Assembly: GCA_020854235.1 (NCBI GenBank) | Contig: JADZFW010000018.1 | Span: forward strand, 1 to 64,000 | Source of the DNA: Flavobacteriaceae bacterium | GTDB taxonomy: Bacteria; Bacteroidota; Bacteroidia; Flavobacteriales; Flavobacteriaceae | DNA: 64,000 bases | Direction: 5' to 3' | Shown: positions 1 through 64,000 of the stretch, piece by piece | How positions within the stretch are numbered: the first letter of the stretch is position 1 | Layout of the letters: each line of letters opens with the position of its first letter | The notes under the pieces: model-generated | The model's database searches: none | Seen by the model: the letters and a program-made list of their open reading frames with translations, nothing else | What the model was told of the DNA's origin: nothing | Translations under genes and position numbers: made by a program

Positions 1-31
1 TAGATTTAATTCGTTAATTTTAAAAATTAAT

Positions 32-1597
32 ATGATGAAAAAGTTTCATTTGATTCTGTTTTTTTTGTTTTCTATTCGTATTTTTTCTCAAATAAACGTC
101 TCAACAATTCAAAGTAATATTTTCAAAGATGATTTCGGAAAATCAGATTTAGAGTTTGCCGAATCAGATGGAAAAGGAGGCGTGATATCCATTAGAAGTT
201 TTGATGGATTAAGCAAAGAAGGACTTTCTGTTAAACATTATGATTCAAATTTACAATTGATTAATGATTATACTTTGGATGTTGATGATGTACTTGTAAA
301 AGGAATGTTGGTAAAAGATAATGTTTTGAATTTAATATTGTTAAAAAAAGATAAAAAGGCTAATGAATATGTTTACAGTCTATATTCTTCTGATATTGAC
401 AATTTTAATTTCTCTTCAAAATTGTTATTTTCATTAGACGAAAAGTTTGTAAGAGAATATTTTATTGGATTTTTGTTCTTTTTTACAAATCTTTCCTACA
501 TGGACAATGATTCATTTGGAGATATAACATTTTCTGAAAATAAAAACTTTTTTGCTATTAATTTAGATATTAAAGATGAAAAGAAGAATCTTGAAGCACA
601 TAAAATATTAGTTTTTAATAGTGATTTCCAAAGAGTATATTTGTCTGATTTCAAAAAACAAATTAGTGACCGATTATTTGATTATCAAGATTTGGTAGTT
701 GATGATATAGATGGGACAGTTTATTTTATAGGCAAATCCTATGAGAATAATTCAAAATCTTCTAAAAGGAAAGGAGAAACTAATTACCACTTTGAAATTT
801 ATAAAGTAAATGAAGAAGGTCAAAAAGTTATAAGTTTTAAAAATTCAGAACAATTTGTGAATTCTGCCTATTTGTTACATCAAAATAATCAACTTTTTTG
901 TGTAGGTTTTTATTCCGAAAAAAATGATTTCAGATATAAAGGAGTTTTTCGAATGCAAATAGAGCCTGAGTCTATGTCTTTAAGTAATCAAGTCTTTTTA
1001 CCGTTTTCAGAACAATTTATGATAGATAAATATGGTGAAGTGAAGGATAAAGAACTCAGAAATATATATTTTAGAAATGTTTTTATAGATAAAAATGGTG
1101 ATATCGTTATCAATGGAGAAGAATTTATTGTTGTATCCTATTATGTCGGAGGTATGAATGGTATGCCCGGACATTGGGTTACAAAATATTATTATGATGA
1201 TATTATAGCTGTTAAAATTGGAAATGATAATAGTTTAAAGTGGGCAAGAAATATCAATAAAATCCAATTAGGTGATTTTAGATTTAATTCACATTCTTAT
1301 TTTTCATCTTTTGTAAATGGAAAGGATTACTTTTTTGTCAACCTTTCAGATAATATTAGAAAATTAAGTGATGATAGAATTGTTTTCCTTGGGAAGAAAC
1401 CTAAAAAAGCCAATTTGTACGTCATTGTTATTGATGAAAACGGGAATATGGATTATAAAAAACTTATGGATGATAGTGAAGCAGAAGTTTCATATAATGT
1501 TAAGGATGGGGTTTTTAAAGGCGTAGATAAGAATAGTGTGATTTTTCAGGGAAGAAAGGGTACCAATAAGAGATTTATAAAAGTTAATATCAATTAA
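32..1597 (+). CDS. Hypothetical secreted protein with N-terminal signal peptide
   Basis: 521-aa ORF; MMKKFHLILFFLFSIRIFSQ resembles a signal peptide; no recognised domain. Confidence 0.75.
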   Translation: MMKKFHLILFFLFSIRIFSQINVSTIQSNIFKDDFGKSDLEFAESDGKGGVISIRSFDGLSKEGLSVKHYDSNLQLINDYTLDVDDVLVKGMLVKDNVLNLILLKKDKKANEYVYSLYSSDIDNFNFSSKLLFSLDEKFVREYFIGFLFFFTNLSYMDNDSFGDITFSENKNFFAINLDIKDEKKNLEAHKILVFNSDFQRVYLSDFKKQISDRLFDYQDLVVDDIDGTVYFIGKSYENNSKSSKRKGETNYHFEIYKVNEEGQKVISFKNSEQFVNSAYLLHQNNQLFCVGFYSEKNDFRYKGVFRMQIEPESMSLSNQVFLPFSEQFMIDKYGEVKDKELRNIYFRNVFIDKNGDIVINGEEFIVVSYYVGGMNGMPGHWVTKYYYDDIIAVKIGNDNSLKWARNINKIQLGDFRFNSHSYFSSFVNGKDYFFVNLSDNIRKLSDDRIVFLGKKPKKANLYVIVIDENGNMDYKKLMDDSEAEVSYNVKDGVFKGVDKNSVIFQGRKGTNKRFIKVNIN

Positions 1598-1599
1598 TT

Positions 1600-2034
1600 T
1601 TGGAAAAATATATTTTCAGAGGTCAAGTCATCTGGGCACAAGTAGATGCCAATCAACACATGCGACATTCTGCTTATGCCGATTTTGCCGCACAAGCTAG
1701 GGTTGAATTGTTGGAACAAGTTGGCCTTTCAGCTAAAGTTTTTCAAAAGCTCATGCTAGGACCTATTTTGTTGAGAGAAGAATTGGTGTATTACAAAGAA
1801 GTAAATCTGAGTGAAAAAATTAGTGTCACCTGTGAAATGACTCGATGTAAAGCCGATGCTTCCCGATGGAGTATCCGTAGTGAGCTTTTCAGAGAAGATG
1901 GAATCAAAGCGGCCGTAATTCAAGTAGATGGCGCTTGGATGGATGTTGTGAAAAGAAAAATGACAGGATTGGAGGGCGAACTGTTGGAATTATTTATGAG
2001 CGCCCCAAAAAGTAAAGATTTTATAATAGAATAA
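1600..2034 (+). CDS. Acyl-CoA thioesterase, 4HBT/hotdog family
   Basis: 144 aa; hotdog-like WAQVDANQHMRHSAYADFAAQARVELLE; TTG start. Confidence 0.8.
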   Translation: MEKYIFRGQVIWAQVDANQHMRHSAYADFAAQARVELLEQVGLSAKVFQKLMLGPILLREELVYYKEVNLSEKISVTCEMTRCKADASRWSIRSELFREDGIKAAVIQVDGAWMDVVKRKMTGLEGELLELFMSAPKSKDFIIE

Positions 2035-2073
2035 ACGATACTATCGTTTACTTCAAACTAAATTACAAAGCGT

Positions 2074-2988
2074 ATGCAACCCCTATCGGGCGACAAGAAA
2101 ATATATATTATCAGCTTGAGTATGATTGGTCTGGCAGCTGCCTTATGGGGGCTGGATGGCGTGGTTTTAACGCCCAGATTAAACAATCTGCATGTTTTTT
2201 TAGTGGTTTTTCTACTCCACGCATTACCTTTTCTTGTGATGAATTTCGTGCTGTTTAAACACTATAAAGAATTGAAAAAATTGGATACCAAAGCGTTGTA
2301 TTCCTTAGTATGGGTCAGTGTTTTTGGTGGAGCTTTGGGTACGATAGCCATTGTGTATGCCCTTTTTATCGTCAATTTTCAACAACTTTCAGTAGTTGTG
2401 TTGTTGCAAAAATTCCAACCGGTTTTTGCCATTTTATTGGCAACGATTTTGTTAAAGGAAAAATTGAGTAAAAATTTCCTAGCTTGGGGAATTGTTGCAG
2501 TGTTGGGTGGCTATTTACTTACCTTTGGATTTCATTTACCTTATTTGACTGAGGGTAATCATACCGCTCAAGCAGCCTTATTATCTTTATTAGCCTCTTT
2601 TTCCTTTGCTAGTTCCACTGTATTTAGCAAAAACTTATTGGATAAAGTCAATTATATTTCGGCTACTTTTTTCCGTTACGGTTTGACTGCTATCTTAATG
2701 TTATTCGTTGTCTTGATTTCAGGACATTTGATGGAAGTCAGACAAGTTACGGAAACCAATTGGTGGGTACTGGCGATTATCTCGGTTACAACAGGTACCG
2801 GAGCGATTTTGTTATACTACTACGGATTGAAACACGTCAAAGCCAGTCATTCGACCCTAATGGAATTGTTTTTCCCGATTACGACTATTGTATTGGATTA
2901 TTTTGTGAACGGAGTGATGTTATCACCTATTCAATGGATTTCTGCCAGTGTGATGGTGTTTGCGATTTTAAAAGCTAGCGCGAAGTAG
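2074..2988 (+). CDS. EamA/DMT family transporter
   Basis: 304-aa, ~10 hydrophobic segments; EamA-type motifs (LLQKFQPVFAILLATILLKEKLS). Confidence 0.8.
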   Translation: MQPLSGDKKIYIISLSMIGLAAALWGLDGVVLTPRLNNLHVFLVVFLLHALPFLVMNFVLFKHYKELKKLDTKALYSLVWVSVFGGALGTIAIVYALFIVNFQQLSVVVLLQKFQPVFAILLATILLKEKLSKNFLAWGIVAVLGGYLLTFGFHLPYLTEGNHTAQAALLSLLASFSFASSTVFSKNLLDKVNYISATFFRYGLTAILMLFVVLISGHLMEVRQVTETNWWVLAIISVTTGTGAILLYYYGLKHVKASHSTLMELFFPITTIVLDYFVNGVMLSPIQWISASVMVFAILKASAK

Positions 2989-3117
2989 TAAGTGATGGGT
3001 GATGGGTGATGGATGTTGGATGATGTTTATACTTTTAATTTTTTACTTCGGGCCAAACATTTTCTAATTTTTTTAAATTTGAATACTTTTGGAAGAAATT
3101 GGAATAATGATTATTAT

Positions 3118-3135
3118 TGCATAAATTATTATGCA
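3118..3135. repeat. 18-bp perfect inverted repeat TGCATAA-ATTA-TTATGCA
   Basis: Read directly; lies just upstream of the four-helix-bundle gene start. Confidence 0.7.
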
Positions 3136-3151
3136 TTTAACAACTTACGCT

Positions 3152-3505
3152 ATGAGTTTTAAATTTGAAAAATTGAAAATATGGCATCTAGCTATGGATT
3201 TTGGGGAAGATATTAATATATTGATTGAATTATTTCCAAAAAAGGAAATGTATAATTTATCTTCTCAAATTTTAAGAGCAGCAGACTCCATTGCTTTAAA
3301 TATTTTAGAAGGTTCCATTGAACAATCAAATCCGGAATTTTCTAGATTTTTAAACTATTCAATTCGTTCTGTATCAGAAGTTGTTACTTGTTTATATAAA
3401 GCGAAAAGAAGAAATTATATTGATGAGGAATTGTTTATAAAATATTATAACAAATCGTTTGAGATTATGAATAAAACTATAGCTTTTAAAAACAAACTTA
3501 GATAA
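3152..3505 (+). CDS. Four helix bundle protein (S23/TIGR02436-like, Avd-related fold)
   Basis: MSFKFEKLKIWHLAMDFGEDINILIELFPKKEMYNLSSQILRAADSIALNILEGS is the family signature; internal ATG preferred. Confidence 0.85.
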   Translation: MSFKFEKLKIWHLAMDFGEDINILIELFPKKEMYNLSSQILRAADSIALNILEGSIEQSNPEFSRFLNYSIRSVSEVVTCLYKAKRRNYIDEELFIKYYNKSFEIMNKTIAFKNKLR

Positions 3506-3655
3506 TGAGTGTAAGGTAATGGGAGTACAAAAACACCCTGTAACCTACATCTAGCACCCAGTATATCAAAATTTTTTTTACTTTTGATGTCAATCCAAGA
3601 CCCCACATCCAACACCCAGCACCCAGCATCCAACATCCTACATTTAACCCAACCC

Positions 3656-4333
3656 ATGATTAAAAAAGTCATCATCCTTAATTTAGAAACCACAACAAAG
3701 AACTGCTCGGTAGCGGTTTCAGCCAATGGGCAACTATTGGCATTGAAAGAAATCAATGAAGGATCTTATGCACATGCCGAGTTTCTCAATCCATTCGTGG
3801 AAAAAGTTTTACAAACAGCCGGTTTGCAATTTTCTGATATATCGGCTATTGCGATTAGTAAAGGTCCTGGTTCTTATACGGGGTTACGTATTGGAGTTTC
3901 GGCAGCCAAGGGTTTGTGTTTTTCGCTGGACATTCCATTGATTGCCATAGAGACATTGGAAATTATTGCTAAAAGTATTCAGATTTCACAAGGGTTTATC
4001 GTTCCCATGCTGGATGCTCGCCGGATGGAAGTGTATCGGGCAATTTATGATGCCCAATACAACGTAATCCATCCTACCGATGCCGTAGTAATTTCTTCTG
4101 ATACTTTTGATGCGTTATTGGAAATGGGCGAAGTTCATTTTGTGGGTGATGCAGTTGAAAAGGTCAAACCTTTGATTGGACATCCGAATGCCGTATTTCA
4201 TGAAAATACTTTTCCTTCAGCCCAAGATTTGTGTGTACCAGCCTACCAACGTTTTTTGGAAAACGCCTTTGAAGATGTCGCTTATTTCGAACCTTATTAT
4301 TTAAAAGATTTTATTGCAGTAAAGAAATTGTAG
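3656..4333 (+). CDS. tsaB: tRNA threonylcarbamoyladenosine biosynthesis protein TsaB
   Basis: MIKKVIILNLETTTKNCSVAVSANG...ISKGPGSYTGLRIGVSAAKGLCF; start at ATG 3656. Confidence 0.9.
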   Translation: MIKKVIILNLETTTKNCSVAVSANGQLLALKEINEGSYAHAEFLNPFVEKVLQTAGLQFSDISAIAISKGPGSYTGLRIGVSAAKGLCFSLDIPLIAIETLEIIAKSIQISQGFIVPMLDARRMEVYRAIYDAQYNVIHPTDAVVISSDTFDALLEMGEVHFVGDAVEKVKPLIGHPNAVFHENTFPSAQDLCVPAYQRFLENAFEDVAYFEPYYLKDFIAVKKL

Positions 4334-4350
4334 GGAATCTTTAGAAATTC

Positions 4351-6567
4351 CTAAAACCAATACCCCAACTTTACCGAAAATACATTATTTTTCAACTCAG
4401 GTGAACGTGAATAAGTTATTTGCAAAGGTCCGGCTATGGAATTGATGCCGTAAAAAAGTGCAAATCCGGTTTTCGTATGTTCGGCAAATTCGATGTGTTC
4501 CAAAAAGTTTTCATCGGTTCGTCCGATGTTGCCGGTAAAACCTAAGAAGTGATTTTTAGTCCATTCAAAGCGTAAAGTTGCAGCACTTTTCAAGTAAGAT
4601 GAATGACCCATGGCGGCAAATGGATAGCCATAAAAAGTGATATAATTGCACAAAGCATTGTCATTGGTACCTCCCAAATGGAAATCCAAAAACGGATTTT
4701 CATTCTTGGAAAAACTCAAGCCACCTTCTGTTTGCAATTGGAGAAACCATTTTTTAGCCAATGGTAGCGCGTAACCCAAACTGGCTTTACCTTGTAAAAA
4801 AGGTTGAAAATCAACGTCGTCGCTCGATGAAGTCATATGCCATTTTCCGGATAAATCCATGTAGAAACCGCTTTTGGGAAACATGCGGTTGTTATAATTG
4901 TCAAATTTGAAATAAGTATATAAATTGGTAAAATGGGCATTTTCATAGGTTTCAATAATGGCTTGCGGATTGGTGTTTTCAGTCTTTAAATACTGGTGTT
5001 CACCTCCAAATCCCCAAGCAAAATTATCGCGATATACATATTGAAAATTCAATCGGTTGGACAAATTCAAATACTGCATGCGGGTATAATTCATCGTTGG
5101 GTCAAAAGTGGAAAATGCTTCAGTAAATTCGGTTTCAAAGTCAAACTTTTGCAATACCGACTGTAAACCTACACTGAGGTGGGCTCCATTGTCCCGTAAA
5201 TATTGAATGTTGTATCTGAAATTTTCTCCAATCACCACATCGGCAGAGAGGAAATCGTTGCCAAATAGAATCTGACGATCGGTCCAATTGAGCAACACGC
5301 CGGCTTTAAACAAATCGTCGTAATGGGCTCCTATTTGCAAGAAACTTTTGATGTCACTTTCGGTCAGCGTTATGAAAATACTGCCTTCGTCTTGATTGAG
5401 AACTACTTTGTGTTCGATTTGGGTGAAATTCCCGGTTGCCCACAAACGGTTGATGCCATTGAATAAATCTTCAAAAGTGATGTGTTTCCCTTTTTTGAGT
5501 TGCAATTTTTCAATGAGATAACCGTATTGATAATGTTTGCTTCCCGAAAACCGGATTTCTTTGATTGTAAAATCATTTCTAATTTCCACTTGGGGACGAA
5601 CGGCCTTGTGATGATCGGATTGTAGTGTTTTCAAGGCTTTCAAAGCTTCTATTTGAAGTATAGCTGTATCATAACCGAATTGGATGATTTCTTGAGCTTT
5701 CTCAAATGAAAAAGTAGTGAATCGGGTCTCGTCCAAAGGATTGATGTAGATATCGGTCAAATCTTTTTTAGCCAATATATCATCGTTGACCATTTGATAA
5801 CTCACCATTTGCTCCATGATTTTCAACACCGATTGCAAGTCTTCTTTTTTGTACAAGGTATTGGAACTCACATCCACTCCGATGATGAATTCGGCTCCCA
5901 TTTTACGAACTTCTTTCACCGGAAAATTGTTGACCAATCCACCATCGACAAGCCATTTGCCATCAATCTCAATAGGCTTGACCACTGTTGGAAAAGCCGC
6001 ACTGGCACGGATACTTTGAGCCAAATTCCCTTTGTTCAATACCACTTGTTCACCTTTTTCCAAATCGGTTGCAATACATAAAAAAGGGATGGGCAAAGCA
6101 TTGAAATCTGTAACCGTACTGACGTGTTGCAAGTACTTGGACAATTGGTTCATCACATTTTGACCATTGGTCCATCCCGAAGGCAAGGTGATTTTATTGT
6201 TTACAACAGGCAATTTAACTGCGTATTTGTCATCGTTTTCCTTTTGAAAGAAGGGTTTGTCGGGACGTGTGATTTCGGCATCCATGTATTTGTCAAATCC
6301 CAACGCCATGACGATTTGCTCAATTTCAACAGCAGAATATCCCGAAGCATACATGGATCCCACAATCGAGCCCATACTGGTCCCACCAATGTAATCGATT
6401 TGAATACCTTGTTCCTCCAAAGCTTTTAAAACTCCGATATGGGCAAAACCTTTAGCTCCGCCACCACTGAGTACAAGCCCTACTTTGAGGTCTTTCAGTG
6501 ATTCGGTTTGGGCATAGAAAGGGTAGGTGAGTAGAAAAACGAATAGGATGGGAGCAAATTTTTTCAT
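4351..6567 (-). CDS. Patatin-like phospholipase with C-terminal Omp85/BamA-like barrel
   Basis: GLVLSGGGAKGFAHIGVLKALEE, GTSMG, DGGLVNNFPV; POTRA-like and barrel C-terminal region. Confidence 0.88.
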   Translation of the reverse strand: MKKFAPILFVFLLTYPFYAQTESLKDLKVGLVLSGGGAKGFAHIGVLKALEEQGIQIDYIGGTSMGSIVGSMYASGYSAVEIEQIVMALGFDKYMDAEITRPDKPFFQKENDDKYAVKLPVVNNKITLPSGWTNGQNVMNQLSKYLQHVSTVTDFNALPIPFLCIATDLEKGEQVVLNKGNLAQSIRASAAFPTVVKPIEIDGKWLVDGGLVNNFPVKEVRKMGAEFIIGVDVSSNTLYKKEDLQSVLKIMEQMVSYQMVNDDILAKKDLTDIYINPLDETRFTTFSFEKAQEIIQFGYDTAILQIEALKALKTLQSDHHKAVRPQVEIRNDFTIKEIRFSGSKHYQYGYLIEKLQLKKGKHITFEDLFNGINRLWATGNFTQIEHKVVLNQDEGSIFITLTESDIKSFLQIGAHYDDLFKAGVLLNWTDRQILFGNDFLSADVVIGENFRYNIQYLRDNGAHLSVGLQSVLQKFDFETEFTEAFSTFDPTMNYTRMQYLNLSNRLNFQYVYRDNFAWGFGGEHQYLKTENTNPQAIIETYENAHFTNLYTYFKFDNYNNRMFPKSGFYMDLSGKWHMTSSSDDVDFQPFLQGKASLGYALPLAKKWFLQLQTEGGLSFSKNENPFLDFHLGGTNDNALCNYITFYGYPFAAMGHSSYLKSAATLRFEWTKNHFLGFTGNIGRTDENFLEHIEFAEHTKTGFALFYGINSIAGPLQITYSRSPELKNNVFSVKLGYWF

Positions 6568-6608
6568 GGGAAATGGGATTTAATATAAGTCATCCGAAGA
6601 CTCTGTTA

Positions 6609-6641
6609 AGTCATCCGATAAATTGAAGTTATCGGATGACT
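6609..6641. promoter_or_regulatory. Perfect 13-bp-arm hairpin AGTCATCCGATAA-ATTGAAG-TTATCGGATGACT
   Basis: Read directly; a third arm copy (AAGTCATCCGA) occurs at about 6586-6597. Confidence 0.75.
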
Positions 6642-6778
6642 CCACAAAGTTAGGTTTAAACTAATGCTTTGTCAATGATTTGTTCAATAAATTGTAAAAC
6701 TTATAGAACAAATCAATAGATATCCACTTTGACATTTTTCAGCCCTTTAGTCTTTCTACCTTTCTGTAATTCAAAATC

Positions 6779-9700
6779 TTAGTGAATATAACCTCTGTTA
6801 AACCATTTCTTTCCTTTTTCCAATGAAATCAAGAAAAATACAGGAACAACTATCAAGGTCAATATGGTTCCAAAGAATAATCCATATATCATAGTCCAAG
6901 AAAGTGGACCCCAAAATGAAACGGAATCACCACCAAAAAAGATATGTGGATTAAATTCGGTAAATAGTTTGGCAAAGTCAATATTCAACCCTACTGCCAA
7001 CGGAATCAATCCCAAAATTGCAGCTATTGCCGTCAAGATTACTGGTGTCATTCTCGCTTTTCCGGCTTCCATTATAGCGTCGTGAGGACTTAACCCTTCT
7101 TTGAGTTTGACATCAGCAAATTCAATCAACAAAATACCGTTTCTAACTACTATACCACCTAAAGCAACAACACCAACACCCACCATTACGATGGAGACTT
7201 CAATACCAAATATGGCAATTCCAAAGAAAACCCCAATTAAAGCCAAAACGATTTCACTCATAATGATAGTTGTTCTACGGAAAGAATTGAATTGAATCAT
7301 GATGATGATAAACATCAAGGCAATTGAAATCAAGAAAGCATTACCAAGAAAAGCAGCAGTTTCTTTTTGTTCTTCTTGTTCACCACCCATTTTAACAGAG
7401 ATTTGATCCGATTTTTGGAAATTGTTGATTTCAGATTGAATTTGATTGACAACTTCATTCGGATTGTAACCCGTAATAACGTCACTACTCAGCGTAATGA
7501 TGCGTTTTCCATCTTTACGTTTGATACCTCCATAAGTGGTTTGATATTCCATATCGATAAAGGCACTAAGCGGTACTTCGCGTACCATTCCACCTTTACC
7601 CATATCACGGTAGATGATGGACATGTTTTTCAAAATGTCAACATTCGATTTTTGTTCGTCTTTTACCCTAAGATTGATGGGATAGTCTTCATTGGCATCT
7701 CTGAAACGGGAGATTTCTTTACCATAAACAGCTGTACGCAATGCCATTGCCACCTGTCCGGTGCTGATACCTTCCCGATTGATGCGTTCGCGATTCAAAT
7801 TGAATAATAATTCTGGTTTATCGGATTGGAAATCGGAACGTAATTCGGCAACTCCACCGATGTTTTTACTTATGATAAAACGTTTTAACCTTTCTGAAGT
7901 AGCAATTAAACTATCCAAATTGTCACCAGTAATGTCAATAACAATGGGTTTGGCAGTTGGTGGGCCACCTTGTTCTTTATTGACCGTAATCTCTGCACCG
8001 GGAACATCTTGAATGGCTTTTCTTACTTTTTCCAATAGTACAGTAGTGGATTTTCCATTGCGTTCGGCAAATTTTACGAAAGCTATGGTTATTTTTCCTT
8101 TGTTGGGAAAATTACCAATTTCATAACTCCGAGGATCAGTTGCACCAATGGTAACGTTGGAAATAATTGAGGAAACCAACTTATCGGGATCTTGATTGGT
8201 TTTGGGATCAATTTCCAAGGCATTATACACTTTATTTTCAATCCCTTTTAATACTTCATTGGTATATTTTTGATCTACTCCTACAGGTAAATTCAAATAT
8301 ACATAAGCAAAATTGGGTTCAGAATCAGGGAAAAATACAACTTTAGGTTTGCGAATTCCCAAGGCTACAAAAGATAATAAAAACAAACCAAAGACACTGA
8401 ATGTGATGGTTTTTTTATGTCTCAAACTCCAATCCAAACTACGGATGTAAAATCCGGTAAATTTGGGCCAAATATTATCTTGGAAATATAAAGTGAGTTT
8501 GTTGAGATAAAACTTTTTAAGCAACAACATCAAATAAACAAAGATGGAAAAAGTTCCCAAGCCTATATTTCCGGTGGCTAGGAATGTCAATGCCAACAAT
8601 CCAAATACAATACTCAAAATAGTCGTTCCTCTGGTCCATTTGTCACTTTCGTGCAATTCCTCATCATGGGTTTTCATAAAATCGATGGCAAACACCGGAT
8701 TGATGATATAAGCTACAACTAATGAAGCTAGTAAAGTAATTATTAATGTAATGGGTAGGAAAAACATAAATTTTCCAATAACTCCTCCCCAAAAAGCCAA
8801 AGGAACAAATGGCATCAAAGTAGTTACCGTTCCTGAAAGAACAGGTAAAAATACTTCGTGTGTTGCTTTTAAAGCAGCCTCTTTAATAGGCACTTTACCA
8901 TTATCAAATATACGGTGCGTATTTTCAATAACTACGATGGCATCATCTACAACAATTCCTAAAGCAAGTAAAAAGGCAAACAACACAATCATATTCATGG
9001 TAAATCCTATCGTTGGAAATACTATCAGAGCCAAGGCAACCGATAATGGAACCGACATGGCTACGAAGAATGCATTATTAGCACCCATGAAGAAGGTGAG
9101 AATAACGGTAACCAATAAGAATCCAATTACAATGGTGTTGATTAAATCGTGTAAAGTGGTTCGTGTTCGCTCCGATTGATCACCGGTAATCGTGATTTGT
9201 AAATCTTTTGGAAAATCTTCTTTTTGCATTTTTTCGGTCAATGCAAAAATTTTATCACTAGCATTGATGAGATTTTCTCCGGCAGCTTTTACAATATTAA
9301 GTGTAATAACGTTTTTTCCATACAGACGAGCAAAGCTCTCTTGTTCTACATAACCGTTGACAACCGTGGCAATATCTCCCAATCGGACGCTTTTACCATG
9401 TGGATTATTGACCATGATGTCTGCAATCTCTTCGGCATCTCTGAATTCTTTCTTGATACTCAATTGACGTTTCTCATCATTGAGGTCAACTGTACCGGCA
9501 GTAACATTTAAGTTTTCATATTTGATGGCCATTTCGATATCAGAAAAAGAAATACTGGCCGCTTGCATTTTGAATAAATCGACGGCAATTTCGATTTCTT
9601 TTTCGGGTGCACCAACAATATCTACTCTTTTGATTTCTTTAATACCTTCAATTTGGTCTTCCATTTTTTCGGCAAACTCTTTTAATTTGTCGAAATCATA

Positions 9701-10165
9701 ATTACCCGAAATATTCAAGTATAAAATAGGAATTTCAGATACATCGATGTCGGTAATGGTAGGTTCAGTGGGTAAATCGGTAGGAAGATCCGTTTTGGCT
9801 TTATCAACGGCATCTTTTACATCTTGTTTGGCTTTGTCAACCTCAACATCTGTACGAAACTCGGCAATAATGACCGAAAAATCCTGAAAAGAATTACTGG
9901 TTACTTTTTTGAGCCCGCTCAAATTTTTAAGCTGATCTTCAATAGGTTTGGTAACCAAATTTTCCATATTTTCGGGAGAAGTACCCGGATAAATGGTTTG
10001 TACAATGATTTGAGGCATTTTAATTTCAGGAAAGTTTTCTTTTGGAATACTATTGTATTGAAACACCCCGAAAATCAACAATAAGCCGGTAAATAAATAG
10101 ATGGCTGTTTTATTGTTGATAGGCCATTTGGCGGGATTCAATCCATTGGATTTTTGATGACTCAT
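6779..10165 (-). CDS. Efflux RND transporter permease (AcrB/HAE1-like)
   Basis: 1128 aa; N-terminal YSIPKENFPEIKMPQIIVQTIYPGTSPENMENLVTKPIE; RND membrane motifs. Confidence 0.93.
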   Translation of the reverse strand: MSHQKSNGLNPAKWPINNKTAIYLFTGLLLIFGVFQYNSIPKENFPEIKMPQIIVQTIYPGTSPENMENLVTKPIEDQLKNLSGLKKVTSNSFQDFSVIIAEFRTDVEVDKAKQDVKDAVDKAKTDLPTDLPTEPTITDIDVSEIPILYLNISGNYDFDKLKEFAEKMEDQIEGIKEIKRVDIVGAPEKEIEIAVDLFKMQAASISFSDIEMAIKYENLNVTAGTVDLNDEKRQLSIKKEFRDAEEIADIMVNNPHGKSVRLGDIATVVNGYVEQESFARLYGKNVITLNIVKAAGENLINASDKIFALTEKMQKEDFPKDLQITITGDQSERTRTTLHDLINTIVIGFLLVTVILTFFMGANNAFFVAMSVPLSVALALIVFPTIGFTMNMIVLFAFLLALGIVVDDAIVVIENTHRIFDNGKVPIKEAALKATHEVFLPVLSGTVTTLMPFVPLAFWGGVIGKFMFFLPITLIITLLASLVVAYIINPVFAIDFMKTHDEELHESDKWTRGTTILSIVFGLLALTFLATGNIGLGTFSIFVYLMLLLKKFYLNKLTLYFQDNIWPKFTGFYIRSLDWSLRHKKTITFSVFGLFLLSFVALGIRKPKVVFFPDSEPNFAYVYLNLPVGVDQKYTNEVLKGIENKVYNALEIDPKTNQDPDKLVSSIISNVTIGATDPRSYEIGNFPNKGKITIAFVKFAERNGKSTTVLLEKVRKAIQDVPGAEITVNKEQGGPPTAKPIVIDITGDNLDSLIATSERLKRFIISKNIGGVAELRSDFQSDKPELLFNLNRERINREGISTGQVAMALRTAVYGKEISRFRDANEDYPINLRVKDEQKSNVDILKNMSIIYRDMGKGGMVREVPLSAFIDMEYQTTYGGIKRKDGKRIITLSSDVITGYNPNEVVNQIQSEINNFQKSDQISVKMGGEQEEQKETAAFLGNAFLISIALMFIIIMIQFNSFRRTTIIMSEIVLALIGVFFGIAIFGIEVSIVMVGVGVVALGGIVVRNGILLIEFADVKLKEGLSPHDAIMEAGKARMTPVILTAIAAILGLIPLAVGLNIDFAKLFTEFNPHIFFGGDSVSFWGPLSWTMIYGLFFGTILTLIVVPVFFLISLEKGKKWFNRGYIH

Positions 10166-10213
10166 AATAAGTTAGAAGTTAAAAGTTAAATGTGAAAAGT
10201 TAGAGATTGTCAA

Positions 10214-11329
10214 TTATTGGGTAACGATTTTAAACGAATCACCCTCTTGCAAACCTTGGTAACCCATGCTGATGATTTGATCTTTTGCTTTCAAACCCTC
10301 TAAAATTTCAACTTGACCATTGTATTTTTCACCGGTTTTTACATCGGCTTTTACCAATTTACCATCGCGAATAATCATGATATAGTCGCCTTCTTGACCC
10401 CGTTGAACCAAGCCTGTAGGTACAACCATTGCTTTGGAATTGGTGTATCCGGCTATTTTCAGTTCTACAATCATATTGGGTTTGAATTTTGAATTTTGAG
10501 GCAATGCTACTTCTACATTAAATGCACGTGATAATTCATCAATCGTTTTGGAAACGTATTTGATTTTGGTTTGGATGGAATCTTTTAAATCAGGGAAGTA
10601 TAGTAAAACTTCATCACCATTATTAACCACATTGGCATAACCTTCTCCGATTTTGGCAACTACTTTTAAATCTTTATCACTGATGATGCGAATTCCTTTT
10701 GGATATCCCGGACTTGCCATTTCCCCAATCTTGATATTGATATCATCTACAACACCACTTATCGGTGCTTTGATTGTATATAAATTGCGTTGTGCCAAAG
10801 TGGTATTTTTCTTTTTGATTAAAGATTCATAGTTGTTTTTTGCACTTAAGTATTGCACTTCGGTACCGATTTTTTGGTCCCATAAGTTCTTCTGTTTTTG
10901 ATAGATGTTTTCAGCAAAAGCAATTTGTTGATCCAATTCCTTGATACCTTCCGCAATGACATGGTCATCCAATCGAGCTAAAACCTGACCGGCAGAAACG
11001 CGTTGACCAATCTGAACTAAAATGCTTTTAACGACACCTGGAGATTCAGAATTGGCTACTACATTGTTTTTGGCATCTACAGCACCTTGTAAAGAAATGT
11101 ATTTGGTGAAAACGCTCGTTTTGATTTCTTCGGCATAGATCGCTTTTTCAATTTGCTTGGAAGGATTTTGAGCGGCCACAATTTTTTCCAAAGAATCGAT
11201 TTGAGACTCCAAAGCTTTATGCTCCTTTTTTAGTTTTACCAATAAATCTTTAGGATCTTGTTGTTTATTACAACTTGCCATAAATAATAGGGCAAGTATT
11301 GATAGCATAGTAAAATTTAATTTATTCAT
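10214..11329 (-). CDS. Efflux RND transporter periplasmic adaptor subunit (lipoprotein)
   Basis: MASC lipobox, coiled coil, GQVLARLDDHVIAEGIKELDQQIAFAE, APISGVVDDINIKIGEMASPG. Confidence 0.92.
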   Translation of the reverse strand: MNKLNFTMLSILALLFMASCNKQQDPKDLLVKLKKEHKALESQIDSLEKIVAAQNPSKQIEKAIYAEEIKTSVFTKYISLQGAVDAKNNVVANSESPGVVKSILVQIGQRVSAGQVLARLDDHVIAEGIKELDQQIAFAENIYQKQKNLWDQKIGTEVQYLSAKNNYESLIKKKNTTLAQRNLYTIKAPISGVVDDINIKIGEMASPGYPKGIRIISDKDLKVVAKIGEGYANVVNNGDEVLLYFPDLKDSIQTKIKYVSKTIDELSRAFNVEVALPQNSKFKPNMIVELKIAGYTNSKAMVVPTGLVQRGQEGDYIMIIRDGKLVKADVKTGEKYNGQVEILEGLKAKDQIISMGYQGLQEGDSFKIVTQ

Positions 11330-11370
11330 TTTTAAATATTTGAAATATAAGTTATAATTTTTATTTTGTT

Positions 11371-12138
11371 TTATTCCATCATTTTAGCCGCGATATGTGT
11401 AGCTGCTTTCCTAGGTGAAAACCTGATGCTAAAAGCCATAATGGCATTTTTAAGTCCATGAATGACATTGGTTTTGCCTTGTTGCATGGAATTGTAAATG
11501 AAAATAGCCAAGTCTTTACTACTGGGAATATTTCCTTTGAAAATAGCATCCGATTTGAATTCGGCTACTTGTGCAAATTCAGATTTCGTAGCACCCGGAT
11601 TGATACAAGTCACAACAACGTGTTTGTCTTTTAACTCATACGCCAATGCATCCGAAAAATTCATGACATAAGCTTTGGTTGCTGCATATACGGCCATGTT
11701 TGGAATGGGTTGAAATGCGGCAGTAGAGGCAATGTTGACTATATTTCCTTGTCCATTTTTGACCATTTCCTTCCCAAATAATTGACTCAATTGGGTCAAG
11801 GTAATCATGTTAAGTACCATCATTTGTTCGATTTTTTTGGGATCATTTTCCAAAAGAGCTCCATACAAACCAAAACCGGCATTGTTAATCAGCACATCAA
11901 TTTTCAATTTTTGATCCTGAACTTGTTTGAAAAGCTGTTCTGCACTTTCATTTTGAGCCAAATCCATTGAAATGAGATGTACCGCTACCTGAAATTTGGA
12001 TTCAATTTCTGATTTCAGAGATGCTAATAGTGCTGTACGTCTTGCTGTAAGCACCAAATGGTAGCCTTTTTCAGCAAAAACCAAAGCGGTTTCTCTGCCG
12101 ATTCCGCTGGATGCGCCTGTGATTAATACGGTTTTCAT
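11371..12138 (-). CDS. SDR family NAD(P)-dependent oxidoreductase
   Basis: VLITGASSGIGRETALVFAEKG, NNAGFG, YAATKAYV. Confidence 0.93.
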   Translation of the reverse strand: MKTVLITGASSGIGRETALVFAEKGYHLVLTARRTALLASLKSEIESKFQVAVHLISMDLAQNESAEQLFKQVQDQKLKIDVLINNAGFGLYGALLENDPKKIEQMMVLNMITLTQLSQLFGKEMVKNGQGNIVNIASTAAFQPIPNMAVYAATKAYVMNFSDALAYELKDKHVVVTCINPGATKSEFAQVAEFKSDAIFKGNIPSSKDLAIFIYNSMQQGKTNVIHGLKNAIMAFSIRFSPRKAATHIAAKMME

Positions 12139-12169
12139 ATAATGTGGTTTTAGATTGATTTTTGATTAT

Positions 12170-12748
12170 TTAAATAAGTTTTTCACCTAGTTTTTCTGTT
12201 TCCAACAACCATTTTTTGCGTTTGGCTTCATCGGAAACTTTCAACGAACCGAAATAGGTTTGCTTAGAGACCTTGATGCCGCAAAAAGTCATGGTGTTTT
12301 TCATGGCTTTTCCACCCGGATTTCCGATAAACAAACGATAGAAGAAAGGTGGTGCATCCATGGTAGCAATAAAATGGGCTGTTTTTCCGGTTAAATAACT
12401 ATCCCAAGCGACCCGATTGGGATTGGATTTGTATTTAAAAGCAAATCCGGGAAGAAACACATGTTCAATAAAAGCTTTGACCAAAGCTGGAGGCAAGTAC
12501 CACCATGTAGGATAAACCCACACGATGTGATGGCTCCATGCAATCAATTCCTGTGCTTTTTTCAAATCCTCGGAATCGTTTGGCGTTTTAAAATCTTTCA
12601 AAAATGGAGTTCCAAAATCAAAGTCAATCAGTGAGATCATTTTGATTTCAGCACCCGATTTTTCAGCACCTTTGCGATAAGCATCTGCCAATGCCATAGA
12701 ATAACTTTCCTTAACCGGATTGCCATTGATGATGAGAATATTTTTCAT
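12170..12748 (-). CDS. NAD(P)H-dependent oxidoreductase, flavodoxin-like fold
   Basis: ILIINGNPVKESYSMALADAYRKGAEKSGAE; WVYPTWWYLPPALVKAFIEHVFLPGFAF. Confidence 0.88.
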   Translation of the reverse strand: MKNILIINGNPVKESYSMALADAYRKGAEKSGAEIKMISLIDFDFGTPFLKDFKTPNDSEDLKKAQELIAWSHHIVWVYPTWWYLPPALVKAFIEHVFLPGFAFKYKSNPNRVAWDSYLTGKTAHFIATMDAPPFFYRLFIGNPGGKAMKNTMTFCGIKVSKQTYFGSLKVSDEAKRKKWLLETEKLGEKLI

Positions 12749-12756
12749 TTTATAAA

Positions 12757-12803
12757 ACTTTAAAACTTTTAACTTTTAACTTTTAACTTTTACCTTTTAA
12801 CTT
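12757..12803. repeat. Heptanucleotide microsatellite (CTTTTAA)n
   Basis: Read directly: ...actttaaaacttttaacttttaacttttaactttta... Confidence 0.7.
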
Positions 12804-12812
12804 TAAACAGTA

Positions 12813-14141
12813 TTACCGTCCCAAAGCGTTTTCCAAAGCAGCCTTTTTACTAATCAAATCAAAGATTGATTGCAAATATTCTTGTTGCTTGCCATAGAGT
12901 TGGATTTGAGCATTGTTGAGTTCGAAACTGCCAGAAATTCCTTCTTTAAATTTGATGTTTTCCTTACGTTCGATACTTTCAGCTAGTTTTAAACCTTCTT
13001 TAGCCGTATTGAATGTGTTGAGTGCATTTTCGTAATTGGTTTTAGCCAATTGATAACCTAAATTCAATTTTTCAACGGTCTCCAACTGCCCTCTTTCTGC
13101 TTTGTCAAGATTGATCTTGGCTTGTTGCACTCGTGATGTACGTTGTAAACTGCTGAAAATGGGCACACTGATTTGAACGCCAAATACGGAACTACCAAAC
13201 CATTTTTGGTCATTGCTGAAAAATTTGAATTTTTCTCCATAGGCACTAACCCCATAATTGATAAATGCTCCAATACTTGGAAGAGCTTTGCTCTGTTCCA
13301 ATTTGGTCAAAAGTTTGTTGGCTTGTACTGAATTTTCAGAGATTTTATAATCTATATGAGTGGTATAATCAAATTTTTGTCCCAATATATTTAAATCACT
13401 GTTTTGGACAGCGAGCGCTTCCATCTTATCAGTTAATTGAATGTTGTTTTCAATCGGAATTCCCAAAACATATTTCAACATATTTAAGTTGTATTGTTCC
13501 AATCTTTGTAAGTTTTGTAATTGGTTTTCTATGGAAGAAAGTGTCAAAGCCAATTGTTCGGCATCTTGTTCTTCTGCAAAACCGCTTTTGATGATTTCTC
13601 TCGTTTCAAATAGCAATTTTTCGATATTTTGCTTGTTTTTCTTCAAAATATCGATGCCTTCTCTGGTCATAAGAACGCCTGCATAGGCATTAATTACCCC
13701 TTGTTTGATAGAGATATCGGTTTTTTCTTTAATGCTTTCACTGATTTTTAAATACACTTGAGCTGATTGTAAACCTACTAAATAGGAGCCATCAAAAATG
13801 AGTTGGCTTAAAGTAGCCGATGCACTCATATTGTGCTTGGTTCCAAAAGAGATTTCGGCAAATTCACCGGGTTGTCCCCCAAAAAATTCAGCAGGAATCA
13901 ATGAAACCGGTTGTTTGAGAAAATTTTGATAGTCCACAGTGCCGTTGATTTGAGGTAAACCCATGGTGGTAGTTTCCCATACTTTCTTTTTGGCTGCTTC
14001 AATGTCGTCATGGGCATCGAGCATAGCGTAACTGTTTTCTCTTGCAAAGGTAATGGCTTCTTCTAGTGTGAATGTGTATTTTTCTTGGGCTTGAAAGGTA
14101 AGCGTACTGAGAAGTAGTACTCCGATGATGTTGAATCGCAT
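12813..14141 (-). CDS. TolC family outer membrane efflux protein
   Basis: Signal peptide; YTFTLEEAITFARENSYAMLDAHDDIEAAKKKVWETTTMGLPQINGTVDY. Confidence 0.9.
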   Translation of the reverse strand: MRFNIIGVLLLSTLTFQAQEKYTFTLEEAITFARENSYAMLDAHDDIEAAKKKVWETTTMGLPQINGTVDYQNFLKQPVSLIPAEFFGGQPGEFAEISFGTKHNMSASATLSQLIFDGSYLVGLQSAQVYLKISESIKEKTDISIKQGVINAYAGVLMTREGIDILKKNKQNIEKLLFETREIIKSGFAEEQDAEQLALTLSSIENQLQNLQRLEQYNLNMLKYVLGIPIENNIQLTDKMEALAVQNSDLNILGQKFDYTTHIDYKISENSVQANKLLTKLEQSKALPSIGAFINYGVSAYGEKFKFFSNDQKWFGSSVFGVQISVPIFSSLQRTSRVQQAKINLDKAERGQLETVEKLNLGYQLAKTNYENALNTFNTAKEGLKLAESIERKENIKFKEGISGSFELNNAQIQLYGKQQEYLQSIFDLISKKAALENALGR

Positions 14142-14202
14142 AAAATTGTTTTTTATCAGTTTAATTGGTAGTTAATGGGTTGATTTTATTACAAGAACAG
14201 AA

Positions 14203-14802
14203 TTATTTTTTTTTGATGTATTTTTCCAATTCTTTCAAACCCTTGGGTGTGGCAATGGCTCGAATGAAATAAACCAAATATTCGTGAATGAGTTCAGAAA
14301 CTTTATAATCTTCGTTAGGAAATATATGGGGATTTTTCAAAGTATTGGTACCATTGAAATAAAACCGCGAAATGACATGGATATTGATGTCTTTCCGATA
14401 CAAACCCATAGTAATTCCCTTTTCCAAGTTTTCAGTGATGCCTTCAATGACGACATTGAATTTCTTTTCATACAATGTTTCGTATATATCCGGATAATAT
14501 TTTTGGAGTTGAAATTCCGTATTATTGTCTTCTTTTAGTTTTTGATGGATGTATTGATTGATCTCAAATAAATTTTGAATCGGATTTTGCTTGTCTTTAT
14601 TACAAATCCCATCTATTTCACAAATGACTTTCTCAAAAATAAATTCGGTAGTAGCTTTGATTAAATCGTACTTGTTGGCATAAAACTCATAAATGGTCTT
14701 TTTGGAAATAGCCATTCGTTCCGCCAAATCATCCATCGTAACACTTTTAACTCCTAAAGTTAAAAATAGTTCACTGGCTTTATGTAGAATTTTATCACGC
14801 AT
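14203..14802 (-). CDS. TetR/AcrR family transcriptional regulator
   Basis: N-terminal HTH: KILHKASELFLTLGVKSVTMDDLAERMAISKKTIYEFYANKYDLI. Confidence 0.92.
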   Translation of the reverse strand: MRDKILHKASELFLTLGVKSVTMDDLAERMAISKKTIYEFYANKYDLIKATTEFIFEKVICEIDGICNKDKQNPIQNLFEINQYIHQKLKEDNNTEFQLQKYYPDIYETLYEKKFNVVIEGITENLEKGITMGLYRKDINIHVISRFYFNGTNTLKNPHIFPNEDYKVSELIHEYLVYFIRAIATPKGLKELEKYIKKK

Positions 14803-14859
14803 GTATGGATGATTATGAAAACGAAATTTTACTAATTGACTTCTAACTTTTATTTAGGT

Positions 14860-14878
14860 CACTGAGCTTGTCGAAGTG
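14860..14878. repeat. Palindromic dispersed element CACTGAGCTTGTCGAAGTG
   Basis: CACT/AGTG outer arms with imperfect inner symmetry; resembles the CTTCGACAAGCTCAG repeat seen in many bacterial genomes. Confidence 0.55.
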
Positions 14879-15012
14879 CTAATTTGAGCCTGCAAATATA
14901 TAAAGGAAACTTTATAAACCAAAAAAGTTTCTAAAGTTTTATCATTTCTTAACATATCTTTTTTATTGGGTAACATTATTTAATTTTTTACCTTTACCCC
15001 AAACATTATTAA

Positions 15013-15978
15013 ATGACTTTAAAAGATTATACAGTTCTTTTTTCCAAACACTTAGAATCCAATTACCCAAATCAAAAACCTCATAATCTGTATGAACCTA
15101 TGCAGTATATTTTGGAGTTGGGAGGAAAAAGAATACGTCCGGTTTTAACTCTTATTGCAGCAGATGGCTTTGGTGGAACTTCCGATAAAGCACTTTCAGC
15201 AGCTATGGCCGTCGAAGTTTTTCACAATTTTACACTCTTGCACGATGATATCATGGATCAAGCACCTATTCGCAGAGGCAAACCAACCGTACATCAACTT
15301 TGGAATACCAATACTGCCATTCTTTCGGGAGATGTAATGATGATCAAAGCTTTTCAATATATCAATGTGTATGAGTCTGATAAGTTTACCGCACTTACTC
15401 AATTGTTGAGTAAAACAGCTGTGGAAGTTTGTGAAGGTCAACAATACGATATGGATTTTGAAACCAAATCGGAGGTTACTTTGACTGCGTATAGAGAAAT
15501 GATTCGTTTGAAAACAGCTGTTTTACTAGGAGCTGCTCTTCAAATGGGGGCAATAGTAGCCGATGCTGGAATTTCAGACCAACATAAAATTTACGATATG
15601 GGTGTTCTAATGGGATTAGCTTTTCAAATGCAGGACGATTATTTAGACACATTTGGTAATGCAGAGACTTTTGGGAAACAAATCGGTGGAGATATTGTTG
15701 AAAACAAGAAAACTTGGTTGGTCTTGAAAACTTTGGAGCTTGCGGATGATCGTGATAAGCAAGTACTGACAACATTGTTTAACGGTTATTCGGAAGTGGA
15801 TAAAATTGAAAAAGTAAAAGACCTATTTAAAAAGTACAGTGTTGATATTTTGATTCAAAAAGAGATGGAACACTATACCTTGGCAGCCGAACAACTTTTA
15901 AACGAATTACCTTTACAATCCCAATCCAAAATTGTATTGGAAACATTGATGCAACAATTAAAAAGTAGAAAGCACTGA
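15013..15978 (+). CDS. Polyprenyl synthetase family protein
   Basis: GGKRIRPVLTL, LLHDDIMDQAPIRRGKPTVH, FQMQDDYLDTFG motifs. Confidence 0.93.
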   Translation: MTLKDYTVLFSKHLESNYPNQKPHNLYEPMQYILELGGKRIRPVLTLIAADGFGGTSDKALSAAMAVEVFHNFTLLHDDIMDQAPIRRGKPTVHQLWNTNTAILSGDVMMIKAFQYINVYESDKFTALTQLLSKTAVEVCEGQQYDMDFETKSEVTLTAYREMIRLKTAVLLGAALQMGAIVADAGISDQHKIYDMGVLMGLAFQMQDDYLDTFGNAETFGKQIGGDIVENKKTWLVLKTLELADDRDKQVLTTLFNGYSEVDKIEKVKDLFKKYSVDILIQKEMEHYTLAAEQLLNELPLQSQSKIVLETLMQQLKSRKH

Positions 15979-16328
15979 TGAATGAAATCCCAGCTACCTA
16001 TACTTGGTTGACAGATACTCAATATGCGCATTTGTATCCCAAAATGTTGCTTCAAGTAAAGAAGGATTTTGAGTTGACCGGCTTGACCATCGACATTTCT
16101 GAATCAACTACGCCCGAAGAATTGATCAAAGAAGTTTCCTACGAATTATACCAGTTGATCCAATACAAATTTGATGTTTTTATGCAATTGCTCTATCGGA
16201 TCGATATTGCGGAGCAACTCATGAAATCGGATGAAGTGGAATCAGCAGAAGTGTTGACCGAGAAAGCTACCTATCAAGTGTTAAAGAGAGAATGGCAGAA
16301 GGTGGAATTGCGGGAAAGGTTTAGTTGA
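15978..16328 (+). CDS. Conserved hypothetical protein
   Basis: 116-aa ORF overlapping the previous stop, likely co-transcribed. Confidence 0.65.
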   Translation: MNEIPATYTWLTDTQYAHLYPKMLLQVKKDFELTGLTIDISESTTPEELIKEVSYELYQLIQYKFDVFMQLLYRIDIAEQLMKSDEVESAEVLTEKATYQVLKREWQKVELRERFS

Positions 16329-16433
16329 TGGGGAAGCAAATCATTTTTCCTTTAAAATGGATTTCAAAAACTTTCCGAATTGCGATCTAATCCCAATAAA
16401 ATAAAGATACCAAATATCTTCCCAATTTCTGCA

Positions 16434-16898
16434 TTAAAACCCAATCTGTCTATCAATTTGTTGGTCCAATGAGATAAATGTTTCTGTTCGGGAAACGCCT
16501 TTGATAGCTTGAATCTGATGGTTGAGCACTTTCATCAAATGCTCGTTGTCTTTACAAAGTATTTTGATAAAAATGGCGTAATCACCGGTTGTATAATGAC
16601 TTTCTATTACTTCGGGAATGCTTTTCAATTTTTCTATAGCATCTTTGTAAATGCCTGCACTGTCCAGAAAAATCCCTACAAATGCCAGCGTTTTATATCC
16701 TAAAATTTTGGGATCTAAAACAAATTTAGAACCCTTTAATAATCCGGAAGCTTCGAGTTTGCGCAATCTTTGATGTATAGCTGCTCCCGAAATACCTACT
16801 TCTTTGGCGATGGATAAAATGGGAATTCGAGCATCGTGAATCAAATGTTGCAAGATGATTTTATCAATTCCGTCTATATGTAATTCTTTGTCTTTCAT
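16434..16898 (-). CDS. Lrp/AsnC family transcriptional regulator
   Basis: DGIDKIILQHLIHDARIPILSIAKEVGISGAAIHQRLRKLEASGLLKG. Confidence 0.93.
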   Translation of the reverse strand: MKDKELHIDGIDKIILQHLIHDARIPILSIAKEVGISGAAIHQRLRKLEASGLLKGSKFVLDPKILGYKTLAFVGIFLDSAGIYKDAIEKLKSIPEVIESHYTTGDYAIFIKILCKDNEHLMKVLNHQIQAIKGVSRTETFISLDQQIDRQIGF

Positions 16899-16963
16899 CT
16901 GTTTATTTCAATTTGATTTTTAATGGTAAGACCCGCTTCGCAGCGAGGCGAGTGGAATTCGCA

Positions 16964-16979
16964 CCCGAAAGCTTTCGGG
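16964..16979. repeat. 16-bp perfect palindrome CCCGAAAGCTTTCGGG
   Basis: Read directly; related palindromes at 16993-17023 and 63197-63216. Confidence 0.75.
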
Positions 16980-16992
16980 ACATTTTTGGTTG

Positions 16993-17023
16993 ATGTCATT
17001 CCGGTAGCTATCGGGATTGACAT
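16993..17023. repeat. REP-like imperfect palindrome ATGTCATTCCGGTAGCTATCGGGATTGACAT
   Basis: Read directly; core CCGGTAGCTATCGGG. Confidence 0.65.
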
Positions 17024-17038
17024 GCTCATTTCATAAGA

Positions 17039-17070
17039 AAACCCCATAGGTTTTATAACTTATGGGGTTT
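17039..17070 (-). terminator. Terminator-like hairpin AAACCCCATA...TATGGGGTTT downstream of accC
   Basis: 10-bp arms immediately 3' of the minus-strand accC stop. Confidence 0.7.
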
Positions 17071-17075
17071 AAAGA

Positions 17076-18419
17076 TTAATCTTCCATGCTAAAATCTTCA
17101 AGAAACTTGGTTGTATAATTTCCTAAAACAAAATCCGGGTGATTCATCAGTTTTTGGTGGAAAGGAATTGTTGTTTTGATTCCTTCAATATAGAATTCAT
17201 CCAAAGCTCTTTTCATTTTGGCAATAGCTTCGGGACGGGTTTCGGCGGTGACAATCAATTTAGCAATCATCGAATCGTAATTGGGAACGATGGTATAACC
17301 GGCATAAACGTGTGTATCTACGCGCACACCATGTCCGCCAGGCATGTGCAAAGCAGTAATTTTACCGGGACTAGGTCTAAAGTCATTGTAAGGGTCTTCT
17401 GCATTGATACGACATTCGATAGAGTGCATTTTTGGAAAATAATTTTTACCCGAAATAGGCACTCCGGCAGCTACTTTGATTTGTTCATTGATTAAATCGT
17501 AGTTGACAATCACTTGTTCGGTGATGGGATGCTCTACTTGAATACGGGTATTCATTTCCATAAAATAGAAATTGCGGTGTTTGTCAACCAAAAATTCAAC
17601 TGTTCCGGCACCTTCATATTTGATAGATTCGGCAGCTTTGATAGCGGCTTCTCCCATTTTTTTACGCAACGCATCGGTCATATAAGGAGAAGGTGATTCT
17701 TCGGCCAATTTTTGATGACGACGTTGAACAGAACAATCTCTTTCCGATAAATGGCAAGCTCTACCTGTAGAATCACCTACAATTTGAATTTCAATATGTC
17801 GGGGTTCTTCTAGGAGTTTTTCCATATACATTCCGTCATTGCCAAAGGAAGCAAAAGCTTCTTGTTTGGCTTTTTCCCAAGATTCTTTGAGTTCTTCTTT
17901 TTTCCAAATGGCACGCATACCTTTACCTCCACCACCTGCAGTAGCTTTGATCATCACAGGATATCCGATTTCTTCAGCCATAACAGCAGCAGCTTCATAC
18001 GTATCAATAATACCTTCCGAACCTGGAATAGTAGGAACTCCGGCTGCTTTCATGGTAGCCTTAGCAGAAGCTTTGTCTCCCATTTTGGAAATCATCTCGG
18101 GAGAAGCTCCAATGAATTTGATACCGTGGTCTTCGCAAAGTTTGGAAAATTTAGCATTTTCCGATAAAAATCCGTAACCGGGATGAATGGCATCTGCATT
18201 GGTAATTTCGGCTGCAGCAATGATGTTGGACATCTTCAGATAGGAATCTTTACTGGCAGGTGGGCCGATACAAACGGCTTCGTCGGCATATTTTACATGC
18301 AAACTATCGCGATCGGCAGTAGAATAAACCGCTACAGATTTTACTCCGATTTCTCTACAAGTTCTGATGATACGCAAAGCGATTTCACCTCTATTGGCTA
18401 TTAATATTTTTTTAAACAT
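17076..18419 (-). CDS. accC: Acetyl-CoA carboxylase biotin carboxylase subunit
   Basis: [53 protein letters not shown]. Confidence 0.96.
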
Positions 18420-18540
18420 AGGTTAAATTCAAAATTTAGCATTCAAAAATGCAGCATTATTAAAACAAGAATTTGGGATTTCTTGTCATTAAAGATGACT
18501 CAATAATTCTGCTTTTCAAAAAGTTATTATACCCAATAAA

Positions 18541-19011
18541 CTAAGAAGGATCAACCAAGAATAAAGGTTGTCCAAATTCAACCGGTGATGAATCGTCTAC
18601 CAGAATTTTTACGATTTTACCGCTAACTTCAGATTCAATTTCGTTGAAGAGTTTCATGGCTTCAATGATACAAACTACCGAACCAATTGAAACGGAATCT
18701 CCTACGTTAGCAAACATTGGTTTATCAGGTGAAGGTCTGCGATAAAATGTACCAATCATAGGGGAATTGATGGTTACATAATTGGCATTTTCATCTACAA
18801 CTGCTGCTTCTTTGACAGGAGTTGCCATAGGAGTTTCAAATGTAGTTTGAGCAGGTTGGATGTATTGTGGTGCATTGCTTACAATTGGAGCTCCATTGTA
18901 ATCGGGAGCAGTTTTGATGCTGATTTTGAAATCTTTGGTTTCGAGTTTTACCTCATTTACACCAGCTTTTGATACAAATTTGATAAGATTTTGAATGTCT
19001 CTAATGTCCAT
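18541..19011 (-). CDS. accB: Acetyl-CoA carboxylase biotin carboxyl carrier protein
   Basis: IEAMKLFNEIESE biotinylation motif; adjacent to accC. Confidence 0.96.
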   Translation of the reverse strand: MDIRDIQNLIKFVSKAGVNEVKLETKDFKISIKTAPDYNGAPIVSNAPQYIQPAQTTFETPMATPVKEAAVVDENANYVTINSPMIGTFYRRPSPDKPMFANVGDSVSIGSVVCIIEAMKLFNEIESEVSGKIVKILVDDSSPVEFGQPLFLVDPS

Positions 19012-19037
19012 AATATATTAGGTTTTGGTTAGTTTTT

Positions 19038-20033
19038 CTATGAATTATACGCCCAAGTCAGGTAAATGGCTCCCCAAGAGAACCCACCACCAAACGCGGC
19101 AAAAATGATTTTATCTCCTTTTTTTAATTGCTTTTCATAATCAACTAAGAGTAGTGGTAATGTGGCAGAAGTAGTGTTGCCATACATTTCAATATTCATC
19201 ATTACTTTTTCTTCCGGCAAACCGATTCGTGAGGCTGTTGCGTCTATGATGCGTTTATTAGCTTGATGGGCAGCCAGCCAGTTAATTTTATCTTTATCCA
19301 AATGATTTCTTTCCAAGATGATGTCTGACACTTCAGCCATTTTGGAAACGGCATATTTGAATACGGTCTTACCATCTTGAAATACAAAATGTTTTTTATT
19401 TTGAACGGTTTCCAATGAAGCAGGTAATACTGAACCACCGGCTGGGACTTGCAAAAATTCTCGTCCAATTCCATCGGTTTTTAATTCTTCATCTTGAAGT
19501 CCGTATCCTTCATTATTGGGTTCAAATAAAACCGCTCCGGCACCATCTCCAAATATGATACAAGTAGCCCGATCGGTATAATCAATCATAGATGAATTCT
19601 TATCCGACCCAATGAGTAGTACTTTTTGATATCTTCCTGATTCGATAAATTTGGCAGCAGTTGACATGCCGTATAGAAAACTAGAACAAGCTGAAATTAA
19701 ATCAAATGAAAAAGCATTGGTAGCTCCAATTTCGGTTGCGGTCAATGCAGCTGTGGAAGCTGCTTGCATATCGGGAGTTGCTGTGGCCACAATGACTAAA
19801 TCTATTTCAAGCGGATTGACTTTTGATTTAGCAAAAAGATCTTTGGCGGCTTCAATAGCCATAAAAGACGAACCTTTTCCTTCTCCTTTTAATATTCTTC
19901 TTTCTTTAATGCCTGTACGAGTTAATATCCATTCATCGGTGGTGTCCACCATGGATTCGAGTATCGCATTAGATAGCACATAATCGGGTAAATACTTCCC
20001 TACAGCAGTAATGGCAGCAGTTATCTTGGTCAT
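19038..20033 (-). CDS. fabH: Beta-ketoacyl-ACP synthase III
   Basis: TDEWILTRTGIKERRI; ISACSSFLYGM; GDGAGAVL; AAHQANKRIIDA. Confidence 0.96.
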   Translation of the reverse strand: MTKITAAITAVGKYLPDYVLSNAILESMVDTTDEWILTRTGIKERRILKGEGKGSSFMAIEAAKDLFAKSKVNPLEIDLVIVATATPDMQAASTAALTATEIGATNAFSFDLISACSSFLYGMSTAAKFIESGRYQKVLLIGSDKNSSMIDYTDRATCIIFGDGAGAVLFEPNNEGYGLQDEELKTDGIGREFLQVPAGGSVLPASLETVQNKKHFVFQDGKTVFKYAVSKMAEVSDIILERNHLDKDKINWLAAHQANKRIIDATASRIGLPEEKVMMNIEMYGNTTSATLPLLLVDYEKQLKKGDKIIFAAFGGGFSWGAIYLTWAYNS

Positions 20034-20163
20034 CAGAAACAGATTTGTTGGTTTTTTTAACGTGATTTAGATTAAATTTACGTTAAGGCAAAGTAAACGA
20101 AAATTTTCAAAAAATTGCCCAAAAAAGATGAAAAATGCACAATTTAGAGCTATTTTAAACAAA

Positions 20164-20190
20164 AAAACCCTCAAAAAGAGGGTATTTTAC
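20164..20190 (-). terminator. Terminator-like hairpin ACCCTCAAAAAGAGGGT
   Basis: Short stem with flanking A/T tracts 3' of rpmF. Confidence 0.65.
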
Positions 20191-20206
20191 TCAAAATGTT
20201 TTTTGA

Positions 20207-20398
20207 CTAAGATGCAGGAACAGGATCAATTACTACTTGACCTTTGTAATACAACTTTCCTTCATGCCAATGGGCACGATGGTAAAGATGCGCTTCACCG
20301 GTAGTAGTGTCAATAGCTACCTGAGGTGCCGTCGCTTTGTAATGGGTTCTTCTCTTATCTCTTCTGGTCTTCGAGGTTTTTCTCTTGGGATGTGCCAT
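20207..20398 (-). CDS. rpmF: 50S ribosomal protein L32
   Basis: [21 protein letters not shown]. Confidence 0.97.
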
Positions 20399-20399
20399 T

Positions 20400-20927
20400 T
20401 TACTGCTTTTTCGGTGTTAATAATTGATTCAATTGAGCCCAACGGGGATCTATCTTCGGTTTTTCGTGTATTTCTAAATCTTTTAACTTGTCCAATACAG
20501 GTGATTTTAACGTTCCATCAGCAATACCGGGATGTACTTTTTTGATTGGAATCGCTAAAAGTATGGTCTCATAGAGGTATTGAGAAACATTGATCTGAAA
20601 TGATTCATGTGGAATAATCAAAATATCTTCGTGTTCGTCGTTGAATTCCTCCCCAAACTTGACTACCAAATGCAATGCATTTTGAATGTGTTCGTCAAAC
20701 GGTTCATTAGTTACATCACACAACAAGGTGGCCATACCATCTATTTGAATGAGTAATTCAAAAAAATTATTTTTTTTATCTAAAATAACTTCCGAATTAC
20801 AAGTGATGTTTTGAATTTCAGTGTATTGAAAAGCATCAAAGAACTTTCGGTCTATTTCGTAGTGAAAAACATGTTTCCCGAAACTAAGCCCCACAAAGGG
20901 TATGTTGTATTTTTGTAAGGGATTCAT
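20400..20927 (-). CDS. DUF177 (YceD-like) family protein
   Basis: Immediately upstream of rpmF, conserved yceD-rpmF arrangement; [25 protein letters not shown]. Confidence 0.85.
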
Positions 20928-21008
20928 CTTCTTTCAATTCGAATAGAGCGTGCAAAGATATAAAAATTTCCGAAAAACAATAATGTACTGAGAAAAAGAT
21001 TTCTTTAT

Positions 21009-22049
21009 TTACGAATTTTTGCCGACTAATGCATTCGCTATCAAATCGCTATTTTGAGTTCTATTTCTAAAAATATCAATTGCAGTATATACGGCTTCTT
21101 TAAAAGATTCAAAATCGGCTATGCCTTTTCCGGCAATGTCAAATGCAGTGCCATGATCGGGAGAAGTTCTGATTTTGTCAAGTCCTGCGGTGTAATTTAC
21201 GCCATTCCCAAAAGCCAAAGTTTTAAACGGAGTCAGTCCTTGATCATGATAGGCAGCCAATATGGCATCAAAATTCAAATAATTACCACTTCCAAAAAAG
21301 CTATCAGCGGCATAAGGTCCGTATATTAATTTACCTTCTTTTTGAATTTTTTCAATAGTTGGAATGAGAATTTCTTTATCTTCATTTCCAATAACACCAT
21401 TATCGCCTGCATGTGGATTGATGCTGAGTACGGCAATTTTTGGTTTGGTGATACTAAAGTCCAGTACTAAAGTTTGATTTAAAATTTCGATTTTTTCTCG
21501 AATCAACTCGGGTGTAATTGATTTACTAACTTCATCAATAGGAATATGTCCGGTCATCAATGCTACTTTTAGCTTATCACTCATGAGAATCATCAACGCT
21601 TGACCTCCGATTTTGGATTGTAAATATTCTGTGTGACCAGGAAAGTTAAAGGATTCGGATTGGATGGTATTTTTATTGATAGGAGCTGTAACCAAAACGT
21701 CAATATTTCCTTTATGGAGTTCTTCAACAGCAGCTTCTAATGATAATAAGGCATATTTTCCGCCTTCTTTATTAGCTGTGCCAAAGGATATTTCTACATC
21801 TTCATTCCATACGTTTATGAGATTCAGTTTGCCTGGTATTATACTATTGATGTCTTGAATTGATTGAATTTGGGTTTCAATATTGAGTATGGTTTTATAT
21901 TTGGAAAAGATTTTTCTAGAGGCAAATAAAACCGGAGTACATAATTCCAGCATGCGTTTGTCTTCAAAAGTTTTTAAGATAATCTCTATGCCAATTCCAT
22001 TGAGATCTCCGATGCTAATTCCTACGATTATATTATTGTTATTTTCCAT
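21009..22049 (-). CDS. pdxA: 4-hydroxythreonine-4-phosphate dehydrogenase
   Basis: VGISIGDLNGIGIEIILKTF; PINKN; GHTEYL; AYHDQGLTPFKTLAFGNGVNYTAGLDKIRTSPDHGTAFDIAG. Confidence 0.95.
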   Translation of the reverse strand: MENNNNIIVGISIGDLNGIGIEIILKTFEDKRMLELCTPVLFASRKIFSKYKTILNIETQIQSIQDINSIIPGKLNLINVWNEDVEISFGTANKEGGKYALLSLEAAVEELHKGNIDVLVTAPINKNTIQSESFNFPGHTEYLQSKIGGQALMILMSDKLKVALMTGHIPIDEVSKSITPELIREKIEILNQTLVLDFSITKPKIAVLSINPHAGDNGVIGNEDKEILIPTIEKIQKEGKLIYGPYAADSFFGSGNYLNFDAILAAYHDQGLTPFKTLAFGNGVNYTAGLDKIRTSPDHGTAFDIAGKGIADFESFKEAVYTAIDIFRNRTQNSDLIANALVGKNS

Positions 22050-22224
22050 AAATGTATGTGTCTGACTAAGGCTCAAAAGTACGGTATTTTAAAATATGAT
22101 TTACAAATAGCATGGTAAACCCTTTTAAAATTTAGCTAGAATCAACTTATATATAGATATTAAATATTTGTTTCTATATAAAGTAAAAAACGATTAAATA
22201 AAATAGATAAAAAATGTGGAAAAT

Positions 22225-22407
22225 TTATTTTTTCTTAGACACACCATATCCAATAGCTAAAGCAGCTAAAAGCATTACTCCGCCATCAACCGGAAACCCG
22301 GGAGGCGTACCACCTGGTGGTGGTGGAGGTGTTTGAGCCCATGTGGAAACTGTTGCAAATAAGAACAGTAGTAATAGGGTAGTAAATAATAAACTCTTTT
22401 TGTTCAT
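22225..22407 (-). CDS. Small secreted PID-CTERM-like sorting-domain protein
   Basis: MNKKSLLFTTLLLLFLFATVSTWAQTPPPPPGGTPPGFPVDGGVMLLAALAIGYGVSKKK: signal peptide, Pro-rich linker, P-V-D-G-G, hydrophobic helix, basic tail. Confidence 0.75.
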   Translation of the reverse strand: MNKKSLLFTTLLLLFLFATVSTWAQTPPPPPGGTPPGFPVDGGVMLLAALAIGYGVSKKK

Positions 22408-22696
22408 GATGTGTGTAAATCTGGGACTATACAACGGGGCAAATGTATAAATTTATTTGAATTAAAAAAATTTTAATAAAAAATGTTATAAAATAAATAA
22501 TACTTTTTTTAATAAGCTTCTTTCTAGGGTTGTAAAAATTTAAAAAATTTCCCCATCAAGTATATAAAATGTAGGAAATAACTGTTTTTATGATGATTTT
22601 GTGATTTCTAACGTGCCTCCTAACTTTGATAAACATTCTGAAGCGAGCTTTATAAATTATATGTGAAGTTCCAAAAATGGAGAGATAAAGTGTGCT

Positions 22697-22801
22697 GTTG
22701 TGCCACATTTGGGATAAGTTGGGTCAGAATTGTCGCATGTTGAGTCACATTTGTCCTATGTTGGGTCAGATTTGTCTCAAATGCGGGTAAATTTGAGATA
22801 G
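22697..22801. repeat. Degenerate 21-bp tandem array, about 5 units
   Basis: Units at 22697, 22718, 22739, 22760, 22781, e.g. GTTGGGTCAGAATTGTCGCAT / GTTGAGTCACATTTGTCCTAT / GTTGGGTCAGATTTGTCTCAA. Confidence 0.75.
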
Positions 22802-22934
22802 GCTAAAGAGATTCTTTGGAAATTATAGCACTTTGGCTTCATTTTGTATCACTTCTGATACATTTTTTATTTTTGAAAATAATTCAAAAAAAAACTCTGA
22901 ATTATTGAAAAATCAATGATTCAGAGTTATTAAG

Positions 22935-23016
22935 TGCGGGCGAAGGGACTCGAACCCCCACACCTCACGGCACCAGATCCTAAGTCTGGCGTGTCTACCA
23001 ATTCCACCACGCCCGC
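22935..23016 (-). tRNA. tRNA-Leu (anticodon TAG)
   Basis: Reverse complement gives GCGGGCGTGG...CCAGA-CTTAGGA-TCTGG...CGCCCGC-A with full cloverleaf and long variable arm. Confidence 0.93.
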
Positions 23017-23071
23017 TTGGTATTTTTTCACTTTTTGATCCTGATATTGCGTAAGTAATACCATCTATCAA

Positions 23072-24073
23072 ATGGACTGCAAAGGTAAATTATTTTTTGA
23101 AATACAAAATTATTTTTTGAGAATTCCCAAGACGTTGGATGTCAATTTTAAATTGTTTCTTTGCAATTCAATTTTTTTAAACGTGAATTCTAAAAATTTC
23201 GCCTTTGTTTTGGCTTTTTTGGCAGCCTTGATTTACGGATTGTCTTTTACTATTGCCAAGGATGTCATGCCTTTGTATATCAAGCCTTTTGGGTTTATTT
23301 TATTGAGAGTCACAGGAGCGACACTCTTGTTTTGGGTGGCCGGTTTATTGGTACCATCAGAGAAAATTGAATGGAAGGATTTTAAAATCATCATCCTGTC
23401 TGCTTTTTTTGGGGTTGCCCTCAATATGCTTACTTTTTTTAAAGGGTTGAGTTATACGACTCCAATCAACAGTGCAGTTATCATGGTAACGACACCTATA
23501 TTAGTATTGTTGTTTTCCTTTGTCTTTTTAAAAGATCCTTTTACGACGAAGAAAATTATCGGTGTAGTTATGGGTTTGATTGGCGCCGTAGCATTAATTT
23601 CTTTGGGTAAGAAGATGCAAGTCAATGCACCCAATGTAAGATTGGGCAACTTTTTAGTTTTTATCAATGCAGCTTCCTTTAGTGTTTATATGATTATTTC
23701 CAAAGGTATCATTCATAAATACCATCCCATCAATGTGACCAAATGGATGTACTTGGTTGGGATATTGATGGTGTTGCCTTTCAGTTGGAGTCAAATACAA
23801 GAGGTTCAATGGGAAGTCATTCCATTTGTCGGCTTTCTCAAAATAGGTTATATAGTCGTATTTGCTACTTTTTTTACCTATTTGTTCAATATCTTGGCTT
23901 TGAAAAAATTAAAACCTACTACATTGAGTGTCTTTATCTATATCCAACCCGTGGTAGCTACCCTTTATGCGATAAGTGTGGGAAGTGATCGATTGGATTG
24001 GTTGAAAATAGTAGCTGCTTCCCTGATTTTTATCGGGGTTTATCTGGTAAGTTTCAGGAAAACAGAAAGGTAA
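23072..24073 (+). CDS. EamA/DMT family transporter (true start probably downstream, e.g. GTG near 23183)
   Basis: Multi-TM; FAFVLAFLAALIYGLSFTIAKDVMPLYIKPFGFILLRVTGA. Confidence 0.85.
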   Translation: MDCKGKLFFEIQNYFLRIPKTLDVNFKLFLCNSIFLNVNSKNFAFVLAFLAALIYGLSFTIAKDVMPLYIKPFGFILLRVTGATLLFWVAGLLVPSEKIEWKDFKIIILSAFFGVALNMLTFFKGLSYTTPINSAVIMVTTPILVLLFSFVFLKDPFTTKKIIGVVMGLIGAVALISLGKKMQVNAPNVRLGNFLVFINAASFSVYMIISKGIIHKYHPINVTKWMYLVGILMVLPFSWSQIQEVQWEVIPFVGFLKIGYIVVFATFFTYLFNILALKKLKPTTLSVFIYIQPVVATLYAISVGSDRLDWLKIVAASLIFIGVYLVSFRKTER

Positions 24074-24145
24074 ATCAAGATATGGGTGCGTTTTTGTGAT
24101 TAAAATTTAATTACCTTTGCGTTTCTCTAAAAATGAAATATCCAG

Positions 24146-25003
24146 ATGATAGAATCAATGACCGGATTTGGTAAAGCGATTGCTCAATTGCCTACCAAAA
24201 AAATTACTGTAGAAATCAAGTCTTTAAATAGCAAAGGCATCGAAATAAATGCCCGAATTCCATCCAATTACCGTGAAAAAGAATTGGATATTCGCCGACT
24301 ATTATCTGAAAAATTAGTCAGAGGAAAAGTGGATTTTGGTTTGTATATCGAAACTACAGGTGCCGATGATTCCATTCGAATCAATAAACTGATGGTTCAA
24401 AAATACATGGATGAATTACGATCTTTGAGTCCCGGAACTCAGGATCATTTGCTTGAAATTGCCATGCGTTTACCCGAATCTGTGAGTTCGAGTAGAGAAG
24501 ATATCGACTTGGAAGAATGGGATTTGATTATCAAAACCATTGATAAAGCAGTCGTGAATATTCAATTGTACAGAAGCGAAGAAGGAATGGCTTTGAAAAG
24601 AGATCTTGAATTGAGAATCGGCAATATTTCAAATGCGCTGACTCAAATCATCACCTTGGATGCCTCCCGAAAGGAAGAAATGAAAACCAAATTGCGCAAA
24701 GCAGTAGACGAATTGAAAGTAGAAGTGGATGAAAACCGATTTGAACAAGAGTTGATTTATTACCTCGAAAAATTGGATATTACCGAAGAAATCGTTCGCT
24801 TGAAAAATCACTTAGAATATTTTATACAAGATTTGAATCAAGTGGAATCCAATGGAAAAAAAATGGGTTTTATTTCTCAGGAAATGGGACGCGAAATCAA
24901 TACCATTGGATCCAAAGCCAATCATGCACCCATGCAAAAATTGGTCATTCAAATGAAAGATGAATTGGAAAAAATTAAAGAACAATCTTTAAACGTTTTG
25001 TAA
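24146..25003 (+). CDS. YicC/YloC family endoribonuclease
   Basis: MIESMTGFGKA; KSLNSKGIEINARIPSNYREKELDIRRLLSEKLVRGKVDF; C-terminal NTIGSKA. Confidence 0.93.
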   Translation: MIESMTGFGKAIAQLPTKKITVEIKSLNSKGIEINARIPSNYREKELDIRRLLSEKLVRGKVDFGLYIETTGADDSIRINKLMVQKYMDELRSLSPGTQDHLLEIAMRLPESVSSSREDIDLEEWDLIIKTIDKAVVNIQLYRSEEGMALKRDLELRIGNISNALTQIITLDASRKEEMKTKLRKAVDELKVEVDENRFEQELIYYLEKLDITEEIVRLKNHLEYFIQDLNQVESNGKKMGFISQEMGREINTIGSKANHAPMQKLVIQMKDELEKIKEQSLNVL

Positions 25004-25588
25004 ATGTCAACGGGCAAACTCATCGTATTTTCAGCACCATCCGGTGCAGGTAAAACCAGTTTGGTTCATTATTTATTGGCACAACCCGAATTGCAATTGG
25101 AGTTTTCTATATCGGCGGCATCTCGTCAGCGACGTGTCAACGAGTGTGATGGTGTGGATTATTATTTTATTGATAATGAAACTTTTAAGAAGCATATAGC
25201 CGAAAATGCTTTTGCAGAATATGAAGAAGTTTACAAAGGAAATTTCTACGGTACATACAAGAAAGAAATCGAGCGCATCCGCCAAAAAGGGAAAAATGTC
25301 ATCTTTGATATTGATGTGGAAGGCGGCCTGAATTTAAAAAAATTATATCCTGAGCAAACGTTGGCTGTATTCGTCAAACCACCTTCTGTGGAAGCTTTGG
25401 AAACCCGTTTGAGAAATCGAAAAACAGATACTGAAGAAAAAATCCAAGAACGTATAGCCAAAGCACACAAGGAATTGAAGTATGAAAATCGCTTTGATAC
25501 TGTAATCGTTAACGATGTTTTGGAAATAGCTCAAAAAGAGGCATATAAAAAGGTTGCAGCTTTTATTCAAATGGATTTGATTGATTAA
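25004..25588 (+). CDS. gmk: Guanylate kinase
   Basis: LIVFSAPSGAGKTSLVHYLL P-loop; GVDYYFIDNETF; next to yicC. Confidence 0.95.
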   Translation: MSTGKLIVFSAPSGAGKTSLVHYLLAQPELQLEFSISAASRQRRVNECDGVDYYFIDNETFKKHIAENAFAEYEEVYKGNFYGTYKKEIERIRQKGKNVIFDIDVEGGLNLKKLYPEQTLAVFVKPPSVEALETRLRNRKTDTEEKIQERIAKAHKELKYENRFDTVIVNDVLEIAQKEAYKKVAAFIQMDLID

Positions 25589-25694
25589 AACTTCATGATT
25601 GATTTGTATCTTTGAATGTATTTTCAAATTTATTTATTGATCTTGAAGTCTTGTTTTCATTAAAATATTAATATTTTAAACATTCCAAAATAAT

Positions 25695-26282
25695 ATGCGC
25701 ATGAAGATAGGTCTCTATTTCGGAACTTTTAATCCCATACATGTTGGACATTTGATTATTGCCAATCATTTGGTGGAGCATGCCGATTTAGATGCCGTAT
25801 GGTTTGTGGTGACACCACTCAATCCGTTGAAAGACAAGAAAACCTTACTCGCCGATCACCATAGATTGGCTATGGTACAACGTGCAGTGGAGGATTATCC
25901 GAAATTGGAAGTCAGTGATATCGAATTCAAATTACCCCAACCCAATTTTACGGTTCATACGTTGGCGTATTTGAGCGAAAAATTTCCACAACATCAGTTT
26001 GCACTCATTATGGGAAGTGACAACATCCAAAGTTTTCACAAATGGAAAAATTTCGAATTTATATTGGAGCATTATCCTATTTATGTATATCCACGACTGA
26101 CTGAAGTGAAAGAAAAAACCCCTTTCGAACAGCATACTAATGTGCAAATCATGCAAGCTCCTATTATTGAAATTTCCGCTACAACAATCAGAAAAGACAT
26201 CAAAGCCCAAAAAAATGTACGCCCTCTTTTACCTGAAAAGGTGTGGCAATATATAGATCAAATGAATTTTTATAGGAAGTAA
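25695..26282 (+). CDS. nadD: Nicotinate-nucleotide adenylyltransferase
   Basis: GLYFGTFNPIHVGHLIIANHL; VTPLNPLKDK; ISATTIRKDI. Confidence 0.95.
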   Translation: MRMKIGLYFGTFNPIHVGHLIIANHLVEHADLDAVWFVVTPLNPLKDKKTLLADHHRLAMVQRAVEDYPKLEVSDIEFKLPQPNFTVHTLAYLSEKFPQHQFALIMGSDNIQSFHKWKNFEFILEHYPIYVYPRLTEVKEKTPFEQHTNVQIMQAPIIEISATTIRKDIKAQKNVRPLLPEKVWQYIDQMNFYRK

Positions 26283-26396
26283 CTAATAGTTTTTTCATTA
26301 TTTTTGAAACACAAAATTTAGCTCCTCGACTTTGCTTGATGACCTAAAAACAGAACACAAAATAAACTAAATATAGAACATTAAACTTTAATCAAC

Positions 26397-27200
26397 ATGT
26401 TACAAGATCACGAAATTGATTACAAAGTAATCGGAGAAGAAATGCAATTGGTCGAAATCGAACTCGATCCTCAAGAAACCGTCATTGCCGAAGCAGGTTC
26501 TTTTATGTATATGAAAGATGGTATCGTTATGCAAACTATTTTTGGAGATGGCTCTCGCAAAAGTGAAGGCGATGGTTTGTTTGGCAAACTTATAGGTGCC
26601 GGAAAACGACTGCTTACCGGTGAAAGTTTGTTTATGACTGCCTTTACCAATACCAGCATGGGTAAATCTCAAGTAGCTTTTGCTTCGCCATATCCAGGCA
26701 AAATTATTCCGGTAAATTTAATGGAACACGGCGGAAAAATAGTTTGTCAAAAAGACACTTTCCTATGTGCAGCCAAAGGAGTAGAAGTAGGAATTGAATT
26801 TCAACGTCGCCTTGGAACCGGTCTTTTTGGTGGAGAAGGTTTTATCATGCAAAAGTTAGAAGGCGATGGCATGGCTTTCATGCATGCCGGTGGTCATGTG
26901 ATGGAACGTACTTTGAATGCCGGAGAAACATTACGCATCGATACCGGTTGTGTGGTAGGTTATACAAAAGACATTCAATATGATATTGAAATGGTAAAAG
27001 GTGTCAAAAATGTATTGTTTGGAGGAGAAGGTATGTTTTACGCTACTTTAAAAGGTCCCGGAAAAGTATGGTTGCAAACGCTTCCTATTTCCCGATTGGC
27101 AGGTAGAATCTTACAATATGCCCCACAAAGAGGCGGCTCAAAAGAAGAAGGTAGTTTGCTGGGCGGTTTGGGTCGTATATTGGATGGAGATAATAGATAG
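26397..27200 (+). CDS. TIGR00266/AIM24 family protein
   Basis: [45 protein letters not shown]. Confidence 0.88.
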
Positions 27201-27215
27201 TCAGTTAGTTCTAGT

Positions 27216-28385
27216 CTAAAACAACCCATTTAAAGCAGGTTGCGAAATCCCGATTTGGGAAGGATCAAAATTAAATTTGGAAGTCAGTAAATTGGCATAT
27301 AGACTTCTAAAATCAATTTGGAATTTCAAATCTCCTTGATCCAAATCTTCCAAATCGGGATTTGTTCCTATCACTTTTCCCTGATTTTTTCCACCAATGA
27401 CAAATACAGGTGCAGCTGTTCCATGATCAGTGCCTTTGCCATTGTCTTGTACTCTTCTGCCAAATTCAGAGAAAATTACCACAGTCACATTAGATAAGAG
27501 ATTGGCTTGAATCAAGTCTTCACAAAAGGTATAAACAGCGTCGTTGAGTTCGGTTAATTTATTGTTTTGTATGGTCAATTGATTGTCGTGTGTGTCAAAA
27601 CCACTTAGCGAAGTGTAATAAATTTTGGAATTCAAATTTCCTTTGATCAAACGGCCAATCCATTGTAGATTTTTACCTAATCCCGTTTTGGGATATGTTT
27701 TCTCATCGGTTGAATTTTCCAATGCCTTTTGAATTTCCTCGGAACCTTCCTGTATTGAATGAGCAATTTTTCTCACAAAATCCAACTGAGGATTGTCGGA
27801 TAATTTGGTTTCAGCGGTATTTTCAGATTTTACCTTAAATCTTCCCGGATCTTTTAACGTAATGCAATGTGGATTGCTTCCTTTTAAAGCTAAGTTGTCT
27901 ATATTGTCTATATTTACTGCAGCCGTTGGTTGATTAGAGGTGCATTGCAAATCCAAAAACCGACCCAACCAGCCTTCATTTATATATTGTTGTGCTCCAC
28001 TGGCCGTTTGCCATATCTCCTGACTTCTAAAATGCGATCGATTGGGTTCGGGGTAACCCACATTTTGTAGAATACTAAGCAAACCCTTTTGTTGCAAAGT
28101 GCCGAAATCCTTCAAAGCCGGATGAAATCCCATGCCTTTATTTTTCCCGATGATTTGATCTTTGGAGATGGCAATATTTGGTCGCATTGCATAATACAAT
28201 GGATTTTCATAGGGTATAAAGGTATTCAAACCGTCATTGCCTCCATTGAGTTGGATAAAAAGAATGCATGATTCAGTGGAAAGCTCCATCCGTTGTGAAC
28301 CAAAGGCATATAAGAATTGGGGTAGTACTAATAATCCACCGGTATAGGTTCCGGTAAGAGATAAGAAATTTCTGCGGTTCATCAT
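27216..28385 (-). CDS. DUF1501 domain-containing protein
   Basis: MNRRNFLSLTGTYTGG Tat-like start; FIQLNGGNDGLNTFIPY; GTDHGTAAPVFVIGG. Confidence 0.9.
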   Translation of the reverse strand: MMNRRNFLSLTGTYTGGLLVLPQFLYAFGSQRMELSTESCILFIQLNGGNDGLNTFIPYENPLYYAMRPNIAISKDQIIGKNKGMGFHPALKDFGTLQQKGLLSILQNVGYPEPNRSHFRSQEIWQTASGAQQYINEGWLGRFLDLQCTSNQPTAAVNIDNIDNLALKGSNPHCITLKDPGRFKVKSENTAETKLSDNPQLDFVRKIAHSIQEGSEEIQKALENSTDEKTYPKTGLGKNLQWIGRLIKGNLNSKIYYTSLSGFDTHDNQLTIQNNKLTELNDAVYTFCEDLIQANLLSNVTVVIFSEFGRRVQDNGKGTDHGTAAPVFVIGGKNQGKVIGTNPDLEDLDQGDLKFQIDFRSLYANLLTSKFNFDPSQIGISQPALNGLF

Positions 28386-28387
28386 TT

Positions 28388-29776
28388 TTATAGAATTTGG
28401 AATTCGGGAGTTTGAGTGATAAAATGAAACAACCGCATGATGACTTCATCCGCATTAGGGCTGTATGGGTCAAAATCGTATTTGAGCATTTGTTCCAAAT
28501 CTTGCTGCATATTTTCATCAACTTGAAACAAAAGTCTATCCGTAAAGGACTGAATGATGGTATTGGGTTTGGATTTCTTATCCCAATTCAATTGGACGTT
28601 TACCGTTTCTACGTCAATTTCAATATCTTCCAAGCTGTCTTTCAAACCCTTGAATTTGAGATTTTTGCCTTGACACCACAGATCGGAAGCTTTATTTCTC
28701 TGTAAATACGTTTGTGATGTCAACCAGGAATTTCCACCTTCCCATCCTTTTACATTGGGTGGATTGAATAAATCCATGTCTTGTTGTCTTAAAAAAAATA
28801 GAATAGCTTCATCAGAAACCGGTTGTAATTGCAGTTCATTTGCCAATTGTAAAATGTAAACCAATGGATCTTTAATTTTACGACCTTGTATATCTTTTTC
28901 GTATTCTTCGGTAAAAATTTTGAGAAGTAAAGGCTTGATTTCAAAATTTTGGGTTCTAAAAAAGTCGCCATAATACTGTACTAATTTTTCATCGGGTTGA
29001 TCGTACAAAAACCATTGTAGAATTTTACGGGTTATCAGATATGGAATTTGAGGTTGTTCAAAAATTTGATCTATCAACTCTTCAACTTTAAAATGTCCTT
29101 TTTTCCCCAAGTATTCTATGGTTTCATTTACCTCCAATGGTTTTCTGTACATGGCTTTATCTTCTCCCAAATTGAGACCTGCTAAAGCTTTTGCCCCATT
29201 TTTAACGTCAAGTTCGGTGTAATTTCCAATCCCCAAGGTAAACAATTCCAACAACTCCCGACTTAAATTTTCATTGAGATTGTCTTTTTTATTGTCCACA
29301 TTGTCTAGGTACTTTACCATCGCATTGGTTTGGATGATTTTTTTGGTCAACTCTTTAAAATTGCCAAAAGCATTTTCATTTAAAACAGTATAATGCTGGT
29401 AGATCCAATAATTAACTTTGACTTTTTGGGCACTTGAAACAAAGTGATTGTGCCAAAAAACAACCATCTTTTCTCTCAATGGCCATTCGCTGGTTCTGAT
29501 GCTTTGAAGCCACCATTTTTTGAGTTGGAAGTGATTGTAAATTTGTTTTTTGAGTATTTTTTTTTGTTCTTTTTCGTCTGCATTTTTGATTTCTTGCCTC
29601 AGATTTTTTAAATCGGCTAAAGTATGTGGTTCATCCCTGAGGAAAGCGGGCATTTTAGGGGCAATGGAGAAAGAAAGAGATTGGGAGATGAAGGTGTTGA
29701 AACCCAATTTTTGAATTTGAACCGATTGTTGAGCTGAAAAACCTAGTCTTAAAGACCACAAGACATTTTTTTGCAT
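28388..29776 (-). CDS. DUF1800 domain-containing protein
   Basis: MVVFWHNHFVSS; LSRELLELFTLGIGNYTELDVKNGAKALAG; FNPPNVKGWEGG. Confidence 0.9.
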   Translation of the reverse strand: MQKNVLWSLRLGFSAQQSVQIQKLGFNTFISQSLSFSIAPKMPAFLRDEPHTLADLKNLRQEIKNADEKEQKKILKKQIYNHFQLKKWWLQSIRTSEWPLREKMVVFWHNHFVSSAQKVKVNYWIYQHYTVLNENAFGNFKELTKKIIQTNAMVKYLDNVDNKKDNLNENLSRELLELFTLGIGNYTELDVKNGAKALAGLNLGEDKAMYRKPLEVNETIEYLGKKGHFKVEELIDQIFEQPQIPYLITRKILQWFLYDQPDEKLVQYYGDFFRTQNFEIKPLLLKIFTEEYEKDIQGRKIKDPLVYILQLANELQLQPVSDEAILFFLRQQDMDLFNPPNVKGWEGGNSWLTSQTYLQRNKASDLWCQGKNLKFKGLKDSLEDIEIDVETVNVQLNWDKKSKPNTIIQSFTDRLLFQVDENMQQDLEQMLKYDFDPYSPNADEVIMRLFHFITQTPEFQIL

Positions 29777-29836
29777 AATCTGATTGATAAATGGCGGTTA
29801 GACTATACAACAAACGTAAAGTTTAAGGCTATGGTA

Positions 29837-30595
29837 TCAATTCTTTTTGCAATAGGGAAGAAGTTCTCCGGGAGCCAATCTATAAGCTTCAAAAAGTTCG
29901 GGAGTGAGCTTTTGGGCATAGTCCACAACTTCTACTTCAAATCCTACCGTTTTTAATTTATCAAAATAATCGCGACCATAAACTCTTACATGATCATATT
30001 GTCCAAAGTGTATGGCTCTTTCTTTTGGGTCGGTGATACTGAAATCTTCGTAGGATTCAGCCCTATTCAGATCTTGGGGAATTTGAAAAATACCCCAACC
30101 TCCCTTTTTTAGGACTCTATACAATTCATGCATGGCTTTTTGATCGTCGATGACGTGTTCCAATACATGATTGCAAAAAATTACATCAAAATGTTCATCC
30201 TCAAAAGGCATGTTAGTAATGTCGGCTTTAACATCTGCAAGTGGTGAATATAAATCGGCAGTGATGTAATCTAGGTTTTTTTGAGATTTGAAACGATGGT
30301 AAAAAGCTTGTTCGGGCGCAATGTGCAACACCTTCAAAGGGTCTTTAAAAAAGTTGGTTTCATTTTTTAGAAACAGCCACATCAAGCGATGTCTTTCCAA
30401 TGATAATGTCCCGGGAGCCAAAGCATTTTCTCTTTTGACTTGATACCCATAAGGTAAAAACTTGCGGTACGATTTGCTGTCAATAGGATCGGTAAATCGT
30501 TTGCCTTTATACCAAAACACCAAAAAAGGTCTGAGCCAATAACTGGCTTTGATTAAAAATTCGCGAGGAATGGTGTTGAGAATAATTTTGATCAT
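29837..30595 (-). CDS. Class I SAM-dependent methyltransferase
   Basis: VLHIAPEQAFYHRFK; FDVIFCNHVLEHVIDDQKAMHELYRVLKKGGWGIFQIP. Confidence 0.88.
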   Translation of the reverse strand: MIKIILNTIPREFLIKASYWLRPFLVFWYKGKRFTDPIDSKSYRKFLPYGYQVKRENALAPGTLSLERHRLMWLFLKNETNFFKDPLKVLHIAPEQAFYHRFKSQKNLDYITADLYSPLADVKADITNMPFEDEHFDVIFCNHVLEHVIDDQKAMHELYRVLKKGGWGIFQIPQDLNRAESYEDFSITDPKERAIHFGQYDHVRVYGRDYFDKLKTVGFEVEVVDYAQKLTPELFEAYRLAPGELLPYCKKN

Positions 30596-30604
30596 GTTAT
30601 ATGA

Positions 30605-31408
30605 CTAGGGTCTAAATTCTTGTTCTTCATCGCTTTTGATTCCCAAGGCATCATAGATGTATTGGAAAGTAGAAAGCAATTGGGGTTTGCCATTGACAAT
30701 AGCGACATCGTGTTCAAAGTGAGCACTGGGTTTGCGATCTCTTGTGAGAATCGTCCATCCATCGCGAAGTTGGTCGATTTTATGGGTTCCCATATTGATC
30801 ATGGGTTCGATAGCCACGACCATACCTTCTACAAACATTTTACCTCTACCTCTTTTCCCATAATTGGGCATTTGCGGATCTTCATGCATTTTGGTCCCCA
30901 ATCCATGACCTACCAATTCTCTCACTACACCATAACCGTGTTTTTCTACGTGATGTTGAATGGCATAGCCCACATCTTCCACCCGATTGCCGGCTTTGAA
31001 TTCTCTAATGCCCATGTATAGGCTTTCTTTGGTGATGTCCAAGAGTTTTTTTACTTCAGTAGTAACTTCGCCTACTTCAAATGTATAGGCATGATCTCCG
31101 TAAAATCCATTTTTCAAAACACCGCAATCAATAGAGATGATGTCCCCGTTTTCCAATGGTTTGTCATTGGGAATACCGTGCACTACTTGAGCATTGGGAC
31201 TCATACACAAAGTGTTGGGAAAATCATATAGTCCTAAAAATCCAGGGATAGCTCCGTGATCACGGATGAAAGTTTCGGCCAATTTATCTAAGTATAAAGT
31301 GGTAACACCCGGTTTGACTTCTTGTGCCAAAATGCCCAAAGTTTTGGAAACCAGCAAAGCACTTTCGCGCATCAGCTCGATTTCCTCTCGGGTTTTTATT
31401 TTAATCAT
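30605..31408 (-). CDS. map: Type I methionyl aminopeptidase
   Basis: IKIKTREEIELMRESALLVSKTLG; DIISIDCGVLKNGFYGDHAYTF; GHGLGTKMHEDPQMPNY. Confidence 0.95.
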   Translation of the reverse strand: MIKIKTREEIELMRESALLVSKTLGILAQEVKPGVTTLYLDKLAETFIRDHGAIPGFLGLYDFPNTLCMSPNAQVVHGIPNDKPLENGDIISIDCGVLKNGFYGDHAYTFEVGEVTTEVKKLLDITKESLYMGIREFKAGNRVEDVGYAIQHHVEKHGYGVVRELVGHGLGTKMHEDPQMPNYGKRGRGKMFVEGMVVAIEPMINMGTHKIDQLRDGWTILTRDRKPSAHFEHDVAIVNGKPQLLSTFQYIYDALGIKSDEEQEFRP

Positions 31409-31446
31409 GAACGATATTTTAATTTTTGGCAAAGATAGTATTTGAT

Positions 31447-31478
31447 TTTAGAAATTAGAAATTAGAAATTAGAAATTA
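31447..31478. repeat. Heptanucleotide microsatellite (GAAATTA)n
   Basis: Read directly: ttagaaattagaaattagaaattagaaatta. Confidence 0.7.
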
Positions 31479-31685
31479 TATAGTGGGTTTTTGTTAGATT
31501 GAAACCATATTTCAATGGGTATATGCTACTTGGAATAAAATGAATCATTAAAACATTATACTAAGCAAAAAAAGCAAGTTGGTACCATGTAAATTATTTC
31601 AAATTCGTAAAAAATATTTATGAAACATGACTTTTTTCATTATTTTCAGCTTGAAACGGTTGTATTTTTGCCGAAAATTAAATTT

Positions 31686-32957
31686 ATGTACCAATCCAAG
31701 TCGCCCGAAAACGCGGTTAAAATCATAAAATCCAACGACAGAGTATTCGTTCAGATGGGAGCTGCTGCACCTCAAACCTTGATCAAAGCCATGACTGCTA
31801 GATTTGAGGAATTGAGAAATGTGGAAGTTTGCCACTTGCATACAGAAGGCATTGCGCCTTACGCCAATCCTGATTTGAGAGAGAGTTTTCACGTCAATTC
31901 ATTTTTTGTAGGTGGTAATATTAGACATACATTGGCTGCCGGAAATGGGTCTTATACGCCGGTTTTTTTTAGTGAATTGCCCTATTTGTTTAAGAATAGA
32001 GTTTTGAATATAGATGTAGCTCTTATTCAGGTTTCTCCACCCGATAAACATGGGTATTGTTCTCTAGGTGTTACGATAGGTGAAACATTGGCTGCAATTG
32101 ACAATGCCAAGCATGTCATAGCTCAGATCAATCCTAGAATGCCTCGTACGCATGGTGCCGGAATTATTCATATTTCCGAATTGGATAGTTTTGTGGAAGT
32201 GGTTGATGAATTGCCCGAACATCAATTACATGCGCCTAGTGAAATCGAACAACGTATCGGAGATCATATTGCCAATATGATTGAAGATGAAAGCACCTTG
32301 CAAATGGGTGTAGGCAATATCCCCAATGCCGTTTTATCCAGATTGCACAATCATAAAAATCTCGGGTTACATACTGAAATGTTTTCCGATGGTGTGATTG
32401 ATTTAATATTGAAAGATGTCATCAATGGCAATTTTAAAGGCATAAATCCCGGCAGAGCTTTAGCCACTTTTTTAATGGGTTCGCGCCGACTTTACGATTA
32501 TGTAGACGACAATCCATTTGTAGAAATGCGTGAAGTGGACTATGTCAATGACATTCACAATATTCGTCAAAATCCTAAAATGGTTGCCATCAATTCTGCG
32601 ATTGAAGTAGACGCAACGGGTCAAGTTTGTGCTGATTCCATCGGTACTAAAATATACAGTGGAGTAGGAGGACAGATGGATTTTATAAGAGGAGCTTCTT
32701 TGAGTAAAGGAGGAAAAGCCATTATCGCTTTGCCTTCTACTACAAACAAAGGAGAAAGTAAAATCGTATCTTTCCTAAAGCCGGGTGCAGGTGTAGTTAC
32801 TACGCGTGCGCATGTTCATTATGTGGTAACAGAATATGGAGTAGCTGATTTATATGGAAAAACCATCGAACAAAGAGCCAAAGCCTTGGCTGAGATTGCA
32901 CATCCCAATTTCAGGGAACAAATATTAAAAGATTATTTTGATAATAAGGTTAGTTAA
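31686..32957 (+). CDS. Acetyl-CoA hydrolase/CoA-transferase family protein
   Basis: VALIQVSPPDKHGYCSLGVTIGETLAAIDNAKHVIAQINPRMPRTHG; GVGGQMDFIRGA; start at ATG 31686. Confidence 0.92.
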   Translation: MYQSKSPENAVKIIKSNDRVFVQMGAAAPQTLIKAMTARFEELRNVEVCHLHTEGIAPYANPDLRESFHVNSFFVGGNIRHTLAAGNGSYTPVFFSELPYLFKNRVLNIDVALIQVSPPDKHGYCSLGVTIGETLAAIDNAKHVIAQINPRMPRTHGAGIIHISELDSFVEVVDELPEHQLHAPSEIEQRIGDHIANMIEDESTLQMGVGNIPNAVLSRLHNHKNLGLHTEMFSDGVIDLILKDVINGNFKGINPGRALATFLMGSRRLYDYVDDNPFVEMREVDYVNDIHNIRQNPKMVAINSAIEVDATGQVCADSIGTKIYSGVGGQMDFIRGASLSKGGKAIIALPSTTNKGESKIVSFLKPGAGVVTTRAHVHYVVTEYGVADLYGKTIEQRAKALAEIAHPNFREQILKDYFDNKVS

Positions 32958-32992
32958 TTTTGTTTGTCGCCTTCCCCTCTAGATTTAAAAAG

Positions 32993-33027
32993 AAAAAACC
33001 TCGTTTCGTAAGAAACGAGGTTTTTTT
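32993..33027. terminator. Rho-independent terminator AAAAAACCTCGTTTC-GTAA-GAAACGAGGTTTTTTT
   Basis: 15-bp stem, tetraloop, U tract. Confidence 0.92.
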
Positions 33028-33056
33028 AAAATTGTAATAGATATACAACTGAATAA

Positions 33057-33407
33057 TTATCCGTGTAACCAAGCTTTTTTAGCCATTAGTTGCTCTTCAG
33101 TTTCTTTGAAATCGTTGTCTGGTACGCAAGCGTCAACTGGACAAACAGAAGCACACTGTGGTTCATCGTGGAAACCTTTACATTCAGTACATTTATCAGT
33201 AACGATAAAATAGAATTCATCAGATTTTGCTTCAAATTGCTCACCAGCATCTACTTCATCACCTGAAGAAGGTAGTTTAACGGTTCCACTTAATTTGGTT
33301 CCGTCAGCATAAGAGTACTCTTGATCTGGTTCGTAGATTGCAGTGTTTGGACATTCAGATATACAAGCATCGCAGTTGATACAGTCGTCAGTTATTTTAA
33401 TTGCCAT
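33057..33407 (-). CDS. 4Fe-4S dicluster ferredoxin
   Basis: CINCDACISECPNTAI and CTECKGFHDEPQCASVCPVDAC clusters. Confidence 0.94.
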   Translation of the reverse strand: MAIKITDDCINCDACISECPNTAIYEPDQEYSYADGTKLSGTVKLPSSGDEVDAGEQFEAKSDEFYFIVTDKCTECKGFHDEPQCASVCPVDACVPDNDFKETEEQLMAKKAWLHG

Positions 33408-33583
33408 AATGTTTCGTTTTATAAATTATTTTGTACAAAAGTATTTAATTTTTACTTCTTAGAAAGTTAAATTTGAAATTTAGAATGAATATAAATAAGG
33501 ATATTTATTAAGAAATATTTAATCTCTATGAATATAGTTTGAATGCTTATATATCCCTAACTTTGTCACCAAAATCAATTAAA

Positions 33584-34450
33584 ATGAGGGTTGTTTTCAA
33601 TTTTTTTCTACAACTGTTTATTATCATCGCAGTTATTATTATTAAATTTTTCTATCCTGATATTTTACAGTGGACGGAGAAAAATTTAATTGTCAAAGCA
33701 ATATTCAATTTTACCATTTTTACTTTGATTGTCAATTTGGCTTCAAGGTTGGTTAAATATTACTATTCTAAAAAGTTTAAATTGCCAAAAGGAGTTAAAG
33801 ACAATGTACATTACGGAATTAGCAATATTACAACTGTTGTTTTAGGTTTGGCATTTGTGTTTAGTGTTTTTGGAGCTTTTGGAATTGAATTAAAAGAAAT
33901 AATCACATCTTTAAGTATTGTGGCGGCTGCATTAGCTATAATTTTAAAAGACTTCATCAATGATTTTTTAGTAGGATTGTATTTCAGTTTTTCAGAGGAC
34001 TTTGATATGGGTGACCATGTTAAAATTGGAGATATTAAAGGGAAGATTGTCGAAATCGGCATTCAACGCATTCGATTTCAAAATGATGACGACGACATTG
34101 TGGTTATACCCAATTCCAAGATTTATCAAACTGAAATCATCAATTACACTAAAAAAGACATTCGATTGACCAATATTGATTTTCAATTGAGTATTGATCT
34201 CATAGGTAACATTGAAAATTTGGAAAAAGAATTGATCAAAACCTTGCAAAGTTTTGATGAATATATTGAACCACAATCCTATAATCTCAAAGTAATTTCC
34301 ATCAAAAAGGATTATATCGATTTTAAATTTATATATAAAATTAAAAAATTAGATACTGATTTACAACGAACCATTAGAAAGAAAACGATTAAAGAAGTTT
34401 TCAATTATATTTCCAAAAGAAACAATCAATTGCAAAAAGAGAAAGTTTAA
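33584..34450 (+). CDS. Mechanosensitive ion channel family protein (MscS-like)
   Basis: SLSIVAAALAIILKDFINDFLVGLYFSFSEDFDMGDHVKIGDIKGKIVEIGIQRIRFQNDDDDIVVIPNSKIY. Confidence 0.9.
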   Translation: MRVVFNFFLQLFIIIAVIIIKFFYPDILQWTEKNLIVKAIFNFTIFTLIVNLASRLVKYYYSKKFKLPKGVKDNVHYGISNITTVVLGLAFVFSVFGAFGIELKEIITSLSIVAAALAIILKDFINDFLVGLYFSFSEDFDMGDHVKIGDIKGKIVEIGIQRIRFQNDDDDIVVIPNSKIYQTEIINYTKKDIRLTNIDFQLSIDLIGNIENLEKELIKTLQSFDEYIEPQSYNLKVISIKKDYIDFKFIYKIKKLDTDLQRTIRKKTIKEVFNYISKRNNQLQKEKV

Positions 34451-34472
34451 GTCAAGATTAAGATTTTTATAA

Positions 34473-34508
34473 AAAAAAGAGCCATCGTAGAATGGCTCTT
34501 TTTTATTT
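34473..34508. terminator. Terminator AAAAAAGAGCCATCGTAGAATGGCTCTTTTTT
   Basis: AAAAGAGCCAT/ATGGCTCTTTT arms plus T tract, between convergent genes. Confidence 0.88.
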
Positions 34509-34523
34509 ATTTTTATGAGGCTA

Positions 34524-35201
34524 TTATCTTCTATTCATATAAATCATCACATAATAAAACAAGGTTGCTAAAGCTCCCACAGCAGCTACGACGTATGTTC
34601 GAGCCGCCCAATTCAAAGAATCTTTGGCGCCTGCCAATTCTTGTGAAGTAACCATATTTTTATTTTCCAGCCAAGCCAAAGCTCTGTTACTAGCATCATA
34701 TTCAACCGGTAAAGTCACGAAAGTGAATACGACTGAAACTGCAAAAAACAAAATGCCCAACAGAAGTAAACTTGGAAAAATGTTGACTAAAAGTATTCCA
34801 CCCATGATTGCAAATTGTGCAATTCTACTAGATACATTGACGGTAGGAACCATTTTGGAGCGAAATTGCAACCATGAATAAGCCTGAGCATGTTGAACTG
34901 CGTGACCTACTTCGTGAGCTGCAACAGCTGCTGCAGCTGCATTTCTTTCCAGATAAACAGCTTCACTCAAGTTGACTGTTTTGTCTACTGGGTTGTAATG
35001 ATCAGTCAATCTTCCCGGAGTTGAGATGACTTTTACATCATAAATTTTGTGATCATAGAGCATTTTTTCTGCAATTTCTTTTCCCGACATGCCATTTTGT
35101 AAGTAAATTTTGGAATATTGTTCAAATTTACTTTTGAGACGACTTTGAACAATCCAACCAACGAGGGCAATGAGCCCAAAAATAATTAATCCGAATGCCA
35201 T
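34524..35201 (-). CDS. Zinc metallopeptidase (YugP/COG2738 family)
   Basis: AAAAAVAAHEVGHAVQHAQAYSWLQFRSKMVP; HExxH motif. Confidence 0.92.
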   Translation of the reverse strand: MAFGLIIFGLIALVGWIVQSRLKSKFEQYSKIYLQNGMSGKEIAEKMLYDHKIYDVKVISTPGRLTDHYNPVDKTVNLSEAVYLERNAAAAAVAAHEVGHAVQHAQAYSWLQFRSKMVPTVNVSSRIAQFAIMGGILLVNIFPSLLLLGILFFAVSVVFTFVTLPVEYDASNRALAWLENKNMVTSQELAGAKDSLNWAARTYVVAAVGALATLFYYVMIYMNRR

Positions 35202-35452
35202 ATTTTTTTGAGTTTAAAAATTAAGGTTTAAAAATAGTAAAATTTTTAATTTTGAGTTATTAAGGTATGAGAGTTTAAATTATTTCAACCAAAAATCTCA
35301 AAATTTGCTACCTTTACAGCATAAATTATTCCAAATCATTATTTCTTTTGATTTCGATTTTTTTAAGAGATAATTTTTTGTTTAAATTACAGATTTACAG
35401 ATTTTTAATTAATCTGGATTAAAAATTCAGCTTTTTATTTTCTACAGACAAA

Positions 35453-36487
35453 ATGTCAAAAATCCCACATATACTCATCATTTATACCGGTGGAACCATC
35501 GGAATGATGAAAGATTATAAAACCAATGTCTTAAGATCTTTTGATTTTAAACACATCTACAACAGTATTCCAGAGCTCAACCATCTGGATTGTAGTTTGG
35601 AAACGATATCTTTTGAACTTCCCATAGATTCTAGTAATATCAATCCATCCCATTGGGACAGTATTGCTACAATCATTCAATCACATTATCACAAAGCCGA
35701 TGGATTTGTAGTATTACACGGTTCTGACACCATGTCATATACAGCTTCAGCTATTAGTTTTATGATTGAAAATTTGGATAAGCCTATCATTTTTACTGGA
35801 TCTCAATTACCTATTGGAGATTTGAGAACTGATGCCAAGGAGAACATGATAACGGCTATTGAGATAGCTGCTGCTCAAAAAAACGGAAAACCACGCATCA
35901 CTGAAGTGTGTATTTACTTTGAGTATAAATTATATCGAGCCAACCGAACAACCAAAATCAGTGCAGCTCAGTTTCAAGCATTTGATTCTCCCAATTATCC
36001 AATACTTGCAGAAAGCGGTGTTGAATTAAAGTTTCATGAACACACTTTATTGCCCTTAAAATCATCCAAAGAGCTGATATTTAGAAAAATACTCCCACAA
36101 AATGTCTTGTTAATCAAATTATTTCCAGGTATAACAGAAGCAGTATTACATCATATGTTTCAAATGCCCGAATTAAAAGGTGTAATTTTGGAAACTTACG
36201 GTTCGGGAAATGCGCCAACTGAACAATGGTTTTTGGAAATATTGAGAAGCACCCTTAAAAAAGGGATTCCCATCGTAGATATTACCCAATGTTTTGCTGG
36301 AAGTGTTGTTTTAGGAAAGTATGAAACGAGTTTGGAATTGTTGGAAATGGGTTTGATTGATGGAAAAGACATTACGACTGAAGCTGCCGTAACCAAACTC
36401 ATGTATTTATTCAGTATTCCTGAAATAGAAGGAAGAATCAAAGACTTGTTTGAAACCTCATTGAGAGGTGAGATAAGCAATACTTAA
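35453..36487 (+). CDS. ansA: Type I L-asparaginase
   Basis: ILIIYTGGTIGM; VLHGSDTMSYTASAISFMIENLDKPIIFTGSQLPIGDLRTDAKEN. Confidence 0.93.
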   Translation: MSKIPHILIIYTGGTIGMMKDYKTNVLRSFDFKHIYNSIPELNHLDCSLETISFELPIDSSNINPSHWDSIATIIQSHYHKADGFVVLHGSDTMSYTASAISFMIENLDKPIIFTGSQLPIGDLRTDAKENMITAIEIAAAQKNGKPRITEVCIYFEYKLYRANRTTKISAAQFQAFDSPNYPILAESGVELKFHEHTLLPLKSSKELIFRKILPQNVLLIKLFPGITEAVLHHMFQMPELKGVILETYGSGNAPTEQWFLEILRSTLKKGIPIVDITQCFAGSVVLGKYETSLELLEMGLIDGKDITTEAAVTKLMYLFSIPEIEGRIKDLFETSLRGEISNT

Positions 36488-36577
36488 TTAAATGAGCTAT
36501 TTTTTTTGGTATATTATTTGTTAAGTTTTGGAAACATTTAAAAAATAATTACTTTTACATACTAAAACTAATCCCTG

Positions 36578-38197
36578 ATGACTAAATACTTCGTTACCCT
36601 TGTTTTCATTATAACTTCTCACTCACTATTTGCGCAGTTGGAAGCCGCACAATATTCGATCAAAAATTTAGTAGTAAACACGCCTTATACTGATATGAGT
36701 ACTTCTTTTTGGGGAAAAGGAAGAGTCATATTTGCATCCAGCAAAAATAGTAAAGCGGTAGTTACTAATAAAGTGAATAGTACAGATAAAGAAAAAGCCT
36801 TTTTGGAAATTTTCCAAGCTTACATCAATGAAGAAAACGAACTAGCTTATCCCAAAAAAGTTTCGATGTCTTTTGACAGTGATTTCAATCAGTCAAATGT
36901 GACTTTTTCACCCGATTTGGAATATGTTTATTTCACATCCAATAGCCAAGATAAAAATAGAGGAAAAGATCCGACATTGAAATTATACAGAGCCAAGGTT
37001 CAGAAAAATGGTGATTGGACTGATTTGGAAGAATTACCATTTAATAGTGATAAATACCATTGTGCTCATCCTACTATTAGCGATGATGGAACAAAGTTGT
37101 TTTTTGCATCCAATATGCCTGGAGGTTATGGGGACACAGATTTATACATGGTGGATATTTTGAGTTCCGGCACATTCGGAAAACCCGAAAATCTAGGAGG
37201 ATTCATTAACACATCTGCCAAAGAAAACTTCCCAGATGTCAATAATGGTCTTTTATATTTTTCATCCAATAGAAAATTTGGACTTGGTGGATTAGACGTT
37301 TATATGGTGCCGGTTGGAAATCTATTTATTGAACCTATCAATTTGGGTGAGCCCGTTAATAGTAAATACGATGATTTCAGTTTTGTTATAAACGGTGATA
37401 TGCGAAAAGGTTTTTTTACTTCCGATAGACCTCAGGGTAAAGGTGGTGATGATATTTATTCATTTGTACAAGAAACTGCAATTAAAAGTTGTTCTCAAAT
37501 TGTTGAAATTGAAGTATTGGATGCCATAACAGATTTGGGTGTAGATGAGGTTGAAATCAATATTTTTGATGAAGAAGGGAAATGGTTGAATCGTTTTATG
37601 ACCGATAATCAAGGTAAGTATAAAGTCAAATTCAATAAATGTAATAAAAATTACAAATTGGAGGCTAGTAAGAAATTTTACAGCAAAGACTTGGCGCAAA
37701 TTATCTATCAACCAGATAATGAGTTGCAAGAAGTTACCATGAGAATTGCTAAAGATTTGGAAGAAACAGTTGAAGAACCCATTGTTTATAATGAGGAAAA
37801 AATTGAAAACTTGCCTGTTTTGGAAATTCCAGAAGACCAACTCTTCATTGATGTAAAAAGTATTGAGTTTTTGTTGAATAAATTTGATATTGAAAATGAA
37901 TCTGCTGAAGAATTGGATAAAGTTGTTAAATTTATGAAAGAACATCCAACTGTTATTGTTGAATTCTCATCCCATACAGATTCTAGAGGACCAGATGAAT
38001 GGAATATGGAATTGACCAATATGAGAGCCAATGAAGTGGTGAGTTATATCGTAAGTAAAGGGATTGATTATCGAAGAATTTACGGAAAAGGTTATGGAGA
38101 AACTTTACCGGTTAATCAATGTGTAAATGGTGTGGAATGTACGGAAGCAGAACATTTACAAAACCGTAGAACAGAATTTTTGATTCTTGCCAAATAG
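36578..38197 (+). CDS. OmpA family protein with PD40-type propeller repeats
   Basis: SFSPDLEYVYFTSNS-type repeats; OmpA C-terminus VEFSSHTDSRGPDEWNMELTNMRANEVVSYIV...GYGE. Confidence 0.9.
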   Translation: MTKYFVTLVFIITSHSLFAQLEAAQYSIKNLVVNTPYTDMSTSFWGKGRVIFASSKNSKAVVTNKVNSTDKEKAFLEIFQAYINEENELAYPKKVSMSFDSDFNQSNVTFSPDLEYVYFTSNSQDKNRGKDPTLKLYRAKVQKNGDWTDLEELPFNSDKYHCAHPTISDDGTKLFFASNMPGGYGDTDLYMVDILSSGTFGKPENLGGFINTSAKENFPDVNNGLLYFSSNRKFGLGGLDVYMVPVGNLFIEPINLGEPVNSKYDDFSFVINGDMRKGFFTSDRPQGKGGDDIYSFVQETAIKSCSQIVEIEVLDAITDLGVDEVEINIFDEEGKWLNRFMTDNQGKYKVKFNKCNKNYKLEASKKFYSKDLAQIIYQPDNELQEVTMRIAKDLEETVEEPIVYNEEKIENLPVLEIPEDQLFIDVKSIEFLLNKFDIENESAEELDKVVKFMKEHPTVIVEFSSHTDSRGPDEWNMELTNMRANEVVSYIVSKGIDYRRIYGKGYGETLPVNQCVNGVECTEAEHLQNRRTEFLILAK

Positions 38198-38236
38198 GCA
38201 GTTCTATAAATATTTATCTAACTTAAATGACAGATT

Positions 38237-39946
38237 ATGAAACCTAGTAGATTAATTACTCTTATGCTTTTTTCATTTCTGTTAAATGCTGTATGTGCAC
38301 AGAATGTTTCAGCTAAGTACTCCGTTAAAAATATTAAAGCCAACACTAAACATTCAGATTACGGGACGACATTTTTTGGACCAAACAGAGTTTATTTTGC
38401 TTCCAATCACGAAGCAGCTCGTGCGTTTGGTGGAAAATTGAATAATTTTGCAGACACCTATGAAGCGCCAAATTACGACTTGTATAAAGGTCTTGTAGCT
38501 CAAACAGGTGAAATTGATTATTTAGAAAAAGTAATCATAGCAGAAGCCTCAAAGTATAATAAATCTAATGCAGCTTTTTCTCCCGACATGCGTTATGTTT
38601 ATTTCACACAAAACAATATTGTAGATGGAAAGGCTAAAAAAGACGACAAAGGCAATGTGAATATGAAAATATACAGAGCCAATGTAAGTGTCAATGGTCA
38701 ATGGTCCAATATTATTTCATTACCTTTCAACAGTGATGATTATTCTTGTACCCATCCATCTGTAAGTGAGGACAATCGCATTCTGTTTTTTGCTTCAGAT
38801 ATGCCAGGATCTTTTGGCGCTTCAGATATTTATTGGGTAACTATAGATTATGGTGGAAATTATGGAGAACCTCAAAACTTAGGAGATAATGTAAATACGG
38901 GATCACGTGAGAATTTTCCATATGTTGATAAAAATATCTTGTACTTCTCCTCAGACCGATCTGATTCTAAAGGTGGATTAGATGTTTATATGGTTAAATT
39001 GGATGAGCCTGATGGTAAACCTGTAAATCTGGGAACTCCGATTAACAGCACTTCAGATGATTTTTGTTTTGTAATCGAACGTCAAAATAAACGAGGTTAT
39101 TTTTCTTCTAATAGACCAGGTGGTAAAGGTGAAGATGATATTTATTATTTTACACAAGATACAGATTTTCAAGAATGTAAACAAACTATTTCGGGAACTA
39201 TTTTGGATAAGGAAACTCAAAAACCTATACCCGGAGCAATCGTTACCATGTATTCACATGACAATATCATGTTGGCAACCTATCCTGTAAAAATCGATGG
39301 AACATACAAGTTTGAATTGGCTTGTCGTGGTAATTATCGAGTGGAATCCTATCATTACGATTATGATAAAACCTTTAAGAGTATCAATTTTACACCTCAA
39401 ATTTTTAGTCAGGAAGTGAATTTATTTTTAAATCCAAAGATTAAAGAACCAATTGTTATTGTGCCGGAAAAAAAAGTAGTTGAAGAAATTGTAGAAGTAT
39501 TGCCTGAAAAAGTTGTGGTTGAAGAAATGAAAGAGGAACCTGTCAAAAAGAAAGAAGTAATCATTCCTTCAATAATTTCGAATAATAAAGAAATTTTAGA
39601 TTTGCCAACTGTTTATTTTGAACTAGATAGCTATTATATTACCAAGGAAGCAGAACAAATTGTCAAACAAGCCATAGCTATTTTAAAACATTATCCTGAT
39701 ATTTCGATTGAATTTGCTTCACATACCGATTGCAGAGCGAGTGATAGTTATAATTTACTGCTTTCCGATTTGAGAGCTAAAGAGGTAATTCAATATATGA
39801 TTGAACATGGAGTAGCAAAAGAACGACTTATAGGCAGAGGTTATGGTGAGTCTAGACCTGTCAATGGCTGTATTGACGGAGTGAAATGTAGTGAGGCTGA
39901 ACATCTACAAAACAGAAGAGCCGAATTTGTCATTATTAAAAAGTAA
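38237..39946 (+). CDS. OmpA family protein with PD40-type repeats and carboxypeptidase-regulatory-like domain
   Basis: Paralogue of preceding gene; ISGTILDKETQKPIPGAIVTMY; OmpA C-terminus EFASHTDCRASDSYNLLLSDLRAKEV. Confidence 0.9.
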   Translation: MKPSRLITLMLFSFLLNAVCAQNVSAKYSVKNIKANTKHSDYGTTFFGPNRVYFASNHEAARAFGGKLNNFADTYEAPNYDLYKGLVAQTGEIDYLEKVIIAEASKYNKSNAAFSPDMRYVYFTQNNIVDGKAKKDDKGNVNMKIYRANVSVNGQWSNIISLPFNSDDYSCTHPSVSEDNRILFFASDMPGSFGASDIYWVTIDYGGNYGEPQNLGDNVNTGSRENFPYVDKNILYFSSDRSDSKGGLDVYMVKLDEPDGKPVNLGTPINSTSDDFCFVIERQNKRGYFSSNRPGGKGEDDIYYFTQDTDFQECKQTISGTILDKETQKPIPGAIVTMYSHDNIMLATYPVKIDGTYKFELACRGNYRVESYHYDYDKTFKSINFTPQIFSQEVNLFLNPKIKEPIVIVPEKKVVEEIVEVLPEKVVVEEMKEEPVKKKEVIIPSIISNNKEILDLPTVYFELDSYYITKEAEQIVKQAIAILKHYPDISIEFASHTDCRASDSYNLLLSDLRAKEVIQYMIEHGVAKERLIGRGYGESRPVNGCIDGVKCSEAEHLQNRRAEFVIIKK

Positions 39947-40042
39947 TTTCTTTTTCCATTTATTTCTCTTTAAAAATTGGGTTTTCATAACCTTCATTCT
40001 TGAATTTATTATATTTTTGCCCATTAGTTAAAATTAAGGGCA

Positions 40043-43000
40043 ATGAGCAATAAATTTAAGGAATACAAGCAGTTAAATCTCACCGAAATAGCAGAAAACG
40101 TTTTGAGTTTTTGGGAAAAAGAAAATATTTTCCAAAAAAGTATTGATTCACGAAGAGAAGACAATTCTTTTGTCTTTTTTGAAGGGCCACCTTCTGCTAA
40201 TGGACTTCCCGGAATTCACCACGTCATCGGTCGTACGGTGAAAGATATTTTTGCTCGCTATAAAACCATGCAAGGCTATCGAGTCAACCGTAAAGCCGGT
40301 TGGGATACACATGGATTGCCCGTAGAGTTGGCTGTGGAAAAAGAATTGGGTATAACCAAAGAAGACATTGGCACTAAAATAAGTATAGACGATTACAACA
40401 AAGCTTGCAAAGAGTCGGTTATGCGATATACCGATATTTGGAATGATTTGACCAAACGCATTGGTTATTGGGTTGATATGGAAGATCCTTATATTACCTA
40501 TAAATCCAAATACATGGAATCTGTATGGTGGCTTTTGAAACAAATTTATGACAAAGGTTTGATTTATAAAGGTTACACCATCCAGCCTTATTCTCCCAAA
40601 GCTGGAACCGGATTGAGTACGCACGAACTCAACCAACCCGGATGTTATAAAGATGTCACCGATACCACTATTGTTGCCCAATTTAAGGTATTGGACGCCG
40701 ATCTTTCCAAATTGCCATTCAAAGTAGCCACTGATAAAATTAATGGAGACTTTTTCTTCCTAGCATGGACGACTACTCCCTGGACTTTACCTTCCAATAC
40801 CGCTTTGACTGTAGGAAAGAAAATCGATTATGTTTTAATTCGTACTTTTAATCAATATACATTCGAACCCATACAGGTTATTTTAGGGAAACCTTTGGTT
40901 GCTAAACAATTTGCTAAGAAATTCTTCGAAGTTCAAAATGAAGCAGATTTAAATACATACCAACCCGATGATAAACAAATACCCTATATAATCCTTGGGG
41001 AATGTAAGGGTGCTGATTTGGTAGGTTTGAAATTTGAACAACTGATGCCTTACGCATTACCTTACCAAAACCCTGAAAATGCGTTTAGAGTAATTGCCGG
41101 TGATTTTGTGACTACCGAAGATGGTACCGGTATCGTACATACAGCACCTACTTTTGGTCAAGATGATGCCAATGTAGCCAAACAAGCCGTGCCTGAAGTG
41201 CCACCTATGCTGGTTTTAGATGATAATGCTAATCCGGTTCCTTTGGTTGATTTACAAGGTCGTTTTACCAAACATGTTGGGCCTTATGCAGGAAGATATG
41301 TCAAAAACGAGTATTACAATGACAATGAAATTCCGGATAGGTCAGTCGATGTAGAAATTGCCATCCAACTCAAAACGGAAAACAGAGCTTTTCATGTTGA
41401 AAAACACGTACACAATTATCCGCATTGTTGGAGAACAGATAAGCCGGTTTTATACTATCCATTGGATTCTTGGTTTATCAAAATTTCTCAGGTCAAAGAC
41501 CGTTTGTTTGAATTGAATCAAAAAATCAATTGGATTCCAAAAGCTACCGGAGAAGGACGATTTGGAAATTGGTTGCAAAATGCCAATGATTGGAATTTGT
41601 CTCGTTCTCGTTTTTGGGGAATTCCTTTGCCTATATGGAGAACAGAGGATGGAAGTGAGGAGTTGATGATAGGTTCGGTTGCTGAATTGATGGGAGAAAT
41701 CCAAAAAGCGATGGACAATGGTCTTATGAAAGTCAATCCGTTTGAAGGATTTGAAGTAGGGAATATGAGTGAATCCAACTATGATTTAGTAGATTTACAT
41801 AAAAATGTAGTGGATAAAATTGTATTGGTTTCACCTTCCGGTAAGCCCATGAAACGGGAAAGCGATTTGATTGATGTATGGTTTGATTCGGGAGCTATGC
41901 CTGTAGCGCAATGGCATTACCCATTTGAACAACCCCAAAAAGGAAATTCACTTACCGCCGATTTTATTGCAGAAGGCGTCGATCAAACGCGTGGCTGGTT
42001 TTATACTTTACATGCCATTGCCGGTTTGGTATTTGATGATATTTCCTATAAAACGGTACTTTCCAATGGATTGGTATTGGATAAAATGGGTAAAAAAATG
42101 TCCAAACGTTTGGGAAATGCCATCGATCCATTTAAAACCTTAAATGAATTTGGTCCCGATGCTATTCGTTGGTATATGATTTCCAATACCAATCCTTGGG
42201 ACAATTTGAAATTTGATTTGGATGGCGTAGATGAAGTGCGAAGAAAATTTTTTGGCACTTTATACAATACTTATTCTTTCTTTGCCTTGTATGCCAATTT
42301 GGATCATTTTACCAATACCGAAACCGAAGTGCCATTAGCAGAACGAAGTGAATTGGACAGATGGATTCTTTCAGAATTACACACTTTGATCAAAAATGTG
42401 AATGCGTCTTTGGATGGCTATGATGCTACTACTGCTTCGAGAGATATTCAATATTTTGTTAATGAACATTTGAGCAACTGGTTTGTGAGATTGAGCAGAA
42501 GACGTTTTTGGAAAGGTGAATATGGAACGGATAAAATATCGGCATATCAAACCCTTTATACTTGTTTGCTTACCGTTTCAAGATTGGGAGCACCTATTGC
42601 CCCATTCTTTATGGAACGATTGTTTAAAGACTTAACAGCAGTTCAAGAAATAGATGCCTCACATTCTATACATTTGGAGTCATTTCCGGTCTTTAATCCC
42701 GATTTTATAGATAAATCGTTGGAAAGCAAAATGGAGAAAGCACAATTGATCGCTTCCATGACTTTATCATTACGTCAAGGGCATAAAATCAAGGTGCGCC
42801 AACCTTTGCAACGCATCATGATTCCGGTTCGCAATGCAGCAGAACGATTAGAAATTGAAGCCGTTCAAGATTTGATCAAAGCTGAAGTCAATGTGAAAGA
42901 AATTCAATTGTTGGATGATGCATCGGGTGTATTAGTGAAAAATATCAAACCCAATTTCAAAACTTTAGGGCCAAGATTTGGAGCCGATATGAAAGAAATA

Positions 43001-43471
43001 GGAGGTGTCATTGCGCTTATGGATCAAAAGGAAATTGCAGACTTTGAAAGTACAGGTTCCAAAGTTTTGACATTGGCTGCCAAAGAAATTACTTTGACCT
43101 TGGAAGATGTAGAAATCACAACCAAAGATATCGAGGGTTGGGTTGTAGCACACGAATCAGGAACAACGGTAGCATTGGATATTCATATTTCAGAAGATTT
43201 GAGAAATGAAGGTATCGCACGTGAGTTGATCAATAGAATTCAGAATATGCGAAAGAGCAGTGGATTGGAAGTAACCGACCGTATTACGATACATTTTCAA
43301 AAACCAACCGATGGAAGTGTTACGTTAGAGCTTGCTGTCAGAGAGAATGAGGCTTATATTATGAATGAAACCTTGGCAGATCAAATTCAATTTGTATCGC
43401 AATTGGAAGGTGGGACAGAAATAGCATTTGAAGAAATCAATACCGAAATGCAAATTTTTAAGAAAAATTAA
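40043..43471 (+). CDS. ileS: Isoleucyl-tRNA synthetase
   Basis: GPPSANGLPGIHHVIGR (HIGH-like), DKMGKKMSKRLGN (KMSKS), 1142 aa. Confidence 0.97.
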   Translation: MSNKFKEYKQLNLTEIAENVLSFWEKENIFQKSIDSRREDNSFVFFEGPPSANGLPGIHHVIGRTVKDIFARYKTMQGYRVNRKAGWDTHGLPVELAVEKELGITKEDIGTKISIDDYNKACKESVMRYTDIWNDLTKRIGYWVDMEDPYITYKSKYMESVWWLLKQIYDKGLIYKGYTIQPYSPKAGTGLSTHELNQPGCYKDVTDTTIVAQFKVLDADLSKLPFKVATDKINGDFFFLAWTTTPWTLPSNTALTVGKKIDYVLIRTFNQYTFEPIQVILGKPLVAKQFAKKFFEVQNEADLNTYQPDDKQIPYIILGECKGADLVGLKFEQLMPYALPYQNPENAFRVIAGDFVTTEDGTGIVHTAPTFGQDDANVAKQAVPEVPPMLVLDDNANPVPLVDLQGRFTKHVGPYAGRYVKNEYYNDNEIPDRSVDVEIAIQLKTENRAFHVEKHVHNYPHCWRTDKPVLYYPLDSWFIKISQVKDRLFELNQKINWIPKATGEGRFGNWLQNANDWNLSRSRFWGIPLPIWRTEDGSEELMIGSVAELMGEIQKAMDNGLMKVNPFEGFEVGNMSESNYDLVDLHKNVVDKIVLVSPSGKPMKRESDLIDVWFDSGAMPVAQWHYPFEQPQKGNSLTADFIAEGVDQTRGWFYTLHAIAGLVFDDISYKTVLSNGLVLDKMGKKMSKRLGNAIDPFKTLNEFGPDAIRWYMISNTNPWDNLKFDLDGVDEVRRKFFGTLYNTYSFFALYANLDHFTNTETEVPLAERSELDRWILSELHTLIKNVNASLDGYDATTASRDIQYFVNEHLSNWFVRLSRRRFWKGEYGTDKISAYQTLYTCLLTVSRLGAPIAPFFMERLFKDLTAVQEIDASHSIHLESFPVFNPDFIDKSLESKMEKAQLIASMTLSLRQGHKIKVRQPLQRIMIPVRNAAERLEIEAVQDLIKAEVNVKEIQLLDDASGVLVKNIKPNFKTLGPRFGADMKEIGGVIALMDQKEIADFESTGSKVLTLAAKEITLTLEDVEITTKDIEGWVVAHESGTTVALDIHISEDLRNEGIARELINRIQNMRKSSGLEVTDRITIHFQKPTDGSVTLELAVRENEAYIMNETLADQIQFVSQLEGGTEIAFEEINTEMQIFKKN

Positions 43472-43548
43472 TTTTCTAAGTTAAATATTACTAGATTTGT
43501 ATTTCAAATGTCTAACTAAATTCACTTCGAAAGAAGTAAAAAAAAGAA

Positions 43549-43938
43549 ATGGAAGTACCAACCGTAAGATATTCAGACGCCGATTTAGCTGAATTCAGAG
43601 CCATTATTGAAGAAAAAGTCAAACAAGCCGAAAAGGACTTGGGATTGCTTCGTAGTGCCTACAAAAACGATAGTGATAACGGAACCGACGATACATCGCC
43701 TACCTTTAAATCTTTTGAAGAAGGTTCGACTACGATGTCCAAAGAAGCCAATGTGCAACTTGCTTTACGTCAAGAAAAATTCATACGTGATTTGAAAAAT
43801 GCCTTGTTGAGAATTGAAAACAAAACGTATGGGGTGTGTAGAGAAACAGGCAAACTCATTGAAAAAGAACGTTTGAAACTAGTTCCGCATGCCACTTTGA
43901 GTATTGAAGCTAAAAACCGTCAATCGTTGATTGGATAA
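43549..43938 (+). CDS. TraR/DksA family transcriptional regulator
   Basis: YSDADLAEFRAIIEEKVKQAEKDLGLLRSAY; NKTYGVCRETGKLIEKERLKLVPHATLSIEAK. Confidence 0.92.
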   Translation: MEVPTVRYSDADLAEFRAIIEEKVKQAEKDLGLLRSAYKNDSDNGTDDTSPTFKSFEEGSTTMSKEANVQLALRQEKFIRDLKNALLRIENKTYGVCRETGKLIEKERLKLVPHATLSIEAKNRQSLIG

Positions 43939-43942
43939 TATA

Positions 43943-43985
43943 AAATTCATCCTTTCTTTTTTCTAAAAGAATGGATGAATTTATT
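43943..43985. terminator. Bidirectional terminator-like hairpin AAATTCATCC...GGATGAATTT
   Basis: 10-bp outer arms with inner TCTTTT/AAAAGA between convergent genes. Confidence 0.8.
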
Positions 43986-45429
43986 TTTTAGGAAATTGAA
44001 CTGTAAAAACAGTTCCATTGTTGGGTGATGATACAAAACTGATATTTCCTTTATAAGATTCTACAATTCTTTTTACAATTGCTAATCCCAGTCCCATTCC
44101 ACTAGATTTGGTAGTGAATTTCGGTTCAAATATCATATTTTTATTTTCTTCTTCAATTCCTTTTCCATTGTCGGAAACGCTGATGATGACTTGGTCATTG
44201 GCTTCTTTTACTTCAATATCAATTTTCGGGTTTTTAGTTTCAGCCAAAGCTTGGTTGGAATTGGTTACCAAATTGGTGATAATTCGAATCAATTGGGTTT
44301 GGTCAAACAATGCCGTGATTTGAGGCTTTTCACTGTGAAATGAAATATAATTTTCAGAAAAAATATCAACGGCTAGTGAAGTGACTTGTACAATGTCAAT
44401 CAATTCTTTTTGTGGAGTTGGCATCTTGGCAAAATCGGAGAATGCTGATGCTATGGCGCTCATGGTGTCGATTTGCTGAATGAGTGTTTGACTAAAATCT
44501 TTTATTTTTATATTAATTTCAGGGTCTTTGGGATCAAATTTTCTTTCAAAACTTTGAATGGTCAAACGCATTGGGGTCAAGGGATTTTTGATTTCATGTG
44601 CTACTTGTTTGGCCATTTCTCGCCAAGCGCTTTCACGTTCACTTGTAGCCAACTTAACGGCATTTTCCTCCAGTTCTTCCATCATACCATTGTATGCTTT
44701 GATGAGATCATGTAATTCATCGGTGCCACTTTTGATGGTTAATTTTTCATTGATTTTATTTAAACGGGTCACTTTCATATGTTCTACCACCTTTTTAATA
44801 GGGCTAGAAATGACTCTTGAAATATAAAAGGCGAGTATGATGGAGAACAAAATTGCAGTAATGAAAACCAATGATATTTTCATGAGTAAATCTTCCAATT
44901 CCTTTTGATAAAAATCGCTTTTACCCAAATATGGAATGTTGAGAATACCAATAGGCGTAAATTTTTGATCATATATATAACTGTAAATGGAAAGGTAATC
45001 TTCGTTTTCAAACTTTCTATCTACCATTACTCTGTGATTGATATCATTTTTTAGAGCTTGAACAATATTTTTAGATATTGGCGTGAGTGTGGAATCAATG
45101 GTGAAAGTTGCTCGTGAAGTCTTAAGTAAATTTCCTTCCATATCATAAAGGCCAATTTCCAGATTGTGCACATGCGACATTTCAAATATTTTTTCTTTGA
45201 ATATAAATGGTAATTTTTCCGTGATTATAGGAAATGTAGTGTTGTCTAACTGATATTCAATATCTCTTTTTACAGCACTTTCTTTACGATCCAAGCGGTT
45301 TAAATGATAATCTTCTGCTTGATTTCTGTATTGGATAATAGAAACGACGATGATTAAGGCCGAAACAAATACGACCAAAAGTAGCATGGAGAGAAATATT
45401 CTGGATTGCAGGGTTTTAAACCATTTCAT
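43981..45429 (-). CDS. HAMP domain-containing sensor histidine kinase
   Basis: MAKQVAHEIKNPLTPMRLTIQSFERKF H-box; SDNGKGIEEENKNMIFEPKFTTKSSGMGLGLAIVKRIVE. Confidence 0.93.
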   Translation of the reverse strand: MKWFKTLQSRIFLSMLLLVVFVSALIIVVSIIQYRNQAEDYHLNRLDRKESAVKRDIEYQLDNTTFPIITEKLPFIFKEKIFEMSHVHNLEIGLYDMEGNLLKTSRATFTIDSTLTPISKNIVQALKNDINHRVMVDRKFENEDYLSIYSYIYDQKFTPIGILNIPYLGKSDFYQKELEDLLMKISLVFITAILFSIILAFYISRVISSPIKKVVEHMKVTRLNKINEKLTIKSGTDELHDLIKAYNGMMEELEENAVKLATSERESAWREMAKQVAHEIKNPLTPMRLTIQSFERKFDPKDPEINIKIKDFSQTLIQQIDTMSAIASAFSDFAKMPTPQKELIDIVQVTSLAVDIFSENYISFHSEKPQITALFDQTQLIRIITNLVTNSNQALAETKNPKIDIEVKEANDQVIISVSDNGKGIEEENKNMIFEPKFTTKSSGMGLGLAIVKRIVESYKGNISFVSSPNNGTVFTVQFPKK

Positions 45430-45544
45430 TTTGAGCTTGGTATTTGAAATATGTAAAAGTAAAATAAAATTAATCAATCCAATCCAACTGTTTCACATTT
45501 GTAAGATGATACTCAAGTAAAGTGTTAAAAAGAATGATTAAGAT

Positions 45545-45572
45545 TTGACATTCCGATTTTATAGTATTTTTG
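45545..45572 (+). promoter_or_regulatory. Bacteroidota-type promoter TTG-N17-TATTTTTG
   Basis: TTG at 45545, TATTTTTG at 45565-45572, upstream of ATG 45602; consensus TTG-N17-23-TAnnTTTG. Confidence 0.6.
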
Positions 45573-45601
45573 TGTTTGGTTTTATCAAATATTATTCCAT
45601 T

Positions 45602-46126
45602 ATGAAACGATTTTTATTGTTTATATTATTTTTTTTAGGATTTTCTATTCACCTAATTTCGCAAAATAAGCAGGCTGACAGTACCCGTAGTAAAAATTCT
45701 TTTTTTAAAGACGTAGATTTTGGAGGCGGTATCCAGTTGAGTATTGGAAATGGTTATACGGCTGTTGGTTTATCTCCATCTGCTGTTTATGGTTTTTCAG
45801 ATCAATGGGCTGCAGGAGTCAGTGTTACTTATTTGTATGTCAATGAAAATCTGTACAATTTTGATTACAACATCTATGGTGCTAGTACTTTAGTCTTATT
45901 TAATCCAATAGAAGAATTACAACTCAACACAGAATTTGAAATGCTCAATGTACATCAGAAAAATGGGGAACAAAAAAACCAATATTGGGTTCCGGCATGG
46001 TATGTAGGTGCAGGCTATGCCATCAGCAAGCGAGGTACTATCGGACTGAGGTATGATATTCTATTTGATAAAGATAAAAGTGTGTACCGAGATGCATTAA
46101 CGCCTTATGTGAAATTTTATTTTTAA
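45602..46126 (+). CDS. Outer membrane beta-barrel-like hypothetical protein
   Basis: MKRFLLFILFFLGFSIHLISQ signal peptide; alternating aromatic barrel pattern. Confidence 0.75.
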   Translation: MKRFLLFILFFLGFSIHLISQNKQADSTRSKNSFFKDVDFGGGIQLSIGNGYTAVGLSPSAVYGFSDQWAAGVSVTYLYVNENLYNFDYNIYGASTLVLFNPIEELQLNTEFEMLNVHQKNGEQKNQYWVPAWYVGAGYAISKRGTIGLRYDILFDKDKSVYRDALTPYVKFYF

Positions 46127-46133
46127 GTAAACT

Positions 46134-46970
46134 TTATAAAAACTTCCTTTCAATTAATTGAATCAATCTTTCTTCGTATTCGATTTTTTCCGACCAATTG
46201 TAATCACTTTTTACGATGTTATTGATAAAATCTTTGGCTTGAGATTCTGTTTCAAAAGAATTGAGTTGAGATAAAACCCGATTAAAATCGGCGAGATTGC
46301 CGTCAAAAAGATGTTTGACAAAAGCAATTCTATCATTGAGACCAATTTGAAGCTGTTGCTGTGAAAGTCGGTCGTTGAGTGATTTTTTAACCGTATTGAT
46401 TTTATCGGCGCGTTCAAACATATCAGCAGCGATGTCGGCAGGTATAGATTCACCCATTTCTTCGTCCTTACTGATCTGAGGCATGCTTTTTTTGACTTCA
46501 AACAAAGGTTCGGGAGATTTGATGACTTCTTCCACTATTTCAACCTTTTCTTCTATAAAAAGTTCTGTAATTTCGGGTAAATCACGGGTGACAGCAGCTG
46601 CCTGATTGCCGGCATTTTCCATAATTTGTTTGATGCGATCTTCTACCGAATGAAAAACTTCACCAGGATTTTTACTTTCTGTTGCGGTTGTTTCAAATAT
46701 AGGTTCAGGCGTTATTGCTATAGGTTTTGGGACCTCTACAATTGGGATAGGAGTGGTTTCAAATGGAAGATCAGTAGGAGCAACCTCGGCAGTTGGAACT
46801 TCAATTACAACATCATTTAAAAGGAGTTCCGATTTTTGAAAATGCAACAAAACGCTTTGTTCGTACAAAGCTCTTGATTTAACGAGAATTTTTTCGGTAT
46901 CTGCATATAAGCAAAGTTCCACTATTTCAGCAGCTAAATCTTGTACAGTTTGGTTTGAAATTTTGTGCAT
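46134..46970 (-). CDS. Conserved hypothetical protein
   Basis: 278-aa ORF; conserved-looking C-terminus LNDRIAFVKHLFDGNLADFNRVLSQLNSFETESQAKDFI. Confidence 0.75.
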   Translation of the reverse strand: MHKISNQTVQDLAAEIVELCLYADTEKILVKSRALYEQSVLLHFQKSELLLNDVVIEVPTAEVAPTDLPFETTPIPIVEVPKPIAITPEPIFETTATESKNPGEVFHSVEDRIKQIMENAGNQAAAVTRDLPEITELFIEEKVEIVEEVIKSPEPLFEVKKSMPQISKDEEMGESIPADIAADMFERADKINTVKKSLNDRLSQQQLQIGLNDRIAFVKHLFDGNLADFNRVLSQLNSFETESQAKDFINNIVKSDYNWSEKIEYEERLIQLIERKFL

Positions 46971-47100
46971 AACTTGTTTGAATTTTAACGAGTGACAATG
47001 CTTATTTTTTTACTTTTGTAAAAGTACAAAATTATGTTTAAAGTCCATATTAAACCTTGCACTTTGAATATTAAACTTTAAACCCGAAACCATTTTTGAT

Positions 47101-47694
47101 ATGTTTTTAGAGAATACCGTCAATCACAATGAACAATTTGGATGGATAGAAGTCATCTGTGGATCTATGTTTTCGGGAAAAACTGAGGAATTGATCCGAC
47201 GATTGAAAAGAGCCCAGTTTGCCAAACAACGCGTAGAAATATTTAAACCCGCCATTGATACGAGGTATGATGATGTACATGTGGTTTCGCATGATTCCAA
47301 TCAGATTCGTTCTACGCCGGTGCCATCAGCTGAGCAAATCAGGTTGTTGACTAGTGAGGTAGATGTAGTGGGAATAGACGAAGCACAATTTTTTGACGAT
47401 GAAATCATCCATGTGTGCAATGATTTGGCCAACAGAGGCATCAGGGTGATAGTAGCCGGATTGGACATGGATTTTATGGGAAAACCTTTCGGACCTATGC
47501 CTGCCTTGATGGCAACCGCCGAATACGTCACCAAAGTACATGCAGTTTGTACCCGAACAGGAAATTTGGCTCATTACAGCCATCGGACTTCACAAAGTAA
47601 AGACTTGGTCGTATTGGGTGAAACCGATATTTATGAACCGTTGAGTCGGGCAGCATATTTCAAGGCCATGCAGGTCAAACAAGAGCCAAAGTAA
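47101..47694 (+). CDS. tdk: Thymidine kinase
   Basis: [60 protein letters not shown]. Confidence 0.96.
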
Positions 47695-47785
47695 TATTTT
47701 TTTAGCCTCCTTTTTAGTGTAAAATTTATTCTTTGAATGATTTAAAATGATAAGTTTTTCAAAGAATGTATAGATAATTCAAGAG

Positions 47786-48895
47786 ATGGATCAACCTTAT
47801 GGAACCTATTTGAGTGTCAATCTCAATGCATTGGTTCACAATTATAATTTTATCAAATCTCAGTTGCAAAAACCAACTCAGGTTTTGGCTGTTATCAAGG
47901 CATTTGCTTATGGACATGAGTCGGTGGGAATTGCCAAGAAATTGGAACAAGAAGGGATTGCCTATTTTGCGGTGGCTTATGTTGCCGAAGGAATCACGTT
48001 GCGAAAAGCAGGAATTAAAACGCCCATATTAGTTTTACATCCGCAAATTATAGATGTGGAAGCGTGTTTGCAATACCAATTGGAACCCAATATTTACAGC
48101 TTTAAATTGTTGGAAATTTTCCAAAGTCAATTGAAAGCCAAAGGGGAAAAATTATTTAAAATTCATTTAAAATTCAATACAGGATTGAATCGTTTGGGTT
48201 TTAAAAGAACGGATATATCCCATTTGATGGCACAAATCAAGCAAGATGACACCTTAAAAATACAATCTGTTTTCTCGCATTTGGTAGCCAGTGAAGATCA
48301 CGATTTAAGGGATTTTACATTGGGACAAATAGCGCAATACAAAGACATTGTAACAGCTATTCAACAAGAGATTTCCTATTCTTTTATCAGACATTTAGCC
48401 AATACTTCAGGCACCTTAAACTATCCGGAAGCCCATTTTGATATGGTACGTACAGGGATTGGATTGTATGGCTATGGGAATGAAGATAAATGGACGGAAC
48501 AATTACAAAATGTAGGCTCATTGTTCTCAGTGATTACCCAGATTCATACCATTCAAGTTGGAGAATCAGTGGGATACAATAGAGGTTTTGTAGCCGAAAA
48601 TAAAGTTAGAACGGCCACGATTCCCTTAGGCCATGCCGATGGCATTCCTCGTACTTGGGGAAAGGGTAAAGGGTTTATAACAATCAATGGCAAGAAAGCA
48701 AAACTACTAGGGAATGTGTGTATGGACATGATTATGGTCGATGTGACCGACATTTCGTGTGAGGAAGGCGATGCTGTACAGGTGTTTGATAATCAAAAAA
48801 CAGTTGAAGAAATTGCCGAGAATGTAGGTACTATATCTTATGAATTGTTGACTGCGATTTCGCAAAGAGTACCTAGAATACTCCAAAATGAATAA
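47786..48895 (+). CDS. alr: Alanine racemase
   Basis: VLAVIKAFAYGHESVGIAKKLE PLP-lysine motif; GVNRL-like GLNRLGF; RTGIGLYG. Confidence 0.95.
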   Translation: MDQPYGTYLSVNLNALVHNYNFIKSQLQKPTQVLAVIKAFAYGHESVGIAKKLEQEGIAYFAVAYVAEGITLRKAGIKTPILVLHPQIIDVEACLQYQLEPNIYSFKLLEIFQSQLKAKGEKLFKIHLKFNTGLNRLGFKRTDISHLMAQIKQDDTLKIQSVFSHLVASEDHDLRDFTLGQIAQYKDIVTAIQQEISYSFIRHLANTSGTLNYPEAHFDMVRTGIGLYGYGNEDKWTEQLQNVGSLFSVITQIHTIQVGESVGYNRGFVAENKVRTATIPLGHADGIPRTWGKGKGFITINGKKAKLLGNVCMDMIMVDVTDISCEEGDAVQVFDNQKTVEEIAENVGTISYELLTAISQRVPRILQNE

Positions 48896-48941
48896 TATTT
48901 CTATACATTTGTATTATTATTAACTTTAAAACCAAAAAAAT

Positions 48942-49319
48942 ATGGGATTTATTAAAGAATTTAAAGAGTTTGCAGTAAAAGGAAATGTCATTGATTTGGC
49001 CATAGGGGTTATTATCGGAGGTGCATTTGGAACAATTGTAAGTTCACTAGTAGCCGATGTAATTACGCCTTTAATCCTTAGTCCAACTCTAGAAGCTGCC
49101 GGTGTATCCGACATTAAAGAATTAGCATGGAATGGTGTGAAATATGGAAGTTTTCTGTCTGCATTGATTAGTTTTATCTTCGTAGCTTTCGTTTTATTTT
49201 TAATTGTTAAAGGAATTAATAAAATTAAAAAGCCGGTTGAAGAAGCTCCTGCAGCACCCGCTGGTCCTTCTGATAATGATTTATTGAAAGAAATCAGAGA
49301 CCTTTTGGCAAAAAAATAA
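48942..49319 (+). CDS. mscL: Large-conductance mechanosensitive channel
   Basis: MGFIKEFKEFAVKGNVIDLAIGVIIGGAFGTIVSSLVADVITPLI. Confidence 0.97.
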   Translation: MGFIKEFKEFAVKGNVIDLAIGVIIGGAFGTIVSSLVADVITPLILSPTLEAAGVSDIKELAWNGVKYGSFLSALISFIFVAFVLFLIVKGINKIKKPVEEAPAAPAGPSDNDLLKEIRDLLAKK

Positions 49320-49335
49320 TATCGATTTAATTGAT

Positions 49336-49372
49336 ATCAAACCCGAATTTCCAAAAATTCGGGTTTTTTTAT
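49336..49372 (+). terminator. Rho-independent terminator AAACCCGAATTT-CCAA-AAATTCGGGTTTTTTT
   Basis: 12-bp stem and T tract after mscL. Confidence 0.9.
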
Positions 49373-49389
49373 GGATGAACAAATAAAAG

Positions 49390-49419
49390 TTGTGAGAAAT
49401 AAAAAATATAGTATCTTTG
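49390..49419 (+). promoter_or_regulatory. Promoter TTG-N19-TATCTTTG of tRNA-fMet
   Basis: Matches the TTG...TAnnTTTG consensus; ends 11 nt before the tRNA. Confidence 0.75.
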
Positions 49420-49430
49420 CAGTCCAATAT

Positions 49431-49503
49431 CGCGGGATGGAGCAGTAGGCAGCTCGCTGGGCTCATAACCCAGAGGTCACAGGTTCGAGTCCTGTTCCCG
49501 CTA
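49431..49503 (+). tRNA. Initiator tRNA-Met (anticodon CAT)
   Basis: CGCGGGATGGAGCAG...TGGGCTCATAACCCA...GGTTCGAGTCC...TCCCGCTA; unpaired C1:T72 and three-G/three-C anticodon stem fit an initiator. Confidence 0.92.
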
Positions 49504-49509
49504 CGAATT

Positions 49510-49536
49510 AAGAGGTTCTTTTTAAGAACCTCTTTT
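49510..49536 (+). terminator. Terminator AAGAGGTTCTT-TTT-AAGAACCTCTTTTT
   Basis: 11-bp perfect stem, T tract, directly after tRNA-fMet. Confidence 0.9.
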
Positions 49537-49542
49537 TCGTTG

Positions 49543-49652
49543 GGGCGAATTGCATTCGCCCTTTTCGTAATGTTGGGGCGAATTGCATTCGCCCTTATCG
49601 GTTGATGGCGAATGCGATTCGCCCGTACCGTTTGGGCGAATGCGATTCGCCC
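49543..49652. repeat. Cluster of four REP-like palindromes (GGCGAAT-N3-ATTCGCC)
   Basis: 49543-49561, 49576-49594, 49607-49623, 49634-49652. Confidence 0.93.
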
Positions 49653-50237
<585 letters not shown>

Positions 50238-50265
50238 TTTTCTTTTTCAATTTTTTTCAATTTTT

Positions 50266-51204
50266 TTACATTATATCAGGTTTATCAATCCGCCCCATTA
50301 GTTTTTCTTTCCAATCAGACCACTTGTATTTTCTTGCCAATATGAAAAGTACTAATGGATAAATGATGAGCAATGGAACCATGACCAAATAGCCCATATT
50401 GGGTTCGGAGTAGTCTATGAATAAAGCATCGGTTTGAAATACAGTCCAGTTGGTAGTGACAAAGATGGCGGCTGTTATGTTGTTGGCGGCATGCAAACCC
50501 AAAGTCAATTCCAAACCTTCATCCATCAAGGTAATGACTCCAAATAACAATCCGGTGCCGATGTAATACACCATCAATTGCATCCCCATTTTTTCAACTT
50601 CGGGATTCATGGCGTGTAACAATCCAAAGGTTGTAGAAGTTAGAATGAGTGGCATCCAACGATTTTTGAATGCCAAACCCAAACTTTGCATCAAGTAACC
50701 TCTGAATAATGTTTCCTCAAAACTCGTTTGCAAGGGAATGAAAAGCACAGAGATCAATACCAAAATGATAAAAGGAACTAATTTGAAATTCCATACAAAA
50801 TCTTGGGGATGGTTAAAATAATCTACCGCCATGAAAGAAATGGATAATATCGACCAAAGCGCTGCAGCCCAGAAAAATCGATTCCAATCAAATGATGTTC
50901 GCGAGGTCATTACACTGCGGATGCTTCTTTTGTGAATTCCGGTTATGCCTATTAATAGAAATGCCAAACCAATGACAAACATCAAGACCATGACAAAAAG
51001 ATACAGATTGGCATCAATTCCCAATCCCATAAAATTGTCATTGCCGGCAGCTAAAAATTGATTGTAATCTTTGGCATGCCAAATGGCTGTAATGCTGATG
51101 GGAATAATCCCCACAATTTGCCATCCCACAAGGGTTAGAAAGAAAGTAAGTAAAAATCGCCAGACATCGGTTTTGCCTAAATAAGCTTGTTGAATAAAAT
51201 TCAT
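50266..51204 (-). CDS. CPBP family intramembrane metalloprotease
   Basis: TSFEETLFRGYLMQSLGLAFKNRWMPLILTSTTFGLLHAMNPEVEKMG; EExxxR and HxxxN motifs. Confidence 0.9.
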   Translation of the reverse strand: MNFIQQAYLGKTDVWRFLLTFFLTLVGWQIVGIIPISITAIWHAKDYNQFLAAGNDNFMGLGIDANLYLFVMVLMFVIGLAFLLIGITGIHKRSIRSVMTSRTSFDWNRFFWAAALWSILSISFMAVDYFNHPQDFVWNFKLVPFIILVLISVLFIPLQTSFEETLFRGYLMQSLGLAFKNRWMPLILTSTTFGLLHAMNPEVEKMGMQLMVYYIGTGLLFGVITLMDEGLELTLGLHAANNITAAIFVTTNWTVFQTDALFIDYSEPNMGYLVMVPLLIIYPLVLFILARKYKWSDWKEKLMGRIDKPDIM

Positions 51205-51216
51205 TTCGTATCGTTT

Positions 51217-52272
51217 TTAGATGGAATGGTTTTGAAATAAGGGAGATAGATCCCATTTTTTGCTTGCATCATAGCGCAAATATCCGCCTGAAACTTCCAA
51301 AGGACTTTCAATATTATTGGTGTACAAACCTCCTGTCCCCAATCCTTGTGGTAGCGGAGAAGCGCAAGTATACGTGTATTGTGCGATTGCATTCAAACCT
51401 ACATTACTCTCCAAAGCTGAGGTTATCCACCAACCAGTTTTTTGAGTTTCGGCCAAATTAATCCAATCATCGCACCCCACAATACCACCGTGAAGGGAAG
51501 GTTTTAAAATGATAAACGGGGGACGAATGCTATTCAAGAGTTTTTTCTTTTCATTGGTTTCAAAAATTCCAATCAACTCTTCATCCAAGGCGATTGGAAT
51601 AGGTGAGGAGGCACACAGCGATGCCATACTTTCCCATTGACCTGCTTTGATGGGTTGTTCGATAGAATGAAGTTGAAACTCAGACAGTCTTTTCAGTTTT
51701 TCCAAGGCTTCATTGGGATGAAATGCTCCATTGGCATCAACCCGTATCGTTAAATCATTTTCCTTGAATTCCTTGCGAATGAATTGTATGACGTCCCATT
51801 CCGATTGAAAATCCAAAGCCCCTATTTTCAGTTTGAGAGTGGTAAAACCCGAATCAATTTTTTGTCGAATTTGTTCTTTCATAAATTCGGGTTTCCCCAT
51901 CCATATCAATCCATTGATGGGAATTCCATCTTTTCCGGCAGTAAATTCGGTAGGGAAATGCAAAAATTCTGATGGGTGCTCCAAAGTCAAAAATGCTTGT
52001 TCAATGCCAAATACGAGAGAAGGAAAATGACCCAACTGTTCTATTAAAACAGCTTTACCCAGTTGAATATTACGACAAACCCATTGTAATTGCGCTTCAT
52101 ATTTGGGAACATCATCGGCACTCAAACCTCTGAATACAGCACATTCTCCAATTCCTCTATTCCCGTCGTGTTCTATAATCAAAAAAAAAGTTTCTTTTTG
52201 AGTCAATATACCACGCGAAGTCCCCGAAGGTTGCTTAAAGTTCAGAAGATATTTTAAGTAATGTGCCTGCAT
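51217..52272 (-). CDS. menC: o-succinylbenzoate synthase
   Basis: Enolase superfamily: FTTLKLKIGALDFQSEWDVIQFIRKEF, IRVDANGAF, SIEQPI, ALDEELIG; RGILTQKETFFLII. Confidence 0.83.
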   Translation of the reverse strand: MQAHYLKYLLNFKQPSGTSRGILTQKETFFLIIEHDGNRGIGECAVFRGLSADDVPKYEAQLQWVCRNIQLGKAVLIEQLGHFPSLVFGIEQAFLTLEHPSEFLHFPTEFTAGKDGIPINGLIWMGKPEFMKEQIRQKIDSGFTTLKLKIGALDFQSEWDVIQFIRKEFKENDLTIRVDANGAFHPNEALEKLKRLSEFQLHSIEQPIKAGQWESMASLCASSPIPIALDEELIGIFETNEKKKLLNSIRPPFIILKPSLHGGIVGCDDWINLAETQKTGWWITSALESNVGLNAIAQYTYTCASPLPQGLGTGGLYTNNIESPLEVSGGYLRYDASKKWDLSPLFQNHSI

Positions 52273-52400
52273 AATCTTGCAAAAATAGTATTTTTGTCCC
52301 AAGATAGGTTAGCGAGAGGTTGAAGATTTTGATTGAAGTTGGATTGTGTTTAATGAAGCTAGGTGATAACTAAGTAACGTAGTAGATTGTCATTATCTGA

Positions 52401-52446
52401 TTTCTAATTTCTAATTTCTAATTTCTAATTTCTAATTTCTAATTTC
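52401..52446. repeat. Heptanucleotide microsatellite (TTTCTAA)6 plus partial unit
   Basis: Read directly, ends about 8 bp before tRNA-Arg. Confidence 0.85.
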
Positions 52447-52453
52447 AATAACC

Positions 52454-52525
52454 GCCCTTGTAGTTCAACGGATAGAATAGAAGTTTCCTAAACTTTAGAT
52501 CTAGGTTCGATTCCTAGCTTGGGTA
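52454..52525 (+). tRNA. tRNA-Arg (anticodon CCT), with acceptor-stem mismatches
   Basis: GCCCTTG TA GTTC AACGGATA GAAT A GAAGT-TTCCTAA-ACTTT AGAT CTAGG-TTCGATT-CCTAG CTTGGGT A. Confidence 0.8.
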
Positions 52526-52529
52526 CAAC

Positions 52530-52560
52530 AAAAAACCACTCTTTTTGGGGTGGTTTTTTG
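52530..52560 (+). terminator. Terminator AAAAAACCAC...GTGGTTTTTT
   Basis: Inverted repeat plus T tract after tRNA-Arg. Confidence 0.8.
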
Positions 52561-52627
52561 GTTTTATGTGCCGGCGGCAGCGAGAGACGCTGACGGAGCT
52601 AAGGTTACAAACTTCGCAGCACTATTT

Positions 52628-53122
52628 TCATTTCATAGATTTACAAAATTCATTAAAGTTAGTTATTGAAGAAACGGCATCTATAATAATCTGTTCACTA
52701 ATATATGAAAAATAGATACTTTCATACGGATCTGTATAATCTTCTATAAATTCATATGTACATTTATTGCAGTTTAAATTCTTCATATCTTCTAAATCAG
52801 ATAATAACCATTCGTGTAATGTGTTATTGCTGATTTTTTTATCAAAAATAATATATCGACCATTTATAAAAAGAAAACCTTGGCTAGATTCATATGATAA
52901 ATAATTAAATGTGTATATTGAAAACTTGGTTGAATTAGCTTGATCTATAAAAATAAATCGATAATTGTTTTCAGGATCTATTTTGTTTATATAGTTAATA
53001 TATGAGTTTAATTCTTTTTCAAAACTCCTGTTTTTAAAAATGGACTGATTAGTTTTTTTTGATGCGCATCCAAATAATAAAATTACAAATAAAATCATTG
53101 AAATAGTAATATTTTTATTCAT
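52628..53122 (-). CDS. Hypothetical lipoprotein
   Basis: MNKNITISMILFVILLFGCASKK lipobox. Confidence 0.65.
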   Translation of the reverse strand: MNKNITISMILFVILLFGCASKKTNQSIFKNRSFEKELNSYINYINKIDPENNYRFIFIDQANSTKFSIYTFNYLSYESSQGFLFINGRYIIFDKKISNNTLHEWLLSDLEDMKNLNCNKCTYEFIEDYTDPYESIYFSYISEQIIIDAVSSITNFNEFCKSMK

Positions 53123-53182
53123 GTTTATGTCTATTTAAAAATGATTGTAATAGTTCTAAAGAATTGTTTATTTTTTCCCCCT

Positions 53183-53272
53183 GCTGTGCGAAGTTTGTAA
53201 CTTCGCAACGTTCAATCATAACTATCCCCGCTGTGCAAAGTTTGTAACTTCGCAACGTTCAATCATAACTAT
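53183..53272. repeat. Two tandem 43-bp repeats (period 47) with REP-like palindrome TGCGAAGTTTGTAACTTCGCA
   Basis: GCTGTGC(G/A)AAGTTTGTAACTTCGCAACGTTCAATCATAACTAT at 53183-53225 and 53230-53272. Confidence 0.93.
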
Positions 53273-53861
53273 TCATTTTGTGAATATTAGATAAATTAAG
53301 CGAATTAATCACAGGATTATCTGCCAATGTAACTTTTATCAATCCGGTATTTTCTATATAATTACTCGCACTGGAATAAATGTAATCTTGCGGCGTTTTC
53401 ACTATGCGTGATCTTACAGGATTAAAATGTATATAATCTATTTTAGTCCAAAAAAAAGATTGTGAATATATCTCCTCCGCATGATTTCCATACTGCCAGA
53501 ACTGAAAGTTACTGTTTCTTTGATGGCTTTCTTTTGCCTTACTGAATCTCTCCAGCATCCACTCTTTGCGGCTTTCCGGTTCCTGTATTATTGCATTTAG
53601 TATGGCTTTGGAAGTATGCTTTTTAAAGTCTCGTAGAATATCTGATAAATTGCCGTCTTTGGCTTGTATGATGAGATGAATATGATTACTCATTATCACA
53701 TAGGCATAAATTATCAGCCCTTTTTTTTCAATATTATACGTCAAACTTTCAATAATAATATCCCGATAAATTTTTCGGGTAAAAATATCCACCCAATCCA
53801 CTACTGTTGCAGTAATAAAATAAGGTTTTTCCTGATCCGATATAGTATAAACTTTACTCAA
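53259..53861 (-). mobile_element. Second REP-associated/IS200-like Y1 transposase
   Basis: KPYFITATVVDWVDIFTRKIYRDIIIESL; IYAYVIMSNHIHLIIQ (HxH); DFKKHTSKAIL; IHFNPVRSRIVKTPQDYIYSSASNY. Confidence 0.93.
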
Positions 53862-53902
53862 TTTATTTTTTCTTCAAAGATAGTCCCTTTTTGTTTTAGT
53901 TG

Positions 53903-53927
53903 TGTGCGAAGTTACAAACTTCGCACA
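53903..53927. repeat. REP-like palindrome TGTGCGAAGTT-ACA-AACTTCGCACA
   Basis: Perfect 11-bp arms; inverted relative to the 53183-53272 copies. Confidence 0.93.
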
Positions 53928-53962
53928 GCGGGGCGGGTCATCAGCTAAAGTAATATGGATAT

Positions 53963-53992
53963 AGCTTACGAAGTTTTAAACTTCTCAAAGCT
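53963..53992. repeat. Diverged REP-like palindrome AGCTTACGAAGTTTTAAACTTCTCAAAGCT
   Basis: GAAGTT/AACTTC core with outer AGCTT/AAGCT arms. Confidence 0.7.
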
Positions 53993-54047
53993 GATTTTTT
54001 ATTCAATTACAATAGAAAATTGTATATTTCATTGGACATATTTTTCG

Positions 54048-54455
54048 CTATAAAATTTTATCATTGTTTTCTCTAATTAAAACACTTGTATGAAAAAATC
54101 CATAAGCAATAATAAATAAAACTGTTATTACTATAAGGTAAATAATAATTTTTTTAAGACTAGAAGTATGGTCTAATTCCTTTAAAATTCTTTTTTCTTT
54201 ATGGAAGAAATAAGCCCTATTAGCAAGATATAATAACATACCTATTATAAAGAAAACTAAAGCATAAGGCTTAAATGTTAAAATTATTTCACCTTTTTTT
54301 GAATACAAAAGATAATTTTCATAAACAGTATTAATTATAAATGTCTGAAATAAAGCTAAAACCATATTGGTGTAAAAAAAAGGCGTATCTCCCCATTGTT
54401 CAATATTTATTACCTTTTTATAAAACATATATATCACATAAAAAAAGTATTTCAT
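54048..54455 (-). CDS. Hypothetical membrane protein
   Basis: 135 aa with several hydrophobic segments. Confidence 0.55.
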   Translation of the reverse strand: MKYFFYVIYMFYKKVINIEQWGDTPFFYTNMVLALFQTFIINTVYENYLLYSKKGEIILTFKPYALVFFIIGMLLYLANRAYFFHKEKRILKELDHTSSLKKIIIYLIVITVLFIIAYGFFHTSVLIRENNDKIL

Positions 54456-54535
54456 TATCTTTTTGGTTTTAAAAATTCCAGCAGAAATAAAAGGTGTTGT
54501 TTTTCAAAGTTGTCAAACTATCAAACAGTTGTGTA

Positions 54536-54655
54536 AAGTATAAAAACCACCTCATTCCATAAAGCCTTTCCTGCTCTCGTAAAAATATATCCATTTAGTT
54601 TTCCTTTCAAAAATACTGTTTTTGTTATGTTTGCGAAGTTAAAAAACTTCAAATG
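54536..54655. repeat. Dispersed ~120-bp repeat, copy 1
   Basis: Shares ttttcctttcaaaaatactgttttt-gtt...tgcgaagtt and accacctcattc blocks with copy 2. Confidence 0.7.
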
Positions 54656-54689
54656 ATAGAGTGGATTATAACTCCTTTTCGTGCTCTAC

Positions 54690-55871
54690 TTACTTATAAT
54701 AATTTATTTCTCTATTGGAAATTTCAGTCGGTTTTAAATCTTCTTTGTTTTTCCCTTCAAAAGTTTCCATCTTTACCCAATTTCCATTTCTATCGTATTC
54801 ATACTTTTTGCTAATAACTTTAATACTTGAACCTTCAGCAGTTAAATATTCTATTAATATTACATTTTGATATGTATCATATTGTGTAATTTGAGTTTTG
54901 TATTTATCAAAGCCTAAACTCCTATATTCTCCAATAATTTCTTCATCTTTAATGATGTTACCAAATTCATTATATTCGTATTGGTACAGAAAACCGATAA
55001 TTGGGTCTTTATCAGGATAAATATAAAGTCCTTTGTATTCTATAACATTCCCTTTTTCATCATATTGATAACATACTTCTGTTTTATAAGGAGGAGAAAA
55101 CTTTGCTAATTCGTATTTCTTTGTAATCAAGTTTTGGGAGTTATACATATATCCAAATAATGGTTTTATATCGCAATTTGCTTGTCCATCACTAACACAT
55201 TCTCCTTCTTCTATTAGATTACCATTTTCATCATATTTGTTTTGTGTTAATCGTAAAGTTTCCTTTCCTTTATAGTTATAAGTCGATTTTAAAATTACTT
55301 TATCTTGAGAGTTATACTCGTATTTTTCTACTTCTTTTAAATGTTTTGATTTACCTTCTTGAGTTATTGGATTATAATCACTATACGCCCCATATGAATA
55401 TTCAGTTTTTTCAATTATTCTATTTTTATGGTCATATTTAGATAAAATCTCCTTTATTAAAATATCGGACATATATATTTTTGTTGATATTAAATTGTAA
55501 TTCTTATCATATTCATATATTTCTCCATCATTCCCAAAACTGAGTTTGTTCAGTCTCGATAAAAGTTTATTTTCTTTAAAATTGTAATGATCTTCTACCT
55601 TTTCAAGTTTTTTTATTATTGCATTGAATCCTAAACCATAATATATTATTTTATCAGGAAATCCTTTTTTATTAAATGCGTAATCAATAGAATTTAGTGA
55701 TTTATTGACTAGATGTTCACTCTTTATTTTAATAGTTTCTACTCTTCCATTCAAAACTATGTTTAATTTTTTATTGTCTTCTAATTGAAAATTTATATGT
55801 TTAGTTTGTCCTAAACAAATTGAATTAGTAGAAAATAAAAGAAAAATTGTAATGATTATTAAATGTTTCAT
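54690..55871 (-). CDS. Hypothetical secreted protein with RHS/YD-like repeats
   Basis: Signal peptide MKHLIIITIFLLFSTNSICLGQ; repeated YEYDKNYNLI, YDENGNLIEEG, YDEKGNVIEYKG, YEYNEFGNIIKDE, YEYDRNGNWVKME. Confidence 0.75.
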   Translation of the reverse strand: MKHLIIITIFLLFSTNSICLGQTKHINFQLEDNKKLNIVLNGRVETIKIKSEHLVNKSLNSIDYAFNKKGFPDKIIYYGLGFNAIIKKLEKVEDHYNFKENKLLSRLNKLSFGNDGEIYEYDKNYNLISTKIYMSDILIKEILSKYDHKNRIIEKTEYSYGAYSDYNPITQEGKSKHLKEVEKYEYNSQDKVILKSTYNYKGKETLRLTQNKYDENGNLIEEGECVSDGQANCDIKPLFGYMYNSQNLITKKYELAKFSPPYKTEVCYQYDEKGNVIEYKGLYIYPDKDPIIGFLYQYEYNEFGNIIKDEEIIGEYRSLGFDKYKTQITQYDTYQNVILIEYLTAEGSSIKVISKKYEYDRNGNWVKMETFEGKNKEDLKPTEISNREINYYK

Positions 55872-55923
55872 ATTTATAATTTTAAGAGCGCAATTTGTTA
55901 AACATCTACCGACAACATATCCA

Positions 55924-56607
55924 CTAATCAATTTTATATAAAAAATAATTTGAAGGTTTTTTGTTAAAAGCGTTAGGTCTTATTTTATTTAAGTCTATGA
56001 ATTCCCATTCTTCATTATCAAAACTTCTGATATCATTTATCTTTACATGAAAACATTTTATTTTATCGGTGCTAATAGGTAAATATAGAACTTTACTATA
56101 CATACCTGATGTTGTAATTATTTGAATTTTTTCAATTTCTGGAATATTGTTAATACAGGTTTTATCAAATTGTTCATGAAGCATTTTGCTGTCATCATCA
56201 TTAACAATAAGGATATAGTTAATCTTTTGATCTTTTTGATTGGTAACTTCAAAACAATACCCTTTTTCCAAATTTGAATTTGCATGAGATTGGCAGGGAA
56301 CAAGCTTGACTTGGTCAGAAAAATCAAATGTACTATTCAAATTCAATCTGCTACCATTTAGTTTCCATGTCCCATCTATTTCATTCTTAATAAAACTACC
56401 AATGGAATATTTATAAGTAAAATTACCATCTGTCCTTATCTGGATTTCTTCAAAAAAATTAATATTTGGGTTAGGTGTAGAATCCTTTACAAAACGATAG
56501 GTGCCGGCAATAGATGCTTGAAAATTGCTTTTGTTTAAATGTTGTTTATGGATGGTGCATCCTATTCCAAAAACAACAATCAATAATGTAAAAATCAATT
56601 TTTTCAT
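55924..56607 (-). CDS. Hypothetical lipoprotein (lipocalin-like)
   Basis: MKKLIFTLLIVVFGIGCTIHKQ lipobox; GTYRFVKDS...GTWKLNGSRLNLNS. Confidence 0.65.
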   Translation of the reverse strand: MKKLIFTLLIVVFGIGCTIHKQHLNKSNFQASIAGTYRFVKDSTPNPNINFFEEIQIRTDGNFTYKYSIGSFIKNEIDGTWKLNGSRLNLNSTFDFSDQVKLVPCQSHANSNLEKGYCFEVTNQKDQKINYILIVNDDDSKMLHEQFDKTCINNIPEIEKIQIITTSGMYSKVLYLPISTDKIKCFHVKINDIRSFDNEEWEFIDLNKIRPNAFNKKPSNYFLYKID

Positions 56608-56651
56608 ATAATTGGAATGATTTTTTTTGTACCACCCAGCTGCCCTAAGCT

Positions 56652-56790
56652 GCTAACAGTGCAAAGTTTTTAACGCCACACCTCATTCAGTAGAACCTTA
56701 ACTGTTCTTGCAAAAAATTATACATCTAGCTTTTCCTTTCAAAAATACTGTTTTTTGTTCAGGGTGCGAAGTTGCAAACCTCGTACAGTG
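56652..56790. repeat. Dispersed ~120-140-bp repeat, copy 2
   Basis: gtgcaaagtttttaacgccacacctcattc...ttttcctttcaaaaatactgttttttgttcagggtgcgaagttgcaaacctcg. Confidence 0.75.
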
Positions 56791-56808
56791 GGACATTTAC
56801 AGAGCGGA

Positions 56809-57240
56809 TTAATCAGTATAATTTTTTGAAATGGGAATGGCAATCCTAAGTTTATAATATTTACAAATTGGTTCTACTCTTCTTGAAAACTTAATGAGAT
56901 TCAAATAATTGTTCAAACTAAAGAAATCAATCTGCATGCTGTCAATTTCCTTTTCATTGACAATTAAAAGGTTTTTTTGCTCATTATTAACCAAATGTAA
57001 TTTAACTTTTTTAATGCGATAACTTTCAACTTTTAAGGAGTCATTTACAAGCAAATCTATAAAACAATAGCCACTAGTTTCAAACGCATATTCCTCAGCC
57101 TTAAAAAATATTTGTAATTCTTTTACCCTACTAAAATCAGCTGTAATGGGTTCGATTGGATCAATTTCTAATATTTCTTTATGTAGCGTTTTACAGTTTA
57201 AAAAAAGTCCAAATATTAATAAATAATACAAAATTTTCAT
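56809..57240 (-). CDS. Hypothetical lipoprotein
   Basis: MKILYYLLIFGLFLNCKTLHKE lipobox. Confidence 0.6.
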   Translation of the reverse strand: MKILYYLLIFGLFLNCKTLHKEILEIDPIEPITADFSRVKELQIFFKAEEYAFETSGYCFIDLLVNDSLKVESYRIKKVKLHLVNNEQKNLLIVNEKEIDSMQIDFFSLNNYLNLIKFSRRVEPICKYYKLRIAIPISKNYTD

Positions 57241-57370
57241 AGAATCAATAATTAATATGGTGAATAGGATAAAATTTTGATATTAAAATTCTATTTTAAT
57301 TTCAGCCATGCAAGGCTTATAAAAACAATCCATTCAATATATATTACCTGCAAGTCAGATACAGTTCACT

Positions 57371-57838
57371 TTATTTTGTACTCACTTTTTTTTTATTAAC
57401 TTCATCTAAAGAATCCAATTTTTTTAAAATAAGTTTATCAGATATTTCATTTTTTAATTTCACCAACTTTCCTTTATAGACATAATCAATATCTAAATAT
57501 TCTGTTCGAACTTCAAAAGTATACGTCTTATCACTTATTTTAGTATTTGTTATTCTCCATGTTAAAGTGTCAATATAACTTCTTTTTTGAATAATGTTAT
57601 ATAATATAGAACAGTCTTTATAGGTAAGTTTTGAAATGGGAATTCTCTCATCATCAAGATATCGATCAATTTGATAATCTTTAGACCTATAAATATGCCC
57701 AATAAGTTTATCATTTTCATATATTTCAAAAGTCCCATTCTTAATATCACTACAATTGCCAACATGCTTCTTTGTTTTACAATTTAATAAGAGAAGAGTA
57801 CTAATAATTAAGGTGCAGGTTAAAATGCTTTTTTTCAT
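57371..57838 (-). CDS. Hypothetical lipoprotein
   Basis: MKKSILTCTLIISTLLLLNCKTKKHVG lipobox. Confidence 0.65.
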   Translation of the reverse strand: MKKSILTCTLIISTLLLLNCKTKKHVGNCSDIKNGTFEIYENDKLIGHIYRSKDYQIDRYLDDERIPISKLTYKDCSILYNIIQKRSYIDTLTWRITNTKISDKTYTFEVRTEYLDIDYVYKGKLVKLKNEISDKLILKKLDSLDEVNKKKVSTK

Positions 57839-57881
57839 AAGAGTAATTTTGTTTAAAAAAAGAAACAAATGATAATATTCC

Positions 57882-58000
57882 ACAACGACGCCAAGTTTAT
57901 AACGCCACTCCATACATCAAACCCTTATCATTCTTGTATAAGCTAAGCCACCTACTTTTCCCCTCAAAATACCCATTTGGTTAAGTGTGCCAAACTTCTA
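57882..58000. repeat. Dispersed ~120-bp repeat, copy 3 (most diverged)
   Basis: aacgacgccaagtttataacgccactccat...cttttcccctcaaaatacccatttggttaagtgtgccaaactt. Confidence 0.6.
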
Positions 58001-58015
58001 AAGTTTTCCTCAGAA

Positions 58016-59452
58016 TCATACAACTTCCTCCGAAGTCAAATCTTCCGAATAATCCGTATCAAATCTTCGTGCCGCATCATCGTCAAATTCTCCTTCCCAT
58101 CGTGCTACAACTGCCGTAGCCAAACAATTCCCTATTACATTGACACCCGTCCGTGCCATATCCATCAACTCATCTATTCCCAATATGATGAATATCGGCC
58201 AGGTAGGTAAACCAAAACTGGCAGCCGTTCCCAATAATATGACCAGCGAAGCTCGCGGTACGCCGGCAACACCTTTACTTGTTACCATCAAAGTTAAAAC
58301 AATTAAGATCTGCTGCGAAATACTCAAATCGATATCCGCTACTTGCGCCACAAAAATGGTCGCCAATGAAAGATATAAAGTCGTCCCATCCAAATTAAAA
58401 CTGTATCCCGTAGGCATCACAAATGCCACAATTTTTTGCGGTACTCCAAATTTTTGCATGTTTTCCATAGCAATGGGTAATGCTGATTCCGAACTGGTCG
58501 TCGCAAAGGCAATACTAAAAGGCTCCGATACGGCAGCTATAAATTTTCGAATGGGAATCCTGATTATAAGTGCAATGGGCAATAAAATGACTAATAAAAA
58601 TACAATCAAAGCAAGATACAATGTGGCAAGCAACCAAGCTAAATTGACCAAAATATCAATTCCCATATGCCCCACCGAATAAGCAATGGCGGCAAAAACC
58701 GCAACCGGAGCAAAATACATCACAATATTGGTAAACTTAAACATCGTCTCCGATAAGGCTTTGGTAAATGTCAACATGGGTCGTTGGTACTTCTCGCTTA
58801 AAAGTGCTACCGCGATTCCAAAAATGATACTGAAAACCACAATTTGTAAGACTTGACCTTCTGCAACCGATTTAGCTATATTCTCCGGAAATATGTGCAA
58901 AATAATTTCTTCCGTGGTCTGCGCTTTGACCGGATTGATCTGTGCCACAGCGTCCGTGAGCGGTTTTTCTACGCCTTCACCGGCTTTACTGATGTTGATG
59001 GCTATCAATCCAATGAACAACGCAATGGTCGAAACAACTTCAAAATACAATATCGATTTCCAACTCATCCTTCCTACTTGCTTCAAATCGGCATGACCGG
59101 CTATGCCTACAACCAAAGTCGAGAAAATCAAAGGACCGATGATCGTCTTGACTAAATTGAGAAAAATCTTACTGAAAATATTCATCTTCGATGCCCATAA
59201 AGGGATATCATAACCAAACTCAGCTCCCAGCACCATGCTGATCAATATCCAAGTAGTGAGCGATTTGCGTTTGATGGCATACAGAACCAATAAGACTATT
59301 CCAGCCAATCTGGACACCAGTAATACACGTGCATGTACTGAAGTAATTTGATAAAAATCTAAGAGATGTAAGGCGCTACTGATGAATAAAACCGAAACAA
59401 ACAATAAAATCAAAGTTGATTTTTTTTGAAAAATAGTTTGAAGTATGGACAT
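58016..59452 (-). CDS. Dicarboxylate/amino acid:cation symporter (DAACS family)
   Basis: ATTSSESALPIAMENMQKFGVPQKIVAFVMPTGYSFNLDGTTLYLS; GTAASFGLPTWPIFIILGIDELMDMARTGVNVIGNCLATAVVARWEG. Confidence 0.94.
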   Translation of the reverse strand: MSILQTIFQKKSTLILLFVSVLFISSALHLLDFYQITSVHARVLLVSRLAGIVLLVLYAIKRKSLTTWILISMVLGAEFGYDIPLWASKMNIFSKIFLNLVKTIIGPLIFSTLVVGIAGHADLKQVGRMSWKSILYFEVVSTIALFIGLIAINISKAGEGVEKPLTDAVAQINPVKAQTTEEIILHIFPENIAKSVAEGQVLQIVVFSIIFGIAVALLSEKYQRPMLTFTKALSETMFKFTNIVMYFAPVAVFAAIAYSVGHMGIDILVNLAWLLATLYLALIVFLLVILLPIALIIRIPIRKFIAAVSEPFSIAFATTSSESALPIAMENMQKFGVPQKIVAFVMPTGYSFNLDGTTLYLSLATIFVAQVADIDLSISQQILIVLTLMVTSKGVAGVPRASLVILLGTAASFGLPTWPIFIILGIDELMDMARTGVNVIGNCLATAVVARWEGEFDDDAARRFDTDYSEDLTSEEVV

Positions 59453-59784
59453 GTTTTTTATTTTAAAAAGTCTAAATCCCAATCAAACAAAAATAGGTTT
59501 TTATATCCGTACTACAATAGAGTGACTGTTTTTTTTCCTAATCGACACTTTGAAATATAGATGCAAGGTCGGTATTCTTTTTACGCATTCTTCATAAGGG
59601 AAAGGCTGTGCAAATAGATAAATTGCGCTTAAAAATTTAATTTAAGTACTTTCCTGAATCGTTAAAATAAATTTGAAAAGCCTTAATTTTAATTTATTAC
59701 AACCTCTTTGAATTGAGATTTGCCCAAAATAAGGTCCAGTCTCAGCTGTAGTACAAACCTTAGAAGCACAATTTTTTCTGATAA

Positions 59785-60165
59785 TTAAATACGGTGTTCC
59801 GAAATAGGTACAATTTGTTCCAAATTAGATACAAAATGTTCCAAACAATGAACAAGTTGTTCCAAACAATGAACAAAATGTTCCAAACAAGAAACTTGCT
59901 GTTCCAAACAATGAACCTTTTGTTCCAAACAATGAACCTTTTGTTCCAAAACATGAACATGTTGTTCCAAAATATGAACAAAATGTTCCAAAACATGAAC
60001 AAAATGTTCCAAAAGATGAACATGTTGTTCCAAAACATGAACAAAATGTTCCAAAAAGTGAACAAAGTGTTCCAAAACATGAATAAAGTGTTCCAAAACA
60101 TGAACAAAGTGTTCTAAAACATGAATAAAGTGTTCCAAATATGCAACATGAGGTTCTGAAATCAA
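59785..60165 (-). CDS. Possible heptad-repeat (His-rich coiled-coil-like) protein encoded by the 21-bp array
   Basis: 126-aa ORF of (VLEHFVH)n; three other frames over the array are also open, so coding status is unproven. Confidence 0.3.
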   Translation of the reverse strand: MISEPHVAYLEHFIHVLEHFVHVLEHFIHVLEHFVHFLEHFVHVLEQHVHLLEHFVHVLEHFVHILEQHVHVLEQKVHCLEQKVHCLEQQVSCLEHFVHCLEQLVHCLEHFVSNLEQIVPISEHRI

Positions 60166-60172
60166 ACCATTT
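59795..60172. repeat. 21-bp tandem array, 18 units (last degenerate)
   Basis: Units start every 21 bp from 59795 without indel; consensus TGTTCCAAAACATGAACAAAA. Confidence 0.97.
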
Positions 60173-60286
60173 CAAGGTGTAGTAGAGGTCATTTCAAACG
60201 AAGTGAGATATCTTTTTTTAGGAATCAATCGCAGATGATTACTAAAAGGCTCTATATCTCATCGCTTATTATCTTGTTTCATATAC

Positions 60287-60403
60287 CCTTAAATCCGCAA
60301 GGATTTAATATTCGTGTTTATTTATCAGTTACTTAGTTTGTATTTTTAATCATTCTATATTCGTGAATTAGTGGCTTTTAACATATCCTTTACGGATTTA
60401 AGG
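60287..60403. repeat. Inverted repeat pair CCTTAAATCCGCAAGGAT / ATCCTTTACGGATTTAAGG
   Basis: Arms at 60287-60304 and 60385-60403; the left arm also self-pairs (AAATCC-GCAA-GGATTT). Confidence 0.7.
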
Positions 60404-60563
60404 TAAACAATTATAATTCTAAGATAAGCCTCTTGAATGAGGTGCCATAAGGTAAGCATATCATTCTCAATGGAACATTCAATTATTTTTCTATACTTTT
60501 GAGCCATTCAAACGGGTAATCATCACCTCAATTCTTATAATCAATTCCATATCTCATTCCATT

Positions 60564-61190
60564 ATGTCTGAAATGCTTGCTAACTCAAATCAATCCGAAT
60601 CATGTCCATTGAAAAAAGTCGCCGTTTTCTGTGGGGCCAGTTTGGGATTCAATGAAGCGTATCGTCTAGATGCCATCGCTTTAGGCGAATTCTTTGCCGA
60701 AAAAGGGATAAGCATGGTCTACGGAGGAGGTAAAATCGGTATGATGGGAGCCATTGCCGATGCCATGTTGCGCCTAAACGGGGAAGTAATCGGTGTGATT
60801 CCTCACCTATTGCGACACGAAGAAGTTGCACACGCCGATATCTCTGAAATGCACGTTTCCAAAACCATGAGCGAACGCAAAGTAACCATCAGTAAAATGG
60901 TAGACGGTTACATTGCTTTAGCCGGTGGATTTGGTACGCTGGATGAAATATTCGAAGCGTTGACCTTAGGCCAATTGGCTATCGAAAATAAACCCGTAGG
61001 CATTCTAAATACCAATGGTTTTTTTGATGCCTTGTTAAATCAACTCGATGTCATGGTAAAAGAAGGCTTCCTGCGAGCTGAAAATCGTAAAATGTTAATA
61101 GTCAGTAATTCCATCCCCGATTTGATTGATAAAATGAATGCTTATCAAGCGCCCAAAGTCAGTAAATTGGTCGATACCGTGGGTAGTTAA
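60564..61190 (+). CDS. LOG family protein (TIGR00730; cytokinin riboside 5'-monophosphate phosphoribohydrolase-like)
   Basis: VAVFCGASLGFNEAY; MVYGGGKIGMMGAIADAML; ALAGGFGTLDEIFEALTLGQL (PGGxGTxxE-type). Confidence 0.92.
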   Translation: MSEMLANSNQSESCPLKKVAVFCGASLGFNEAYRLDAIALGEFFAEKGISMVYGGGKIGMMGAIADAMLRLNGEVIGVIPHLLRHEEVAHADISEMHVSKTMSERKVTISKMVDGYIALAGGFGTLDEIFEALTLGQLAIENKPVGILNTNGFFDALLNQLDVMVKEGFLRAENRKMLIVSNSIPDLIDKMNAYQAPKVSKLVDTVGS

Positions 61191-61412
61191 TACTTGATAG
61201 AACAAACTCGTATAGTACTTTATAGTTGCCAATCAATCAAAGATTCAACTGAGTTAGTTCGCAAAACCAGCCTTATCGCAAAGGTTGTAATTGAATGCAT
61301 AGCATTCCATTAATTGGTGACTATTATATTTTTCACCAATAAAAGAAAACTTAAATTAGTGTATTAGTGGCATATACCATATACCAATGGTTAATTGAAT
61401 TTACCTAAAAAC

Positions 61413-62972
61413 TCATTCCGGATAACCGGTTATGTCTCTTATTTCGTGATACAAACGTCTCAATCGTCCGTACATTTTCTTGTAAATTCTATGGTATAAT
61501 TTCTTGTACAAATCTCTGTTTGCAGGAATAGGGTAGTAGGTTTTTCCGGTATGACACATGGCTGCAATGGCTTGCTCATAAGTTTCAAAATAACCCATTC
61601 CCATGGCTGCATTGATTGCTGCTCCCAATGCAGATGTCTCGTAAAGGGATGGTTTCTCTACCGGTAAATCAAATATGTCGGCAGTGAGTTGCATGGCCAT
61701 TTCACTCTGCGATCCGCCACCCGAAACAATGATTTTACGAATTTTAGTATGCGTTTTCTTTTCAGTGCGTTGCAATCCTTCTTTTAAAGCATAAGCCAAT
61801 CCCTCCAAAATAGCTCTGTAAATATGCGCCCGAGTATGTACATCCCCAAATCCTATAATAGCTCCTTTGGCTTCTGTGCCCGGTTTCCTCACACCTGGCG
61901 ACCAATAGGGTTGTAACGTTAATCCCATCGAACCCGGAGGGATGTCTTTGATCATGTCATCAAATAACTGCTCCGATGGTATGCCTGTTTTCTTTGAAAT
62001 CCGCTTTTCGCGATGACCAAATTGCTTTTTAAACCAATTGATCATCCAAAAGCCTCGGTAAATCATAATTTCCGTATGATAGGTATTGAATATAGCACCC
62101 GGATAGGGTGGTAAAAAATTTAAAACTTCTACATATTGCTTTTGAACGGTTTGGACCGTGGCCGTTGTACCATAACTCAGACAAGCCACTTCAGGGGCTA
62201 TGACACCCGATCCCAAAACTTCACTAGCCTTATCTGCTGCCGCAGCAATCAAAGGTAATCCCTCGGGAATGCCGGTTTGTAGGGAAGCTTCTTTTGAAAT
62301 GGTTCCCAATAATTCTGAAGGTTTAACTAGACTTGGAAGTTTGCTTCTTTCAATGGGAAACATTTTACTGATGATGTCATGGTCCTTTGCCCATTGTTGT
62401 TTTTTGTAATCAAAAGGAACATAACCCACAATATTGGCAACCGAATCACTGTATTGACCAATGAGTTTATAGGTTAGAAAACCTGATAGAAATAAATATT
62501 TAGCTGTTTTTTCCCAAATTTCGGGTTGATTTTGTTTGATCCAATTGCATTCTCCGTTTTTAACCGATTGTATCACCGATTCCTTTAATTTCATGATTCC
62601 CAATCCCATTTTAGTAAGTCTATTGGGAAAATGTGTCGCTTCAGCTTGTCGTTGGTCCAACCATATCATGGCTGGTCGCAATGGCTTGCCTTCTCGATCC
62701 AAATTAATCACAGTACCTCGTTGGGTGGTCAGTGTGACGACCGTAATCTGAGACTTGAAATTGGGTGCCGTTTCAAATAATTGTTGGGTGGTTTCTGAGA
62801 GTTTCTCCCAAAAATAATCGGGTTCTTGTTCAGCCCAACCCGGTTTATCCGAATAATAAGGCTCTATTTCAGTTTTGGCAATTTCGAGAATATGGCCCTT
62901 TAAATCAAATAAAACGGCTCTGATAGATTGTGTTCCTACGTCTATGGAAAGAATAATATTTGACAACTCCAT
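61413..62972 (-). CDS. FGGY-family carbohydrate kinase
   Basis: ILSIDVGTQSIRAVLFDLKGHILEIAKTEIEPYYSDKPGWAEQEPDYFWE; IIVSGGGSQSEMAMQLTADIFDLPV. Confidence 0.92.
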   Translation of the reverse strand: MELSNIILSIDVGTQSIRAVLFDLKGHILEIAKTEIEPYYSDKPGWAEQEPDYFWEKLSETTQQLFETAPNFKSQITVVTLTTQRGTVINLDREGKPLRPAMIWLDQRQAEATHFPNRLTKMGLGIMKLKESVIQSVKNGECNWIKQNQPEIWEKTAKYLFLSGFLTYKLIGQYSDSVANIVGYVPFDYKKQQWAKDHDIISKMFPIERSKLPSLVKPSELLGTISKEASLQTGIPEGLPLIAAAADKASEVLGSGVIAPEVACLSYGTTATVQTVQKQYVEVLNFLPPYPGAIFNTYHTEIMIYRGFWMINWFKKQFGHREKRISKKTGIPSEQLFDDMIKDIPPGSMGLTLQPYWSPGVRKPGTEAKGAIIGFGDVHTRAHIYRAILEGLAYALKEGLQRTEKKTHTKIRKIIVSGGGSQSEMAMQLTADIFDLPVEKPSLYETSALGAAINAAMGMGYFETYEQAIAAMCHTGKTYYPIPANRDLYKKLYHRIYKKMYGRLRRLYHEIRDITGYPE

Positions 62973-63196
62973 TTGGGATTAGCTTTAAATGAAGGCAATA
63001 TACGAAAAAACCGCAACAGTGTTTCCACTAGATGAGGTTTTCAATTTCCAAAATAAAAAGTTAAAGTCTTTTAGGAAGATAATGCTATGTGAATATGGTT
63101 TTGTAAATGGTTGATATTTTATAGTTAAAAAAATGATATTAAGACTTTAAGATGTAAGACTTCAAGATGTTAAATGTCCATATTTGGTTGGTGTGC

Positions 63197-63216
63197 ATCC
63201 CGACAGCTATCGGGAT
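63197..63216. repeat. REP-like palindrome ATCCCGACAGCTATCGGGAT
   Basis: One mismatch from perfect; outer TCCATA/TATGGA arms nearby. Confidence 0.75.
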
Positions 63217-63337
63217 TGCTTATGGATATTTCAGGTTGATATAAATTTTAGATGTATTGTTTTAGGAATAGTATTGGGATAGCAATTGGAAAATAGAAGT
63301 TTGTGTATGATTTAAGTTTGAATTATAAATTATACAC

Positions 63338-63372
63338 AAAAAAAAACCGCCAACATAAGTTGACGGTTTATA
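63338..63372 (-). terminator. Terminator-like hairpin AACCGCCAAC-ATAA-GTTGACGGTT with A/T tract
   Basis: 3' of the RRM gene on the minus strand. Confidence 0.8.
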
Positions 63373-63393
63373 TAAGATCAAGGAATAAAAATT

Positions 63394-63813
63394 TTAGTAA
63401 TTTTTGTTTCCTCCAAATTTGTTTCCACCAAATCCGCCACGGTCACCGCCACGGTTGTCACCACCTCTGTATCCACCACCGCCTGAGCGATTGTTTCCAC
63501 CACCGAAACCTCCACGGTTTCCTCCACCGCCACCGCGATTGAATCCTCCTCCACCTGTGCGTGGACGATCTTCTCTTGGTTCAGCTTTTTTAACTACGAT
63601 AACGCTTTTATCGTATTCGCATCCGTCTAATTCGCTAATTGCTTTTTGAGCTTCCTCTTCGTTACCCATTTCTACGAATCCAAATCTTTTAGATTCTCCG
63701 GTAAATTTGTCTTTGATTACATTTGCAGATACAACCTCGCCGTATTCTTCAAATAATTCTTTTAAGTCATCACTGGTTACACCAGCACTCAACTTTGCTA
63801 CGAAAATGTTCAT
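63394..63813 (-). CDS. RNA recognition motif protein with Gly-rich C-terminus
   Basis: MNIFVAKLSAGVTSDDLKELFEEYGEVVSANVIKDKFTGESKRFGFVEM; RGG/GGGG tail. Confidence 0.95.
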   Translation of the reverse strand: MNIFVAKLSAGVTSDDLKELFEEYGEVVSANVIKDKFTGESKRFGFVEMGNEEEAQKAISELDGCEYDKSVIVVKKAEPREDRPRTGGGGFNRGGGGGNRGGFGGGNNRSGGGGYRGGDNRGGDRGGFGGNKFGGNKNY

Positions 63814-64000
63814 GTTTGAAATAAAAATTAAAAATTAAAAAATTGATAGAAATCAAGTAAGCAATTCATTTTAAATAATAAGAGGTGCAATACAAAAATC
63901 ACTATTGGGTGCAAATGTATGTTAAAAAATTGAAATATAGTGTATTTGGAAATTATTTTTTATTTTGTTATTTGAAATGTGAAGGGTTTAAATGAAAAAA

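Follow-up and report, generated by a model that had tools for sequence, protein, structure and literature searches.

A RAYT and its REP elements in an island of orphan lipoprotein genes that is probably an array of immunity genes against Rhs-type toxins

What are small orphan genes doing in a row beside a tRNA gene, separated by copies of related repeats? The locus is a 5.4-kb island in a Bacteroidota genome, with a REP-associated tyrosine transposase (RAYT) and REP elements interspersed among its genes (Table 1). The window is the whole stretch of DNA that was analysed, 64,000 nucleotides in length. A preliminary description of the interval between tRNA-Arg(CCT) and the dctA-like gene had noted that all ORFs are on the minus strand and that most encode small lipoproteins or secreted proteins, and both points hold. 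The seven ORFs (7/7) are on the minus strand, and the six cargo ORFs, which are the seven without the RAYT, encode proteins of 135-393 aa. A lipobox is present in 4/6 of these, compared with 1/52 of the other ORFs of the window, and the GC content of the cargo is 21-27% against 35% for the window. In an Rfam scan, the tRNA alone reached the cut-off, and a known RNA element in the island was rejected.

The island is accessory, as had been proposed. The sister species G002 keeps the CAAX protease, menC and tRNA-Arg genes and then goes straight to housekeeping genes, and a search of 199 relatives' genomes with the cargo (one concatenated query without ORF4) yielded only three distant matches outside its own genome. 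The dctA flank is in an unrelated context in G002 and is unusable for synteny. An island that begins about 100 bp past the 3' end of a tRNA gene, and that does not follow this tRNA in G002, might have been integrated at tRNA-Arg by a site-specific recombinase. Such an origin is very hard to sustain. Neither a duplicated tRNA end nor an integrase or other recombinase was found in the window, which rules out the tRNA as an attachment site, and dctA does not come next after the tRNA in G002, which points to rearrangement rather than to a clean insertion.

The gene at 53259-53861 is a RAYT. It scores 103.4 bits against NF047646, above the curated cut-off of 80, and an alignment shows intact motifs, HxH (H60xH62) and YIHxNP, the latter as YIHFNP. 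Inverted REP palindromes flank the gene and further REP copies are found elsewhere in the genome, to a total of about 12. With up to three mismatches, the palindrome TGCGAAGTTNNNAACTTCGCA has five matches in the 64 kb, all of them within 53187-56785 (0.03 expected). Repeats previously listed at 53183-53272 and 53903-53992 do exist, but as short, mutually inverted REPs that bracket the RAYT, while the half site at 52603-52621 is without significance alone (E 2.8 with the REP model). The transposase gene itself had been left unnamed. A second RAYT in the window, at 49653-50237, was considered as a control, for which its homologues in the same genomes were too few.

Table 1. Features of the island and its flanks (window coordinates)
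Feature	Coordinates	Strand	Evidence
tRNA-Arg(CCT), conserved left flank	52454-52526	+	ARAGORN, Rfam; CAAX-menC-tRNA-Arg order also in G002
Degenerate REP half site	52601-52621	+	Sequence; REP model, weak (9.5 bits, E 2.8)
ORF1, lipoprotein, 164 aa, probable Imm65-like immunity protein	52628-53122	-	Homologue downstream of Rhs-Toxin-JAB1 gene in G054
Tandem pair of REPs (47-nt unit) just past RAYT 3' end	53179-53259	+	REP model, 48.1 and 44.3 bits
RAYT, 200 aa	53259-53861	-	NCBIfam NF047646, Pfam Y1_Tnp, alignment
REP on the 5' side of RAYT, opposite in orientation to the 3' REPs	53900-53933	-	REP model, 47 bits
Further degenerate REP	53962-53995	-	REP model, 34.8 bits
ORF3, membrane protein, 135 aa, possible immunity protein	54048-54455	-	Weak NF053699 match
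Repeat A: putative RAYT-unit derivative (REP, then leader/promoter and first codons of the RAYT, then a degenerate second REP)	54525-54660	-	Shuffles, alignment
ORF4, secreted YD-repeat protein, 393 aa	54690-55871	-	RHS_repeat PF05593, E 4e-7; TIGR01643
ORF5, lipoprotein, 227 aa, weakly lipocalin-like	55924-56607	-	Lipocalin_4, E 0.008 (under cut-off); lipobox
Repeat B: putative RAYT-unit deletion derivative, good REP at one end	56652-56793	-	REP model, 38.4 bits; alignment
ORF6, lipoprotein, 143 aa, orphan	56809-57240	-	Lipobox
ORF7, lipoprotein, 155 aa	57371-57838	-	Lipobox; G005 has a distant homologue, not in an Rhs locus
Repeat C: putative RAYT-unit derivative, most decayed	57882-58005	-	Alignment, shuffles
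Dicarboxylate symporter (dctA-like), right flank	58016-59452	-	SDF PF00375

The three long repeats, A, B and C, are real. Repeats A (54548-54613) and B (56679-56744) share 73% identity in an ungapped alignment, A and C share 61%, and the A/B, A/C and B/C pairs each outscore 1000/1000 dinucleotide shuffles. Judged by their sequences, they look like internally deleted RAYT units consisting of a REP, the RAYT leader and promoter, the first codons and a second REP. The case is strong for A, whose match to the RAYT 5' region was reached by 0/1000 shuffles, and for an element of 110 bp in the sister species G001 with a clean REP-leader-start-REP structure. It is weaker for B and C, where 10/1000 and 17/1000 shuffles, respectively, equalled the match; B compared with the C88 relic gave 0/1000. 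The matches of B and C to the 5' end of the RAYT, which reach no more than about the 1-2% level, count against the explanation preferred below. The G001 copy folds as a REPIN-type hairpin, in which two inverted REPs lie about 60-100 bp apart (z -6.0); A, B and C fold no better than shuffles, and the hairpin reading was rejected for them. Distant genomes (L018-L029) gave short matches to the repeat core that are probably due to chance.

The preliminary description had proposed a repeat-delimited locus in which genes are gained or shuffled between RAYT-related sites. Read as an integron-like system, it would have the ~120-bp element as recombination site and would capture single modules of one gene and one repeat. 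Genes and repeats are indeed co-oriented, the genes are small orphans, repeats occupy five of the gaps, and synteny breakpoints adjoin REPs. However, the ORF4/ORF5 and ORF6/ORF7 gaps are free of repeats, contrary to what had been described, which would imply two-gene units, and a similarity search recovered just two good copies, genome-wide, of the long repeat, itself a match to the 5' unit of the RAYT. An integron cassette array would have an IntI integrase and attC sites; no integrase or other recombinase was found in the window, and the repeats match the RAYT unit instead. We regard such a system as improbable. Rather than a dedicated cassette boundary, the ~120-bp element most likely represents a RAYT unit shortened by deletion. 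The earlier interpretation is supported in part, in that the locus is accessory and its repeats are RAYT/REP-related.

A homologue of ORF1 in G054 (E 5e-19, 31% identity) lies directly downstream of a gene encoding an Rhs core and Toxin-JAB1. Imm65, the published immunity protein for Toxin-JAB1, is a lipoprotein encoded directly downstream of the toxin (PMC3482391). The G054 homologue has this position and ORF1 has the lipobox; ORF1 itself adjoins no toxin gene and matched no Imm65 profile. It is probably an Imm65-like immunity protein. ORF3 has a full-length but weak match, under the cut-off, to NF053699, the Bfi1 immunity family (E 0.013). AlphaFold models from single sequences reached a pLDDT of 41 for ORF1 and 69 for ORF3, which is helical in this low-confidence model. 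ORF1 is alone among the cargo in having a homologue at an immunity position, and this counts against reading the whole array as immunity genes. Apart from ORF1 and the weak case of ORF3, no cargo gene had a homologue beside a toxin, and the inspected neighbourhoods of the ORF5 and ORF7 homologues had no Rhs context.

In relatives, RAYTs and Rhs arrays are linked both statistically and in their architecture. An Rhs core lies within 3 kb of 7/18 RAYT loci of relatives, about 40 times the expected 0.18 (P 5e-11), and Rhs adjacency changes at least eight times on the RAYT tree. In GTDB, 5/80 RAYT loci have an Rhs core within 3 kb, in each case upstream at a distance of 1.4-2.0 kb and with the same orientation. 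In the arrays of G054, Rhs-CT, immunity-position genes and REPs alternate, along with a RAYT 60% identical to that of the window, and of its REP clusters, about 18 in all, four are no more than 5 kb from an Rhs core (P 1e-4). Lipoproteins make up 9/21 of the genes directly after an Rhs core, compared with 1/52 in the rest of the window. No paper containing both “RAYT” and “Rhs” was found in the literature searched.

Several observations count against reading the island as an immunity array linked to Rhs toxins. No Rhs core was found in its own, 76%-complete genome, the nearest kin of the window RAYT (a set of five rows) include no Rhs-adjacent member, and mobile elements of any kind may tend to collect at Rhs loci. 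The island could instead reflect plain decay, whereby a RAYT and its miniatures inserted in a dispensable AT-rich stretch, the repeats are idle and the orphan lipoprotein genes are of mixed function. The island is AT-rich, the repeats are decayed and few in the genome, REPs in general favour intergenic space, and most Bacteroidota RAYT loci lack an Rhs core nearby (75/80 in GTDB show none within 3 kb). This account is at odds with the recurrence of the strong RAYT-Rhs adjacency across the RAYT tree and with the lipoproteins found beside REPs elsewhere in the same genome. Small lipoproteins constitute 8/18 of REP-adjacent genes versus 8/160 (P 2e-5); with the window left out, they are still 5/13 of REP-adjacent genes (P 1e-3). 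Plain decay appears rather unlikely, though not negligible.

We favour, with some reserve, the explanation that orphan immunity genes, mostly for lipoproteins and directed against the Rhs-type polymorphic toxins of rivals, make up this accessory and co-oriented array, which RAYT and REP elements punctuate. Since this RAYT/REP family is found among toxin/immunity cassettes in many relatives, the most likely role of the island is to stockpile immunity genes. The presence of RAYTs and REPs inside Rhs arrays, the ORF1 homologue after Rhs-Toxin-JAB1 and the lipoprotein nature of Imm65 together suggest an orphan-immunity array similar to the recombinase-associated acquired interbacterial defence (rAID) loci of Bacteroidales (PMC12247911); the other cargo genes would then also serve in immunity. 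The earlier interpretation had included neither the link to Rhs toxin/immunity cassettes nor a likely immunity function for the cargo. Rhs toxin/immunity cassettes would gather RAYT/REP elements at their 3' end, and upon displacement or transfer of a cassette, immunity genes and REPs would be left behind or moved together. One RAYT with its REPs would have invaded and punctuated the array, and repeats common to several sites could allow further gain and loss through recombination or RAYT-mediated single-strand transposition. A synteny breakpoint that adjoins a REP at C127 relative to G001 fits this explanation; no cassette was caught moving.

Like rAID loci, the island has co-oriented, short, low-GC genes with conserved intergenic motifs (repeats A-C), is absent from relatives and has a proposed orphan immunity function. 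It differs in having an HuH/Y1 REP transposase and no tyrosine recombinase found in the window (phmmer with five recombinases; motif), in intergenic repeats that look like RAYT derivatives, in a cargo composed largely of lipoproteins, and in its relatives, where these elements occur together with Rhs toxins. Heterogeneous polyimmunity loci of polymorphic toxin systems likewise line up several unrelated small proteins with no toxin gene among them, and the island has at least one probable Imm65-like member; in the accessible part of PMC3482391, some such loci adjoin XerC/D recombinases and an association with RAYT/REP is not mentioned. The transposase resembles RAYT/REPtron and REPIN systems of TnpA-REP subclass 2.6, mostly from Bacteroidetes (PMC6006769), with an HuH transposase carrying NH[LIV]H and YIHxNP, inverted flanking palindromes and copies elsewhere in the genome. 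Here, however, the copies are few and concentrated next to orphan lipoprotein genes and genes in Rhs immunity positions, and the miniature copies appear to retain the RAYT leader and promoter. Displaced-tip arrays such as the Serratia Rhs1 locus (PMC10539506) also leave orphan immunity genes downstream of an exchangeable toxin tip, whereas the window lacks an Rhs gene and REPs separate its genes.

For rAID, the assembly of toxin-less stockpiles of immunity genes has been described as an open question (PMC12247911). The recurrent link between domesticated RAYTs and Rhs cassettes in unrelated RAYT lineages offers a concrete and testable mechanism. More speculatively, and with rather doubtful prospects, this Bacteroidota RAYT/REP family might be functionally tied to polymorphic-toxin loci, such that RAYT cutting of, or recombination between, the REPs after each toxin/immunity cassette helps to collect, shuffle and bank immunity genes, as an HuH-transposase counterpart of the recombinase-driven rAID. 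Rhs toxin/immunity cassettes are suggested as a habitat for RAYTs, and REP elements are offered as landmarks for new immunity genes. C88b, which adjoins a RAYT relic in the same genome, is homologous to a RAYT neighbour in an Aquimarina Rhs locus (E 4e-9).

Seven ORFs, all on the minus strand, lie between tRNA-Arg(CCT) and the dicarboxylate symporter (dctA-like) gene. One is a REP-associated tyrosine transposase (RAYT) that scores 103 bits against its NCBIfam family (cut-off 80) and has both its HxH and YIHxNP motifs intact. The other six are the cargo: ORF1, ORF5, ORF6 and ORF7 encode lipoproteins, ORF3 a small membrane protein and ORF4 a secreted protein with YD repeats. Of the 7 island ORFs, 4 thus encode lipoproteins, versus 1 of the remaining 52 in the window. 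The island is probably an orphan-immunity array, the gaps of which have been colonised by the RAYT and its miniature derivatives.

Features of the island and its surroundings
Feature	Position	Strand	Remark
second RAYT	49653-50237		region 49539-50237
REP copy	49880-49908		inside second RAYT gene
tRNA-Arg(CCT)	52454-52526		left border of island
REP palindrome	53179-53259		flanks RAYT
RAYT	53259-53861	(-)	NCBIfam NF047646, Pfam Y1_Tnp, motifs
REP palindrome	53900-53995		flanks RAYT
repeat A	54525-54660	(-)
repeat B	56652-56793	(-)
repeat C	57882-58005	(-)
dicarboxylate symporter gene	58016-59452		right border of island
21-nt tandem repeat	59730-60191		between dctA and next gene

The only clear homologue of ORF1 (E 5e-19) is found in a relative's genome (G054), 16 bp downstream of an Rhs core gene whose tip is Toxin-JAB1. 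Imm65 is a lipoprotein described as strictly paired with Tox-JAB-1 in Bacteroidetes (Zhang et al., PMC3482391); ORF1 and its homologue are candidate members by position and lipobox, with no match to an Imm65 profile. ORF3 resembles the Bfi1 immunity family weakly over its full length (E 0.013, below the cut-off). The G054 RAYT is 60% identical to that of the island, and the G054 arrays alternate Rhs tips, genes in the immunity position, REPs and RAYT. In the Rhs loci inspected, lipoproteins make up 9 of the 21 genes directly following a core, one of these rows being a spurious short Rhs match, and 4 of about 18 REP clusters in G054 lie near Rhs cores (P 1e-4, with approximate coverage). A second REP family (GCTCGTTTGTAACGAGTGCC) punctuates the Rhs cassettes of these G054 arrays (L117 at 1489, 2797, 9605 and 9810; L118 at 10988).

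Among 19 genomes scanned for Rhs cores, a core lies within 3 kb of 7 of 18 independent RAYT loci (0.18 expected, P 5e-11). The RAYT is always downstream on the same strand, a placement that is partly trivial, since the Rhs gene itself occupies the core's upstream side. Among 80 GTDB loci found with a RAYT alignment, five have a core within 3 kb, in every case on the strand of the RAYT and 1.4-2.0 kb upstream of it; the rest of the flank holds just two more. Rhs-adjacency requires at least eight changes on the RAYT tree and has thus been gained or lost many times; none of the five rows in the clade of the island RAYT is Rhs-adjacent. Tyrosine recombinases occur in tandem groups directly upstream of displaced units of Rhs core, immunity gene and RAYT (L245 1613-6684, L247 1884-3684, L181 6390-8229).

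REP palindromes (consensus CCCnGCTGTGCGAAGTTTGnAACTTCGCA) flank the island RAYT in opposite orientation, and all five copies of the palindrome core in the window fall within the island (0.03 expected). Repeats A, B and C, each ~120 bp long, are mutually related, every pairwise score being unreached by 1000 shuffles. When aligned in minus-strand order, they consist of a REP, an A-rich leader, a TATCTTTG/TATTTTTG motif, the first RAYT codons and a second REP-like end. The motif resembles the Bacteroidota -7 box. The RAYT 5' region is matched most strongly by A (0/1000 shuffles as good, versus 10/1000 for B and 17/1000 for C). The relationship to RAYTs proposed in the preliminary description is thereby supported, and the simplest reading is that A-C would be internally deleted RAYT units. 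Bridging copies help this derivation: a clean, strongly folding 110-bp element of REP, leader, RAYT start and inverted REP in another relative (G001, contig 29), and a REP together with a RAYT 5' relic on contig 88 of the window's own genome. The modular system first suggested, if taken as a dedicated integron-like cassette system, is accordingly rated unlikely.

The main rival is ordinary REP decay within an AT-rich accessory region, which we consider possible, if clearly less probable than an immunity array. The cargo has a GC content of 21-27% versus 35% for the window. REP model R1 has about a dozen copies in the genome, those beyond the window being on contigs 41, 88, 127, 146 and 199, and lipoproteins make up 8 of 18 REP-adjacent genes versus 8 of 160 others (P 2e-5). 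The excess persists with the window excluded (5 of 13, P 1e-3). The REPs may drive immunity-gene collection, or they may simply be passengers at a hot spot.

That the locus is accessory, as originally proposed, is supported by sister species G002, which keeps the order CAAX protease, menC, tRNA-Arg(CCT) and has a block of housekeeping genes, one of them EF-G-like, directly after the tRNA. The concatenated proteins of ORF1, 3, 5, 6 and 7 found three distant matches beyond their own genome in 199 relatives. On contig 127 of the window's genome, synteny with G001 (90-92% identity) ends ~100 bp from a REP. Neither a duplicated tRNA end nor a recombinase was found in the window, which on the tests available rules against tRNA-Arg as an attachment site. 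The island would work like rAID (PMC12247911), but is not a member, since no tyrosine recombinase was found. Bacteroidetes subclass 2.6 RAYTs (PMC6006769) and polyimmunity loci are already known. We found no paper that mentions RAYT and Rhs together or describes REP elements in toxin/immunity arrays, in a search that left most subscription journals outside.

Another lipoprotein array may be present in a Flavobacteriales MAG (L157 4866-7660), where four similar-looking tandem lipoprotein genes lie beside REPs and a RAYT. A Bacteroidota-clade RAYT in an Aggregatibacter segnis assembly (L229) reflects horizontal transfer or contamination. The second RAYT of the window is from another family and has a REP of its own (GTTGGGGCGAATTGCATTCGCCC); a REP within the RAYT gene is also seen in subclass 2.4 (PMC6006769). 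The 21-nt tandem repeat has ~15 units with several frames open, and is possibly a variable repeat or a low-complexity peptide.

Follow-up and report, generated by a model that had tools for sequence, protein, structure and literature searches.

The locus described here raises a more general question, namely, why unrelated satellites in some bacteria keep one exact repeat length. In the window (the whole stretch of 64,000 nucleotides of a Flavobacteriaceae contig that was analysed), 18 units of 21 bp are arranged head to tail, with starts at 59795, 59816 and so on to 60152 and an unbroken register, as found by inspection of the units; TRF calls this array at periods 21, 42 and 63. The initial annotation of the stretch described such an array, free of slips, with a nearly invariant TGTTCC, clustered variation and GAACA-N3-TGTTC palindromes, and all these observations hold. 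In particular, TGTTCC is intact in 16 of the 18 units, the variation within family A units is concentrated at positions 10-14 and 18-21, and the palindrome GAACANNNTGTTC occurs nine times in the window, each time inside the array, compared with 0.1 occurrences expected from dinucleotide shuffles. The first two and the last two units are decayed, and unit 18 (GGTTCTGAAATCAAACCATTT) is recognisable mainly through the TGTTC found at the same place in the sister species. As argued below, the array is very likely a non-coding intergenic satellite with a constant repeat size of 20-21 nt and a variable sequence, and its step may be held at two helical turns.

The features of the window are listed in Table 1, with the neighbouring genes named by reading their proteins. 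In the sister species (G001, MAG Flavobacteriia bacterium S06.Bin215), synteny between the LOG-like gene and the array is preserved. A MITE-like insertion of approximately 111 bp is located at positions 60283-60405 and has the inverted ends CCTTAAATCCGCAAGGAT and ATCCTTTACGGATTTAAGG; the orthologous site in G001 is without it, and similar pieces are present in G002, a genome of the same genus. Seven short heptamer tandem repeats are also present in the window (at 2992, 3593, 10169, 12764, 31448, 52396 and 63822).

Table 1. Tandem arrays of the window and the genes next to the family A array
Feature	Positions	Strand	Remarks
Left neighbour gene	58016..59482	-	dicarboxylate/Na+ symporter-like membrane protein; distance to the array, 313 bp
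Right neighbour gene	60564..61190	+	LOG-family-like protein; distance to the array, 392 bp
21-bp tandem array, family A	59795..60172	.	consensus TGTTCCAAAACATGAACAAAA; 18 units including the decayed edge units
Homogenised core of the family A array	59837..60130	.	14 units; AAACAATG block first, then AAAACATG block
Edge units of the family A array	60131..60172	.	each with 1 difference from the sister species
Second 21-bp array, family D	22690..22800	.	TGTTGGGTCACATTTGTCCCA, about 5 units, intergenic; unrelated to family A

The array has numerous counterparts in its own genome. In 850 kb of the own assembly (G000), TRF identified 18 arrays of period 21 that are at least 80 bp long, along with none of period 20 and two of period 22; these 850 kb represent 34% of the assembly and are not a random sample, some contigs having been fetched because of matches, so that the density of arrays is not to be extrapolated. 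The 18 arrays fall into about 10 sequence families, among which G and I are related and the others are little related or unrelated. Family A is found at three loci in the own genome and in the sister species, family B at three own loci and two in the sister species, and family C at two loci. Altogether, 4 period-21 arrays were detected in 418 kb of the sister species, compared with none in 132 kb of the same-genus genome G002 and none in 728 kb comprising 58 control loci from other bacteria. All 23 arrays examined are located between genes that can be divergent, convergent or tandem, and this mixture of orientations implies that there is no preferred position with respect to promoters or terminators. 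Families H, G and I form three arrays in succession within about 1.1 kb (G000:C151, L167, 18669-19747). A 22-bp family (GGCTACTGTGATTAGTAAGGAT) is represented by arrays of 6-7 units in the own genome (G000:C85, L158, 8989-9133, and G000:C183, L172, 19064-19197) and is also present in G001 (L085, 3706-3767).

Two further family A arrays are encountered in the own assembly, on contigs G000:C155 (16 units) and G000:C68 (18 units). In all three own arrays, units of the AAACAATG type precede those of the AAAACATG type, with a less clean order on C68, and each array has its own bases at positions 18-21; the common block order combined with the private bases indicates that these arrays share an ancestor and were later homogenised separately. 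The orthologous array of the sister species adjoins the same LOG gene on an 82,368-bp contig and is cut by the contig end. Between this array and the one in the window (A1), 2 of 100 flanking bases and 1 of 21 positions in each of two edge units differ (about 2-5%), and, of four inner units compared, three carry 4-5 differences in 21 positions (19-24%). This contrast between core and edge is the pattern that turnover of whole units in the core, together with ordinary drift at the edges, would give. Both orthologous pairs, A1/A4 and B1/B5, contain altered units, so the conservation of arrays between relatives is only partial. The phyletic spread is narrow: the family A unit pattern was detected in one of 301 genomes of the family, the own genome, and in none of the GTDB contigs or viral contigs, and by similarity family A was found in one sister species among 60 relatives. 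A phage or plasmid origin of the array was dropped because the phage and plasmid collections gave no match to positions 59795-60172.

Transposition of arrays together with their flanks was considered and rejected: the family A loci have no common flank apart from the ortholog, and in family B a palindrome is common to three loci on one side only and is missing at the own array B1. This palindrome, which is perfect and 32 bp long (AAGGCTTCCAGCCTTTAAAGGCTGGAAGCCTT), lies directly beside the family B arrays of G000:C94, G001:C93 and G001:C82 (L152, L154, L155), and B1 is without it even though B1 is the ortholog of the array on G001:C82. The palindrome is present in 11 copies in the own genome and two in G001, with none in G002 and G003. 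Dispersed repeats of the GACTTGGAGTCG type, which recur over many contigs, flank the family A array on G000:C68 (L010).

The constancy of the step is best seen across arrays. Neighbouring units in 22 arrays differ at 1,138 of 6,108 positions, which corresponds to roughly 570 events because each unit substitution is counted in two comparisons. The same arrays contain a single phase shift (minus 1 bp) and no 3-bp indels, the latter being noteworthy because a reading frame would tolerate such indels. The comparison with the sister species gives 0.091 indels per substitution in intergenic and 0.014 in coding sequence, from which about 52 or 8 indels, respectively, are predicted for the arrays, against the one observed. 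The shortage is partly ascertained because the repeat finder favours regular arrays, and the gap between predicted and observed indels is large despite this. Within units, variability shows an excess of power at 10.5 bp (mean 0.252 compared with 0.167 for an autocorrelation-matched null, p = 0.005, with arrays that are not all independent and few of which are significant singly), as though contacts were made along a single helix face; this rhythm is suggestive only. Several other candidate common features were not borne out. Predicted curvature and phased A-tracts (wedge model) are unusual only in family L, and whole-unit dyad symmetry is not above shuffles in nearly all arrays. The tetranucleotides TGTT and GAAC recur among families, and no 4-6-mers are common to more families than in shuffles, so a motif shared across all families is not significant.

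These observations lead us to tentatively favour a helical-phase reason for the 21-bp step, that is, a protein that would read phase or a DNA geometry beyond the wedge model. Units would be gained and lost whole, by slippage or unequal exchange, and the step would be retained because it amounts to two helical turns. The likeliest cause would be contacts to one helix face along the array, made by a protein that binds or bridges DNA or arising from local DNA geometry. The main rival to this preferred reading is neutral origin, in which a replication or repair bias creates 21-bp duplications that slippage expands into arrays that do nothing. This is a serious possibility, even if not one that we consider probable. 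It is consistent with the lack of a significant motif shared between families, the lack of preference for particular neighbouring genes or orientations, and the fast turnover of units. Furthermore, 7-bp tandem repeats are enriched as well (45 in 850 kb of the own genome compared with 5 rows in the control loci, which total 728 kb), which indicates that this genome is repeat-prone in general. However, shifting the 21-bp units by 10 reveals no similarity within them, and they are not built of 7-mers or 10-mers, which speaks against their derivation from such shorter repeats; some 50 indels would be expected where one is seen; and every one of the arrays is intergenic although a 21-bp period would leave a reading frame unbroken. 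In a more specific version of the helical-phase reading, a nucleoid or DNA-bridging protein, sensitive to helical phase more than to sequence, would assemble on the arrays, and selection would hold the step at two turns and leave the sequence to drift; this particular version appears rather unlikely. A point against one binding protein is that a single protein would predict a motif common to all families. The unremarkable predicted curvature of most families and the lack of resemblance within units at a shift of 10 also count against the helical-phase reading.

It is improbable that the arrays are transcribed and act at the RNA level, as sponges or small RNAs in which every unit forms a small hairpin. 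Compared with shuffled units, folding is far better in families E and L and marginally better in family A, and there is a precedent in the 52-nt satellites of Bacillus coagulans, which are transcribed (PMC8625621, PMC8161180). Nevertheless, the units of most families fold no better than shuffled ones, so that a hairpin in each unit is not a common feature; the array has no Rfam match, and strand and position relative to genes are inconsistent.

An origin- or parS-like role, in which one initiator or partition protein would bind the array, has to be considered given that iterons and partition centromeres similarly consist of direct repeats, about 20 bp long and in phase, that contain inverted half-sites, and the palindromic half-sites in the present array are phased at two helical turns. 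Unlike those elements, the arrays are numerous, unrelated in sequence and dispersed over many contigs, which leaves an iteron or centromere function unsupported. The genes adjacent to the array are symporter-like and LOG-like, with no initiator or partition gene identified beside it; the phage and plasmid searches argue in the same direction, and roughly half of the units in each family A array lack an intact palindrome (it is kept in 9 of 18, 8 of 16 and 10 of 18). We regard this function as very improbable. Thus, the suggestion in the initial annotation of a phased structural or protein-binding DNA array survives in its general form, which fits better than a protein, and is not supported in its iteron- or centromere-like form.

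Finally, the other original proposal was a repetitive protein resembling a coiled coil and built on heptads, VLEHFVH and MFQNMNK among them; four frames had been described as open for more than 100 codons. Four overlapping ORFs of 107-126 codons are indeed present, and the array frames produce weak Pfam matches to coiled-coil families, but these matches are all below the cut-offs, and different frames resemble different families. The long frames are readily explained by the fact that 21 is a multiple of three, so that a stop-free unit stays stop-free in every copy; the four open frames are a by-product of repeat geometry and no evidence of a gene. In a per-frame test of the Ka/Ks type, run as normalised N/S on the 56 family A units, values across the six frames range from 0.61, the lowest of any frame, to 3.43, with no amino-acid-level constraint in any of them. 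For the VLEHFVH frame, in which substitutions had been described as often conservative, the value is 1.61, with amino-acid changes above expectation. Across all these units, positions 1-9 are almost unchanged, and this holds for the third codon positions of whichever frame is considered. In the unit at 60110 (TGTTCTAAA), a stop interrupts the MFQNMNK frame, where the sister species has CAA. As for the other arrays of this class, all six frames contain stops in array E and in four family B arrays out of five, one family B array includes a unit shortened to 20 bp by a 1-bp deletion, and none of the 23 arrays examined is spanned by an open frame. With the Pfam matches under threshold and the frame tests negative, a heptad-repeat protein gene is extremely unlikely and was rejected.

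The properties of the array closely resemble those of a class of bacterial tandem repeats, described by Subirana and Messeguer (2020, 2021), in which the size is constant (20-21 or 52 nt) and the sequence variable. In that class, several families occur per species, and these are species-specific and mostly non-coding; a short motif is often common to the arrays of a species; and the 20-21 nt length equals two helical turns, for which the authors proposed nucleoid stabilisation or small RNAs (PMC8161180). Five of the six features of the class that we tested were found here. By definition, a member has four or more regular repeats of 20-21 nt, and all 18 units are 21 bp long; one length is maintained in 18 arrays from about 10 families in 850 kb; in the collections searched, family A is confined to the own genome and one sister species; the arrays are not protein-coding, being intergenic, free of codon-like constraint in family A and, in sister arrays, interrupted by stops; and arrays and array length are partially conserved, as in A1/A4 and B1/B5. 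Judged on these sequence characters, the array can be assigned to the class with high confidence. The present case differs in coming from a Flavobacteriia MAG and in that a short motif linking the families could not be demonstrated, and it adds measurements of unit phase, indel shortage and orthologous turnover. Flavobacteriia relatives of the array may already figure in the 2020 survey of 1,241 genomes by these authors. The 52-nt satellites of Bacillus, which they also described, likewise combine constant size with variable sequence and form dispersed non-coding families, but have another repeat size and are reported only from Firmicutes. The tandem repeats of Borg elements are similarly abundant and intergenic in a compact genome; unlike the arrays described here, they vary in unit length, and many of them lie in genes (PMC12660748).

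The genome pair analysed here makes the question of repeat length more testable, with orthologous arrays in two close species, about 10 families in one genome, and a shortage of phase shifts measured against the local intergenic indel rate. There is also a first hint that conservation within units follows the helix. Were a nucleoid or DNA-bridging protein to assemble on the arrays, its footprint would be seen in the 10.5-bp conservation rhythm and in the near-complete lack of phase shifts.
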